From: a virus | IMG/VR virus record: IMGVR_UViG_3300033233_000095 | Location: 1-37,688 of that record | DNA: 37,688 nucleotides | Direction: 5' to 3' (one strand) | Shown: positions 1-37,688 of the stretch, one piece after another | Position numbering within the stretch: position 1 is the stretch's first letter | How the letters are laid out: the number at the start of each line of letters is the position of its first letter | Notes under the pieces: model-generated | What the model was told of the DNA's origin: nothing | Databases searched by the model: none | The model's input: the letters and a program-made list of their open reading frames with translations, nothing else | Position numbers and translations under genes: made by a program

Positions 1-127
1 GGACGCGGCCCCGGACGAAGCGGGAAAACAGACTGAGCAGCCAGCCGATGCACCGAAGTACACGCCCGAAGAAATAGCAGCCGCGTTCAAGGCCCAGGCC
101 TCATACAAAGAGGCCCAGGCTGCCATG
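1..127. repeat. 127-bp terminal direct repeat, left copy
   Basis: Bases 1-127 are identical to 37562-37688, the last 127 bases of the window. The copies lie inside one reading frame that continues correctly across the join (37365 to 769). An overlap of exactly 127 bases at the ends of a contig is what a de Bruijn assembler with k=127 leaves on a circular sequence. I therefore read it as an assembly overlap that marks a complete circular or permuted genome, not as a biological terminal repeat. A true short terminal redundancy cannot be excluded from sequence alone. Confidence 0.9.
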
Positions 128-769
128 ACCAGGGCGACGCAAGAAGCCGCGACGCTTCGCAATAAACTCGAAGCCATCGAGGCTAAAACGGTATCGGAGC
201 AGTCGCCGGAAGAATACCTCATGGAAACGGTAAACGCACGGGGACGCGGGTTCAAGGGTACAGATGAGGATTACGAGAACAATCCTATAAAGTACATCAA
301 GGACTTTGAAGCGTTCAAGGCTTCGGAGCGTGAGGCGGGATTAGCGGCCCATGCCGCCTTAGTGGAACGTCAGACGGTGGCTGTGTCCACGTTTGACGAG
401 GCTACAGCGAAGTACGACGGCGACAAAGACGCACTCAAGGGTAAGGTTGCCACATTCCTTAACGAGCATTATGGCCAGGCCCTGTACACGCTGCCGGTCA
501 GTGGCGGCGAGGGCGTCATAACCATGAAGAGCGTTATCGAGGGTGCAATCAGAGCCGTTGCGCCGAAACTGTTTGAGCGTCAAGACCATGCGGCGGAGGC
601 CACCAGGATAGAGAATATCAGGGCGGCGGCGGCAATGAGTACGGCACAGCCGAAAGGCAAGCCCGGCGGCCCGGCAGACCTCACGCCGTTGCAGAAGCAG
701 GGCGAAGACCACATGGCCTCGCTTGAAGAGGTCTTGCGCGGTGAACATTTTATTCCCACAACTATTTAA
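2..769 (+). CDS. Scaffold-like protein, C-terminal part (gene continues from 37365)
   Basis: This is the right-hand part of a gene that starts at 37365 and crosses the contig join. The joined protein is about 321 residues. It is rich in Glu, Ala, Lys and Gln, has a long acidic low-complexity N terminus, a predicted coiled-coil stretch near the join and a short basic end. Position between portal (35355-37037) and major capsid protein (783), charge and coiled-coil character are those of a capsid scaffolding protein, which directs shell assembly and then leaves the prohead. I see no protease motif. An internal ATG at 125 exists but has no ribosome binding site and is not the start. The assignment rests mainly on gene order. 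Confidence 0.75.
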   Translation, partial: DAAPDEAGKQTEQPADAPKYTPEEIAAAFKAQASYKEAQAAMTRATQEAATLRNKLEAIEAKTVSEQSPEEYLMETVNARGRGFKGTDEDYENNPIKYIKDFEAFKASEREAGLAAHAALVERQTVAVSTFDEATAKYDGDKDALKGKVATFLNEHYGQALYTLPVSGGEGVITMKSVIEGAIRAVAPKLFERQDHAAEATRIENIRAAAAMSTAQPKGKPGGPADLTPLQKQGEDHMASLEEVLRGEHFIPTTI

Positions 770-782
770 AAGGAGTTAAATC

Positions 783-1946
783 ATGGCCAATATCTCAGGG
801 ATGAGGGATTATACCTCAGATTCCGCATTGATTGTGCGGGACGTATCCGACACACTCAGCAAGATACACCCGCAGGAGAATGCGTTTATAACGCTTCTCC
901 TGAAAGCCTCGTCCGAAAGCGGCGACAGGCGCAAGTTCGAACACCTGGAGGACGACTGGGTCGGCAACACGGTCAATACAACTGCCGCATATACCAACGA
1001 GACGACTATAGCGGTTTCGGCTGCCGACGGACTCAAGATAGCGAACCGCGACATACTGATGAATCCGACCACGGGCGAGAACATCCTTGTCACGGCTGGC
1101 GAGGGTACGACATCCCTCACGGTAGTGCGTGCCTACGGTTCCGTAGCAGCGTCGGCAATAGCGACAACCGACACACTCAGCATCATCGGCAGCGCGGCGT
1201 ATGAGGGCGGAAGCTCGCTTACGTCGGTAACCTCCGTGCCTGATTCCGCGTACAACTATACGCAGGACTTCCAGCACATAATCAAACTCTCCGACATCGA
1301 TGCGGCTGAGAAGAAGTACGGCCCGAATACCAGGGCATACCTTCAGGCGAAGCGCATGGTAGAGCATAAGAACATGCTTAATGCCGCGTTCTGGTTTGGA
1401 CAGAAGAAGCTGGACACCACGGCGGGTAAAGTTACCCACGCATGCGGCGGCCTTTACGGTGGCAAGGGAAGCGAGGGTATAACCACCAACATCAAAGACC
1501 TCGGCGGTCAGCCGATAACAGACAAAGCCCTGTTCGACTTTATCGCGATGGTACGCGACTACTCGGACGGGACAAACCTTTATCTGTTCGCTTCAAGCAC
1601 CCTGCTCACAGAAATAAGCCTTCTCCAGATGAGGCTCGTCCGATTACAGCAGGCCAGCACCAAGTACGGTATCAACATAACGCAGTTGACCGCACTCGGA
1701 ACAACCGTCAACGTCGTCGAGGAGAAAGCGTTCAACCGTAACGGGTTCCCGAACCTGGGCGTACTGGTGGACATGAACAACGTCAAGATTCACTACTTCT
1801 CAGGCGAAGGCTTGAGCGGTAAAACCAAGCTTTCGATGAACAAGCAGAACCCCGGCGACCACTTCTATGTTGACGAGGTTCGCACCATTGCAGGGCCGAG
1901 GCTTCGCAACGAAAAATCCCATGCTGTAATCACAGGCTGGGCATAA
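783..1946 (+). CDS. Major capsid protein, SU10/DUF5309-like
   Basis: This 387-residue protein is the likely shell subunit. Its opening (TSDSALIVRDVSDTLSKIHP), the early statement of a flat N-terminal arm, and the late segments around YLFASSTLLTEISLL and the basic GPRLRNEKSHAVITGWA end resemble the DUF5309/SU10 major capsid family, which adopts the HK97 fold. Length is normal for that family. The start is an ATG 8 bases after AGGAG. It follows the scaffold-like gene by 13 bases, the standard portal-scaffold-capsid order. A central part (about residues 70-150) rich in Thr, Ser and Ala could be an inserted surface domain. The family call is from memory of family features; the capsid role is well supported by context. 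Confidence 0.88.
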   Translation: MANISGMRDYTSDSALIVRDVSDTLSKIHPQENAFITLLLKASSESGDRRKFEHLEDDWVGNTVNTTAAYTNETTIAVSAADGLKIANRDILMNPTTGENILVTAGEGTTSLTVVRAYGSVAASAIATTDTLSIIGSAAYEGGSSLTSVTSVPDSAYNYTQDFQHIIKLSDIDAAEKKYGPNTRAYLQAKRMVEHKNMLNAAFWFGQKKLDTTAGKVTHACGGLYGGKGSEGITTNIKDLGGQPITDKALFDFIAMVRDYSDGTNLYLFASSTLLTEISLLQMRLVRLQQASTKYGINITQLTALGTTVNVVEEKAFNRNGFPNLGVLVDMNNVKIHYFSGEGLSGKTKLSMNKQNPGDHFYVDEVRTIAGPRLRNEKSHAVITGWA

Positions 1947-2001
1947 GGGATAACGGGGCTTCGGCCCCTTTCCTCCACACAATAAAAAAAGGAGTTTCGA
2001 T

Positions 2002-2466
2002 ATGAAAAAAATGCTTTTGTGTATAGGGCTTATAGTAGCCCTTACCGCTTCGGCGATACCCGCGTTTGCTGGATGGGGTGGAGAGCTTTACAAGCAGAAA
2101 GCCGTCTTGACCAACCAGTCAACAACGTCCGCACTGTCAATAACGACTGCGAATGTTACGGCGGGCCGAATAGTTTACGCCGGAGCGTATAAGTCTGGGA
2201 GCTTGGTTGTCCAGGGCAACGGCAGGACGGGCCTTAAAAATTATTCCGGTACACTTTACCTTTGGGGTTCCAACGACTATACCGGGTCGGGTACGGGCGG
2301 CACATGGGCACCTGTAGCCACATTGACGGGTACGACTTCAGGGCAGGTAGCCGCGCTGACTGTCCCGTATAAATATTACACTGTCAGCTATGTCAGGACG
2401 AACTCAAGCGTGCCGAGTGCTAATGCCAAGATAACGGCGACGATTTACCTTTACAGGGAGCAGTAA
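2002..2466 (+). CDS. Exported beta-rich protein next to capsid gene
   Basis: A 154-residue protein begins with a textbook Sec signal peptide: MKKM, a hydrophobic core and a probable cut after AFA near residue 23. The mature part is rich in Thr, Ser, Gly and Tyr, with alternating hydrophobic residues typical of a beta-sandwich. It has no Cys. It sits directly after the major capsid gene, where phages usually keep a head decoration protein, yet decoration proteins normally have no signal peptide. RBS AAAAGGAG precedes the ATG. It may be a secreted protein, or a virion protein with an unusual export step. I do not recognise a family. Confidence 0.7.
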   Translation: MKKMLLCIGLIVALTASAIPAFAGWGGELYKQKAVLTNQSTTSALSITTANVTAGRIVYAGAYKSGSLVVQGNGRTGLKNYSGTLYLWGSNDYTGSGTGGTWAPVATLTGTTSGQVAALTVPYKYYTVSYVRTNSSVPSANAKITATIYLYREQ

Positions 2467-2516
2467 TCAACAGGGGGCGGCTTCGGGCCGCCCCCTACTT
2501 TCAAGGAGGGTTAACG

Positions 2517-2792
2517 ATGGCAAGGCCGAAAAAGGAAACAGAGGAAATGGAAACAGTAACGCCCGTCAGGTTTGTTTCGAGACATGGCCGCCTTGAAGTT
2601 ACCATTGTCCACGACAGCGACAAATGGAACGGGCCTCATTATATGGGCAAGACCCCGGACAAAATAGCCCGGTTTGCCAATGGAGTTTTCACCACGTCCG
2701 ACCCTGAGATAATCGACGGTATGCGCAACCATCCCGGCTTGAAGAACGGGCGGCTATTCACTGAGGTTGCGGCCCGACCTGCGGCCTCGTAA
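2517..2792 (+). CDS. Small conserved-looking head-region protein, function unknown
   Basis: A 91-residue soluble protein with a basic-acidic N terminus (MARPKKETEEME) and a compact middle containing KWNGPHYMGKTPDKIARFANG. It starts at an ATG after AAGGAGG. Its place after the capsid and the exported protein suggests a head-completion or accessory role, but the sequence shows no catalytic or metal-binding pattern. The dense overlap-free spacing and good RBS support it as a real gene. Confidence 0.65.
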   Translation: MARPKKETEEMETVTPVRFVSRHGRLEVTIVHDSDKWNGPHYMGKTPDKIARFANGVFTTSDPEIIDGMRNHPGLKNGRLFTEVAARPAAS

Positions 2793-2809
2793 CTCAAAAG
2801 GGGGGCGAA

Positions 2810-3001
2810 GTGTCAGACCAGATACTCGTAAACATCATAGTTGGGATAGCTGGCGTTCTTGCCCTGTTTGTGCTTACGAAGATTGACCGTAACCAGACGA
2901 ACCTCTTTAAACGCACCGATGAGCATGACAAACGCATAACGATAGTTGAAACCCGTTGTGATGATACTCACGGTAAAATAAAAAGACGTAGGGCCAATTA
3001 A
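2810..3001 (+). CDS. Single-span membrane protein with charged tail, possible lysis accessory
   Basis: This 63-residue protein starts with GTG at 2810 after AAGGGGGG. Residues 6-24 form one transmembrane segment (ILVNIIVGIAGVLALFVLT), followed by a charged, probably helical cytoplasmic or periplasmic tail with heptad-like spacing and a basic end. A short N-in membrane anchor with a coiled tail just upstream of an endolysin resembles phage lysis accessory proteins such as inner-membrane spanins or hemolysin-XhlA-like proteins. No family signature is clear. A partner outer-membrane lipoprotein is not obvious nearby. Confidence 0.65.
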   Translation: MSDQILVNIIVGIAGVLALFVLTKIDRNQTNLFKRTDEHDKRITIVETRCDDTHGKIKRRRAN

Positions 3002-3013
3002 CCGGAGGCAACC

Positions 3014-3190
3014 ATGAACTGTCGCTCATGCACTATTGAAGATGCAAAGAAGGCGCAACAGGCGGCCTTGGTACTCCTCAGGACACCGGGAACGCTCCCT
3101 AAAGAGGACACCGAAAAGGCTATAGCCTGTCGCGAGTGCGCGTTTGACAAGCTGGTAACCGAAGCCACAAAGAGGTTGAGCGCATGTTAA
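3014..3190 (+). CDS. 58-aa protein with two CXXC pairs
   Basis: An ATG at 3014, 4 bases after GGAGG, opens a 58-codon frame that ends at 3188-3190 and overlaps the endolysin start by 7 bases. Two Cys pairs (CRSC at residues 3-6 and CREC at 39-42) are spaced by a helical linker and could bind one zinc. Coupled translation with the endolysin gene is likely. Function is unknown; the coding call rests on RBS, overlap and the paired cysteines. Confidence 0.55.
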   Translation: MNCRSCTIEDAKKAQQAALVLLRTPGTLPKEDTEKAIACRECAFDKLVTEATKRLSAC

Positions 3191-3648
3191 CTGATAAGCA
3201 GAAAGGTCAGACGGCATTAAGGCTTAACGGCGTATTGCCCGAAGTGAGCGAAGCGGTCAAAGAACTCCTTGCCGAACTTGAGGCAAAAGGGCTTTACTTT
3301 ATTGTATCGCTCGGCATGAGGACGATAGCAGAACAGAACGCGCTCTACGCCATAGGCCGCAGTTTAGCGGGTCGCAAGGTTACGAATGCGTGTGGCGGAT
3401 TTTCCTGGCACAACTTCGGCAGGGCTGTTGACCTTGTACTTGTCCGGGATGGTGGGGTGATAGAGTGGGAGAACCTGGACACGAACGCGGACGGAATGGC
3501 CGATTACTCGCAGATGGGACAGATGGCGAAGAACCACGGCTTTATATGGGGCGGCGACTTCAAAGGGTTGGCCGACTTTGGACACATAGAATATCATCCG
3601 GGATTGACATTAGCGCAAGCCCGAACAAGTGCGGGACTTACAGTATAA
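3184..3648 (+). CDS. Endolysin: M15 L-alanyl-D-glutamate peptidase
   Basis: This 154-residue protein is a peptidoglycan-cutting endolysin of the M15 (VanY/T5 endolysin-like) group. The zinc site is visible as SWHNFGRAVD (His76, Asp83) and HIEYH (Glu136 as base, His138 as third ligand). Between them, residues 99-107 (DTNADGMAD) form an EF-hand-like calcium loop, as in the T5 endolysin, which is known to be activated by calcium. There is no signal peptide, so release needs a holin. Two holin-like membrane genes follow at 3660 and 4633. It overlaps the preceding 58-aa gene. Substrate specificity is inferred from the family. Confidence 0.92.
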   Translation: MLTDKQKGQTALRLNGVLPEVSEAVKELLAELEAKGLYFIVSLGMRTIAEQNALYAIGRSLAGRKVTNACGGFSWHNFGRAVDLVLVRDGGVIEWENLDTNADGMADYSQMGQMAKNHGFIWGGDFKGLADFGHIEYHPGLTLAQARTSAGLTV

Positions 3649-3659
3649 GGAGGTTAACA

Positions 3660-3887
3660 ATGCCCTGGTATAAGCAGAAAACGACTTTAACGGCAATCGG
3701 CGCAATATTGACGGCGGTGGGTGCGTACCTTTCACCCGATCCCGCCGTGCATCTGAGCTTGATACAGACCATCATGGCTGTATTCGGGGCGGCAGCGGTA
3801 ATATTCGGCAGGCAGGCGGTGGAGAAATCCGGGCCGACTTCCGACCCCGGCACATCCCTCAAAGACACGCCGCCGATGGGCGGCTGA
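3660..3887 (+). CDS. Holin-like small membrane protein (copy 1)
   Basis: A 75-residue protein with two hydrophobic segments (about residues 9-25 and 33-51) separated by a short Pro-containing turn, a basic WYKQK N terminus and a polar tail. Size, topology and position 11 bases after the endolysin fit a class II holin. The start is an ATG at 3660 after AAGGAGG. Its opening WYKQKTT is shared with the 4633 protein (WYKRKTT), so the two are probably paralogues and could act as holin and antiholin. Function is inferred. Confidence 0.7.
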   Translation: MPWYKQKTTLTAIGAILTAVGAYLSPDPAVHLSLIQTIMAVFGAAAVIFGRQAVEKSGPTSDPGTSLKDTPPMGG

Positions 3888-4093
3888 TGGGACGCTTAGA
3901 CCTCGACCTTAACGACTCGGACGGGAAGCATGAGACGTTCGGCATTACAGCCGACGTTACCGGGGAATCAAAGCCCGGTCAGGAATTTTCGAGCGAAGGG
4001 GTTTACATTGAGGTTTCAGGCAATGGCGATTGGGATACTGCCAGCTATTGGCAAAAGGTAGGTATAGCGTTTAAACAACTTTTCAGGAGGTAG
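3887..4093 (+). CDS. 68-aa acidic protein, unknown
   Basis: The ATG overlaps the stop of the holin-like gene (TGATG at 3885-3889), implying translational coupling. The protein is acidic and beta-rich in its first 50 residues and ends in an amphipathic basic helix (VGIAFKQLFRR). No cysteine, signal peptide or membrane segment is seen. I do not recognise it; its setting suggests a lysis or virion accessory. Confidence 0.6.
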   Translation: MGRLDLDLNDSDGKHETFGITADVTGESKPGQEFSSEGVYIEVSGNGDWDTASYWQKVGIAFKQLFRR

Positions 4094-4096
4094 GGA

Positions 4097-4507
4097 ATGG
4101 ACGGACAGAATCCCATGATAGCCGGGATAGAGGCTTTCATACAGAAGCACTTCGATGTTAACGGTGACGGCGCGGTTAACCACAAAGACCTTTCGGCTGC
4201 CATGCTAAAGGCCGGAGAGTTCGTGTATCACTTCCTTTCCGGTGTCGTGGCCTCGGTTGCGCCTGAGCTTCCGGGCTTGGCATTACAGGCCGCCACAGCT
4301 GCCCTGACAACCACAGGCGACAAAAGGAAGGCCGCGCTTAATGGGATAGTCCAGACGCTTGCAGACGACACGGTACACGCTGCCGTCGCACAGGGTACGG
4401 ATGAGGCCGTAGCAATAGGCGACCACTTCGGCATACCCGGCACGACGGTTTCGGCCCTTGTCGGTGCGGCATATGATACCGCGAAGGCAAAACACCAGAA
4501 CAGGTAA
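4097..4507 (+). CDS. EF-hand/dockerin-like calcium-binding protein
   Basis: A 136-residue protein whose residues 20-31 form a canonical EF-hand loop: Asp20, Asn22, Asp24, Gly25, Asn28 and Asp31 at the ligand positions (DVNGDGAVNHKD). Helices flank the loop. The rest is Ala-rich and helical, with a moderately hydrophobic stretch around residues 44-60. There is no signal peptide. It lies 3 bases after the 68-aa gene in the lysis group, next to an endolysin that also carries a calcium-type loop. Calcium sensing or a role in lysis timing is inference. Start ATG follows AGGAGG. Confidence 0.7.
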   Translation: MDGQNPMIAGIEAFIQKHFDVNGDGAVNHKDLSAAMLKAGEFVYHFLSGVVASVAPELPGLALQAATAALTTTGDKRKAALNGIVQTLADDTVHAAVAQGTDEAVAIGDHFGIPGTTVSALVGAAYDTAKAKHQNR

Positions 4508-4551
4508 TCCGCTTTGCCTACGGCATACCGTGCCGCGGGTTAAACGGATTA

Positions 4552-4580
4552 GCAGTTGCTCGAAAAATTCGAGTAACTGC
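4552..4580. other. 29-nt near-perfect hairpin between lysis genes
   Basis: GCAGTTGCTCGAA and TTCGAGTAACTGC can form a 13-bp stem (one G-U pair) around an AAA loop. No T-run follows, so it is not a standard intrinsic terminator. It may be an RNA processing site, a pause, or a mutual regulator of the 4097 and 4633 genes. Confidence 0.6.
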
Positions 4581-4632
4581 GGATGACGGGAAAAACTACC
4601 TGACTAACTTTTATAGCCTTGTGGAGGTTATC

Positions 4633-4890
4633 ATGGACACAAAGACCTGGTATAAAAGGAAAACGACATACCCCGCCATTGTAGGCGCGGGTCTTGCCAT
4701 TGCGGGCGGCATAGCCGAATACAGGCATATTTCCATTCCGTTTATCAATGATGGCTTTTGGTTTTGTCTGTTCCTGACATTGATGACTATCCGCGACGGC
4801 GTGGAATACCACAAAAAACGCGCCTTCAGGTTCGAGAACGAGGCGACGGCTCTTGAGCGACGTAGGTTCATTCCGTTTTCAAGGAGATAG
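4633..4890 (+). CDS. Holin-like small membrane protein (copy 2)
   Basis: An 85-residue protein with two hydrophobic segments (about residues 13-29 and 38-53) and a long basic C-terminal tail. The N terminus WYKRKTT matches that of the 3660 protein. ATG 4633 sits 5 bases after GGAGG, which favours it over the in-frame GTG at 4621. A holin or antiholin partner to 3660 is the simplest reading; a structural membrane protein is also possible. Confidence 0.62.
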   Translation: MDTKTWYKRKTTYPAIVGAGLAIAGGIAEYRHISIPFINDGFWFCLFLTLMTIRDGVEYHKKRAFRFENEATALERRRFIPFSRR

Positions 4891-4893
4891 TAA

Positions 4894-5121
4894 ATGGCCT
4901 CAAATCCTGTAATAAATAAAGACGACGATTTCCATCGGCACGGCAGGCGCGTAACAAATATCGCTTACGTCTACGATGTAAGTTTAAACTTGGATACAGA
5001 AACAATTACCGTTTTGAATGTTTCGCCAAATGACGGAGAATCCGCTACGGAAACATGGAAGAAAACATTTACATGGGTCGGCGGCGTATGCACAAACGAG
5101 ACGGGATTCGAAAAACAATAG
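4894..5121 (+). CDS. 75-aa protein, unknown
   Basis: The gene starts 3 bases after the holin-like gene, and AAGGAG lies 7 bases before the ATG. The protein is soluble, with a beta-rich middle (ITVLNVSPNDGESATETWKK) and one Cys near the end. No known motif is visible. Confidence 0.6.
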   Translation: MASNPVINKDDDFHRHGRRVTNIAYVYDVSLNLDTETITVLNVSPNDGESATETWKKTFTWVGGVCTNETGFEKQ

Positions 5122-5161
5122 ATAACTACGGTATGGGTGAAGGGAGAACATCGGAGACTGT

Positions 5162-5767
5162 ATGAACAATATAATAAAAATCGTATTTGTTATGTCCTTA
5201 GCCTTCGGCCTTGCCGTCGGTGTTTATGCCGGACAGGACGGCGGGGACACTTTGAACGTCACGCCGCCGAGCCAGATGGATAAGACGGTTGGAGTCGTGT
5301 CCGGGACATGGCATGGTAAGGTTGCGGTTGTTGGGAGTGTTCGACTTCCTGTTAAGAGCGACTATAAATCCATCTTCTACCAGTTTACGGGCCTGATAGC
5401 GGCAGGTGGGACTCGTAAGGTGACGGCGGCGAATTACATCATGGACAATTCGACCAGCCTACACCCGTACCCCTGCCAGATAACGGTCAACAGTATATCT
5501 CTTGTCGCTTCGGCAAATACCGCGTCGGCAAAGGTTTACTTCTACAACCGGGGGACTTATGAGGGTAGCGGGTATGGTACAGACACGTTCGCTGCCAGCG
5601 TGAATTTTGCATCCATAGCCGCCGCGCCGTCCGGCTCAACTTATATCCAGGACGTGCAGTGTTCGATTCCCTTAATCAACCTGGACAAGACCAATACAAT
5701 ACCGATTCTCATAAAGAACACGGGCGCGACAGCCTCAAGGTTCTATCTCGGAATAACTTACCAGTAG
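5162..5767 (+). CDS. Exported protein, 201 aa, beta-rich
   Basis: The first 23 residues form a clear Sec signal peptide (MNNIIKIVFVM, then a probable cut after VYA). The mature part is rich in Thr, Ser, Ala and Tyr, has strand-like alternation and only two Cys. It is similar in style to the 2002-2466 protein, ending in a YQ-like beta strand. It opens a run of four exported proteins (5162-7289) that includes the cytochrome. Upstream GGAGA gives a modest RBS. A virion surface or periplasmic structural role is possible. No family is recognised. Confidence 0.7.
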   Translation: MNNIIKIVFVMSLAFGLAVGVYAGQDGGDTLNVTPPSQMDKTVGVVSGTWHGKVAVVGSVRLPVKSDYKSIFYQFTGLIAAGGTRKVTAANYIMDNSTSLHPYPCQITVNSISLVASANTASAKVYFYNRGTYEGSGYGTDTFAASVNFASIAAAPSGSTYIQDVQCSIPLINLDKTNTIPILIKNTGATASRFYLGITYQ

Positions 5768-5776
5768 GAGGGCAGT

Positions 5777-5977
5777 ATGAAAAAGTTGCTTTTTGGAATA
5801 CTTTTACTGGCTACCTTTACGGGGATAGCTTGGGGCATGGCAGGCGACCCGCCGGGATGTTGGATAAAACCCTGTCCTCTTACACTTGAAGGCCACAACT
5901 CGGATGAAGGCTGTTATATATCTCCTTGTCCGCTTGGTACTTACAGTGTCCAACCGCTTGGAGGCTATAGCCTTTGA
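5777..5977 (+). CDS. Small exported Cys-rich protein with an internal repeat
   Basis: A 66-residue protein with a Sec signal peptide (MKKLLFGILLLATF, cut near residue 20). The mature chain of about 45 residues holds four Cys in two copies of GC[W/Y]I[K/S]PCPL, separated by a short polar linker, consistent with disulfides formed after export. The stop overlaps the TTG start of the cytochrome gene, so the two are translated together. Function is unknown; a small partner of the cytochrome is a reasonable guess only. Confidence 0.65.
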   Translation: MKKLLFGILLLATFTGIAWGMAGDPPGCWIKPCPLTLEGHNSDEGCYISPCPLGTYSVQPLGGYSL

Positions 5978-6669
5978 AAAAGGCCCTGCTTGCCGTAACC
6001 GTATACGTCGCTCTACTTGCCTGTTTCGGGGCCGTGGCCTCGCAGGGGTACGTTCAGAACGGCGTATCGGTTACGGGCCCGCACGGCAATTACACGACTA
6101 TGGGTATGTATAAAGGCTGCATCACCTGCCATTACGTACGGGGGACGACTGCGGTTGTAGTGCATACGTATACATCGTGGGTAAGCCATTCAGGGTGCCA
6201 GTCCTTTAACGGCTACACCTGTACGCAAAGGTGGTACTCATATACGACCGTGGACAGGCACAAAAATTACACCTCGTTTTTTACGGGGTTCACCGGAGGC
6301 AAGAACCCGAGGCCGGGAGTGTGCCTGGTCTGCCACAACACGGCCTCGGCCCGGTTCTCGTATTCATCAAATACGACCGTCATAAGAACGGCAAGGTCAA
6401 AGGCGGTAGCGATAAACTCCGCGACCCATACCCAGGGGACGTACTACAACAGGCGCGATGCAGTAAGGTACTCGCCTGAAACGTCAGCCGCCCCTCTATT
6501 TTCGTACTCGCTCGGCTGGAATACAAACAAGACGGTGTCGAAACTTTCGCCGGTAAAGAATTGGGGGACGTCCAAGGTATCCCAGAAGACAGGGTTCGTG
6601 AACACTGTTAATAATTGCATGGACTGCCATCAGCCGCATTCGAGCAATAAGGCAAAATATCTCAGATGA
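5974..6669 (+). CDS. Exported three-heme cytochrome c-like protein
   Basis: This 231-residue protein has a Sec signal peptide (about residues 1-23; LLAC at 14-17 is a possible but poor lipobox) and three CXXCH heme-attachment motifs: CITCH at 49-53, CLVCH at 117-121 and CMDCH at 215-219. The last is followed by QPHSS, matching the CXXCHxPHxS pattern of doubled-CXXCH multiheme cytochromes. Extra His and Tyr residues could supply distal ligands. Two further Cys (75, 83) may pair. Heme would be attached in the periplasm by host machinery. The start is TTG 5974, 8 bases after GGAGG, overlapping the previous stop. I know of few tailed phages described with a multiheme cytochrome. Role (electron transfer during infection, or virion part) is unknown. 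Confidence 0.85.
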   Translation: MKKALLAVTVYVALLACFGAVASQGYVQNGVSVTGPHGNYTTMGMYKGCITCHYVRGTTAVVVHTYTSWVSHSGCQSFNGYTCTQRWYSYTTVDRHKNYTSFFTGFTGGKNPRPGVCLVCHNTASARFSYSSNTTVIRTARSKAVAINSATHTQGTYYNRRDAVRYSPETSAAPLFSYSLGWNTNKTVSKLSPVKNWGTSKVSQKTGFVNTVNNCMDCHQPHSSNKAKYLR

Positions 6670-6677
6670 GGAGCGCC

Positions 6678-7289
6678 ATGAAAGGTTTCGACTTCAAGGG
6701 TCAATTTATAAGACTGCTCGCCCCCGGCAGACAGAAAGCCCCGTGGCCCGGCTGCACTGCATATAGCGGCATGACCGAGGAACTTTGCAACAAGTCCATG
6801 CACGAGTTGGCCGGATGCTTCCTCTGTCGTGTCCGCAGACGCGCTCAGAACCGCGCTTATAAGGCCAAGACCCGCGAATTAGTCTCTACATGTTTAGCGA
6901 TAATGTTACCCTTGGCGATGTTTGTCGCCGGTGCAAGCGCCCTCGGCACGAGTTCCGTCTGGCGCGGCAAGGTCTATTCGACCGTCAGGCAGTATGGCAC
7001 CATCGAAATAATCAACGAGAGCGGCGCGGTCGTCAAGACGATCACGCTTAAGGGGTTCCCGAACTACACCGCGAGCATAGCGTTCGGTAACTGGACCACT
7101 CCGTCCTCTGATGGTGTTTATACCGCCCTCTACAATATGAGCAGTATCAACGGCAAGGTTTCTTATTCCCGGACGCTCGTGGTCGACGCGACATCTGGTA
7201 CTGTTGCACAAGTGAAAGGATTTGATAACTCCTCAACAGCGTATCCTATATTAAAGGCTATACGTTCGCTTATAATAATAAAGCACTAG
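6678..7289 (+). CDS. Membrane-anchored protein with Cys-rich cytoplasmic head
   Basis: ATG 6678 lies 4 bases after GAGGAG and is preferred over ATG 6666, which lacks an RBS. The 203-residue protein starts with about 60 basic residues carrying several Cys (including CFLC), then one membrane segment near residues 65-85 ending in VAGASALG, which could be an uncleaved anchor or a late signal-peptidase site. The outer part is beta-rich and threonine-rich. It follows the cytochrome gene closely, so it may hold or assist it at the membrane. This is not a recognised family. Confidence 0.6.
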   Translation: MKGFDFKGQFIRLLAPGRQKAPWPGCTAYSGMTEELCNKSMHELAGCFLCRVRRRAQNRAYKAKTRELVSTCLAIMLPLAMFVAGASALGTSSVWRGKVYSTVRQYGTIEIINESGAVVKTITLKGFPNYTASIAFGNWTTPSSDGVYTALYNMSSINGKVSYSRTLVVDATSGTVAQVKGFDNSSTAYPILKAIRSLIIIKH

Positions 7290-7297
7290 GGAGAATC

Positions 7298-7978
7298 ATG
7301 GCATACACAACTATGGATGTTTTGGCACTGTCAATTAGGGAGCTTATCCTTGAACCGTTGACAGGTTCCGAAACGGACGGGTTCCGGTTCAAGAATACCC
7401 AGATAGTCAGAGCGTTCAACCGGGCGATAAAACACGCCGTCGGCACTCGCAAGGGCGTTAAGGTGATAACGAATGTCCCGACAGTGGCAGGCGTGAATGC
7501 TTCCGCCCTTCCCGCGGGTGTCCTTGAAGTATACGGGGCGAACTATCAGGGCCAGCCCCTATCCCCTCTCTCGACATGGGAAAAAGACGTCGCCCTTGTC
7601 AATGCTCGGACATTCGGCGCGATACAGGGTTATTCAATTGACGGCGAACCCCCATACCAGATAACGTTGCTTGACGCACCTACAGCAAACGGGACAACAG
7701 ACCTGAAGGTTAACGCGCTTGTGTTCCCGGCGAACGTGGCCGACTTGACGGCCCAGTCCTCAAGCCCCCTGCCGCCATACTATGACGATTTCCTAATTTT
7801 TACAACGGCGGGTATGCTTTTGACTCCCGACGAGGGAACGGCCCAGGACTTGAAGTATGCCAAGTATGCTGATGAAGAGTTGAGAATAATACAAGGCATC
7901 GAGGAGCCGCGCAACAAAGACCCGCAGGGCGACAGGTTCCACAGTATTTCCGAATATTGTACAGGAGAGATGGACTAA
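7298..7978 (+). CDS. Head-tail adaptor-like protein
   Basis: A 226-residue soluble protein with an alpha-helical opening (TTMDVLALSIRELILEP) and an end rich in Tyr and acidic residues. The pattern of an N-terminal helix, a Pro/Gly-rich beta middle (LPAGVLEVYGANYQG) and a late helical segment DDFLIFTTAGMLL resembles the phage adaptor family (DUF6682-like) that joins portal and tail in podoviruses. It stands first in the tail gene group. The call is from resemblance and position, not from a search. Confidence 0.6.
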   Translation: MAYTTMDVLALSIRELILEPLTGSETDGFRFKNTQIVRAFNRAIKHAVGTRKGVKVITNVPTVAGVNASALPAGVLEVYGANYQGQPLSPLSTWEKDVALVNARTFGAIQGYSIDGEPPYQITLLDAPTANGTTDLKVNALVFPANVADLTAQSSSPLPPYYDDFLIFTTAGMLLTPDEGTAQDLKYAKYADEELRIIQGIEEPRNKDPQGDRFHSISEYCTGEMD

Positions 7979-8427
7979 TGCCAGCACTCCTAAAATTAAC
8001 CGGATTGGGTTCAGGCGTGATGGACTTGGTTTTTACGTCCGCGCCTCTCGGTAATCCCATATACGACCCGGCGGTCGATGTCGCCGTGGGCTTGACTGCG
8101 GACGACTCGCTGTATACGCAAAAATTTGGCAATGGTTCGGCTAATATTGTGATTAGTTTCCCAAAAGAAAGCCCTTTGAAGTGGGAGGATTATATAGGCG
8201 GCTACGACCCGATAGCAAGAACCCAGACAGCAAACAGGCAATCTCTCTGCAACATCTTTGAGAATATAGCAGTGGGTGCGCTTAATTCCATAACCGCCGT
8301 AATAGGCGACGGGTATGGTAATTCTATCTCTGTAACCGCAAATATAATGAACTCGCCCAATCTCGGATTTAAGGCACTCGATAACGGAAATTACATCGGT
8401 GACCTGAAACTTAGGATACAGCGATAA
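7978..8427 (+). CDS. Tail-region structural protein, unknown
   Basis: The ATG overlaps the preceding stop (TAATG at 7976-7980) and GGAGAG lies upstream. The 149-residue product is beta-rich with no membrane segment and one Cys. Its own stop overlaps the start of the large tail protein, giving a coupled trio. A tail completion or tail-tip partner role is likely from context. No family is recognised. Confidence 0.6.
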   Translation: MPALLKLTGLGSGVMDLVFTSAPLGNPIYDPAVDVAVGLTADDSLYTQKFGNGSANIVISFPKESPLKWEDYIGGYDPIARTQTANRQSLCNIFENIAVGALNSITAVIGDGYGNSISVTANIMNSPNLGFKALDNGNYIGDLKLRIQR

Positions 8428-11105
8428 TGCGAACCGACCAGACGGCGGCATATATTGCGGCAATGGCTGACACGACGGCACAGCCCGTATTCTTGGCGGA
8501 GTTCTATTTCGCCACGGGCACGGTCTACCTTGCCAGTAAGGATATTACCGTCGGCACTCAGGCATATTCCGGTCTTATATCGAGTTGGGACAAGGAACAG
8601 CGTATTGATTCGAAGGGGTTATTTGACATACCGATTCAGTCGAGAGCTTTAACAATAAATAATGTAGGTTCGCCATTTTCCGCGCACCTTATAGCAAATT
8701 CTCCCCAGAATACGCTTGTCAAAACGTACCTGTGGTTTGACAATGTCGGATTGGGTTCGGCTGATAAAGCAGGGGCCGAGATTGGCCGATACTATATTGA
8801 GAAGCCGGACTGGGACGGCTTCACGTGCAATATTCTACTCATCAATGAGCTTTACAGGGCGAACAAGCCCATCGGCACAAAGATTGACCTGACGACCTAC
8901 CCAGGAGCCGCGCCGAAGGCCGTGGGCGAGCCCGCTAACATAATCTACGGCTCAGTCAAGGACGTGTCCGCAAAGTGCATCGTAGCGGGCGGCGCGGACA
9001 TTCTCGCCGTCGCCATGACAAAGACATCCACAACCATTACAATATCGAAGTTGCCGAACGCCAAAAGGTTCCCTACGTCGGGCGCGTTCACGGTAAGAAT
9101 TAAGAATGAGCAGATACGGTGTTCCGGCTATAACGACACGACAAAAGTGCTGTCCGTTACTACGCGAGGCTACAATAGTACAATTGCAAGCGAGCACGGC
9201 GTAGGGCAGGCTGTGTGGGAATACCTTGCGTCTTACGATTACCTCGGTGCCGACCATGATGTAAAAGCGATAGGCGACGTGCGGGTGAACGGGTCGAAGG
9301 TTCTTACGGGCGTGACTAAGATACTCACACCAAAGGCCAAAGTCCAGTTATCGCCGGACTTGACTCTTGAAACGGGCGTTAATCTCGAAACCCTTGACTC
9401 GGGACTCCTGTTCGGCAACACCAACCGCGACATAACTCTATACGCGGAGGCTGCCGTTTGTCTTGCCAATAGTTCTCAAACTTGCATCTTGGCCGCGAAT
9501 ACTCCAAATTTAGGCCCTGTAAAGAAGGTTACAGCCAACCTAACTATTTATAATTATGGGGCCGCGTCCGCCGACCTGAATATAAGCGGTGGAACCGGCA
9601 TGACGTGTACATATAGCAACTTAACGATAAACCCCGGCCTGAATACGTATACCCTGCCAGCTACTGCGGTTACTGCGGCGATGGTTTGGCAAACAGCACT
9701 CCGGGCAATTGTTTATTCTACAACGAAAAAGATAGCTATCCTTGATTGCCACTTTGATGTCACATACGACGGAACGGGCGTTATCCCCGTAAACACCGCG
9801 ATTATAGCAGGTAATATAGGGACGGGCTTAATCGGTAGCAGCGGCCTTACTGTCCCCGTTGCTACCGATACAGAAAGACTCGGAAACATCGTCGGCATAA
9901 GCTGCATGTGCAATATTTCCAACCCTGGCGTTGCCCTCACGTTTGACGCGTCCGGCAGCACCAACCTGGGAATCAATATATTGGGCGGTTCCGGTTTAGG
10001 CGGTATAGATTTTACTGCTGCGACCACTTGGGATTTAGCTTGTGGTGCATCAACTATTCTTTCGACGGCAAGTTGGATTACGGATATAAAAGCGAATCTG
10101 ACCGGAAATACTATGGTTTGCAACAGTCTTTATTTCCGGGTGCTGTACCAAGACGCGAACTACTTCAAGCCGGGCGGCGTATCCCTCGACGGCTTGAACG
10201 CTGCGGCGATAGAAATAGGAAACCGCGTAACCTTCGACTGTGACGGGCAGCCGGATGACGGGAGCGGGACATATACCGGTACACCATCCGCGCTTATAAC
10301 CAACCCTGCCGACGTGAAACGACACTTCATAACAGTATATGGCGGTCTGACGGTGGACGCGACGAGGTTCAACGCGGCGCGGGCGGCCTACGCTGCAAAA
10401 AGTTATGTGTTCGGTGGCGTGATAAACGATTACCCGCTATTTCTGGACGTGCTCTCAAAAATGATGTTTCAGGGCAGGAGCATGATTTGGGACAGCTTGG
10501 GCGCGGTACGTATCCTTATGCTGCCCGACACGGCCCCGGCCTCAAGCAACAACCTTACGAAAGCGGACATCCTGAAGGATTGGGAAAGCCACGTTCCTAT
10601 GGTAAGGATGCAACCCGTCAGCAAGGACAGGATACTAAATAAAATCGGCCTTCACTACAACAAGGTCGGCGACGGCTGGAATATAAGATATTATGGATTC
10701 GTGCCGGAATCGTCGGACGCTACAAGCATAACGAATTATGGCGTATGCGAGCAGCCGGAGTATTATAAATGCGACTTCATAAACGATTCGGCAACGGCTA
10801 TCAGCCTGCAAGCGTTCGTACTCGGGAAATATAAAGGCCGGTCGGCCCCTGCCGTCCCGTTCAATACTATACTGGCAAACTTTGACATTGAACCGGGCGA
10901 CTTTATCACCGTGACAGACGCGGACGCGGCAATCGGCCTTGATAATAGAACCGCTTTTATTGTAACCGAGGCCACGCTTGAACCGTCTGTCCTTATGCAG
11001 AACGGCATGAAGTCTTTAGAGCATATTTCCCTAACTATTGACGGATACGGTTCGTATATGGCCATAGCCGACGAATCGGCAGCCGATGATTCAGTTGCAG
11101 GATAA
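8427..11105 (+). CDS. Large tail-tip/hub-like protein
   Basis: At 892 residues this is the largest protein in the genome. Residues 1-130 (AEFYFATGTVYLASKDITVG and the following beta-rich part) resemble the opening domain of DUF2163-like tail-tip proteins. Residues 200-270 carry a short repeated beta unit ending SEHGVGQAVWEY, seen in distal tail assemblies. The middle (about 330-620) is Thr/Ser/Gly-rich and beta-rich, like receptor-facing modules. The last 180 residues have the LANFDIEPGDFITVTDADA pattern of tail hub domains. It is coupled to the previous gene by TAATG. A tail-tip or adhesin role is inferred. Confidence 0.65.
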   Translation: MRTDQTAAYIAAMADTTAQPVFLAEFYFATGTVYLASKDITVGTQAYSGLISSWDKEQRIDSKGLFDIPIQSRALTINNVGSPFSAHLIANSPQNTLVKTYLWFDNVGLGSADKAGAEIGRYYIEKPDWDGFTCNILLINELYRANKPIGTKIDLTTYPGAAPKAVGEPANIIYGSVKDVSAKCIVAGGADILAVAMTKTSTTITISKLPNAKRFPTSGAFTVRIKNEQIRCSGYNDTTKVLSVTTRGYNSTIASEHGVGQAVWEYLASYDYLGADHDVKAIGDVRVNGSKVLTGVTKILTPKAKVQLSPDLTLETGVNLETLDSGLLFGNTNRDITLYAEAAVCLANSSQTCILAANTPNLGPVKKVTANLTIYNYGAASADLNISGGTGMTCTYSNLTINPGLNTYTLPATAVTAAMVWQTALRAIVYSTTKKIAILDCHFDVTYDGTGVIPVNTAIIAGNIGTGLIGSSGLTVPVATDTERLGNIVGISCMCNISNPGVALTFDASGSTNLGINILGGSGLGGIDFTAATTWDLACGASTILSTASWITDIKANLTGNTMVCNSLYFRVLYQDANYFKPGGVSLDGLNAAAIEIGNRVTFDCDGQPDDGSGTYTGTPSALITNPADVKRHFITVYGGLTVDATRFNAARAAYAAKSYVFGGVINDYPLFLDVLSKMMFQGRSMIWDSLGAVRILMLPDTAPASSNNLTKADILKDWESHVPMVRMQPVSKDRILNKIGLHYNKVGDGWNIRYYGFVPESSDATSITNYGVCEQPEYYKCDFINDSATAISLQAFVLGKYKGRSAPAVPFNTILANFDIEPGDFITVTDADAAIGLDNRTAFIVTEATLEPSVLMQNGMKSLEHISLTIDGYGSYMAIADESAADDSVAG

Positions 11106-11135
11106 CGAAAAGGGGACAAAATGAAAGGGGACAAA

Positions 11136-11810
11136 ATGAAAAAGGATAGCATAATACCAGCGTATTTATTGATAGTGTCGGTAGTTCTAATGCTGTTGAC
11201 GGCATCTATCGGAAGCTTAACAACCACGGCAAAAGCAGCCCAGTACGACGCTATAGGCAACCCGGTATTTTATGCCCATACGACTATCTATGCGGCACAG
11301 CTCAACAAATTACATGGTGGGCCTGCATTTACGTCCTACTCTACCAATAACGCGGCCACAATGGCGACAAAGGCCCCAATCGCCTCACCGACGTTCACGG
11401 GTACGCCATTATCGACAACTCCGGCGACGACCGACAACACAACTAAAATCGCCACGACGGCTTTTGGTAAACTGGCGTTCCAATCCGGGTACGCCACGTT
11501 TACAGCCCTGACTCCGGGTTCGACTGTTACATGGACACCTGTTGTCGGGACGAATGTTTATACCCTGACACCGGGCCAGACCGAAACAATCAACATGGGA
11601 ACCGTCCCGGCGGGGTGTGTCGGGCAACTCGTCGAACTGGTAATCACCACGTCCGGCGTGTCGAGCTATACATTGACATTCGGGACGAATATCCGGTATG
11701 CCACGTCAACGCTTGCAACCGGAACGACAACGGCAAAGAAGTTTACTATTTTGTACCTGATAGAATCGACGACCTCAGTCATTGAGATATCGAGAACAGT
11801 TGCTGAATAA
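11136..11810 (+). CDS. Signal-peptide-bearing tail-fibre-like protein
   Basis: The start ATG 11136 gives a 224-residue protein with a Sec signal peptide of about 35 residues (hydrophobic YLLIVSVVLMLLTASIG, cut near AKA). The mature part contains APIASPTFTGTP followed by DNTTKIATTAFGK, a motif pair typical of phage tail fibres, and then a beta-rich C-terminal domain. An upstream in-frame ATG (11121) has the same AAAGGGGACAAAATG context, because the RBS and start are duplicated in tandem. A fibre motif behind an export signal is unexpected, since tail fibres are normally assembled in the cytoplasm. Confidence 0.72.
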   Translation: MKKDSIIPAYLLIVSVVLMLLTASIGSLTTTAKAAQYDAIGNPVFYAHTTIYAAQLNKLHGGPAFTSYSTNNAATMATKAPIASPTFTGTPLSTTPATTDNTTKIATTAFGKLAFQSGYATFTALTPGSTVTWTPVVGTNVYTLTPGQTETINMGTVPAGCVGQLVELVITTSGVSSYTLTFGTNIRYATSTLATGTTTAKKFTILYLIESTTSVIEISRTVAE

Positions 11811-11835
11811 CCTGACGAAAAAGGAGGACATTAAA

Positions 11836-13452
11836 ATGCCTGATTACAATTTTGGAGCAGTTGACCCCGGCGGGTTTATGTTAGGCAACGACAATACACA
11901 GTTAGGAATGGACATCGCGGCGGCGAAAAGGAAATACATGCTGCCGCCCATCCAAAATCCGGGTTTAGGTTCGCCGGACGACGTTATTATGAATCCGGCC
12001 ACAGGGCAGATGGAGGACAAAAACGGTACGCCTGTTAAGCAGGTACGCCGTCAGGCATTGCAACCGGGCCAGACGGGCGGCATAGACGACGGCAGCGGCC
12101 CGACACAGTATGTCAGCGCGGACGGTACGCCCCTTGCTGGCGGCGTGGAAGGGATACGAGGCCCGAACTTTGAGACTCTGTTTCGCGCGGTAGGCGGCGG
12201 CGGTGACGGTGCGAAGTATGCAGGCAAGCCCGGCAATAACATCATGACCATACCAGATGCATCAGGCGGTGCGGCCCCGGCCATGCACTCGAATGTCGAC
12301 AGCGAACAGAGTTTTACAGGCGGGGTTCCGGCGGGTGGCCCCGGTGGACACCTATTGCTCCCGTCGATTGACACGCCGTTCCAGGGTGGCCCCGACGAAT
12401 ACGGCAGGCCCGACCCGCGCAACGGTAAGTGGTACAACTACCTGGGCGGCGGCTGGATGGGTACAGAACCTGCGGTAAACGACTACGCGAAGCAGTTAGT
12501 AGCTTCGGCACTCTTTGACCAGAAAAAGCAGATTATTGACCAAGAGAACCAGAACAAGCTGGACATTGCCAATATAGGCGCAAAGGCTGATATGTATAAA
12601 GCCGACCAAACCTTTGCGACGGCAGAGGCGAAAGCGGCAGCGCAAGCTAAAAAGGATAATCCGGGTACTATTGCGAACCCAGATTTATCGCTCACAGGAA
12701 TGGCGGCCTTAAATAACTATGAACCGGATGTTCAAAAAACAGCAAAGATGCTGATTAACGACCAAATACAGCTGCCGTCCGGCATGGCATTAAAAACTCC
12801 TTATTGGATAGCTGTTATGAACGCGGCTGCGGATGTTGACCCTATGTATAATGCTGCGAATTTTGCAACAAGGCTACAAACGCGGAAAAGCTTTACTTCC
12901 GGTGCGGATGCCAAAAACATCACATCGATTAATACCCTTGTCGGACACCTGGACAGTTTGCGGGCGGCGGCAAATGAGTTACACAACGGCAAATTCCCAA
13001 TATTGAATAAATTGGCTAACTCTTATGTAACGAACACGGGTGGCGGTTCAGTAGGTAAATTCGATGCAACAGCTAAAGCCGTAGAAAGTGAGCTTGCGGC
13101 AGTATTCAAAGGTACAGGCGCACCGACAGATCAAGAAGTTAAGGAATGGCGCAAAAACTTTGATGCGGCTCAGTCGCCGGAACAGATGCAGACCGTAATT
13201 AAACAAGCCGTTGAGCTTATGGGTTCCCGTCTTTCGGCACTACAGACTAAATATGAGCAAAGCATGGGGAAAATGGGCGACGGTAAGAATATTGAAGTTC
13301 TTAACGCCCGTTCACGGGACATACTCTCCAAAATGGGAGTTGACGTTAATCGGCTGGAGCCGGGACAGGCTCAGGATAATCCCGGCGTACTTTCAGCCGC
13401 GGTTGCGGCCCCGTCTGGTGGCCGCCCACCTCTTTCAAGCTTTAGGAGGTAG
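11836..13452 (+). CDS. Ejection/internal virion protein-like, 538 aa
   Basis: ATG 11836 follows AAGGAGG by 8 bases and is preferred over upstream in-frame starts. The first 200 residues are Gly/Pro-rich and probably disordered; a helical, Lys/Ala/Gln-rich segment follows (about 210-290). The last 250 residues form a helical domain (around TRKSFTSGADAKNITSINTL) of the type seen in podovirus DNA ejection or internal core proteins. No catalytic motif is visible. It precedes a second such protein by 3 bases. The assignment is by composition, size and place after the tail-tip genes. Confidence 0.6.
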   Translation: MPDYNFGAVDPGGFMLGNDNTQLGMDIAAAKRKYMLPPIQNPGLGSPDDVIMNPATGQMEDKNGTPVKQVRRQALQPGQTGGIDDGSGPTQYVSADGTPLAGGVEGIRGPNFETLFRAVGGGGDGAKYAGKPGNNIMTIPDASGGAAPAMHSNVDSEQSFTGGVPAGGPGGHLLLPSIDTPFQGGPDEYGRPDPRNGKWYNYLGGGWMGTEPAVNDYAKQLVASALFDQKKQIIDQENQNKLDIANIGAKADMYKADQTFATAEAKAAAQAKKDNPGTIANPDLSLTGMAALNNYEPDVQKTAKMLINDQIQLPSGMALKTPYWIAVMNAAADVDPMYNAANFATRLQTRKSFTSGADAKNITSINTLVGHLDSLRAAANELHNGKFPILNKLANSYVTNTGGGSVGKFDATAKAVESELAAVFKGTGAPTDQEVKEWRKNFDAAQSPEQMQTVIKQAVELMGSRLSALQTKYEQSMGKMGDGKNIEVLNARSRDILSKMGVDVNRLEPGQAQDNPGVLSAAVAAPSGGRPPLSSFRR

Positions 13453-13455
13453 ACA

Positions 13456-15567
13456 ATGGCGTTCGATACAGCAGGAGCTAAAGCCGCCGGGTATTCCGAT
13501 GCTGAAATAGCCGATTTCATGGGACAGGGTAGTAACTTCGACGTTGCGGGAGCGCGTCAGGCGGGATACAACGACGGCGAGATTATGCAGTACCTGGATG
13601 GGAATACCGCACCGCAGGCCGCGCCACCCGTCCCTAACTTCGGCAGCCAGGCGCGGGGGCAGAGTACGGCGGGGGATAAACCGTCGGCACTGAAGCAGGG
13701 TATTTCAAGCCTGGCCCATTCCGCGTTGCCAATATTGGGGCTTGTAGGTGGTGGTCTTGTGGCGGGTGCTGCTGCGACCCCTGAAACATTTGGACTCGGT
13801 ACTATTCCGGCGGCGGCGGCGGGTGGCGGACTTGGTTACGCGGCAGGGAATAGACTTGCAACCGGACTCGATCAGGCTATGGGAATTGGTACGCCTGAGA
13901 CAATGAGCCAAGCTCTACACAATACGGCAAAGGATACCGCCGTAGGTACGGCTTACGGCGCGATAGGGCCGGGATTGTCGGCGGGAGGTAGTCTATTCAG
14001 TCAGGTAGGCAAAAACGCGCTTGTCGGCGGTCTTGGTAACGCGGCGGGCGGTATTGTGCAGGGCGCGGTAGATAATAACCCGGCCTCACTTCTCGACACG
14101 GCAAAGAATGCAGGTGCTGGCGCATTAATGGGCGCGGGTGGTACTATTGCAGGCGCGGCCATATCTAAAGGACTGGACACGGCAGGCATAGCGCGTAAGG
14201 CTACAAAGGACTTAGGGGTATGGCCGGGGATAAAAGCGGCGACGGCTGAATTTATACCTGACTTGTCAAAGTATGCAGACAGGACTGCCCGAAAGGTAAT
14301 AAAGCCTTCACTGGCCCAGGATATGGTCAAGCAGGACAGGGGACTCCCTGCGGATTCAAAGGATATAACCCTTACACCTTCCGAAGCGGCTGAATATAAT
14401 AGCCGGGCAGATAGGGCTTTGAGGGCAATAGTACAGGAAAAAGCAAGCCCAGTTGGGCCTGAAGGCGCGGCCAAAATGAATAAACTCAGGCATAGCACAT
14501 GGCAAAAGATAGATAGCATCATTTCTCAGGGCGCGAAAAAGGGAGACACGGTTGATAATAATAAAATCATAGACGCAATGAGTAAGGCAGGGGCTGAAAA
14601 GGCGGCGGCTATGACAGACCATGAATCCGCATTTAGCACGGTTCAGTCTGTTATTGACTCTATGACGCAAAAGGGCGAACGTATTCCGGTTGACCTGGCT
14701 CATCAAATGAAAATGAACGGTCAATATTCAGCCGATTACGGGAAGTATAACCCGGACGTTATGAATGCGATGGAGAAGGCTAAGGCGGATGAGATAAACA
14801 GGCAGCTTCGGGATAAATACCCGGCCTACCGTGGTTTAAATGCACAATACCGTCAATATGCCGATGCGCAAGGGTTCCTTGAAAAAGCGTCTGGACGGTT
14901 GGCAAATAATGACGGTTCTATGGGTAAATTCTTGAACCGGGCAACAGGTGGCGCAATCGGCGGCTTTATGGGTACGTTAGGCGGCCCTGCGGGTACGGGT
15001 GCGGGTGCTTTAATTGGAAGCGAGGCTATGTCCGCCATCAACTCCCCGACAGGCAGAATGGCCCGCGCATTTTTAGCACAGGGCATTACCGACTTAGGGA
15101 AAAACAACAGATATACACCACGAGTTGGGGTTAATCCTAATGCTGAACGCAATATACGGAAAGCATGGGGTGGCGATCCTTCCGGCCCGTTACCGCCTCG
15201 CATGGCGTTACCCGCACCGGCACCGCCTCCAAAGGCTCCGCCTCTACAAATAGGACAGGACATGGGTTTTGATTTGCAGGGCGCACCTTATGGCCCCGCG
15301 TCTGCCGCAGGAACAGAACTACCCGCACCTGGTGCAAGGCCCGGATTACCCGCCCCAAACTTCCCGAAGCTGATAAAAGGGCCTGACGATGTTTATAGAC
15401 TACCCGCACCGCCGACAGACTTTCAGATGGTCAACCCGCCCGCCCCGGCGTGGCCTAAGCTTGGGCCGCTATACAAGGGCATGGATCCGGCTACAGCCTC
15501 ACGCGCTTCCGAGGTTTCAGGTAAACTGAGCGGCAAGAAAGCCCCCAGGAGCAACCCGCCCTTTTGA
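13456..15567 (+). CDS. Large Gly/Ala-rich internal virion (ejection) protein
   Basis: This 703-residue protein opens with two copies of an (F/Y)D-AGA-AGY-D-EI unit (residues 3-20 and 24-46). Residues 75-205 are a long Gly/Ala-rich hydrophobic region able to span membranes, with a second such region near 495-530. The rest is helical, with a Pro-rich tail. This is the make-up of proteins injected with phage DNA to form a channel. ATG follows TAGGAGG. The frame stops at TGA 15565-15567, right after CCC TTT. A +1 shift there would add 26 protein-like residues to 15646, so the true end may be longer. Confidence 0.7.
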   Translation: MAFDTAGAKAAGYSDAEIADFMGQGSNFDVAGARQAGYNDGEIMQYLDGNTAPQAAPPVPNFGSQARGQSTAGDKPSALKQGISSLAHSALPILGLVGGGLVAGAAATPETFGLGTIPAAAAGGGLGYAAGNRLATGLDQAMGIGTPETMSQALHNTAKDTAVGTAYGAIGPGLSAGGSLFSQVGKNALVGGLGNAAGGIVQGAVDNNPASLLDTAKNAGAGALMGAGGTIAGAAISKGLDTAGIARKATKDLGVWPGIKAATAEFIPDLSKYADRTARKVIKPSLAQDMVKQDRGLPADSKDITLTPSEAAEYNSRADRALRAIVQEKASPVGPEGAAKMNKLRHSTWQKIDSIISQGAKKGDTVDNNKIIDAMSKAGAEKAAAMTDHESAFSTVQSVIDSMTQKGERIPVDLAHQMKMNGQYSADYGKYNPDVMNAMEKAKADEINRQLRDKYPAYRGLNAQYRQYADAQGFLEKASGRLANNDGSMGKFLNRATGGAIGGFMGTLGGPAGTGAGALIGSEAMSAINSPTGRMARAFLAQGITDLGKNNRYTPRVGVNPNAERNIRKAWGGDPSGPLPPRMALPAPAPPPKAPPLQIGQDMGFDLQGAPYGPASAAGTELPAPGARPGLPAPNFPKLIKGPDDVYRLPAPPTDFQMVNPPAPAWPKLGPLYKGMDPATASRASEVSGKLSGKKAPRSNPPF

Positions 15568-15646
15568 GCCGACCCCGGCAGTACAGGCCGGGACTCCGGT
15601 TAATCCGTGGCCGATAACGAAACCCAAGAGACAAAAAAATAAATAG
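15565..15646 (+). other. Possible +1-frame C-terminal extension of the ejection protein
   Basis: The 13456 gene ends CCC TTT TGA. Sliding one base forward on the T-run lets translation continue as GAG CCG ACC for 26 codons to TAG 15644-15646. The extension is Pro-rich then Lys-rich (EPTPAVQAGTPVNPWPITKP and six more residues), matching the composition of the preceding Pro-rich tail. The setting resembles the CTT TGA shift site of prfB. A one-base indel in the assembly or genome would look the same. Confidence 0.4.
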
Positions 15647-15661
15647 AAAGGGGGTGATAAC

Positions 15662-15715
15662 ATGGCAAAAGCAAAGGGCAAGGGAACGAAGAAAGGCGGA
15701 AAGAAGGGCTGCTAA
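15662..15715 (+). CDS. 17-residue Lys/Gly mini-protein
   Basis: An ATG 7 bases after AAAGGGGGTG opens a 17-codon frame encoding MAKAKGKGTKKGGKKGC. The strong RBS, the very biased composition and the placement as last gene before a clear terminator support translation. The peptide is extremely basic and ends in Cys, so it could bind DNA or RNA, or form a disulfide dimer. No function is known to me. Confidence 0.5.
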   Translation: MAKAKGKGTKKGGKKGC

Positions 15716-15738
15716 AATAACATTGACTCGATATTAGG

Positions 15739-15775
15739 AAGGGGCTTGAGAAATCAGGCCCCTTTTATTATTTTA
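15739..15775 (+). terminator. Rho-independent terminator ending the late operon
   Basis: AAGGGGCTTGA and TCAGGCCCCTT pair in an 11-bp stem (one G-U) closed by a GAAA tetraloop and followed by TTATTATTTT. It separates the virion operon from the replication operon promoter at 15856. Confidence 0.9.
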
Positions 15776-15855
15776 CGGTTATTTTCTAATTTCATACCCG
15801 CAAGTCATCGATAAACAAAGAATAAAATTTATTTAGCCTTTAATCGTTTTTTCTG

Positions 15856-15883
15856 TTGACAATTACCAAATTACTGGTATACT
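15856..15883 (+). promoter_or_regulatory. Sigma70 promoter of the replication operon
   Basis: TTGACA (15856-15861), a 16-bp spacer and TATACT (15878-15883) form a near-consensus promoter, with AT-rich sequence upstream. Just downstream lies an imperfect inverted repeat, CTCGTAAATATCGAG (15882-15896), a possible operator for the ribbon-helix-helix protein encoded next. Confidence 0.85.
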
Positions 15884-15932
15884 CGTAAATATCGAGCAAC
15901 GTAAACGCTAACCACAAACAGGAGAGGCATCA

Positions 15933-16085
15933 ATGACAAAGAAAAGTTTACCGTCCAAAATAGTAAGGATACCGCCCGCACCATACGAGAAGCTTCGCAA
16001 AGAAGCGTTTAAGCTTCGTAAGCCTATGAGTGTAGTGGTAGCCGAGGCCATAAACCTTTTTTTTAACCAGAAAAAGAGCGCGTAG
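15933..16085 (+). CDS. 50-aa ribbon-helix-helix-like DNA-binding protein
   Basis: ATG 15933 follows CAGGAGAGG. The protein has the size and layout of an Arc/CopG-type repressor: a short basic beta strand (SKIVRIPPAP), a first helix (YEKLRKEAFKLRK) and a second helix (MSVVVAEAINLFFNQ). Such proteins bind operators as dimers. As the first gene after the 15856 promoter, it probably regulates that promoter. The fold call is by eye. Confidence 0.65.
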   Translation: MTKKSLPSKIVRIPPAPYEKLRKEAFKLRKPMSVVVAEAINLFFNQKKSA

Positions 16086-16094
16086 GAGTCATCC

Positions 16095-16274
16095 ATGCAT
16101 CTGTACTGCCCTAAAAAACGCTTCTGCTCCAACTGGACGCCCGAACACCTGGCCGGATGCAAGCACTTCCTTGTCATGTACAGGTGCGGACACTTCGCCT
16201 GCCTTGCAAACAGCACGGCCTACAAACTCAAAAAGGAACTGCCGGCCCCGATGCTTATCAAGGTGCTGGCATGA
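16095..16274 (+). CDS. 59-aa Cys/His-rich protein, possible zinc finger
   Basis: ATG 16095 follows TAGGAGTC. Cysteines at residues 5, 11, 22, 31 and 36 and His at 18, 24 and 33 are clustered in the first 36 residues (CGHFAC, GCKHF), consistent with one or two metal sites, followed by a basic helix. The stop overlaps the next ATG (ATGA at 16271). Function unknown; a small regulator is plausible. Confidence 0.55.
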   Translation: MHLYCPKKRFCSNWTPEHLAGCKHFLVMYRCGHFACLANSTAYKLKKELPAPMLIKVLA

Positions 16275-16444
16275 AAGGAAATAATATGATGCCTCATTAC
16301 TGGTCAAGGTTTGCAAAGCAGATGCCCGTCAAGGATGACAGTCTAATCAAGCCAACATGGTTAGCGGTCTTTTTCGCCGCCTACGTTGCGCTCATGGCCG
16401 GGATAGTAATCGGCCTCGATATTTACGAGAAGATAGGGAGATAA
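16271..16444 (+). CDS. 57-aa single-span membrane protein
   Basis: ATGA overlap with the previous gene, and an alternative ATG at 16286 with AAGGAAA upstream. Residues 33-51 form a transmembrane segment (WLAVFFAAYVALMAGIVIG) with a basic N side and a short charged tail. Unknown role; early phage membrane peptides often target host envelope functions, but nothing here proves that. Confidence 0.55.
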   Translation: MKGNNMMPHYWSRFAKQMPVKDDSLIKPTWLAVFFAAYVALMAGIVIGLDIYEKIGR

Positions 16445-16447
16445 CAA

Positions 16448-16615
16448 ATTGACAAGCTCCTTTCCGCTGAAGCCGTCCGGCTCTCAAACGCCTAAGACTC
16501 AGGCAGCCTTGACGACGTTATAGACATTATAAAGGAGATAGGCAAGGCCATTGATGCTCATGATAACGGCGACATAGAGGATATACAGGCACTTTATAAG
16601 GATAACGCGGCTTAA
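16448..16615 (+). pseudogene. Small ORF interrupted by an in-frame TAA
   Basis: One frame reads DKLLSAEAVRLSNA, a TAA stop at 16493-16495, then 39 protein-like residues starting DSGSLDDVIDIIKEIGKAID and ending at TAA 16613-16615. Both halves look like one helical, acidic protein. The frame also lacks a normal start (ATT 16448, after AGGGAG); TTG 16449 is in another frame and yields only 24 residues. It is either a decayed gene, a sequencing error, or a recoded stop. Confidence 0.4.
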
Positions 16616-16702
16616 CTCTGACCAGCGAAAACGACGGCGCGGAACAAGGTTAATCACCTGCTGACCCGCCGCCACACGCTGGCAGAAACAAGGGAGGATA
16701 CA

Positions 16703-17023
16703 TTGGACAAGCACGACGTTTTGAGAGTTCTGGAACTCTGCAAAGGTAAGGCCAAAGGTATAGATATGGACGAGCTTCTTTTTCGCACAGGGTACGCGAT
16801 AAGCGCAAGACGGGCAAGGCTCCATATTGAAGCACTCAGGCGGGACGGCCACCCGATATGCGGCGTACCTCTTGCGGGCTACTATATGGCGCGTACCGCA
16901 AAGGAGCTTAACGAGGGCTGCCAGTTCCTCAGGAGCCGCGCAATGACAAGCCTGGTGCTTGAGGCGGCAATGCGGCGCGTTAGTCTCCCGGAACTCATGG
17001 GCCAGATAACGATGGGAATATAG
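16703..17023 (+). CDS. Winged-helix DNA-binding protein
   Basis: TTG 16703 follows AGGGAGGA. The 106-residue protein has a helix-turn-helix layout: DVLRVLELCKGKAKGIDMDE, a second helix (SARRARLHIEALRRDG) as the likely recognition helix, then the wing HPICGVPLAGYYMARTAKEL. The wing pattern PI-x-G-x4-GYY is common in small phage wHTH proteins beside recombination genes. The C-terminal 35 residues are helical and basic. Probably a regulator or a replication accessory. Confidence 0.7.
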   Translation: MDKHDVLRVLELCKGKAKGIDMDELLFRTGYAISARRARLHIEALRRDGHPICGVPLAGYYMARTAKELNEGCQFLRSRAMTSLVLEAAMRRVSLPELMGQITMGI

Positions 17024-17031
17024 GGGGAATG

Positions 17032-17130
17032 ATGGACGATCCGGAATTAATCGAAGAGGAAGTTCGGGAATGGTCTTGGATAAAAAGCGGTTGGCTTAAC
17101 ATGGCGAGAGGGGAAAGAGACGATGTCTAA
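17032..17130 (+). CDS. 32-aa acidic peptide
   Basis: ATG 17032 (or 17029) follows AGGGGG. The frame overlaps the start of the Gp157 gene (ATG 17123) by 8 bases, which suggests coupling. The product is acidic with several Trp (EEEVREWSWIKSGW). Function unknown. Confidence 0.4.
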   Translation: MDDPELIEEEVREWSWIKSGWLNMARGERDDV

Positions 17131-17629
17131 TTTACCGAGCTTATATGAACTGACAAACGAGTACGAGGCGGCACTGGCAGAGCTTGCGGACATGGAGCTT
17201 GACGATGAAACGCTAAAGGACACGCTGGAAGGCTTGGCCGGGACGCTGGAAGTCAAGGCCGTTAATGTAGCCCTCTTTGTGCGCAACCTGGAAAGTACCG
17301 CCGCCGCTATCAAGGACGCGGAAAAGGCAATGAGTGACAGGCGCAGGGCCATCGAGAACCGGGCGGCGAAGGTCAAAGACTACATTAAGGACAACATGAT
17401 ACGCGCCGGGATACTCAAGATAGAGTCACCATATTTCAGGCTTGCGATTCAGAACAACCCGCCGAGCGTCAAGATAGAGAACGTGGATGAACTACCACCG
17501 CATTTTTTGAAAATACCAGAACCGCCGCCGCCCGTGCCAGATAAGACCGCAATAGGCGCGGCACTTAAGGCCGGGGGAAACGTACCGGGCGCATGGTTGG
17601 AACAGGGCCAGAGGCTCGTCATAAAGTAA
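17123..17629 (+). CDS. Gp157-family protein
   Basis: A 168-residue protein matching the layout of the siphovirus Gp157 family: an acidic helical N terminus (LYELTNEYEAALAELADME), a long coiled coil (about 55-100) with the typical ENRAAKVKDYIKDNM stretch, then a beta-rich end with QNNPPSVKIEN and a Pro-rich linker PEPPPPVPDK, closing with GAWLEQGQRLVIK. These proteins sit beside Erf/RecT recombination genes, as here, and are thought to act in phage DNA metabolism or resistance; the biochemical role is not established. Confidence 0.85.
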   Translation: MSNLPSLYELTNEYEAALAELADMELDDETLKDTLEGLAGTLEVKAVNVALFVRNLESTAAAIKDAEKAMSDRRRAIENRAAKVKDYIKDNMIRAGILKIESPYFRLAIQNNPPSVKIENVDELPPHFLKIPEPPPPVPDKTAIGAALKAGGNVPGAWLEQGQRLVIK

Positions 17630-17639
17630 AGGGGAATCA

Positions 17640-18314
17640 ATGGAAAGAAGCGAATCAATAAAAGAGATAGCGGCGGCACTTTGCAAGGCGCAGCGCGCAA
17701 TGGGTGCCGCGATTAAAGATAGCAACAACCCCTTCTTTAATAGCAGATATGCCGACCTGGCATCTATAATAGACGCCATTAAGGAGCCCCTATCAGGAAA
17801 CGGGCTATCCTATGTACAGGTTGCAAACCACATCTCGGGCGAGGTCGTCGTCGAGACCATACTCATGCACACGAGCGGCGAATGGATACTCGGCTCGCTT
17901 GCCATGAAGCCAACGAAGGACGACCCGCAAGGCGTTGGCTCCTGCATCACCTATGCCCGGCGGTACGGGCTGCAGGCGATGGTCGGCATACCCGCCGACG
18001 ACGACGACGGGAACGCGGCCTCTGCCGCCGCCCCGCCAACACGAGAAAGCTCAGTCCGGCCAACTGCCGCGCATGGCACCAGCGGCACCGACAGCGCGCC
18101 TACTACCGGCGTCCGCAAGATAACTGAGGCCCAGAAGAAGCTCCTATTCGTCCGAGCCAAGGCGGCGGGCGTGACAGAGGAGGACTTGAAGGAATATATG
18201 CACGTCGAACACCTCCTGGACATACCCGCCGAGGCCATGACCAACCTACTGTCGGCCATTGCCGACGGCACGGTAAAGAAGGCAGTCAGCGGACAGGACG
18301 ACATTCCATTTTAG
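17640..18314 (+). CDS. ERF-family single-strand annealing protein
   Basis: This 224-residue protein is an ERF-type recombinase that anneals complementary single strands. The N-terminal domain (to about residue 125) shows KAQRAMGAAIKDSNNPFF, SRYADLASIIDAIKEPL, GLSYVQV and the hallmark GSCITYARRYGLQAMVGI, followed by an acidic ADDDDG segment. A disordered Ala/Thr/Pro linker joins a C-terminal helical tail that ends DDIPF, like single-strand binding protein tails. The RecB-like nuclease gene follows 11 bases later, giving an exonuclease-annealase pair. Confidence 0.92.
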   Translation: MERSESIKEIAAALCKAQRAMGAAIKDSNNPFFNSRYADLASIIDAIKEPLSGNGLSYVQVANHISGEVVVETILMHTSGEWILGSLAMKPTKDDPQGVGSCITYARRYGLQAMVGIPADDDDGNAASAAAPPTRESSVRPTAAHGTSGTDSAPTTGVRKITEAQKKLLFVRAKAAGVTEEDLKEYMHVEHLLDIPAEAMTNLLSAIADGTVKKAVSGQDDIPF

Positions 18315-18325
18315 AGAGGCCCTAA

Positions 18326-18946
18326 TTGCCGCTTACTTTTAACAAAAAACTCCATGAATACCAATGGGGCGGGCAGGTAGTCCCGTCCGTGACGCAAGCA
18401 CTATCAGAGTGGATACGGATAGGCATTGTAGGCGGCTTCTACGTCAACACGTTCTCCGGCCAGGCCATACCCGCGCGCCTCTTTGAGCACGCGGCCGACT
18501 TCGGGACGGCGGTGCATAAGGCGGCAGGCTTCATCCTCAGGGGCGAGCTCGATTGGGGCGCTATGGCCCCGGAGCTTATCGGCCCATGTTTACAGTTTGA
18601 GGCATGGCGACGAGATTTCGCGCCTGACATATCCGGAGTGGAGGGTCGGCTATACTCACAGGGGTACGGCTATGCGGGCACGTACGACCTGTTAATATCA
18701 GAAGGAAGCCGGAAGTGGCTCATTATCGACATAAAGACGGGCGGCCACGACCTGGCCGGGCCGCAGCTCGCGGCATACGAACAGCTCCTTAGGGAGGACG
18801 GCGTGAAGGGTATCATCCGCCGGGCCGTGCTCTACCTTCCCAAGGACGGCGGGCCATACAAGCTCATCGAACAGACGGACGCGCGGGATTGGCCATTCTT
18901 CCTCGCGAGTCTTAACCGGCATAACTACTTAGCGGGAAGGAGATGA
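18326..18946 (+). CDS. PD-(D/E)XK (RecB/Cas4-like) exonuclease
   Basis: TTG 18326 follows AGAGG. In this 206-residue protein the core motifs are in order: GTAVHKAA (His64), EGRLYS (Glu106), GTYDLLI (Asp121), IIDIKTG (Asp135, Lys137) and QLAAY, the QxxxY of RecB-type exonucleases. Length fits a phage recombination exonuclease that resects ends for the ERF protein encoded just upstream. There is no iron-sulfur Cys set, unlike the 24690 nuclease. Confidence 0.88.
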   Translation: MPLTFNKKLHEYQWGGQVVPSVTQALSEWIRIGIVGGFYVNTFSGQAIPARLFEHAADFGTAVHKAAGFILRGELDWGAMAPELIGPCLQFEAWRRDFAPDISGVEGRLYSQGYGYAGTYDLLISEGSRKWLIIDIKTGGHDLAGPQLAAYEQLLREDGVKGIIRRAVLYLPKDGGPYKLIEQTDARDWPFFLASLNRHNYLAGRR

Positions 18947-18947
18947 A

Positions 18948-19142
18948 ATGGCCGGCACCAAGCTCATTTCTCAGGTAATACATTGCCCCGTAATGGGGGC
19001 TTGGAGACCCGTCGCCGTCTGCCTCATGCGGTGCGCGGACGCCCCTTGTGCGAACTACATAAACCTACCACAGGAGGCGAAGCAGGCGGCCTACTACAAT
19101 CTGAGGGAGCACGGGCACGCGCCCGCCATGCTGCCGTTTTAA
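18948..19142 (+). CDS. 64-aa Cys-containing protein
   Basis: ATG follows AAGGAG and begins 1 base after the exonuclease stop. Four Cys (residues 13, 25, 29, 34) lie in CPVMGAW, CLMRC and APC, a possible zinc site; the C terminus is helical. Unknown function. Confidence 0.5.
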   Translation: MAGTKLISQVIHCPVMGAWRPVAVCLMRCADAPCANYINLPQEAKQAAYYNLREHGHAPAMLPF

Positions 19143-19164
19143 AACTACCGGAACAGTCGCGGTA

Positions 19165-19251
19165 ATGGAAAATACAGCCGTCGCATCCGCGATAAGCACC
19201 ATGCGCACCAGGATACCCAAACGAGTTTCAGAAGATAGGAGGCATAAATAA
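19165..19251 (+). CDS. 28-codon ORF overlapping the repeat gene start
   Basis: ATG 19165 opens a 28-codon frame with a basic C terminus whose stop shares one base with the ATG of the repeat gene (TAATG). The RBS is weak. It may be a leader peptide, or nothing. Confidence 0.25.
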   Translation: MENTAVASAISTMRTRIPKRVSEDRRHK

Positions 19252-20294
19252 TGTGTAATTTCTTCAGTTGCTTAGTTGGTAAGGACAAAAAAGTTGCGTG
19301 GAGAGAGGACGTAGATTCGCATGAAAATCTGATTTCAATTGGTTATCCCGGCTATAAGGACGATGACCATCGAATCCTTTTTGGCGACACAAGTATGATG
19401 CCGTTTGCGAGGGTAGAGGTCACGCCGATAAATGGCGACGTATTCTCGCCCGTCAAAACTTGGCAATTTAAAATTGACCAGGCCATCACGCCGCAGTGGT
19501 GGACAATTGACCATGAGAAGGCCGCAAAAGAAGCCCTCAAAAAATGCCTCTCAAGGGTGTTGATAGTGGGGCAAGAAATCGATAGGCTCGAAAACCGCAA
19601 TGGAATTTTCATGAAAGATTCTAAAATCGAGGTTGTGGTAAATTGTACTGTCCGCGCGATGCGGGGAAGCTCCACTGTCAGCGAGATGCGGGGAAGCTCC
19701 ACTGTCCGCGAGATGCGGGATAGCTCCACTGTCTGCGCGATGCGGGGAAGCTCCACTGTCCGCGAGATGCGGGGCAGCTCCACTGTCCGCGCGATGTGGG
19801 ATAGCTCCACTGTCCGCGATATGTGGGACAGCTCCGCAGTCGGCGCGATGTGGGATAGCTCCACTGTCCGCGAGATGCGGGGAAGCTCCGCAGTCGGCGA
19901 TATGTGGAACAGCTCCACTGTCTGCGCGATGCGGGACAGCTCCGCTGTCCGCGCGATGCGGGACAGCACCACTGTCGGCGAGATACGGGACAGCTCCGCT
20001 GTCGGCGCGATGTGGGATAGCTCCACTGTCCGCGAGATGCGGGGCAGCTCCACTGTCCGCGCGATGTGGGATAGCTCCACTGTCCGCGAGATGCGGGACA
20101 GCTCCGCAGTCGGCAAGATGCGGGACAGCTCCACCGTCGGCCTTTACTCTGATAAGGCCACGTTCGCAATAGCCGATGGCTCAAATGGTCTTGCTGTTGT
20201 CCGCCACAAAAAAGACGTTGAGATATTCCACGCGCACGATGTACCGACGACCTTGCGGAAATATATAAAAGTCGCCGGAAGGTTCTATCTATGA
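19251..20294 (+). CDS. Protein with 18 nonapeptide repeats (solenoid-like)
   Basis: A 347-residue protein. Residues 1-132 are a globular domain that opens MCNFFSCLVGK and contains PQWWTIDHEKAAKEALKKCL. Residues 133-294 are 18 copies of [TA]V-x-x-M-[RW]-[DGN]-SS, with no length change. Residues 295-347 are a closing domain. A 9-residue period with conserved Val, Met and Ser suggests a regular beta-solenoid like pentapeptide-repeat proteins. Related repeat proteins occur in other phages and host genomes to my knowledge, with no defined function. RBS AGGAGG precedes the ATG. Confidence 0.8.
   Translation: MCNFFSCLVGKDKKVAWREDVDSHENLISIGYPGYKDDDHRILFGDTSMMPFARVEVTPINGDVFSPVKTWQFKIDQAITPQWWTIDHEKAAKEALKKCLSRVLIVGQEIDRLENRNGIFMKDSKIEVVVNCTVRAMRGSSTVSEMRGSSTVREMRDSSTVCAMRGSSTVREMRGSSTVRAMWDSSTVRDMWDSSAVGAMWDSSTVREMRGSSAVGDMWNSSTVCAMRDSSAVRAMRDSTTVGEIRDSSAVGAMWDSSTVREMRGSSTVRAMWDSSTVREMRDSSAVGKMRDSSTVGLYSDKATFAIADGSNGLAVVRHKKDVEIFHAHDVPTTLRKYIKVAGRFYL
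19647..20132 (+). repeat. 18 tandem copies of a 27-bp coding unit
   Basis: The units start at ACT/GCA-GTC and each is exactly 27 bp. Variation is confined to a few codons (third to seventh of the unit: Arg/Gly/Cys/Ser, Glu/Ala/Asp/Lys/Leu, Arg/Trp, Asp/Gly/Asn). The block keeps several alternative frames open on both strands, which are artefacts of the repeat. Confidence 0.95.
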
Positions 20295-20330
20295 CTTCTT
20301 CATAATACCAGGAAAACAGGAGGATTAGGA

Positions 20331-20726
20331 TTGGAACACATTGACGTAAAAGCCGCAGGGATGTTCACGCCGCAGGAAGAGGGCGATTGCAAGTTAACCG
20401 TTATTATCCCAAAAGAGGATAAATTTTCGCAGGACTTTGCATTTACCAAGCTTCGCTATCAGCTTATCCGTATCAGCCTTGTCCCGGTTGAGGCAACCGA
20501 CCTACCTATCGCCCCGCCCTCAGCCGATGCGCTCTACAATGAGGGCATACAGGATATTCAGCGCGGCATGGCGAAGCTTGCACAGTACAAGCTCATGGTT
20601 CCGAGTGCAACGGCTGTATTCCTTGAGCCGATAACCGAGGCTCCGGGTAATGGCGAAGTACGCGACGAGAACGCTGCCATAGGGGATTTATTTGTAGAAC
20701 AAGAGGAGAAAATACCATGCATATAA
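20331..20726 (+). CDS. 131-aa protein coupled to the sliding clamp gene, unknown
   Basis: TTG 20331 follows AGGAGGATTAGGA. The protein is beta-rich at first (CKLTVIIPKEDKFSQDFAF), then Pro-containing and helical, with an acidic end. The stop overlaps the dnaN start by 10 bases, so translation is coupled. The C-terminal part (GDLFVEQEEKI) contains a hydrophobic-acidic stretch that could dock on the clamp, but this is speculation. No family is recognised. Confidence 0.6.
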   Translation: MEHIDVKAAGMFTPQEEGDCKLTVIIPKEDKFSQDFAFTKLRYQLIRISLVPVEATDLPIAPPSADALYNEGIQDIQRGMAKLAQYKLMVPSATAVFLEPITEAPGNGEVRDENAAIGDLFVEQEEKIPCI

Positions 20727-21835
20727 GAATAGGACGGGACGAGTTATTAAAAGGGCTTGAGCGGATACGGGGTCTTACACGAAAAGACGTTATGCCTATC
20801 CTGGCACATGCTCTTTTCACGACAGACGACGGGGACTTGGTTATAACCGCGTCCGACCTTGAAGCGACAGGCGTTGGCAGATATAGCGCAACCGTCCTTG
20901 AGGGCGGCCCGGCTGTTATTCAGGCCCAGACGCTGTTCGAGATTGTCAAGACTTTATCCGGTGAATTGGAAATAAAGGTGGACGCGAAAGGCGCAACGGT
21001 TATATCCGGCAAGTCTAAATATAAGGTTCCGGTAATGCCGCCTGCCGATTATCCCGCAATCCCGACAATGCAGGATGCTAAGTATTTCGAGTTCCCGAAA
21101 GAGATACTGGCAAAGATGATAGGCCGTGCAATCTACGCCATAAACGAGCGCGAAACCCGCTACACCATGACGGGTCTTTATCTTTCCCTAAAAGGCAACG
21201 GCGAGGGCTATGCAGACGTACTATGCGCTGCCACTGATGGGCATAGGCTGTCCAAGTGCGCCGACAACGTACCCGTTGGGGCGGACGATGGCGACACGCC
21301 GATTATACCCGGCATCATCATCCCTAAGAAGGCTCTCTTTGAAATAGCGCGTCTGCTAAAGGCGGCCGACCCTACTATCGCCATAGCCTTTGACAAGCAG
21401 TTATCCATCCAGGCTGGCGACTTCAGCTTCGTTACAAGGCTCATGGAAGGCCAGTTTCCCAACTATGAACAGATTATCCCACGCGATAATGGAAACGTCT
21501 TGACGGTCAAGACAGCCGCGTTAATGGAGGCTATAAAGAGGGCTGCCGTGTTCAGCCAGAAGGCTGTATTCGGGTTGGCAACTGGCAAGCTCGCCATTAC
21601 CACGCCGGACGAGGGTACAGGCACGGCAGACGATGAGATAGAGGTCGAATACTCTGGGCCTGAAATGATTGTCGGGTTTAATATTCGGTATCTCATAGAG
21701 GCTCTTTCGGTTATTGACGGCCCGGATATAAGCATGGCCTTTGCTGACAGCGGTGCCATGCATCCGGTACTCATAACCGACAAAGCGGACGACACGACCT
21801 TACACCTTATAATGCCGATGAGGGTTCAAGCATGA
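20717..21835 (+). CDS. dnaN: DNA polymerase III beta subunit (sliding clamp)
   Basis: A complete 372-residue DnaN with all three clamp domains. Visible landmarks are RDELLKGLERIRG at the start, TRKDVMPILAHALF, CAATDGHRLS, the PNYEQIIPRD segment and the terminal LIMPMRVQA, equivalent to the MPMR end of bacterial clamps that form the binding pocket. It would encircle DNA and tether a polymerase. The genome shows no polymerase gene, so it probably serves the host Pol III, or recruits other phage enzymes. RBS GAGGAG overlaps the 20331 gene end. A phage-borne bacterial-type clamp is uncommon. Confidence 0.95.
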   Translation: MHIRIGRDELLKGLERIRGLTRKDVMPILAHALFTTDDGDLVITASDLEATGVGRYSATVLEGGPAVIQAQTLFEIVKTLSGELEIKVDAKGATVISGKSKYKVPVMPPADYPAIPTMQDAKYFEFPKEILAKMIGRAIYAINERETRYTMTGLYLSLKGNGEGYADVLCAATDGHRLSKCADNVPVGADDGDTPIIPGIIIPKKALFEIARLLKAADPTIAIAFDKQLSIQAGDFSFVTRLMEGQFPNYEQIIPRDNGNVLTVKTAALMEAIKRAAVFSQKAVFGLATGKLAITTPDEGTGTADDEIEVEYSGPEMIVGFNIRYLIEALSVIDGPDISMAFADSGAMHPVLITDKADDTTLHLIMPMRVQA

Positions 21836-21957
21836 ACTTAATAAGCGAGGCATATAGCGAACTCCACGAAATAAAGCACCGTTTCGAGAGCGGGGATTCT
21901 GAAATAGCCATGACTCGCCTTGACGACCTAATGTCAGAACTGGAGGCTTGCTGTTAA
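21832..21957 (+). CDS. 41-aa helical protein after dnaN
   Basis: ATGA overlap with the dnaN stop. The product is acidic and helical (SEAYSELHEIKHRFESGD) and ends in CysCys. The stop lies inside the start region of the MazG-like gene, whose reading frame overlaps it. Unknown function. Confidence 0.5.
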   Translation: MNLISEAYSELHEIKHRFESGDSEIAMTRLDDLMSELEACC

Positions 21958-21958
21958 C

Positions 21959-22279
21959 ATAACATTCCATATTTCAGACGAAACAGCCGCCCGGCTCCTT
22001 GAATTCCGGGATGCGCGAGACTGGCAGAAGCATCACACACCCGCCGAGCTTGCCAGGGCGTGCGCATCCGAGGCCGCAGAGCTTAATGCGCTCCACCTAT
22101 GGGGCGTGAAACCGAAAGAGGACAAGGAGTGTAAAGAGGTTGCCGACGTTGCGATATACCTCTTTTACTACTGTAAGGCGCGGGGTATGAACCTGGATGC
22201 GATTATCAACTACGCTATCGACGCGAACGAGGTCAATTATCCCCTGTCCGCAGGGAATAGGCCGGATAGGGATAAATAA
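21959..22279 (+). CDS. MazG-like NTP pyrophosphohydrolase, start uncertain
   Basis: About 107 residues with the all-alpha MazG signature: EAAE (EXXE) followed after 19 residues by EVAD (EXXD), the acidic pairs that bind magnesium and nucleotide. It also has WQKHHTP and VAIYLFYYC, as in dCTPase/MazG-like phage enzymes that hydrolyse dNTPs or modified NTPs. No ATG, GTG or TTG lies in frame between the upstream stop and the first motifs. Candidates are GTT 21953, 6 bases after GGAGG, or ATA 21959 or ATT 21971. Start is therefore a guess; the coding frame is solid. Confidence 0.72.
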   Translation: MTFHISDETAARLLEFRDARDWQKHHTPAELARACASEAAELNALHLWGVKPKEDKECKEVADVAIYLFYYCKARGMNLDAIINYAIDANEVNYPLSAGNRPDRDK

Positions 22280-22282
22280 TTC

Positions 22283-22311
22283 TTGACATCCTGCGGCTAA
22301 TTTGGGAATAT
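22283..22311 (+). promoter_or_regulatory. Likely promoter of the IbrA/IbrB cassette
   Basis: A perfect TTGACA (22283-22288) is followed after 17 bp by GAATAT (22306-22311), which keeps the A2, A5 and T6 of the -10 box. A second TTGACA at 22327-22332 with TAGCCT 17 bp on is a weaker alternative. Confidence 0.5.
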
Positions 22312-22324
22312 AGCAAATACAAAA

Positions 22325-22414
22325 TGTTGACACAAAACCCAAAACAGTTTAGCCTCAAGAGTTCCCATACCGTGAGGGTGGGACGGTGTCAACAGCCGTG
22401 TAGCTCTTGGGGCT
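22325..22414 (+). ncRNA. Structured leader RNA with possible 8-bp pseudoknot
   Basis: Stem P1 pairs 22351-22361 with 22404-22414 (11 bp, one G-U). Inside are hairpin P2 (22364-22371 with 22376-22382, GTGA loop) and P3 (ACGG/CCGT, 22383-22386 with 22396-22399). The P3 loop holds TGTCAACA (22387-22394), the exact complement of TGTTGACA at 22325-22332. P1 is followed by ATTTTATTT and, 20 bases on, by the RBS of the 22434 gene. The fold looks like a cis-regulatory leader. I could not match it to a known riboswitch class. Confidence 0.5.
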
Positions 22415-22433
22415 ATTTTATTTAGAGGGGGAA

Positions 22434-22817
22434 ATGAAAAGGATATATAGAAATTATCGGGAGTGGGAAGAAACCAGGGCCGGTTTATGGAACAGACCCG
22501 TAGGGATAGAGCGCGATACACATATAGAGAAATGCTCTGTCTTTATGTCGGATACAATGCTATTCGAAAGGGCTATGTTCCGAGTAATACTTGAGTGGCC
22601 GATATCCTGCGAAGTCAATTTTACGTCTAAGGGTTCAAATCGTCAGGCATGGTTAGGGCATGCGGCTTGCTGTATTGAAATAGGCTGCCCTGAAGAACCC
22701 ACAAGGGCCGCGTGGTGGAAGCTAACGCAAGAGCAGAGAGACCTGGCCGACGCTTCTGCTGCAAAGGTTATTAAGGTATGGGAGCAGGAAAATGGTTATC
22801 TTGGATTGGGGGCATAG
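22434..22817 (+). CDS. 127-aa protein of the IbrA/IbrB cassette, unknown
   Basis: ATG 22434 follows AGAGGGGGAA. The protein has several Trp and Cys and contains HIEKCSVFMSD, SCEVNFTSKGSNRQAWLGHA and AACC, then a helical end (AWWKLTQEQRDLADASAAKV). Proteins of this look are found beside IbrA/IbrB homologues in other phages, from memory. It is the first gene after the structured leader. Function unknown; the Cys residues could bind metal. Confidence 0.65.
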   Translation: MKRIYRNYREWEETRAGLWNRPVGIERDTHIEKCSVFMSDTMLFERAMFRVILEWPISCEVNFTSKGSNRQAWLGHAACCIEIGCPEEPTRAAWWKLTQEQRDLADASAAKVIKVWEQENGYLGLGA

Positions 22818-22819
22818 CC

Positions 22820-24031
22820 ATGCCAAAAAAGAAAATAGGAATTGACGTATTGACCGCAGCAAGGGAACGCATATCGTGGACGTTCGATAATTTTAAGCGC
22901 ATCTCAATAAGTTTCAGTGCTGGGAAAGATAGCACTGTCATGCTACACCTTGTCATGGATGAGGCTATAAAGCGTGGGCGCAAGGTAGGCATTTTATTCA
23001 TCGATCTTGAAGGGCAATACAAGCTTACGATTGATCACGCAAGAGAGTGCCTTAAAATGTACGAAGAACATTCCGAACAATTCTGGGTCTGCCTGCCTAT
23101 CCACCTAAGGAATGCCGTGAGCGTTTACCAACCACACTGGACCTGCTGGGACGATGACGTAGTGGAGTCCTGGGTTAGAGAGTTGCCGCAGGAAGCGATA
23201 CACGACCAATCGTTTTTCCCTTTCTTTGCAAAAAACATGGAGTTTGAGGAATTTGTGCCTGAATTTGGCGAATGGTACGCGCAAGGAGAGTCGGGCGCGG
23301 TAATGGTCGGTATACGATCCGACGAAAGCCTTAACAGATTCAGAACCATTGCCAGTACCAAGAAAATACGCTTCGAAGGAAAACAACACACTACCCAGAT
23401 AACCGAAAATATTTACAACGTCTATCCCATCTATGATTGGAGGGCGCAAGATATATGGGCTTACCAAGGCAGGAACACAGATAAGCCCTACAATAAATTA
23501 TACGATATGATGCACTTAGCTGGCCTTACTATCCACCAAATGCGCATCTGTCAGCCATATGGAGACGACCAAAGGCGTGGATTGTGGTTGTTCCACCTAA
23601 TAGAGCCGGAAACTTGGGCGCGTATTGTGGCAAGGGTAAATGGTGCAAATGGCGGGGCATTATATGTCCAGGAATGGGGGAATGTAAACGGCTACAGACG
23701 AATAACCAAGCCAGAGGGTCATACTTGGAGAAGCTTCGCGGAACTCCTGGTATTGTCCATGCCACCCAAATCGAAAGAACATTACGAAAACAAGCTATTA
23801 GTTTTCAGGAAATGGTGGCAGGAACGCGGATACCCAGAAGGTATACCCGATGAGGCGGATTATGCTATAGAGGCCGCAAGGAAGGCTCCATCGTGGAGAA
23901 GGATCTGTAAATCTCTACTGCGAAACGACTACTGGTGCAAAGGGCTTGGCTTTTCTCAGCATAAAAGCGAGGCATACGAGAAATATCTAAAATTAATGAA
24001 CAAGCGGAGAGAAAAATGGTCAATCGCATAA
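22820..24031 (+). CDS. ibrA: IbrA-like PAPS-reductase-family protein
   Basis: The 403-residue protein belongs to the adenine nucleotide alpha-hydrolase/PAPS reductase superfamily. The PP-loop is SFSAGKDST at residues 31-39, followed by a Rossmann-like pattern (VGILFIDLEGQ). A middle block VMVGIRSDESLNRFRT and VYPIYDWRAQDIWAY matches the IbrA/DUF3440 group. It has no Cys pairs of a reductase centre. Known IbrA proteins occur with IbrB in phages and plasmids; they were first noted as activators of immunoglobulin-binding genes, but the chemistry is unknown. It overlaps the IbrB gene by 16 bases. Confidence 0.85.
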   Translation: MPKKKIGIDVLTAARERISWTFDNFKRISISFSAGKDSTVMLHLVMDEAIKRGRKVGILFIDLEGQYKLTIDHARECLKMYEEHSEQFWVCLPIHLRNAVSVYQPHWTCWDDDVVESWVRELPQEAIHDQSFFPFFAKNMEFEEFVPEFGEWYAQGESGAVMVGIRSDESLNRFRTIASTKKIRFEGKQHTTQITENIYNVYPIYDWRAQDIWAYQGRNTDKPYNKLYDMMHLAGLTIHQMRICQPYGDDQRRGLWLFHLIEPETWARIVARVNGANGGALYVQEWGNVNGYRRITKPEGHTWRSFAELLVLSMPPKSKEHYENKLLVFRKWWQERGYPEGIPDEADYAIEAARKAPSWRRICKSLLRNDYWCKGLGFSQHKSEAYEKYLKLMNKRREKWSIA

Positions 24032-24693
24032 CGTCCGAGGCAAGGAAGCTCTTTGAACTGATAAGACACTTGAGCGATGCAGAGAAAATAGATACAATCA
24101 ACCAGGTAAAGATTGCTTTGCATGAAGTGAGCCCATTTAAAGCTGAGCCGGTCGATTGCGTTCTGTGGGTGGAGTCCGTCGCGGTAGGGTCCAACGATTA
24201 CAACCCGAACAAGGTTGCGCCTCCAGAAATGGAACTCCTCAGGATAAGCATATCCGAGGACGGATATACTCAGCCTATCGTTGCTTTCAATGAGGGTGGA
24301 GTGTACGAGGTTGTTGACGGATTCCATCGCCACCGCGTAGGGAAAGAGTGCCCCGATGTTCAAAGCCGCGTCAAAGGCTATCTTCCGATAGTTTCAATCA
24401 ATGACGACAGAACAGACAAGGGCGACAGAATAGCGTCCACTATACGCCACAATCGCGCCAGGGGAAAACATATGGTTTCGGCTATGTCTGATATCGTTTT
24501 AGACCTGAAGCGGCGCAATTGGAGCGATATAAAGATAAGCCGCGAACTAGGCATGGACAGTGACGAGGTTTTGCGTCTAACGCAAATAACCGGGCTTGCT
24601 GAAATGTTTAGAGATCAGGAGTTCAGCGAAGCTTGGGTAGTCGAGGGATACGAGGAAGCAACGGAAGAAATAATCCAGGAGGTAGAAGGTTGA
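24016..24693 (+). CDS. ibrB: IbrB-like ParB-domain protein
   Basis: A 225-residue protein with a ParB/Srx-type domain at about residues 55-110: VAVGSNDYNPNKVAPPEMEL, then ISEDGYTQPIVAF and the signature VVDGFHRHRVG. The middle holds the RHNRARGKH pattern found in this family, and the C-terminal half has a helix-turn-helix-like segment (KISRELGMDSDEVLRL). ParB domains of this kind bind CTP/ATP; some act as nucleases. It is always paired with IbrA as here. It also overlaps the nuclease gene that follows. Confidence 0.85.
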   Translation: MVNRITSEARKLFELIRHLSDAEKIDTINQVKIALHEVSPFKAEPVDCVLWVESVAVGSNDYNPNKVAPPEMELLRISISEDGYTQPIVAFNEGGVYEVVDGFHRHRVGKECPDVQSRVKGYLPIVSINDDRTDKGDRIASTIRHNRARGKHMVSAMSDIVLDLKRRNWSDIKISRELGMDSDEVLRLTQITGLAEMFRDQEFSEAWVVEGYEEATEEIIQEVEG

Positions 24694-25394
24694 AATTCTC
24701 AGCCTCATCATTCAGCGCATTTACAGAGTGCCAAAATAAATTCAATCTCCAGTATGAGCTTGCAGTAAAAAAAGCGGAAGTGTCGAACCAGGCCGAATTT
24801 GATTATGGTAAATACGTCCATAAGTATGCAGAGGTTTTTGAGCTTACTGGGGACGACAATCTATCAAAAAACGAGGCTGCGTTGGAACTTACCGATGGAA
24901 TAAAGGTTTCGGATAAATTCGCCAATATAGAGGCTGATATCGCTTGCTATAAAAAGTACCGGTCTGGGCAGACGATTGGCCTTGAGAAGATGATAATGTA
25001 TGAACTTTTCGAGGGTATAGATGTGATAGGGTTTATTGATAGGGTTTCACTTGTCGATAATACCGTAACGCTTATTGATTACAAGACGGGGAAAAGGGTT
25101 GACAGCGGAATTCAGCACTCGCATAGATTGTATGCCTTGTGGGCTTTGTGGCGTTACCCATTCGCAGATATAACCCTTGATTGGCAGTATCTCTCCATAG
25201 GGAAGCGTAAGAAATATAACGTCAAGGAAGAGGATGCCCTGAGTATCCATAGGATCCGGGAATATTACGCCGACATACTTCAGGAGCTGGACCATTGTCG
25301 TACTACTGGCACATGGAAGTCAGTCAGCCACTTTGAAAAATGGAGATGCGGATATTGTGCTGTATCTCATGCCTGTAAAATGCAAGGCGGCTGA
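24690..25394 (+). CDS. PD-(D/E)XK nuclease with iron-sulfur Cys set (Cas4/AddB-like)
   Basis: TTG 24690 follows AGGAGG and overlaps the IbrB stop. The 234-residue protein has FSASSFSAFTECQNKF at the start, GKYVHKYAE (His44), VIGFIDRVSL, LIDYKTGK (Asp and Lys of the nuclease core) and HRLYAL. Cys14 together with CGYCAVSHAC (Cys220, 223, 229) reproduces the C-Xn-CXXC-X5-C cluster of AddB and Cas4-type enzymes. It probably cuts single-stranded or 5' ends. It is a second, distinct nuclease from the 18326 gene and belongs to the IbrA/B cassette by overlap. Confidence 0.85.
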   Translation: MKFSASSFSAFTECQNKFNLQYELAVKKAEVSNQAEFDYGKYVHKYAEVFELTGDDNLSKNEAALELTDGIKVSDKFANIEADIACYKKYRSGQTIGLEKMIMYELFEGIDVIGFIDRVSLVDNTVTLIDYKTGKRVDSGIQHSHRLYALWALWRYPFADITLDWQYLSIGKRKKYNVKEEDALSIHRIREYYADILQELDHCRTTGTWKSVSHFEKWRCGYCAVSHACKMQGG

Positions 25395-25439
25395 AAACAA
25401 TATGTCAACTCCAACCCTATTCAACGTGATGGAGGCATA

Positions 25440-26165
25440 ATGCTTGTCGAGAATACGCTTTTCGGTACGATTGATAAGGTTGCGGACAGTATCGCCCGTA
25501 TCAAGCACTTTGAGCCGCCAGAGGGCTACTATGTGGCCTTTTCAGGCGGTAAGGATAGCTGCGTAATCCTTGACTTGGTTAAACGGTCAGGCGTGAAGTA
25601 TGACGCGCATTATAACCTGACTACGGTTGACCCGCCCGAACTGGTGAAGTTTATCAGACGTGAGCATCCAGAAGTAGAGATACACAGGCCGGAAAAATCT
25701 ATGTGGAAGTTAATAGTTAGCAATCAGATACCACCTACCCGCCTTGCCCGTTATTGCTGCCGGATACTGAAAGAGGGCGGCGGGGCAGGTCGCAGAGTTG
25801 TTACAGGTGTTCGTTGGGCTGAAAGTGTCAAGCGTGGCAAACGAAAGATGGTTGAGGATTGCCATCAAGGAAAACGGAAGGTCTATTTGCATCCTGTCAT
25901 AGATTGGACTGATGCGGACATTTGGGAGTATATCAGGACAAATAGCCTGCATTATTGCTCACTTTACGACGAAGGATTTAAGAGGCTTGGGTGCATCGGT
26001 TGTCCAATTGCTGGCAAGGTTGGCATGAATAAAGAGTTTGGGCGATATCCTAAACTAAAGGCTTCTTATCTCAGGGCATTTGGCAGGATGATTAAGGCAA
26101 GGGATGAATCAGGCAGAAGGCGTCATGGACTGGTGGATAAACGGAAGCGACAAGGGCGACCCTGA
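25440..26165 (+). CDS. APS/PAPS-reductase-like protein with 4Cys motif
   Basis: A 241-residue protein with the PP-loop SGGKDS (residues 35-40), a pair CC at 106-107 and CIGC at 185-188. CC-X77-CXXC is the iron-sulfur motif of APS reductases and is also used by DndC-type sulfur-transfer proteins. Other marks are TGVRWAES and HPVIDWTDADIWEYI. RBS GGAGGC precedes ATG 25440. The last 18 residues are unusually basic, while the +1 frame continues as a typical family end (see 26104-26187), so a one-base frameshift near 26100 is likely. Substrate (sulfate, nucleotide or DNA) unknown. Confidence 0.8.
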   Translation: MLVENTLFGTIDKVADSIARIKHFEPPEGYYVAFSGGKDSCVILDLVKRSGVKYDAHYNLTTVDPPELVKFIRREHPEVEIHRPEKSMWKLIVSNQIPPTRLARYCCRILKEGGGAGRRVVTGVRWAESVKRGKRKMVEDCHQGKRKVYLHPVIDWTDADIWEYIRTNSLHYCSLYDEGFKRLGCIGCPIAGKVGMNKEFGRYPKLKASYLRAFGRMIKARDESGRRRHGLVDKRKRQGRP

Positions 26166-26187
26166 CCAGACCGTTATGTTTGAATAG
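26104..26187 (+). other. +1-frame tail of the PAPS-reductase-like gene
   Basis: In the frame one base ahead of the 25440 gene, codons from 26104 read NQAEGVMDWWINGSDKGDPD then QTVMFE and stop at TAG 26185-26187. The DWW-x-n-MFE pattern looks like the natural C terminus of this family. It could be a separate 27-codon ORF (ATG 26104, no RBS) but a displaced tail is more likely. Confidence 0.4.
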
Positions 26188-26214
26188 ATACCGAGTATCA
26201 CGGAAGGAGGATAG

Positions 26215-27009
26215 TTGAATAAAGATATAAGAGTTTCGACAGCTTTTCCGCGACATCCGAAGCGAAAACTATTACAGGAAAAGCTTGGATATAAAGGGGT
26301 TCTTGCGTTAATAGATTTGTGGTGTTGGGCGGGAGAGGTTCGGCCTACTGGCGACTTATCCGGCCTGAGTAATAAATTAATAGCCGACTTTGCAGGCTGG
26401 AAAGGGAATGCATTGTTATTCACTCAAACCCTTATAGACTGTGGTCTTATAGAGGGTGACGATAATAATTACCGCCTCCACGATTGGGAGAAACACAACG
26501 GTTATGCGGCCCATGCTGAGGTGCGTTCTGAAAGGGCAAGACGGGGCGCGGCGGCTAAATGGCGCGGGAAAGGCGATGCTAACGAGATGCTACAAGCATC
26601 CCCTAAGCATGCAACAAGCAATGCCCTAAGCACAAACAAGCATGATGCTCCTACTCCTACTCCTACTCCTACTCCTACTCCTACTCCTGCTCCTACTCTA
26701 AAAGATATAAAGACTAAAAACAATGTCGACGTTTCTTTGCCCGGCTGGATACCGACCGAGGCTTGGGCCGGTTTTATTGAGATGCGGGGGAAGATAAAAA
26801 GGCCCATAACCTCCCGCGCAAAGGAACTGCTGGTTAAAAAGCTTGAAGCCCTTCGCGCTCAAGGACACGAACCTGGCGCGGTTCTTGACCAGTCAACGGA
26901 GCATTCATGGCAGACGGTTTATGCTCTTAAGGGCGGAGAACCTAACGGCAGAGACGAGAAGACCAGCCGGACGCTCAGGGCGGCAAAAGAGTTTTTGGGG
27001 GAAGGATGA
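26215..27009 (+). CDS. Replication initiator / replisome organiser-like protein
   Basis: TTG 26215 follows AAGGAGG. The first 95 residues resemble the N-terminal winged-helix domain of phage replisome organisers: KLGYKGVLALIDLWCWAGE, GDLSGLSNKLIADFAGW, LIDCGLIEGDDNNYRLHDWE. A basic segment (RARRGAAAKWRGKG) and a Thr-Pro linker follow, then a helical C-terminal domain. These proteins bind the phage origin and recruit host DnaB helicase with a loader. The overlapping 27006 gene is the likely partner. The gene could itself contain the origin in its low-complexity repeat. Confidence 0.75.
   Translation: MNKDIRVSTAFPRHPKRKLLQEKLGYKGVLALIDLWCWAGEVRPTGDLSGLSNKLIADFAGWKGNALLFTQTLIDCGLIEGDDNNYRLHDWEKHNGYAAHAEVRSERARRGAAAKWRGKGDANEMLQASPKHATSNALSTNKHDAPTPTPTPTPTPTPAPTLKDIKTKNNVDVSLPGWIPTEAWAGFIEMRGKIKRPITSRAKELLVKKLEALRAQGHEPGAVLDQSTEHSWQTVYALKGGEPNGRDEKTSRTLRAAKEFLGEG
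26650..26697 (+). repeat. Eight hexanucleotide repeats coding a Thr-Pro linker
   Basis: Six CCTACT units, one CCTGCT and one more CCTACT encode a (Pro-Thr) linker between the two domains of the replication initiator. Such a tract is prone to slippage, so its length may vary between isolates. AT-poor direct repeats inside an initiator gene are also a common place for phage origins. Confidence 0.9.
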
Positions 27010-27578
27010 ACGATACGGACAAGGCCCAATTCGCAGAAATTATGGCCACAACGTGCGTGGCCTACGGCACGGCAGGGAGCAAAGAGCTTTTCAGGGTCTA
27101 TGAACGCGCCCTGCTAAATTACACAATTCAGGCCGTGCGCGACGCCTTCAATAAAGCCGTCCGCTCCTGCAAGTTCTTCCCCCGGATTGCCGACCTGATA
27201 GAAATTATCGACGGGAGCGCCGAAGGCAACGCGCTCCTCGCCTGGGTCAAGGTTAAGGACGCGCTGCGGAGGCCATCGGCCTATCAGACCGTTGTATTTG
27301 ACGACGCGGCAATACATGCGGCCCTCACCGCAATGGGCGGCTGGCACACGGCCTATTGGTGGGAGGAAGAAGATCTCGTATGGCGGCAGAAGGAGTTTGA
27401 ACGCTACTACGCGCTTTACTTCGGCAAGCCCTGTGAGGTTATCCCCCTCCCCGGTCGCGGCCAGGTCGAGGTTGAAAAGCAGGGCCACGAATGGAAAGGG
27501 CTGACCCGCTTCATCGGGGACGCTGACAAGGCGGGGGCTTTGCTCGAACAGAGCGAGGCCGTAAAGAGGTTGAATTGA
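27006..27578 (+). CDS. Replication-associated protein (DUF6475-like), possible helicase loader
   Basis: A 190-residue protein whose ATG overlaps the initiator stop. The sequence has the layout of the phage DUF6475-type family: FAEIMATTCVAYG, YERALLNYTIQAVRDAFNKA, FFPRIADLIEII, then YQTVVFDDAAIHAALTAMGG and a helical end. These genes directly follow phage initiators and probably help load helicase, by analogy with lambda P. That role is inference; I see no Walker motif. Confidence 0.65.
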   Translation: MNDTDKAQFAEIMATTCVAYGTAGSKELFRVYERALLNYTIQAVRDAFNKAVRSCKFFPRIADLIEIIDGSAEGNALLAWVKVKDALRRPSAYQTVVFDDAAIHAALTAMGGWHTAYWWEEEDLVWRQKEFERYYALYFGKPCEVIPLPGRGQVEVEKQGHEWKGLTRFIGDADKAGALLEQSEAVKRLN

Positions 27579-27718
27579 ACTGCTCGGTATGCGGTGGACT
27601 GTGCAAACATGGGAAATGTCCGGTGCGCGTGCGGAAACATTATCAAGACGAAAGAGGCGGAGGTTTATATCTCCTGTCGTGCCAGGCAGTCAGGCCGGAA
27701 GGGAAAACGCGCGTATGA
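27575..27718 (+). CDS. 47-aa Cys-rich zinc-finger-like protein
   Basis: TTG 27575 follows AGAGG and overlaps the previous stop. CSVCGGLCKHGKC (residues 3-15) gives four Cys and one His at zinc-finger spacing; a fifth Cys lies at residue 36. The frame overlaps another Cys-bearing frame (27609-27785); I prefer this one for its RBS and coupling. Confidence 0.5.
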   Translation: MNCSVCGGLCKHGKCPVRVRKHYQDERGGGLYLLSCQAVRPEGKTRV

Positions 27719-27785
27719 GGACGAGGCCGCAAAAGGCGGGATAGCTGAAAGACGAGTGGCTGAACTATCCGGTAATCCCGGATAG
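27609..27785 (+). CDS. Alternative overlapping ORF with Cys motif
   Basis: ATG 27609 (or GTG 27594) gives 58 residues with RCACGNIIKTKEAEVYISC, which reads like a zinc ribbon, and a helical, acidic end. No RBS precedes it, and it overlaps the 27575 frame for 110 bases. One of the two may be a shadow, or a one-base shift may connect them. Confidence 0.3.
   Translation: MGNVRCACGNIIKTKEAEVYISCRARQSGRKGKRAYEDEAAKGGIAERRVAELSGNPG
27765..27785. other. Perfect 8-bp inverted repeat
   Basis: CTATCCGG and CCGGATAG flank a TAATC loop. No T-run follows. Position 20 bases before the 27805 start suggests an RNA hairpin that tunes translation, or an operator. Confidence 0.55.
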
Positions 27786-27804
27786 TTGCTTATAGGGAGG
27801 GCAT

Positions 27805-28026
27805 ATGGGTGCCTGTCAATATTTAAAGAAAGAATTCGGCTTGCTTTGCAGGCTGCCCGGTATCGGGCAATGCACGGATGATGGAGTCTATGAGGAATGC
27901 CAGCAGGTTCTAAGGGTAAAGTGCAATAAATGCGGCAAAATTACTACCATGCTGTGCCTGGGGAAGTCGGCAGATGGCTGGTGCGACGGTTCCCTTATAC
28001 CGATGGAGACTTATGGAAGAGCTTAA
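27805..28026 (+). CDS. 73-aa zinc-ribbon-like protein
   Basis: ATG 27805 follows AGGGAGG. Eight Cys are present, with CNKCGKITTMLC as a likely zinc ribbon and CTDD, EEC and WCDG around it. It overlaps the next gene by 14 bases. Small Cys-rich proteins of this kind are common beside phage replication genes; the role is unknown. Confidence 0.6.
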   Translation: MGACQYLKKEFGLLCRLPGIGQCTDDGVYEECQQVLRVKCNKCGKITTMLCLGKSADGWCDGSLIPMETYGRA

Positions 28027-28324
28027 CGAGAAAACAAGGCAGAAGTTCGTGGAGATTGAGGAAATAGCCCCGCCGGACGTGGAATACAAGGACGAGGCAG
28101 CCGGTGAAGAACCCGAACCCCAGGCCCCTGTAGCGTGCCAGAAGTGCGGGAAAGTGCAGTATCCTTCCGATGCATGCCGCGACCCCGCCTGTTTCGGCAC
28201 TGAGTTCGCTGAAGCCGTTACCATCTACGGCCTCTGTAAAAACGCGCCCAACTCGAAGGCGTGTTATAAAAGCACTCGGGGCAAGAACTTCAGCAGGACA
28301 ATCTGGCCCGTGGTGGGGCTCTAA
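28013..28324 (+). CDS. 103-aa protein with C-terminal Cys cluster
   Basis: ATG 28013 lies 4 bases after GGAG and is preferred over the upstream in-frame start. The first 40 residues are acidic and Pro-rich (EIEEIAPPDVEYKDEAAGEE). The rest carries CQKCGK, then CRDPAC and two more Cys before a basic end, consistent with one or two zinc sites. Unknown role. Confidence 0.6.
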   Translation: MEELNEKTRQKFVEIEEIAPPDVEYKDEAAGEEPEPQAPVACQKCGKVQYPSDACRDPACFGTEFAEAVTIYGLCKNAPNSKACYKSTRGKNFSRTIWPVVGL

Positions 28325-28369
28325 TTTCAAGGAGGTGAGAGGATTTCATAAGAGAAAGAGGAACAACAA

Positions 28370-28846
28370 TTGCGAAAAATGATTGTACTCGGACTTGACC
28401 CCGGCGTAAAGACCGGGTATGCGCTCTTGCGGGAAACCGAACGCGGGCGGCTGCCCGAGATATTACAGCACGGCACGGTCAGCACGGAAGCGGGAGACGA
28501 ACTGGCGCCGCGACTCAAACTAATACTCGACACGATAGACCCGTTGGTCAGGCAGGCGGACGTGGCGGTGATCGAAGTCCCTGCGAATATTACCTATGCG
28601 CGCAGCTCGCACGCGTTCGGCAAGGCGCTAAACCTCGCCTCGATGAACCTGAACAACCGGATTACGGGCGCGATTATGGGGCAACTATCGCTCCACGGCG
28701 TGAAGGTCGTGGAGCGGGTTTCCACGTGGAACCACCAGAATAAGGCGGGCAAGGGTGCGCAGGTGCTCGCGCTGTACAGAGACCTTGGGCGCACGAGCGA
28801 ACATGCGCGGGACGCCATCCTGCTCGCGCTGACATACACCAAATAA
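28370..28846 (+). CDS. RuvC-like Holliday junction resolvase
   Basis: TTG 28370 follows AGAGG; ATG 28379 is the alternative. The 158-residue protein keeps the RNase H-fold acidic residues: LGLDPGVKTGYALL (Asp10), VIEVPAN (Glu69) and EHARDAILLAL (Asp148, with His145). Length and motif spacing match RuvC. It would cut branched DNA made by ERF recombination and clear it before packaging. It closes the rightward replication operon. Confidence 0.88.
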   Translation: MRKMIVLGLDPGVKTGYALLRETERGRLPEILQHGTVSTEAGDELAPRLKLILDTIDPLVRQADVAVIEVPANITYARSSHAFGKALNLASMNLNNRITGAIMGQLSLHGVKVVERVSTWNHQNKAGKGAQVLALYRDLGRTSEHARDAILLALTYTK

Positions 28847-28890
28847 CCGGTCACTAAACCTCTCCGAACGATTGCTCAGGTCGGTCATCT

Positions 28891-29037
28891 CTATCTCGCC
28901 ACTATGTAGCCAAGCACCACGCCCAGGACGAAAACACCGGCTAACAGAGAAAGCATCCCGGCAAGACACCAGCCAATCCGGCGCTTGCCGTGAAGACGGT
29001 TGAAGCCCTGCATATATCGCGTGTAGTCTCCGTTCAT
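28891..29037 (-). CDS. 48-aa single-span membrane protein
   Basis: On the minus strand ATG at 29037 follows GGGAGG. The product has a basic N terminus (RLHGKRR) and one membrane segment (about residues 22-46, IGWCLAGMLSLLAGVFVLGVVL). It is the last gene of the leftward unit that starts at the 30103-30131 promoter. Function unknown. Confidence 0.55.
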   Translation of the reverse strand: MNGDYTRYMQGFNRLHGKRRIGWCLAGMLSLLAGVFVLGVVLGYIVAR

Positions 29038-29142
29038 CAGACTGCCTCCCTTCGCCTCCGTTCCGGTTTAGGGGCACGGCCCAGACGCTCACTATGCCGT
29101 TAGTTGTATGCGGCAGCCTCGTCGGTATGTAAACCTCTACTG

Positions 29143-29316
29143 CTATTTACCGTAGTCCTTAACCTTGCGATAAGCTGCCTCCGCCCGCCCGATGCCTTCC
29201 AAAAACTCAGACTCATACTCGCCGCAATAACCGTAATCGGCAGCGGTGTTTTCCATCGCTAAAAACTCTTTCCGCAATAATTCCAAAAGTTCAGAAAAAG
29301 TTGGTTTCGTGTGCAT
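29143..29316 (-). CDS. 57-aa acidic helical protein
   Basis: ATG at 29316 follows AAGGGGGA on the minus strand. The product is helical and acidic (SELLELLRKEFLAMENTA, then YGYCGEYESEF) with one Cys. No motif is recognised. It belongs to the leftward early-type gene set. Confidence 0.55.
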   Translation of the reverse strand: MHTKPTFSELLELLRKEFLAMENTAADYGYCGEYESEFLEGIGRAEAAYRKVKDYGK

Positions 29317-29384
29317 TTATTTATCCCCCTTTGACCCGACTCGTTATTAAGAATACCGGTATCTCCAGATAGACCGCTGTATCA

Positions 29385-29543
29385 TCACCGCAAGCCTCGC
29401 GGAGCCTTTGCGGGGCATTTTTCTATCTCCGCTTGCAAGAGCCTAATCACTAAGGCTGTGAGGTTTGTCCCTTGCATAGCTGCAAGGGCTTTAGCCTCCC
29501 GGTGTATATCCTCTGGAACATTACGTATATATAAGGTAGCCAT
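29385..29543 (-). CDS. 52-aa ribbon-helix-helix protein
   Basis: ATG at 29543 (minus strand) follows GGGGGC; longer in-frame starts lie inside the upstream gene. MATLYIRNVPEDIHREAKAL and the second helix NLTALVIRLLQAEIEK match the FitA/CopG-like ribbon-helix-helix pattern. No toxin gene is next to it, so a repressor role is more likely than an antitoxin role. The palindrome at 30106-30119 is a candidate operator. Confidence 0.7.
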   Translation of the reverse strand: MATLYIRNVPEDIHREAKALAAMQGTNLTALVIRLLQAEIEKCPAKAPRGLR

Positions 29544-29544
29544 G

Positions 29545-29766
29545 CTATGCCCCCAAGTTTTTTTTGTCGTGCCCAGACAATCCGGCCAACTTACAGCCAT
29601 TGTTCAAAAACCGCTTGATGACCGCAACGCTCGCACCCACGACAGGAGTCGGGAAGTAGCCGAGTGCCTTGACCGTGCTCTCGTCCGCGATAACTCTGTG
29701 ATATATAACGTCTTGCGTTTCCTCGTTTTTGACCGGATAAATCTCGTACCCTTTGTATTTTTGCAT
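29545..29766 (-). CDS. 73-aa protein, unknown
   Basis: ATG at 29766 follows AGGAGG. The protein opens with a beta-rich part (YKGYEIYPVKNEETQDVIYH) of the form seen in small immunity-like phage proteins, then a helix (VAVIKRFLNNGC). It ends one base before the ribbon-helix-helix gene. Function unknown. Confidence 0.6.
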   Translation of the reverse strand: MQKYKGYEIYPVKNEETQDVIYHRVIADESTVKALGYFPTPVVGASVAVIKRFLNNGCKLAGLSGHDKKNLGA

Positions 29767-29783
29767 CTTCGTACCTCCTGTTA

Positions 29784-30077
29784 TTAAGCGGCCTTGCGTA
29801 TTTGGTCGGCCAAAAACATAAGGTTATCCACAGACTTGCCATCTGCTACGGTCTCCACATAATTATCCGCGGCCCACTCTCCAAGCATCTTAGGCAGGTC
29901 GGTATATCTCTCGCGGTCTTTGGAGCCGCAAAGGTCGGCCAGATTGCCGCATATCTCGATAATGCGAGACTGGTCACGCGAGCCGCCCAAGAGCTGCAAA
30001 AGCATAGCGCGGAAATTGTCGGCTGTTATAGTCCTATTGTAGCGAGCCATTTTGATTGCATCATATACAGCATCCAT
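29784..30077 (-). CDS. 97-aa helical protein, first leftward early-type gene
   Basis: ATG at 30077 follows GGGAGG and is the first gene behind the 30103-30131 promoter. The product is all-helical with two Cys (EICGNLADLCG) and a conserved-looking TITADNFRAMLLQLLGG. No known motif. First position behind a strong promoter suggests early, abundant expression. Confidence 0.6.
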   Translation of the reverse strand: MDAVYDAIKMARYNRTITADNFRAMLLQLLGGSRDQSRIIEICGNLADLCGSKDRERYTDLPKMLGEWAADNYVETVADGKSVDNLMFLADQIRKAA

Positions 30078-30102
30078 TTCGTACCTCCCTTGTTATGTTA
30101 TA

Positions 30103-30131
30103 ACTATAACACGTGTTATCTGTTTTGTCAA
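30103..30131 (-). promoter_or_regulatory. Strong leftward promoter with palindromic operator
   Basis: Read on the minus strand: TTGACA (30131-30126), a 17-bp spacer, and TATAGT (30108-30103). The perfect 14-bp palindrome ATAACACGTGTTAT (30106-30119) overlaps the -10 box and spacer, where a bound repressor would block polymerase. Upstream is an A/T-rich stretch with three TTGAAAA/GTGAAAA-like copies. Confidence 0.85.
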
Positions 30132-30193
30132 GGGGTTTTTTAAAAAAAGTGAAAATAATTGAAAATAGTTTGCAAGTCATTGAAAACAAAGGG

Positions 30194-30223
30194 AAAGGGA
30201 GTTATGTATATAGTTCCCCTTTT
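30194..30223 (-). terminator. Possible terminator of the second leftward unit
   Basis: AAAGGGA (30194-30200) can pair with TCCCCTTT (30215-30222) around an AT-rich loop. On the minus strand it follows the last gene (30260) of the rightmost leftward unit, and its downstream strand is moderately T-rich. It may act in both directions. No strong T-run follows, so confidence is modest. Confidence 0.4.
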
Positions 30224-30259
30224 TCCTGCCACATTAGGACTCCGTTCGTTAAAAGATGA

Positions 30260-30418
30260 TCATTTCCCGTCCTTCTCCTTTTTGGCCGGCTTCTTAGTTT
30301 TCGGCTGTTCCCAGTGCGCCGATTTACAGCGCGGGCACTGCCGGACATCGAGTTGGCGCGGCGCCCATTTATGGCCGCATCGTTTACAGGTTATTATTAC
30401 GAGCTGTTCGATTAGCAT
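30260..30418 (-). CDS. 52-aa zinc-ribbon protein with Lys tail
   Basis: ATG at 30418 on the minus strand follows AGGGTAA. CKRCGHKW (residues 11-18) and CPRC (28-31) form a classical two-knuckle zinc ribbon, followed by a Lys/Pro-rich tail. It may bind nucleic acid. It ends the second leftward unit. Confidence 0.6.
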   Translation of the reverse strand: MLIEQLVIITCKRCGHKWAPRQLDVRQCPRCKSAHWEQPKTKKPAKKEKDGK

Positions 30419-30429
30419 TTACCCTACTC

Positions 30430-30660
30430 CTATTCGTGGTGTGTGTCTGGAGCGAACGCGCGCCGTACTACCGAGCCGCGCGGGATGCGGACGGGCGCAG
30501 AGCGGAACGATACCACGCGCGGCCTGTCCGCCGGGTGCGTGAGCGCCCGGGACATGGAGACCGTCTCTGAGTTGCCGCACGCGCATGGCCCTGGGCCGCG
30601 ACGTATGAGGTCGCATTCCGGGCATATTTGCGCTTCAGATAATGGGATGAACGTTGTCAT
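30430..30660 (-). CDS. 76-aa protein with CXXC/CXC pair
   Basis: ATG at 30660 follows AAAAGGAGG on the minus strand and overlaps the 30657 stop. CPEC and CAC (residues 14-17 and 26-28) make a probable zinc site, and the rest is basic and Arg/Pro-rich. Unknown role. Confidence 0.6.
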   Translation of the reverse strand: MTTFIPLSEAQICPECDLIRRGPGPCACGNSETVSMSRALTHPADRPRVVSFRSAPVRIPRGSVVRRAFAPDTHHE

Positions 30661-30791
30661 TTTGCCTCCTTTTCTGCCATAGTGATAGCGATGTTCACGG
30701 CCCAAATAGTCGGCTCTGTTGCCTCCGGGATATGCGGGCAAGCGCGCAAAGTTTCCGCCGCCCGTTTAAATGTAGCCGTAGCCGTCCACAC
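30657..30791 (-). CDS. 44-aa protein, GTG start
   Basis: GTG at 30791 (minus strand) with AAGG 3 bases upstream. The frame is the same as that of the 30813-31055 gene, separated only by its TGA. The product reads as one helical protein (ATFKRAAETLRACPHIPE, then a Trp-containing middle). Its last codons carry the RBS of the next gene. Start is uncertain. Confidence 0.5.
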   Translation of the reverse strand: MWTATATFKRAAETLRACPHIPEATEPTIWAVNIAITMAEKEAK

Positions 30792-30812
30792 GAGCCTTCC
30801 CCGGCGTCGCTT

Positions 30813-31055
30813 TCACATGGCCTCCTTTTCTGCTTCAGCGCGTTCTGCCTCAGCGCGTTCAGCGTCCGTCTCCGCTTCCTCCGGAGTGGGGAACGGGCCG
30901 CTCCACGCCCAGGCGTTCCCGCTCTCGCCCCCGTTGGCGTCGTTCCAAAACCAGCCGATGCGCCCGCCATGGGCCTCGTCCCATCCCTTAGGCAGGTAGG
31001 TTACCGATGCGCCGAGTGTGTTGTCGTCGTTCTCGTAGATGTGGATAAGGTTCAT
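30813..31055 (-). CDS. 80-aa acidic protein with Ala-Glu repeat tail
   Basis: ATG at 31055 follows AGGAGGGAA. The first 55 residues hold many Trp and Gly (GGRIGWFWNDANGG, AWAWSGPF). The tail is a helix of AERAEAERAEAEKEA type. It is the first gene behind the 31112-31140 promoter. Function unknown; abundant early expression is likely. Confidence 0.65.
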   Translation of the reverse strand: MNLIHIYENDDNTLGASVTYLPKGWDEAHGGRIGWFWNDANGGESGNAWAWSGPFPTPEEAETDAERAEAERAEAEKEAM

Positions 31056-31101
31056 TATGTTCCCTCCTGGTTATTGGGGCGTCCGCCCCGCTCTATATAT
31101 T

Positions 31102-31140
31102 GATACCCATATATATACCACATACGGATACCTTTGTCAA
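31102..31140 (-). promoter_or_regulatory. Strong leftward promoter
   Basis: Minus strand: TTGACA (31140-31135), a 17-bp spacer and TATATA (31117-31112). Two direct GATACC copies (31102-31107 and 31127-31132), 25 bp apart, bracket the -10 region and may be operator half-sites. The transcript leader can fold GGGGC-GTCC-GCCCC (31076-31089). Confidence 0.8.
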
Positions 31141-31178
31141 GAGGATATTCATTTTTTTTAAAAATAATTTTCGCCGTG

Positions 31179-31184
31179 TATAAT
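31179..31184 (+). promoter_or_regulatory. Possible rightward -10 box
   Basis: TATAAT at 31179-31184 is a perfect -10 sequence, preceded by an A/T tract but only by TTTTAA at the -35 position. It could start a transcript through the noncoding segment toward terS. The AT tract also lies between divergent promoters. Confidence 0.4.
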
Positions 31185-31196
31185 CAATGGGTTAGT

Positions 31197-31225
31197 TGCC
31201 CGGAGTCACCCGGAGACGCCCGGGT
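31197..31225. repeat. Three CCCGG-type repeats at 10-bp spacing
   Basis: Three copies of (C)CCGGAG/CCCGGG occur one helical turn apart just upstream of the TTGACA at 31238. They could be binding sites for a regulator or for the terminase small subunit. Confidence 0.5.
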
Positions 31226-31237
31226 TACATTTTTTTG

Positions 31238-31266
31238 TTGACATTTCCTAAATATTCTGCAACGAT
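31238..31266 (+). promoter_or_regulatory. Rightward promoter of the noncoding segment/terS
   Basis: TTGACA (31238-31243), 17 bp, then AACGAT (31261-31266), which keeps A2, A5 and T6 of the -10 box. An eight-base T tract precedes it. It is the best-placed promoter for the hairpin-rich segment. Confidence 0.5.
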
Positions 31267-31703
31267 AGTTGCAGGATAACGGGCTACAATACCCGGCACG
31301 GTGAAAAAACAGAGTGCTGAGCTCTGGGCCCCTCGTGGTTCCGCCTGCCGGGATGCCCGATATACACGCGATGCCCGCCTCCAGTGTTGCTCATGCCAGC
31401 GACCGGCACCGGGCGGGATAGGACTACAGGGCGCGTTAGGTGCCGGATAGGGCATGGGGAGCCAGCCTGAGAGGGTTGGGAGCGGTCGGGAGCGGCGACC
31501 GGGCAACCGTTGCGAGAGCCGGCGAAATCTCGCAAGAACCCCGGCAGCGAAAAAAGCAAGTATCTTAAGGGCTTGCAAAGTTTTTTCAGTTTTTTTTGAT
31601 TTTTTTTTAACCTGGCACACTTTTTGCCCTACAGGGTTTTGTGTTAGGGGATTAGTATGCGGGAGAACTGAGCGAGGACTAAAATCAAGTTCCGCTTTTT
31701 TTT
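31258..31703 (+). ncRNA. Hairpin-dense noncoding RNA or late leader ahead of terS
   Basis: About 430 bases hold no supported ORF but many exact inverted repeats: TGCAAC/GTTGCA (31258-31273), CGGG/CCCG (31280-31295), CAGAG/CTCTG (31310-31326), CATGCC+CCGGCACC with GGTGCCGG+GGCATG (31392-31456, 14 bp in two helices), GGTTG+CGGTCG with CGACCG+CAACC (31474-31508), TTGCGAGA/TCTCGCAA (31510-31535) and a GCAAG/CTTGC stem before T-runs (31556-31600). It lies between a promoter and an intrinsic terminator. This looks like a structured RNA or an attenuated leader; cos/pac or origin functions are alternatives. No known class is matched. Confidence 0.5.
31671..31703 (+). terminator. Intrinsic terminator before terS
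   Basis: AGCGAGGACT and AGTTCCGCT pair in a 9-bp stem with one bulge and a 7-base loop, followed by eight T. It ends the noncoding segment 37 bases before the terS start, so terS needs readthrough, antitermination or transcription from further upstream. Confidence 0.8.
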
Positions 31704-31740
31704 CGATCACTTAGTCTAATAAAGCGAACGTGGAGGCGGC

Positions 31741-32361
31741 TTGAGCGGTAAGAAATCCATAACTGACCCACCTGAGAAGCGTAAGACCTCCCCGGCCAAG
31801 AACACGCCAAAAAAATCACCCGTCCCAAAGACTCCCCCAAAGAAGCCGACCCGGAAACTCGCAAAAGAGAAGAAGCCGAAAAAGAAAACACCGCCGAAAC
31901 AAAAAATACCGGAAGGTAGGCCATATCTCTATTCGTCTGAATTTGGAGAGGCAATATGTAAACTATTGATTTCAGGGATTTCTTTACGGAAAATATGCTT
32001 AGACGAGAGAATGCCGAACCAGGACACGGTTTATTCTTGGCTCGCGAAGGAGCCCGAGTTTTCCGAGAAGTATATTAAGGCCCGCGAGATTCAGGCCGGA
32101 AACCTTCTCGACGAAATACCAGAGATTGCTGACGATTCAAGCCTGGACGAAGTTTTCACCGACGAAGGCAAGCGGCTGTTAAATTCTGAATTTGTCCAGC
32201 GATCCCGGCTCAGGGTTGAGGCGCGGTTGAAATACGCTGCCAAGATATGCCCTCGTAAATACGGCGAGAAGATAGCCGCTGAAGTATCGGGCGTTGACGG
32301 CGAACCTATCAAAAGCACACTCACGGTTGAGTTTATACGACCCACAAAGGAGACGGAATAA
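31741..32361 (+). CDS. terS: Terminase small subunit
   Basis: TTG 31741 follows GGAGG. The 206-residue protein recognises the phage genome and starts packaging. Residues 60-200 have the small-terminase pattern: FGEAICKLLISGISLRKICL and TVYSWLAKEPEFSEKYIKAR (helix-turn-helix DNA-binding part), ending with SRLRVEARLKYAAKICPRKY as in Sf6/P22-like proteins. The first 58 residues are an unusual Lys/Pro-rich tail (for example KNTPKKSPVPKTPPKK), like histone H1 tails, which may bind DNA without sequence preference. It is followed by a one-base overlap with the cold-shock gene. Confidence 0.88.
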   Translation: MSGKKSITDPPEKRKTSPAKNTPKKSPVPKTPPKKPTRKLAKEKKPKKKTPPKQKIPEGRPYLYSSEFGEAICKLLISGISLRKICLDERMPNQDTVYSWLAKEPEFSEKYIKAREIQAGNLLDEIPEIADDSSLDEVFTDEGKRLLNSEFVQRSRLRVEARLKYAAKICPRKYGEKIAAEVSGVDGEPIKSTLTVEFIRPTKETE

Positions 32362-32567
32362 TGTCCAGGGGAACTGTTTTGGCGTGGAAGGGTGAGAAAG
32401 GGTACGGCTTTATCAAGCCGGACGAGGGCGGTACTGATGTGTTTGTCCACTACACAGACATCGTGAGCGACGACAGGCGCCGCAACTTGACCGAGGGGCA
32501 GGCCGTCGAGTTTAACCTGGTGGAGAGCGAGCGCGGCGTTAAGGCGGTCGAGGTCAGGGTGGTATGA
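32361..32567 (+). CDS. Cold-shock-domain protein
   Basis: A 68-residue CspA-like protein with the two RNA-binding motifs KGYGFIKP and DVFVHYTDI, and normal length. It binds single-stranded RNA or DNA. Its ATG overlaps the terS stop by one base and its stop overlaps the terL start. A cold-shock protein between terS and terL is unusual; it may melt RNA structure, for example in the leader before terS. Confidence 0.9.
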   Translation: MSRGTVLAWKGEKGYGFIKPDEGGTDVFVHYTDIVSDDRRRNLTEGQAVEFNLVESERGVKAVEVRVV

Positions 32568-34003
32568 ACCCGGTCTCGACTTCTCACGTCCCGCCTTATC
32601 CGGTTGTTGTCAGATATGGCGATATTGTCCAGACAATGGACGGATACGGGATAGTCAAGGACATTGACGGCCCGGATTGTGTGTGTCGAGTTTCTGCCAC
32701 AAATGGGACACGCGTAATGGCGACTGCCACAATACAGATACCGGAAGCCTTTGAAGAACTCTTTGTTAAGGGTGTCGATAAGGTATACTGGGGCGGACGA
32801 GGCGGCGCAAAGTCTTGGGCCGTTGTTGACGCTGCTTTAATTCGTGGCCAGATGGAAAAGCTCCGGTTTATGTGTGGCCGTGAGATTCAGAACTCGATTG
32901 AAGATTCTATCTATCAGCTCCTGGTTGACCGCATAGACGCACACGACCTGAGAAGCTTCTACACTGTACAAAAGACCCGTATCATCGGCAGGAACGGCAC
33001 GACGTTCGTCTTTAAGGGGCTTCGGCATAACCCGGACGGCATGAAGTCTTTTGAAGGCATAGACATTTGCATAGTTGAAGAAGCTCAAAGGGTATCGGCT
33101 GATTCGTGGTCAAAACTTATCCCGACGGTCAGGAAAGACGGTTCCGAGATATGGGTTGTATTCAATCCGTCAACCGAGGATGACCCGACGTATCAGGAGT
33201 GGGTTGTCCACCCGCCAGCCGGGACGATTGTTAAAAAGGTATCGTATCGGGATAATCCGTTTGAATCTGAGAAGCTAAAGCAGCGCAGGCTACACCTCAA
33301 GGCAACCGACCCGGAAGCCTATGATTTTATATACGAGGGCAACTTCAACAACAAGGTAATCGGCGCGTACTTTGCAGAGCAGATGAACACGGCAGAGAAG
33401 GAAGGCCGGATTTGTAACGTACCTTACGAGCCGACACTCCCAGTTTATACGTCCTGGGACTTGGGTATGAATGATGAGCTTGACATCTGGTTTTTCCAGA
33501 TTGTCGGCAAAGAGGTACGCGCAATTGATTTCTTTGCCTCAAGTGACCACGGCTTAGACTTTTATGCAAAGATACTCAAGGAAAGGCCGTATGCTTACGA
33601 GGAACATCTTCTGCCGCACGACGTTGAGGTAAGGGAGTTGTCAGACGGTAAGACCCGCAAGGAGACGCTTGAGGGGCTTGGGATTAAGCCGGTAAGGACG
33701 GTTTCACGGGTTCCGAACCAAGCTGAAGGTATACAGGCGGTTAGGGCGTTTTTGCCTCGTGTCTGGATTGAGAAGACCAAATGCGCGGACGGAGTGAAGG
33801 CACTCAAAAACTATCACCGCGAATGGGATGATAAGAGGCAGGTATTTATTGAGTATCCGGCACACGACTGGGCCAGTCATCCCACGAAAGCATTCGAGAC
33901 GTTCGCCAGGGGATTCCAGGAGAAGGTCAAGGCTTCGGCCCCGCGTCCCGATCCCCGCGACGATGCAAGAAACTACGTTGAAGGCCACTACATAGGGCCA
34001 TAG
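32564..34003 (+). CDS. terL: Terminase large subunit
   Basis: This 479-residue protein is the packaging ATPase-nuclease. Walker A is GGRGGAKS (residues 77-84), Walker B ICIVEE (168-173) with the coupling FNPST motif at 200. The nuclease domain starts SWDLGMND (Asp299) and includes the late Asp in HDW. The pattern matches the Terminase_3 (Sf6/P22-like) group. The first 65 residues are an extra N-terminal domain (RYGDIVQTMDGYGIVKDI) that looks like a small SH3-type barrel, not usual for the family. Start ATG 32564 overlaps the cold-shock gene. Confidence 0.93.
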   Translation: MNPVSTSHVPPYPVVVRYGDIVQTMDGYGIVKDIDGPDCVCRVSATNGTRVMATATIQIPEAFEELFVKGVDKVYWGGRGGAKSWAVVDAALIRGQMEKLRFMCGREIQNSIEDSIYQLLVDRIDAHDLRSFYTVQKTRIIGRNGTTFVFKGLRHNPDGMKSFEGIDICIVEEAQRVSADSWSKLIPTVRKDGSEIWVVFNPSTEDDPTYQEWVVHPPAGTIVKKVSYRDNPFESEKLKQRRLHLKATDPEAYDFIYEGNFNNKVIGAYFAEQMNTAEKEGRICNVPYEPTLPVYTSWDLGMNDELDIWFFQIVGKEVRAIDFFASSDHGLDFYAKILKERPYAYEEHLLPHDVEVRELSDGKTRKETLEGLGIKPVRTVSRVPNQAEGIQAVRAFLPRVWIEKTKCADGVKALKNYHREWDDKRQVFIEYPAHDWASHPTKAFETFARGFQEKVKASAPRPDPRDDARNYVEGHYIGP

Positions 34004-34013
34004 GAGGGAAGGC

Positions 34014-34157
34014 ATGGCGTTAATCAAGCTTTTACCCGGCACAGTGCTGGAAAGGCTAAAGTCAATCAGTCCGGACAAGTCATATACGCCGAAGGTCGGC
34101 ACGTCTGCCGAAAGGCGTATCCCGGGCGCGTGTCGCTTCATTTCTGTCAGAGGTTGA
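34014..34157 (+). CDS. 47-aa basic protein
   Basis: ATG 34014 follows AGGAGGGAAGG. The product is basic and has one Cys; the middle reads LERLKSISPDKSY. Its stop overlaps the region before the next TTG. Unknown role between terL and portal. Confidence 0.5.
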   Translation: MALIKLLPGTVLERLKSISPDKSYTPKVGTSAERRIPGACRFISVRG

Positions 34158-34158
34158 C

Positions 34159-34317
34159 TTGACCTCGTCGGAATGGGAATGGATTTACGAGCGGACTAAA
34201 GAAATGAACAACATCGCTCATGCCCAAGTTATTTGCGCAATAGCGGAACGGGCGCACCTGGAAGATCCGGCTAAATTCAGGCAGGTATTCGGCAACTCTT
34301 ACACGGGAGCAGCATAA
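34159..34317 (+). CDS. 52-aa helical protein
   Basis: TTG 34159 lies 5 bases after AGAGG. The product is helical (SSEWEWIYERTKEMNNIAHA) and ends in a short Gly/Ala tail. The stop overlaps the next ATG (TAATG). Unknown function. Confidence 0.5.
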   Translation: MTSSEWEWIYERTKEMNNIAHAQVICAIAERAHLEDPAKFRQVFGNSYTGAA

Positions 34318-34568
34318 TGAAAATGGATGCGGCAATAGTAGGCGAGGATAAGAACTATGAAGCGCGCGCCGACTTCAGATGCCTTGCGGATGCGGCGGCA
34401 ATCAGGAAAGACAACAAACGATTCAGGGCGGCGATGAAGGAAGGCCCGGCCATACTGAAAGAGGGCAAAGAATCAGCCGACGAGGAACAGTCGAGCGTGG
34501 ACGAGATGGAGAGTTTGCTGGAAGAGCTTAAAGGCATGAATGCCGTGGACGATTCGACCGATGATTAA
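34317..34568 (+). CDS. 83-aa acidic helical protein
   Basis: Coupled to the previous gene by TAATG. The protein is a charged helix (AAIRKDNKRFRAAMKEG) with an acidic, Ser-rich end. Its stop overlaps the start of the CXXCH lipoprotein gene by 8 bases. Unknown; possibly a head-assembly accessory. Confidence 0.55.
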   Translation: MKMDAAIVGEDKNYEARADFRCLADAAAIRKDNKRFRAAMKEGPAILKEGKESADEEQSSVDEMESLLEELKGMNAVDDSTDD

Positions 34569-34812
34569 ACATATCATGCTCATAGCGTTTATCGCCTTAC
34601 TTATGGTTGCCTGCATAGAAAAGGCTCCAGCGGCCGACCTAAAGGGCGCGGTCGCCATTAACCCGGCCACAGGACAGGAGCAGGCGCGGGTTGTCGGCAT
34701 ATCAGGCGGCGGGATACAGCTTGACCGGGCCGCAAACACAGGCACGAAGATATTCCTTGTTGACGTGGACACCTGGACAAAGGGAAAGTGTGGGGTTTGT
34801 CATGGAAGATGA
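34561..34812 (+). CDS. Lipoprotein with a C-terminal CXXCH heme motif
   Basis: ATG 34561 overlaps the previous stop; the longer in-frame start has no RBS. Residues 1-17 form a hydrophobic signal ending in MVAC, a probable lipobox with Cys18 lipidated. The mature 65 residues are mixed and end with KGKCGVCHGR, where Cys77, Cys80 and His81 form a CXXCH heme c motif three residues from the end. If real, it is a membrane-attached monoheme protein. A single CXXCH can also arise by chance or bind metal. It is the second CXXCH-bearing exported protein in this genome. Confidence 0.6.
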   Translation: MIKHIMLIAFIALLMVACIEKAPAADLKGAVAINPATGQEQARVVGISGGGIQLDRAANTGTKIFLVDVDTWTKGKCGVCHGR

Positions 34813-34854
34813 AGAACCTAACAGACCGTGGGTAGAATAAACAGGAGGCGTACC

Positions 34855-35085
34855 GTGAATGTAAAAGAGCTGATAAACATATTAGGTAGTAAGGCAGACG
34901 CGGCGGTTGTTGTTGCCGAGGGCCGGAACGTGATAGGCATTGAGGACGCGCCTGAGATGCACCCGGACGGCGTGAGGCTCATCCTTGAGGACATAGAGGC
35001 CACGGCAGAGATAACCGAGATTGACACCGCCTCTGAATCTGTAATGTCTCCTGCCGACCCGGATGCACTTGAGGTGATTGAATAG
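34855..35085 (+). CDS. 76-aa acidic protein
   Basis: GTG 34855 follows AGGAGG. The product is acidic, with a beta-rich part (DAAVVVAEGRNVIGIEDAP) and a Glu/Asp/Ala tail. Its TAG stop shares one base with the GTG of the Com-like gene. Unknown function. Confidence 0.55.
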   Translation: MNVKELINILGSKADAAVVVAEGRNVIGIEDAPEMHPDGVRLILEDIEATAEITEIDTASESVMSPADPDALEVIE

Positions 35086-35255
35086 TGTTGACCTTGACCG
35101 AGCGGGACAGGGACATACTCTTTTCTGCCAAGCGTACTGAGATAAGAGAGGTACGCTGCCCCGTCTGCAATTTGTTGTTGCTTAAAGCATGCGGTTATGG
35201 TACTATCGAGGCGAAATGCGGTAGGTGTAAGCAGATTCATATAGTAAAACTGTAA
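35085..35255 (+). CDS. Com-like zinc-finger protein
   Basis: GTG 35085 overlaps the previous stop. In this 56-residue protein CPVC (residues 25-28) and CGRC (45-48), spaced by LLLLKACGYGTIEAK, reproduce the zinc finger of Mu Com and related phage proteins, where Com binds mRNA and activates translation of a DNA modification gene. Here it could control translation of the portal or a neighbour, but there is no mom-like gene. Followed by a strong terminator. Confidence 0.65.
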   Translation: MLTLTERDRDILFSAKRTEIREVRCPVCNLLLLKACGYGTIEAKCGRCKQIHIVKL

Positions 35256-35301
35256 GATTTGCTTTACCGAGGCAGACCCGATTCATTATCGAGGTACTTT
35301 G

Positions 35302-35340
35302 GCCCGGAGAGTGGAGAAATCCATTTTCCGGGCTTTTTTA
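35302..35340 (+). terminator. Rho-independent terminator before the portal gene
   Basis: GCCCGGAGAGTGGA and TCCATTTTCCGGGC form a 14-bp stem (two G-U pairs) with a GAAA loop, followed by TTTTTTATTT. It splits the packaging genes from portal and capsid, so the portal mRNA needs its own start or antitermination. No clear promoter is seen in the 14 bases between it and the portal ATG. Confidence 0.85.
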
Positions 35341-35354
35341 TTTCGGGGTGAAAC

Positions 35355-37037
35355 ATGGCGGTTTCGACAAAAGACTTGCCGCAGGACGTGAACTCAATCC
35401 TTGATTTATTCAAGGCCGCACGGTCAGGTAGGCAATTCTACGAGACGCGTTGGATAAAGAATTACGCACTCGCCACGAATTACCGCAATAAATCCAAGTA
35501 TCCGTATCGCTCCAACGTAGTCATCCCGACAATCTTCTCAAATATCCATGACCAGTTACCACGCATAGAAGCTGCAATCTTCGGCGGCGAGCCAATGGTG
35601 ACAGCCTTCCCGATTAACCAAATAGCCATAGATAACTGCCAGAACGTTGAGGATATGTGGACGTGGGACTTTTTGCGGGCAGGTATCCGACAAAAGACGG
35701 TATCCTGGGTGCTTCAATACCTGATATTTGGAGACTCTTTCCTGAAGCCGTTCTATCGTTTCGATATAAATAAAGTATCCGGCAAAATAATATACGACGG
35801 GCCGGACGCGGCGGTAATGGATATATGGAGTGCGTACTTCGATCCTGCGGCGACTTCTACGCAAGCCCCTGACTACTGGATACACCGCAAAATATACACC
35901 TCAAAGAAGCGGTTTCTTAAGGACGCGCAGCTTTACGGCTATAAAAACGCGGACAAGATAGCGTCTTTCGGCGGGATAGCGGACGAGGATTGGCGACAGG
36001 ACTTACTCAATTATATCAACTTGGGCTACAACAACGCCGACGCCCTGAAGGAGGCCGTCGAGGTTTTGGAGTTCCACGACACGGTTGAGAATACCGTAAC
36101 CGTCATAGCTAACCGGGACACCATCCTAAAAGAAACCGCACCGGAATTATTCGAGGGCTCGCAGTTTATCAAGATAGGCAACTACGAGCAGCCGATGCAG
36201 TTTTATAGCAAGGGCGAGCCTGAAATAATGGAGAGCATGTTTCATGCCCTGAATAATAAATTCAATCAGGGTGTGGACGCTGCCGAGATATTCAACAACC
36301 AATCGCTCGTTGTCGAAACCGGGACGCTTGAGAACGAAAGCCAGAATATACTTAGGCCCGGTTCCATGATCCGCGTCAAACAGGGCCGAATAGGCGGCAT
36401 TGGCGAGGCTCCTTTCCGTAACGTGACACTTCCCGCAAACCTGCAAGAGCAGCAGCAGCTCCTGACATATATGCGCATGGCGACGGTTGGCGAACACGCC
36501 TTATCTTCTCCCGGCACGAAGAAGACCGCGACGGAAACCGACTATATAGCCAATAAGGAAACGGGCCGCCTTAACCTCAAAATATCGTGCATCGAATATC
36601 TGGGAATAAAGGAATATGCCAGGGTATCACTTGACATGCGCAAGAAGATGATTGGCATGGGCATGGTGATTGTCAAAAGCGACGAGATGACCGGGCAAAA
36701 ATACCCTTGGGTACTCAAGGATCGGGATTTGGAGGGCGAGTTCGACCCGCAGCCGATGGGTAGCCAGGCATCAGCGTCCCGGTCGAAGGAGCGCGATGAG
36801 GCGACGGCGGTTCTTAACCAGATTAAGGGTGTCCCGTTCATTAACCAGAAAGAGGCTTTCAAGGATTTCTTGAGCGCAATGGGCCGTAAAGATGTGGGCC
36901 GATTCTTTGATATGACTGAGCAGGGCCAGCCCGCGCAGCCGATGTTACCCGCACCGGGACAGCTTCAATTAGGCGCACCCGCTGGATTGCCCGGCATACC
37001 GCAGGGCGCACCGCCTGAAATGGCAGGCGCAACATGA
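35355..37037 (+). CDS. Portal protein
   Basis: A 560-residue portal that forms the dodecameric gate of the head. Features are an alpha/beta N terminus with KNYALATNYRNKSKYPYRS, the long helical stem region, YLIFGDSFLKPFYRF, and a Pro/Gln-rich tail (MLPAPGQL) like other podovirus portals. The RBS is GGGGTG, 6 bases before ATG 35355. It is followed by a 4-base overlap with the next gene. The call is supported by length, position after terL and by the scaffold/capsid order. Confidence 0.85.
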   Translation: MAVSTKDLPQDVNSILDLFKAARSGRQFYETRWIKNYALATNYRNKSKYPYRSNVVIPTIFSNIHDQLPRIEAAIFGGEPMVTAFPINQIAIDNCQNVEDMWTWDFLRAGIRQKTVSWVLQYLIFGDSFLKPFYRFDINKVSGKIIYDGPDAAVMDIWSAYFDPAATSTQAPDYWIHRKIYTSKKRFLKDAQLYGYKNADKIASFGGIADEDWRQDLLNYINLGYNNADALKEAVEVLEFHDTVENTVTVIANRDTILKETAPELFEGSQFIKIGNYEQPMQFYSKGEPEIMESMFHALNNKFNQGVDAAEIFNNQSLVVETGTLENESQNILRPGSMIRVKQGRIGGIGEAPFRNVTLPANLQEQQQLLTYMRMATVGEHALSSPGTKKTATETDYIANKETGRLNLKISCIEYLGIKEYARVSLDMRKKMIGMGMVIVKSDEMTGQKYPWVLKDRDLEGEFDPQPMGSQASASRSKERDEATAVLNQIKGVPFINQKEAFKDFLSAMGRKDVGRFFDMTEQGQPAQPMLPAPGQLQLGAPAGLPGIPQGAPPEMAGAT

Positions 37038-37372
37038 GCATAACGGACGCGGTTGACGCTCTGAATGTTATTGAGCAGTTTAACGAGGATAGGCAGCGTC
37101 AAGAGATAAAAGAAAAGGCCGTATCCTTTGGCCGCACCATGAAAGAGTTTACGCAGTCTGAAGTATGGACAGGCTACTTGAAACCGCTCCTTGATAAAAG
37201 GTTATCCGAAGCGCAAGCGGAAATGATGGACGTCAAGAAGGGCGATACCGAATGGCCGAACAACCTCGTGAGGGCGCAAGAAAAAGCACTCTCCTGTAAA
37301 TATCTGATAGGCATTATCGAAGCCCCGATAGTCAATATGAAGCGCATTTTAAAGGAGGAAGACGATGAGTGA
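37034..37372 (+). CDS. 112-aa helical head-region protein
   Basis: ATG overlaps the portal stop and its own stop overlaps the scaffold start. The product is a charged helical protein (IEQFNEDRQRQEIKEKAVSF, then an amphipathic middle) and ends in EEDDE. Likely an assembly accessory or scaffold-associated protein. No family recognised. Confidence 0.6.
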   Translation: MSITDAVDALNVIEQFNEDRQRQEIKEKAVSFGRTMKEFTQSEVWTGYLKPLLDKRLSEAQAEMMDVKKGDTEWPNNLVRAQEKALSCKYLIGIIEAPIVNMKRILKEEDDE

Positions 37373-37688
37373 GATAAAGGAACTTACAGAAAACCCGTCC
37401 GAGATGGAACTGATTGACCATTTAGCGGGCGACATAGAATCCACTGGCGAGGAATTAGGACAAGCCGAGGCAGCCCCTGAGACACCGCCTGTTGAAGAAG
37501 CAGAGGCGACAGCCAGCACCGACGACAAAGGACAAGCCGACAAAGCCCCGGAAGGACAAGCGGACGCGGCCCCGGACGAAGCGGGAAAACAGACTGAGCA
37601 GCCAGCCGATGCACCGAAGTACACGCCCGAAGAAATAGCAGCCGCGTTCAAGGCCCAGGCCTCATACAAAGAGGCCCAGGCTGCCATG
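37365..37688 (+). CDS. Scaffold-like protein, N-terminal part (gene continues at 2)
   Basis: ATG 37365 follows AAGGAGGAAGACG and begins the 321-residue scaffold-like protein that continues at base 128. The N terminus is acidic, Glu/Ala/Pro-rich and probably disordered (LAGDIESTGEELGQAE), with a run of Asp-Lys-Gly-Gln units, then a predicted coiled coil at the join. Window ends coincide with the repeat, so the protein here is incomplete. Confidence 0.75.
   Translation, partial: MSEIKELTENPSEMELIDHLAGDIESTGEELGQAEAAPETPPVEEAEATASTDDKGQADKAPEGQADAAPDEAGKQTEQPADAPKYTPEEIAAAFKAQASYKEAQAAM
37562..37688. repeat. 127-bp terminal direct repeat, right copy
   Basis: Identical to bases 1-127. See the left copy: an assembly overlap that marks closure of the genome. 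The scaffold-like frame is unbroken when the two copies are merged. Confidence 0.9.

Follow-up and report, generated by a model that had tools for sequence, protein, structure and literature searches.

Does a tailed phage carry an exported multiheme cytochrome of its own, and what might it use it for? To our knowledge, most known cases in which phages affect respiration concern photosynthesis and sulfur oxidation. The question was raised by a sequence-only reading of the IMG/VR virus record IMGVR_UViG_3300033233_000095 (positions 1-37,688). This whole stretch of 37,688 nucleotides is hereafter called the window. We estimate at about even odds (0.5) that it holds an authentic phage gene encoding an exported triheme c-type cytochrome, placed in a late exported cassette and supporting envelope electron flow.

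A predicted triheme cytochrome gene in a complete phage genome

The ends of the window carry an identical direct repeat of 127 bp, which leaves 37,561 unique bases and shows that the contig is circular or complete; it is a complete circular phage genome. That it belongs to a tailed phage, as had been proposed, was borne out by profile matches to terminases, to an SU10-type major capsid protein (783-1946, + strand; PF17236, E 1.4e-27), and to an SU10-type head-tail adaptor (7298-7978, +; PF24175, 30.1 bits). Other genes encode an Sf6-type small terminase, a large terminase, ERF, Gp157, a DNA polymerase III beta clamp, and, from profile matches, an M15/VanY-type endolysin (3184-3648, +). A portal-like protein of the SU10 type matches PF23899 with 26.9 bits, under the cut-off of 30. 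The endolysin and the clamp indicate that the host is a bacterium with peptidoglycan. The relatives of the capsid, clamp, terminase, and PAPS-reductase proteins come from hosts of many different kinds. There are two PAPS-reductase-type genes (22778-24031 and 25440-26165), whose closest relatives are found in a Chlorobiaceae phage (58.6%) and in the Methanosarcina virus MetMV (62.5%), respectively. These similarities suggest anoxic habitats and do not name a host.

The gene of interest (5974-6669, +) is predicted to encode an exported triheme c-type cytochrome. It starts with TTG, is preceded by a GGAGG Shine-Dalgarno sequence that supports this start, and is translated without internal stop into 231 residues. 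Three CXXCH motifs are found at residues 49-53, 117-121, and 215-219. These predicted heme-binding motifs are CITCH (C49; 6118-6132, +), CLVCH (C117; 6322-6336, +), and CMDCH (C215; 6616-6630, +), the last being followed by QPHSS. There are 63 and 93 residues between them, their starts being 68 and 98 residues apart. The N-terminus, LKKALLAVTVYVALLACFGAVASQG, has the typical n-region, h-region, and A-x-S site of a Sec signal, as called (like all signal peptides here) by a heuristic combining hydropathy and motifs, not by SignalP. The ORF with three motifs behind a signal peptide was thus recovered as initially described. The same N-terminus also satisfies a PROSITE-style lipobox ending at C17, so the cytochrome may be a lipoprotein. 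The motifs were said to be unlikely by chance, and three of them were indeed never obtained in 200,000 shuffles of the residues, either for this protein or for its homologue described below. No second ORF with more than one CXXCH was found in the six frames of the window.

Family assignment and fold

The x-PHSS tail after a CXXCH motif is typical of multiheme proteins, and the sequence-only reading had likened the protein to the doubled-CXXCH cytochromes. The protein scores above the curated cut-offs of both relevant profiles, Pfam Paired_CXXCH_1 (PF09699; 30.1 bits for a cut-off of 20.6) and NCBIfam TIGR01905 (26.0 for 25.2), and in this respect the claim holds. The homologue also exceeds the former cut-off (24.7 bits) and is below the latter (20.5). 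However, the matches span positions 7-24 or 7-25 of the 41 in the profiles, i.e., the first CXXCH half only; two CXXCH within one 41-position domain, the classical doubled motif, are not found. Since only one of the two domain-defining CXXCH is matched, we file the protein as a new small family of c-type cytochromes that shares the CxxCHxPHS segment, and not as a classical doubled-CXXCH cytochrome. It resembles the Paired_CXXCH_1 multiheme cytochromes (PF09699/TIGR01905) in its CxxCHxPHSS segment, its predicted export, and its several CXXCH; it differs from them in having half of the doubled motif, three widely spaced motifs, and a homologue under the TIGR01905 cut-off.

An affiliation to the cytochromes c7 (PF14522) did not hold, since the cut-off of 24.8 bits was not reached by the window protein (14.9) or by its homologue (17.4), and the motifs are widely spaced. 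The triheme c7 of the PpcA type are also exported and have three CXXCH, but they are compact (about 70 residues), whereas the mature protein here has about 208. The weak profile matches are mostly to heme families (c7, NrfB-like, and decaheme). A zinc-binding or non-heme family had been named as the outcome that would count against a cytochrome, and zinc families score no better in the profile search. We found no match among PDB sequences up to an E-value of 10, including the solved OmcS/OmcE-type filaments, and the AlphaFold2 model, built from a two-sequence alignment, was too poor for a fold search (pLDDT 28.2). The protein is very probably a c-type cytochrome.

The exported cassette is found in a second phage

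Searching 2.9 million viral contigs in three scans revealed only one homologue, in IMGVR_UViG_3300050029_000284 (hereafter L002), which is also the only viral contig with the pattern CMDCHxPH. Hence, the comparisons below rest on two sequences, the search by peptide patterns being one that misses distant relatives. No relatives of the cytochrome were found in phages and plasmids using tblastn, and none of the cytochrome or of gene A (see below) in the contigs of GTDB genomes, where the scans reach only relatives with a common short peptide pattern. The two cytochromes are 75% identical (BLASTP), or 79% over the aligned columns. All nine C and H residues of the motifs are conserved in L002, with synonymous changes in the codons of three of them, while the variable residues are altered at both positions of motif 1 (CQVCH) and at one of motif 2 (CLACH); the third motif reads CMDCHWPHSS. 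The six histidines outside the motifs (37, 64, 72, 96, 152, and 222), which are candidate axial ligands, are conserved as well; Cys75 and Cys83 are absent from L002. Since the conservation of motifs and histidines is only modestly beyond the overall identity, it supports heme binding without proving it. The dN/dS is about 0.16-0.22 for the cytochrome gene and 0.10-0.18 for genes A and C, a pattern of substitutions that indicates purifying selection on the cytochrome gene. The first 35 codons (5974-6078, compared with 8001-8105 of L002) have 92% identity in DNA and 100% in protein, and the DNA identity is 46-59% in the next 70 codons. This drop could mark a junction left by recombination, or else a constraint on the start of translation.

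The cytochrome gene is located between the capsid and adaptor genes, in agreement with the late operon initially suggested, and is part of a cassette lying downstream of the former and directly upstream of the latter. Gene A (5162-5767, +) encodes an exported protein of 201 residues, 69% identical in L002 and predicted to be mostly beta in a low-confidence model (AlphaFold2 on a two-sequence alignment, pLDDT 43.7, too poor for a fold search). It is followed by gene B' (5777-5977, +), encoding an exported protein of 66 residues with CxxxCP repeats that has diverged between the two phages. Gene C (6666-7289, +), downstream of the cytochrome, is 75% identical over 177 residues in L002 and encodes a protein with one transmembrane segment (about residues 70-92). 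Its predicted layout consists of a cysteine-bearing N-terminal region, the transmembrane segment, and an external C-terminal domain. The cytochrome gene overlaps both neighbors by four bases of stop and start, TTGA at 5974 with B' and ATGA at 6666 with C, and its homologue in L002 does likewise (GTGA and ATGA); these overlaps also speak for the assigned start. The presence of exported proteins around the cytochrome, also part of the initial description, was confirmed by our heuristic for A, B', and the products of 2002-2466 and 11121-11810, which have signal peptides, and for C, which has its single transmembrane segment.

Some of these proteins deserve a further remark. The gene at 2002-2466 immediately follows that of the capsid, and its product is exported as well by the same heuristic; the product of 11121-11810 (+) is a tail-fibre-like protein (phrog_4209, E 2e-9) with a clear Sec signal. 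Export signals on structural-looking proteins seem to be a habit of this phage. In protein C, a conserved cluster of cysteines (C30, C41, C51, and C54) precedes the transmembrane segment, and N-x-S/T sequons are more numerous than expected, both in the window (6 vs. 1.4 expected) and in L002 (8663-9844; 8 vs. 4.0). These sequons raised the idea of an archaeal host, which we rejected: the excess is clear in gene C only, and both the M15/VanY endolysin and the DNA polymerase III beta clamp of this phage speak against it.

The similarity in DNA between the two phages is confined to positions 5130-5783 and 5954-7192 of the window. These blocks take in gene A, the cytochrome gene, and gene C, B' having diverged. 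The rest shows weak similarity in protein only, in a large protein of the tail region (29-31% over parts) and in two small matches. For its structural proteins, L002 has other families (SPP1-type portal, Phage_capsid_4, and Phage_tube_2, against the SU10 type in the window), and its cassette, flanked by capsid and tail genes, is likewise part of the late operon. A cassette common to phages with otherwise different head and tail modules is a transferable unit that keeps its position in the late operon. A scan of viral contigs with gene C gave no match and missed L002 itself, although it encodes this gene, which shows that such scans can overlook true relatives. In terms of sequence, neither a random ORF nor contaminating host DNA accounts for the locus, a conserved cassette for exported proteins that includes a predicted c-type cytochrome.

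A possible role in envelope electron flow

Since the maturation system of the host adds heme c outside the cytoplasm, a cytochrome must act in the envelope or beyond. Accordingly, we regard an envelope location of this protein as likely. The apoprotein would cross the membrane by Sec and receive its hemes in the periplasm, where the host would attach them with its own machinery for cytochrome c maturation. Such a scheme predicts that the host is Gram-negative, has Ccm genes, and is rich in multiheme cytochromes. The holoprotein, either soluble or lipid-anchored at Cys17, would then act within the infected cell's envelope, next to the membrane-anchored protein C. With protein C in the inner membrane, the exported protein A and the cytochrome could complete an envelope module. 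Such a cytochrome might tap or extend the periplasmic electron chain of the host, and electron flow and proton-motive force might thus last until lysis. The sequences support several parts of this scheme, namely the ORF, the predicted signal peptide, the three conserved motifs with spare histidines, the purifying selection, and the sharing of the cassette. The role in electron flow itself is more tentative. Against it stand the wide spacing of the motifs, unlike that of the compact c7 or c3, and an expression alongside virion and lysis genes that is late for a metabolic helper; we also recognized no gene for a redox partner in this phage. It is conceivable, if somewhat less than probable, that a mobile phage cassette built around its own multiheme cytochrome rewires or guards the electron traffic of the envelope, or is borne by the particle, and represents a redox module not previously described.

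The exported character of the cassette fits other functions. The cytochrome might mimic, cap, or block an outer-surface cytochrome or nanowire that serves as receptor and, with proteins A and C, keep off other phages or sister virions. Each of its neighbors in the cassette is either exported or anchored in a membrane, with no resemblance to an enzyme, the unit travels between unrelated phages like exclusion genes do, and the possible lipobox at Cys17 would put the cytochrome in the membrane. Yet no known exclusion family was matched: the sole PHROG match, to the superinfection exclusion protein Cor (E 0.92), covers residues 1-24, i.e., the signal peptide, and the Cor-type profile has no match over the mature protein. 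Our literature search found no paper linking outer-membrane cytochromes to phage receptors, and late expression is atypical for exclusion, which makes this explanation rather unlikely. We are equally doubtful that the exported proteins, including the cytochrome, decorate the virion, either at the envelope or once lysis has occurred, and aid its adhesion to redox-active surfaces or hosts. The cassette is flanked by capsid and head-tail adaptor genes in the window, and by capsid and tail genes in L002. This placement invites the idea, as do the Sec signals of the structural-looking products of 2002-2466 and 11121-11810, the latter with matches to tail-fibre profiles. However, the heads of tailed phages are assembled inside the cell and the heme is added outside, so that attachment to the particle would have to follow lysis. 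Moreover, the heads of the two phages are unrelated, which makes a common specific binding site on the capsid unlikely.

Two further explanations deny that there is a phage cytochrome at all. The CXXCH motifs might serve as zinc ligands or pair in disulfides, the exported protein then being a structural one, as the missing fold and the doubled-CXXCH profiles matched over one half only would allow; the separate cysteine cluster of protein C could itself bind zinc. This is improbable given an exported protein in which the C, C, and H of all three motifs are kept without exception and one motif bears the x-PHSS tail, and given that the weak matches favor heme over zinc families. Finally, a host gene may enter a viral contig through an assembly error or a prophage flank, and such cases do occur (see below). 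Here, the window is circular, the gene overlaps both neighbors within the late operon, the cassette recurs in a second phage, and its G+C content equals that of the genome (52.3% and 52.1%). With a position between capsid and adaptor genes and a matching G+C, contamination by host DNA or a prophage flank is not a reasonable explanation.

Comparison with known systems

The initial remark that phage reports of multiheme cytochromes are few holds, with the qualification that there are precedents (PMC4914508, PMC9605863, PMC8190135). A putative prophage of Desulfuromonas soudanensis encodes triheme, 11-heme, and MtrC-type cytochromes, and its authors considered transfer by phages a speculation until particles are found (PMC4914508). 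The likeness, judged from the published description, lies in a triheme cytochrome, there with other multiheme ones, in a phage-like region. That region was predicted to be an integrated prophage and has genes for a sheath and a baseplate, whereas here the genome is complete and circular and the cassette is common to a second phage. Borgs carry many multihaem cytochromes, and in both cases such a protein is found on a mobile element, where it was proposed for Borgs to augment the electron export of the host (PMC9605863). But Borgs are giant archaeal elements with many large cytochromes, and the present element is a tailed phage of 37.6 kb with a bacterial-type endolysin and clamp. The SoxD of phages also has c-type heme motifs (PMC8190135); it is a subunit of a sulfur-oxidation enzyme from a known pathway, whereas our protein has three motifs and no known pathway. 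In the part of the literature covered, no multiheme cytochrome was described from the late operon of a complete tailed phage.

If the reading in terms of envelope electron flow is true, a triheme cytochrome owned by phages, and selected in two of them with different heads, extends the phage effects on respiration to envelope or extracellular electron transfer. It suggests that certain phages equip the envelope of their hosts with redox proteins. The gene would support the speculation that phages move cytochromes among metal reducers (PMC4914508), and it provides a compact, testable system of a single gene.

Other cytochromes in viral contigs

An unrelated phage contig, IMGVR_UViG_3300013315_000012 (portal PF04860), encodes a predicted membrane-anchored cytochrome with five CXXCH (7326-8048), whose gene overlaps the end of an ORF with a transmembrane segment that looks like a holin from its sequence. 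This may be counted as indirect support for the role in envelope electron flow. Nearly all matches of a generic scan for two CXXCH were frame-shifted repeats or antisense. Another viral contig (L073) ends with a PpcA-like triheme c7 (6015-6284), behind an ORF that probably overlaps a tRNA. We rejected it as a phage-borne cytochrome, since this place at the contig end and the probable tRNA suggest the host flank of a prophage. Flanks of this type are a trap for the counts of cytochromes in viral databases. In the window, between the terminase and portal genes, a lipoprotein-like ORF of 90 residues (34540-34812, +; lipobox C25) ends in KCGVCHGR, a single C-terminal CXXCH, and may encode a second heme protein or have the motif by chance.
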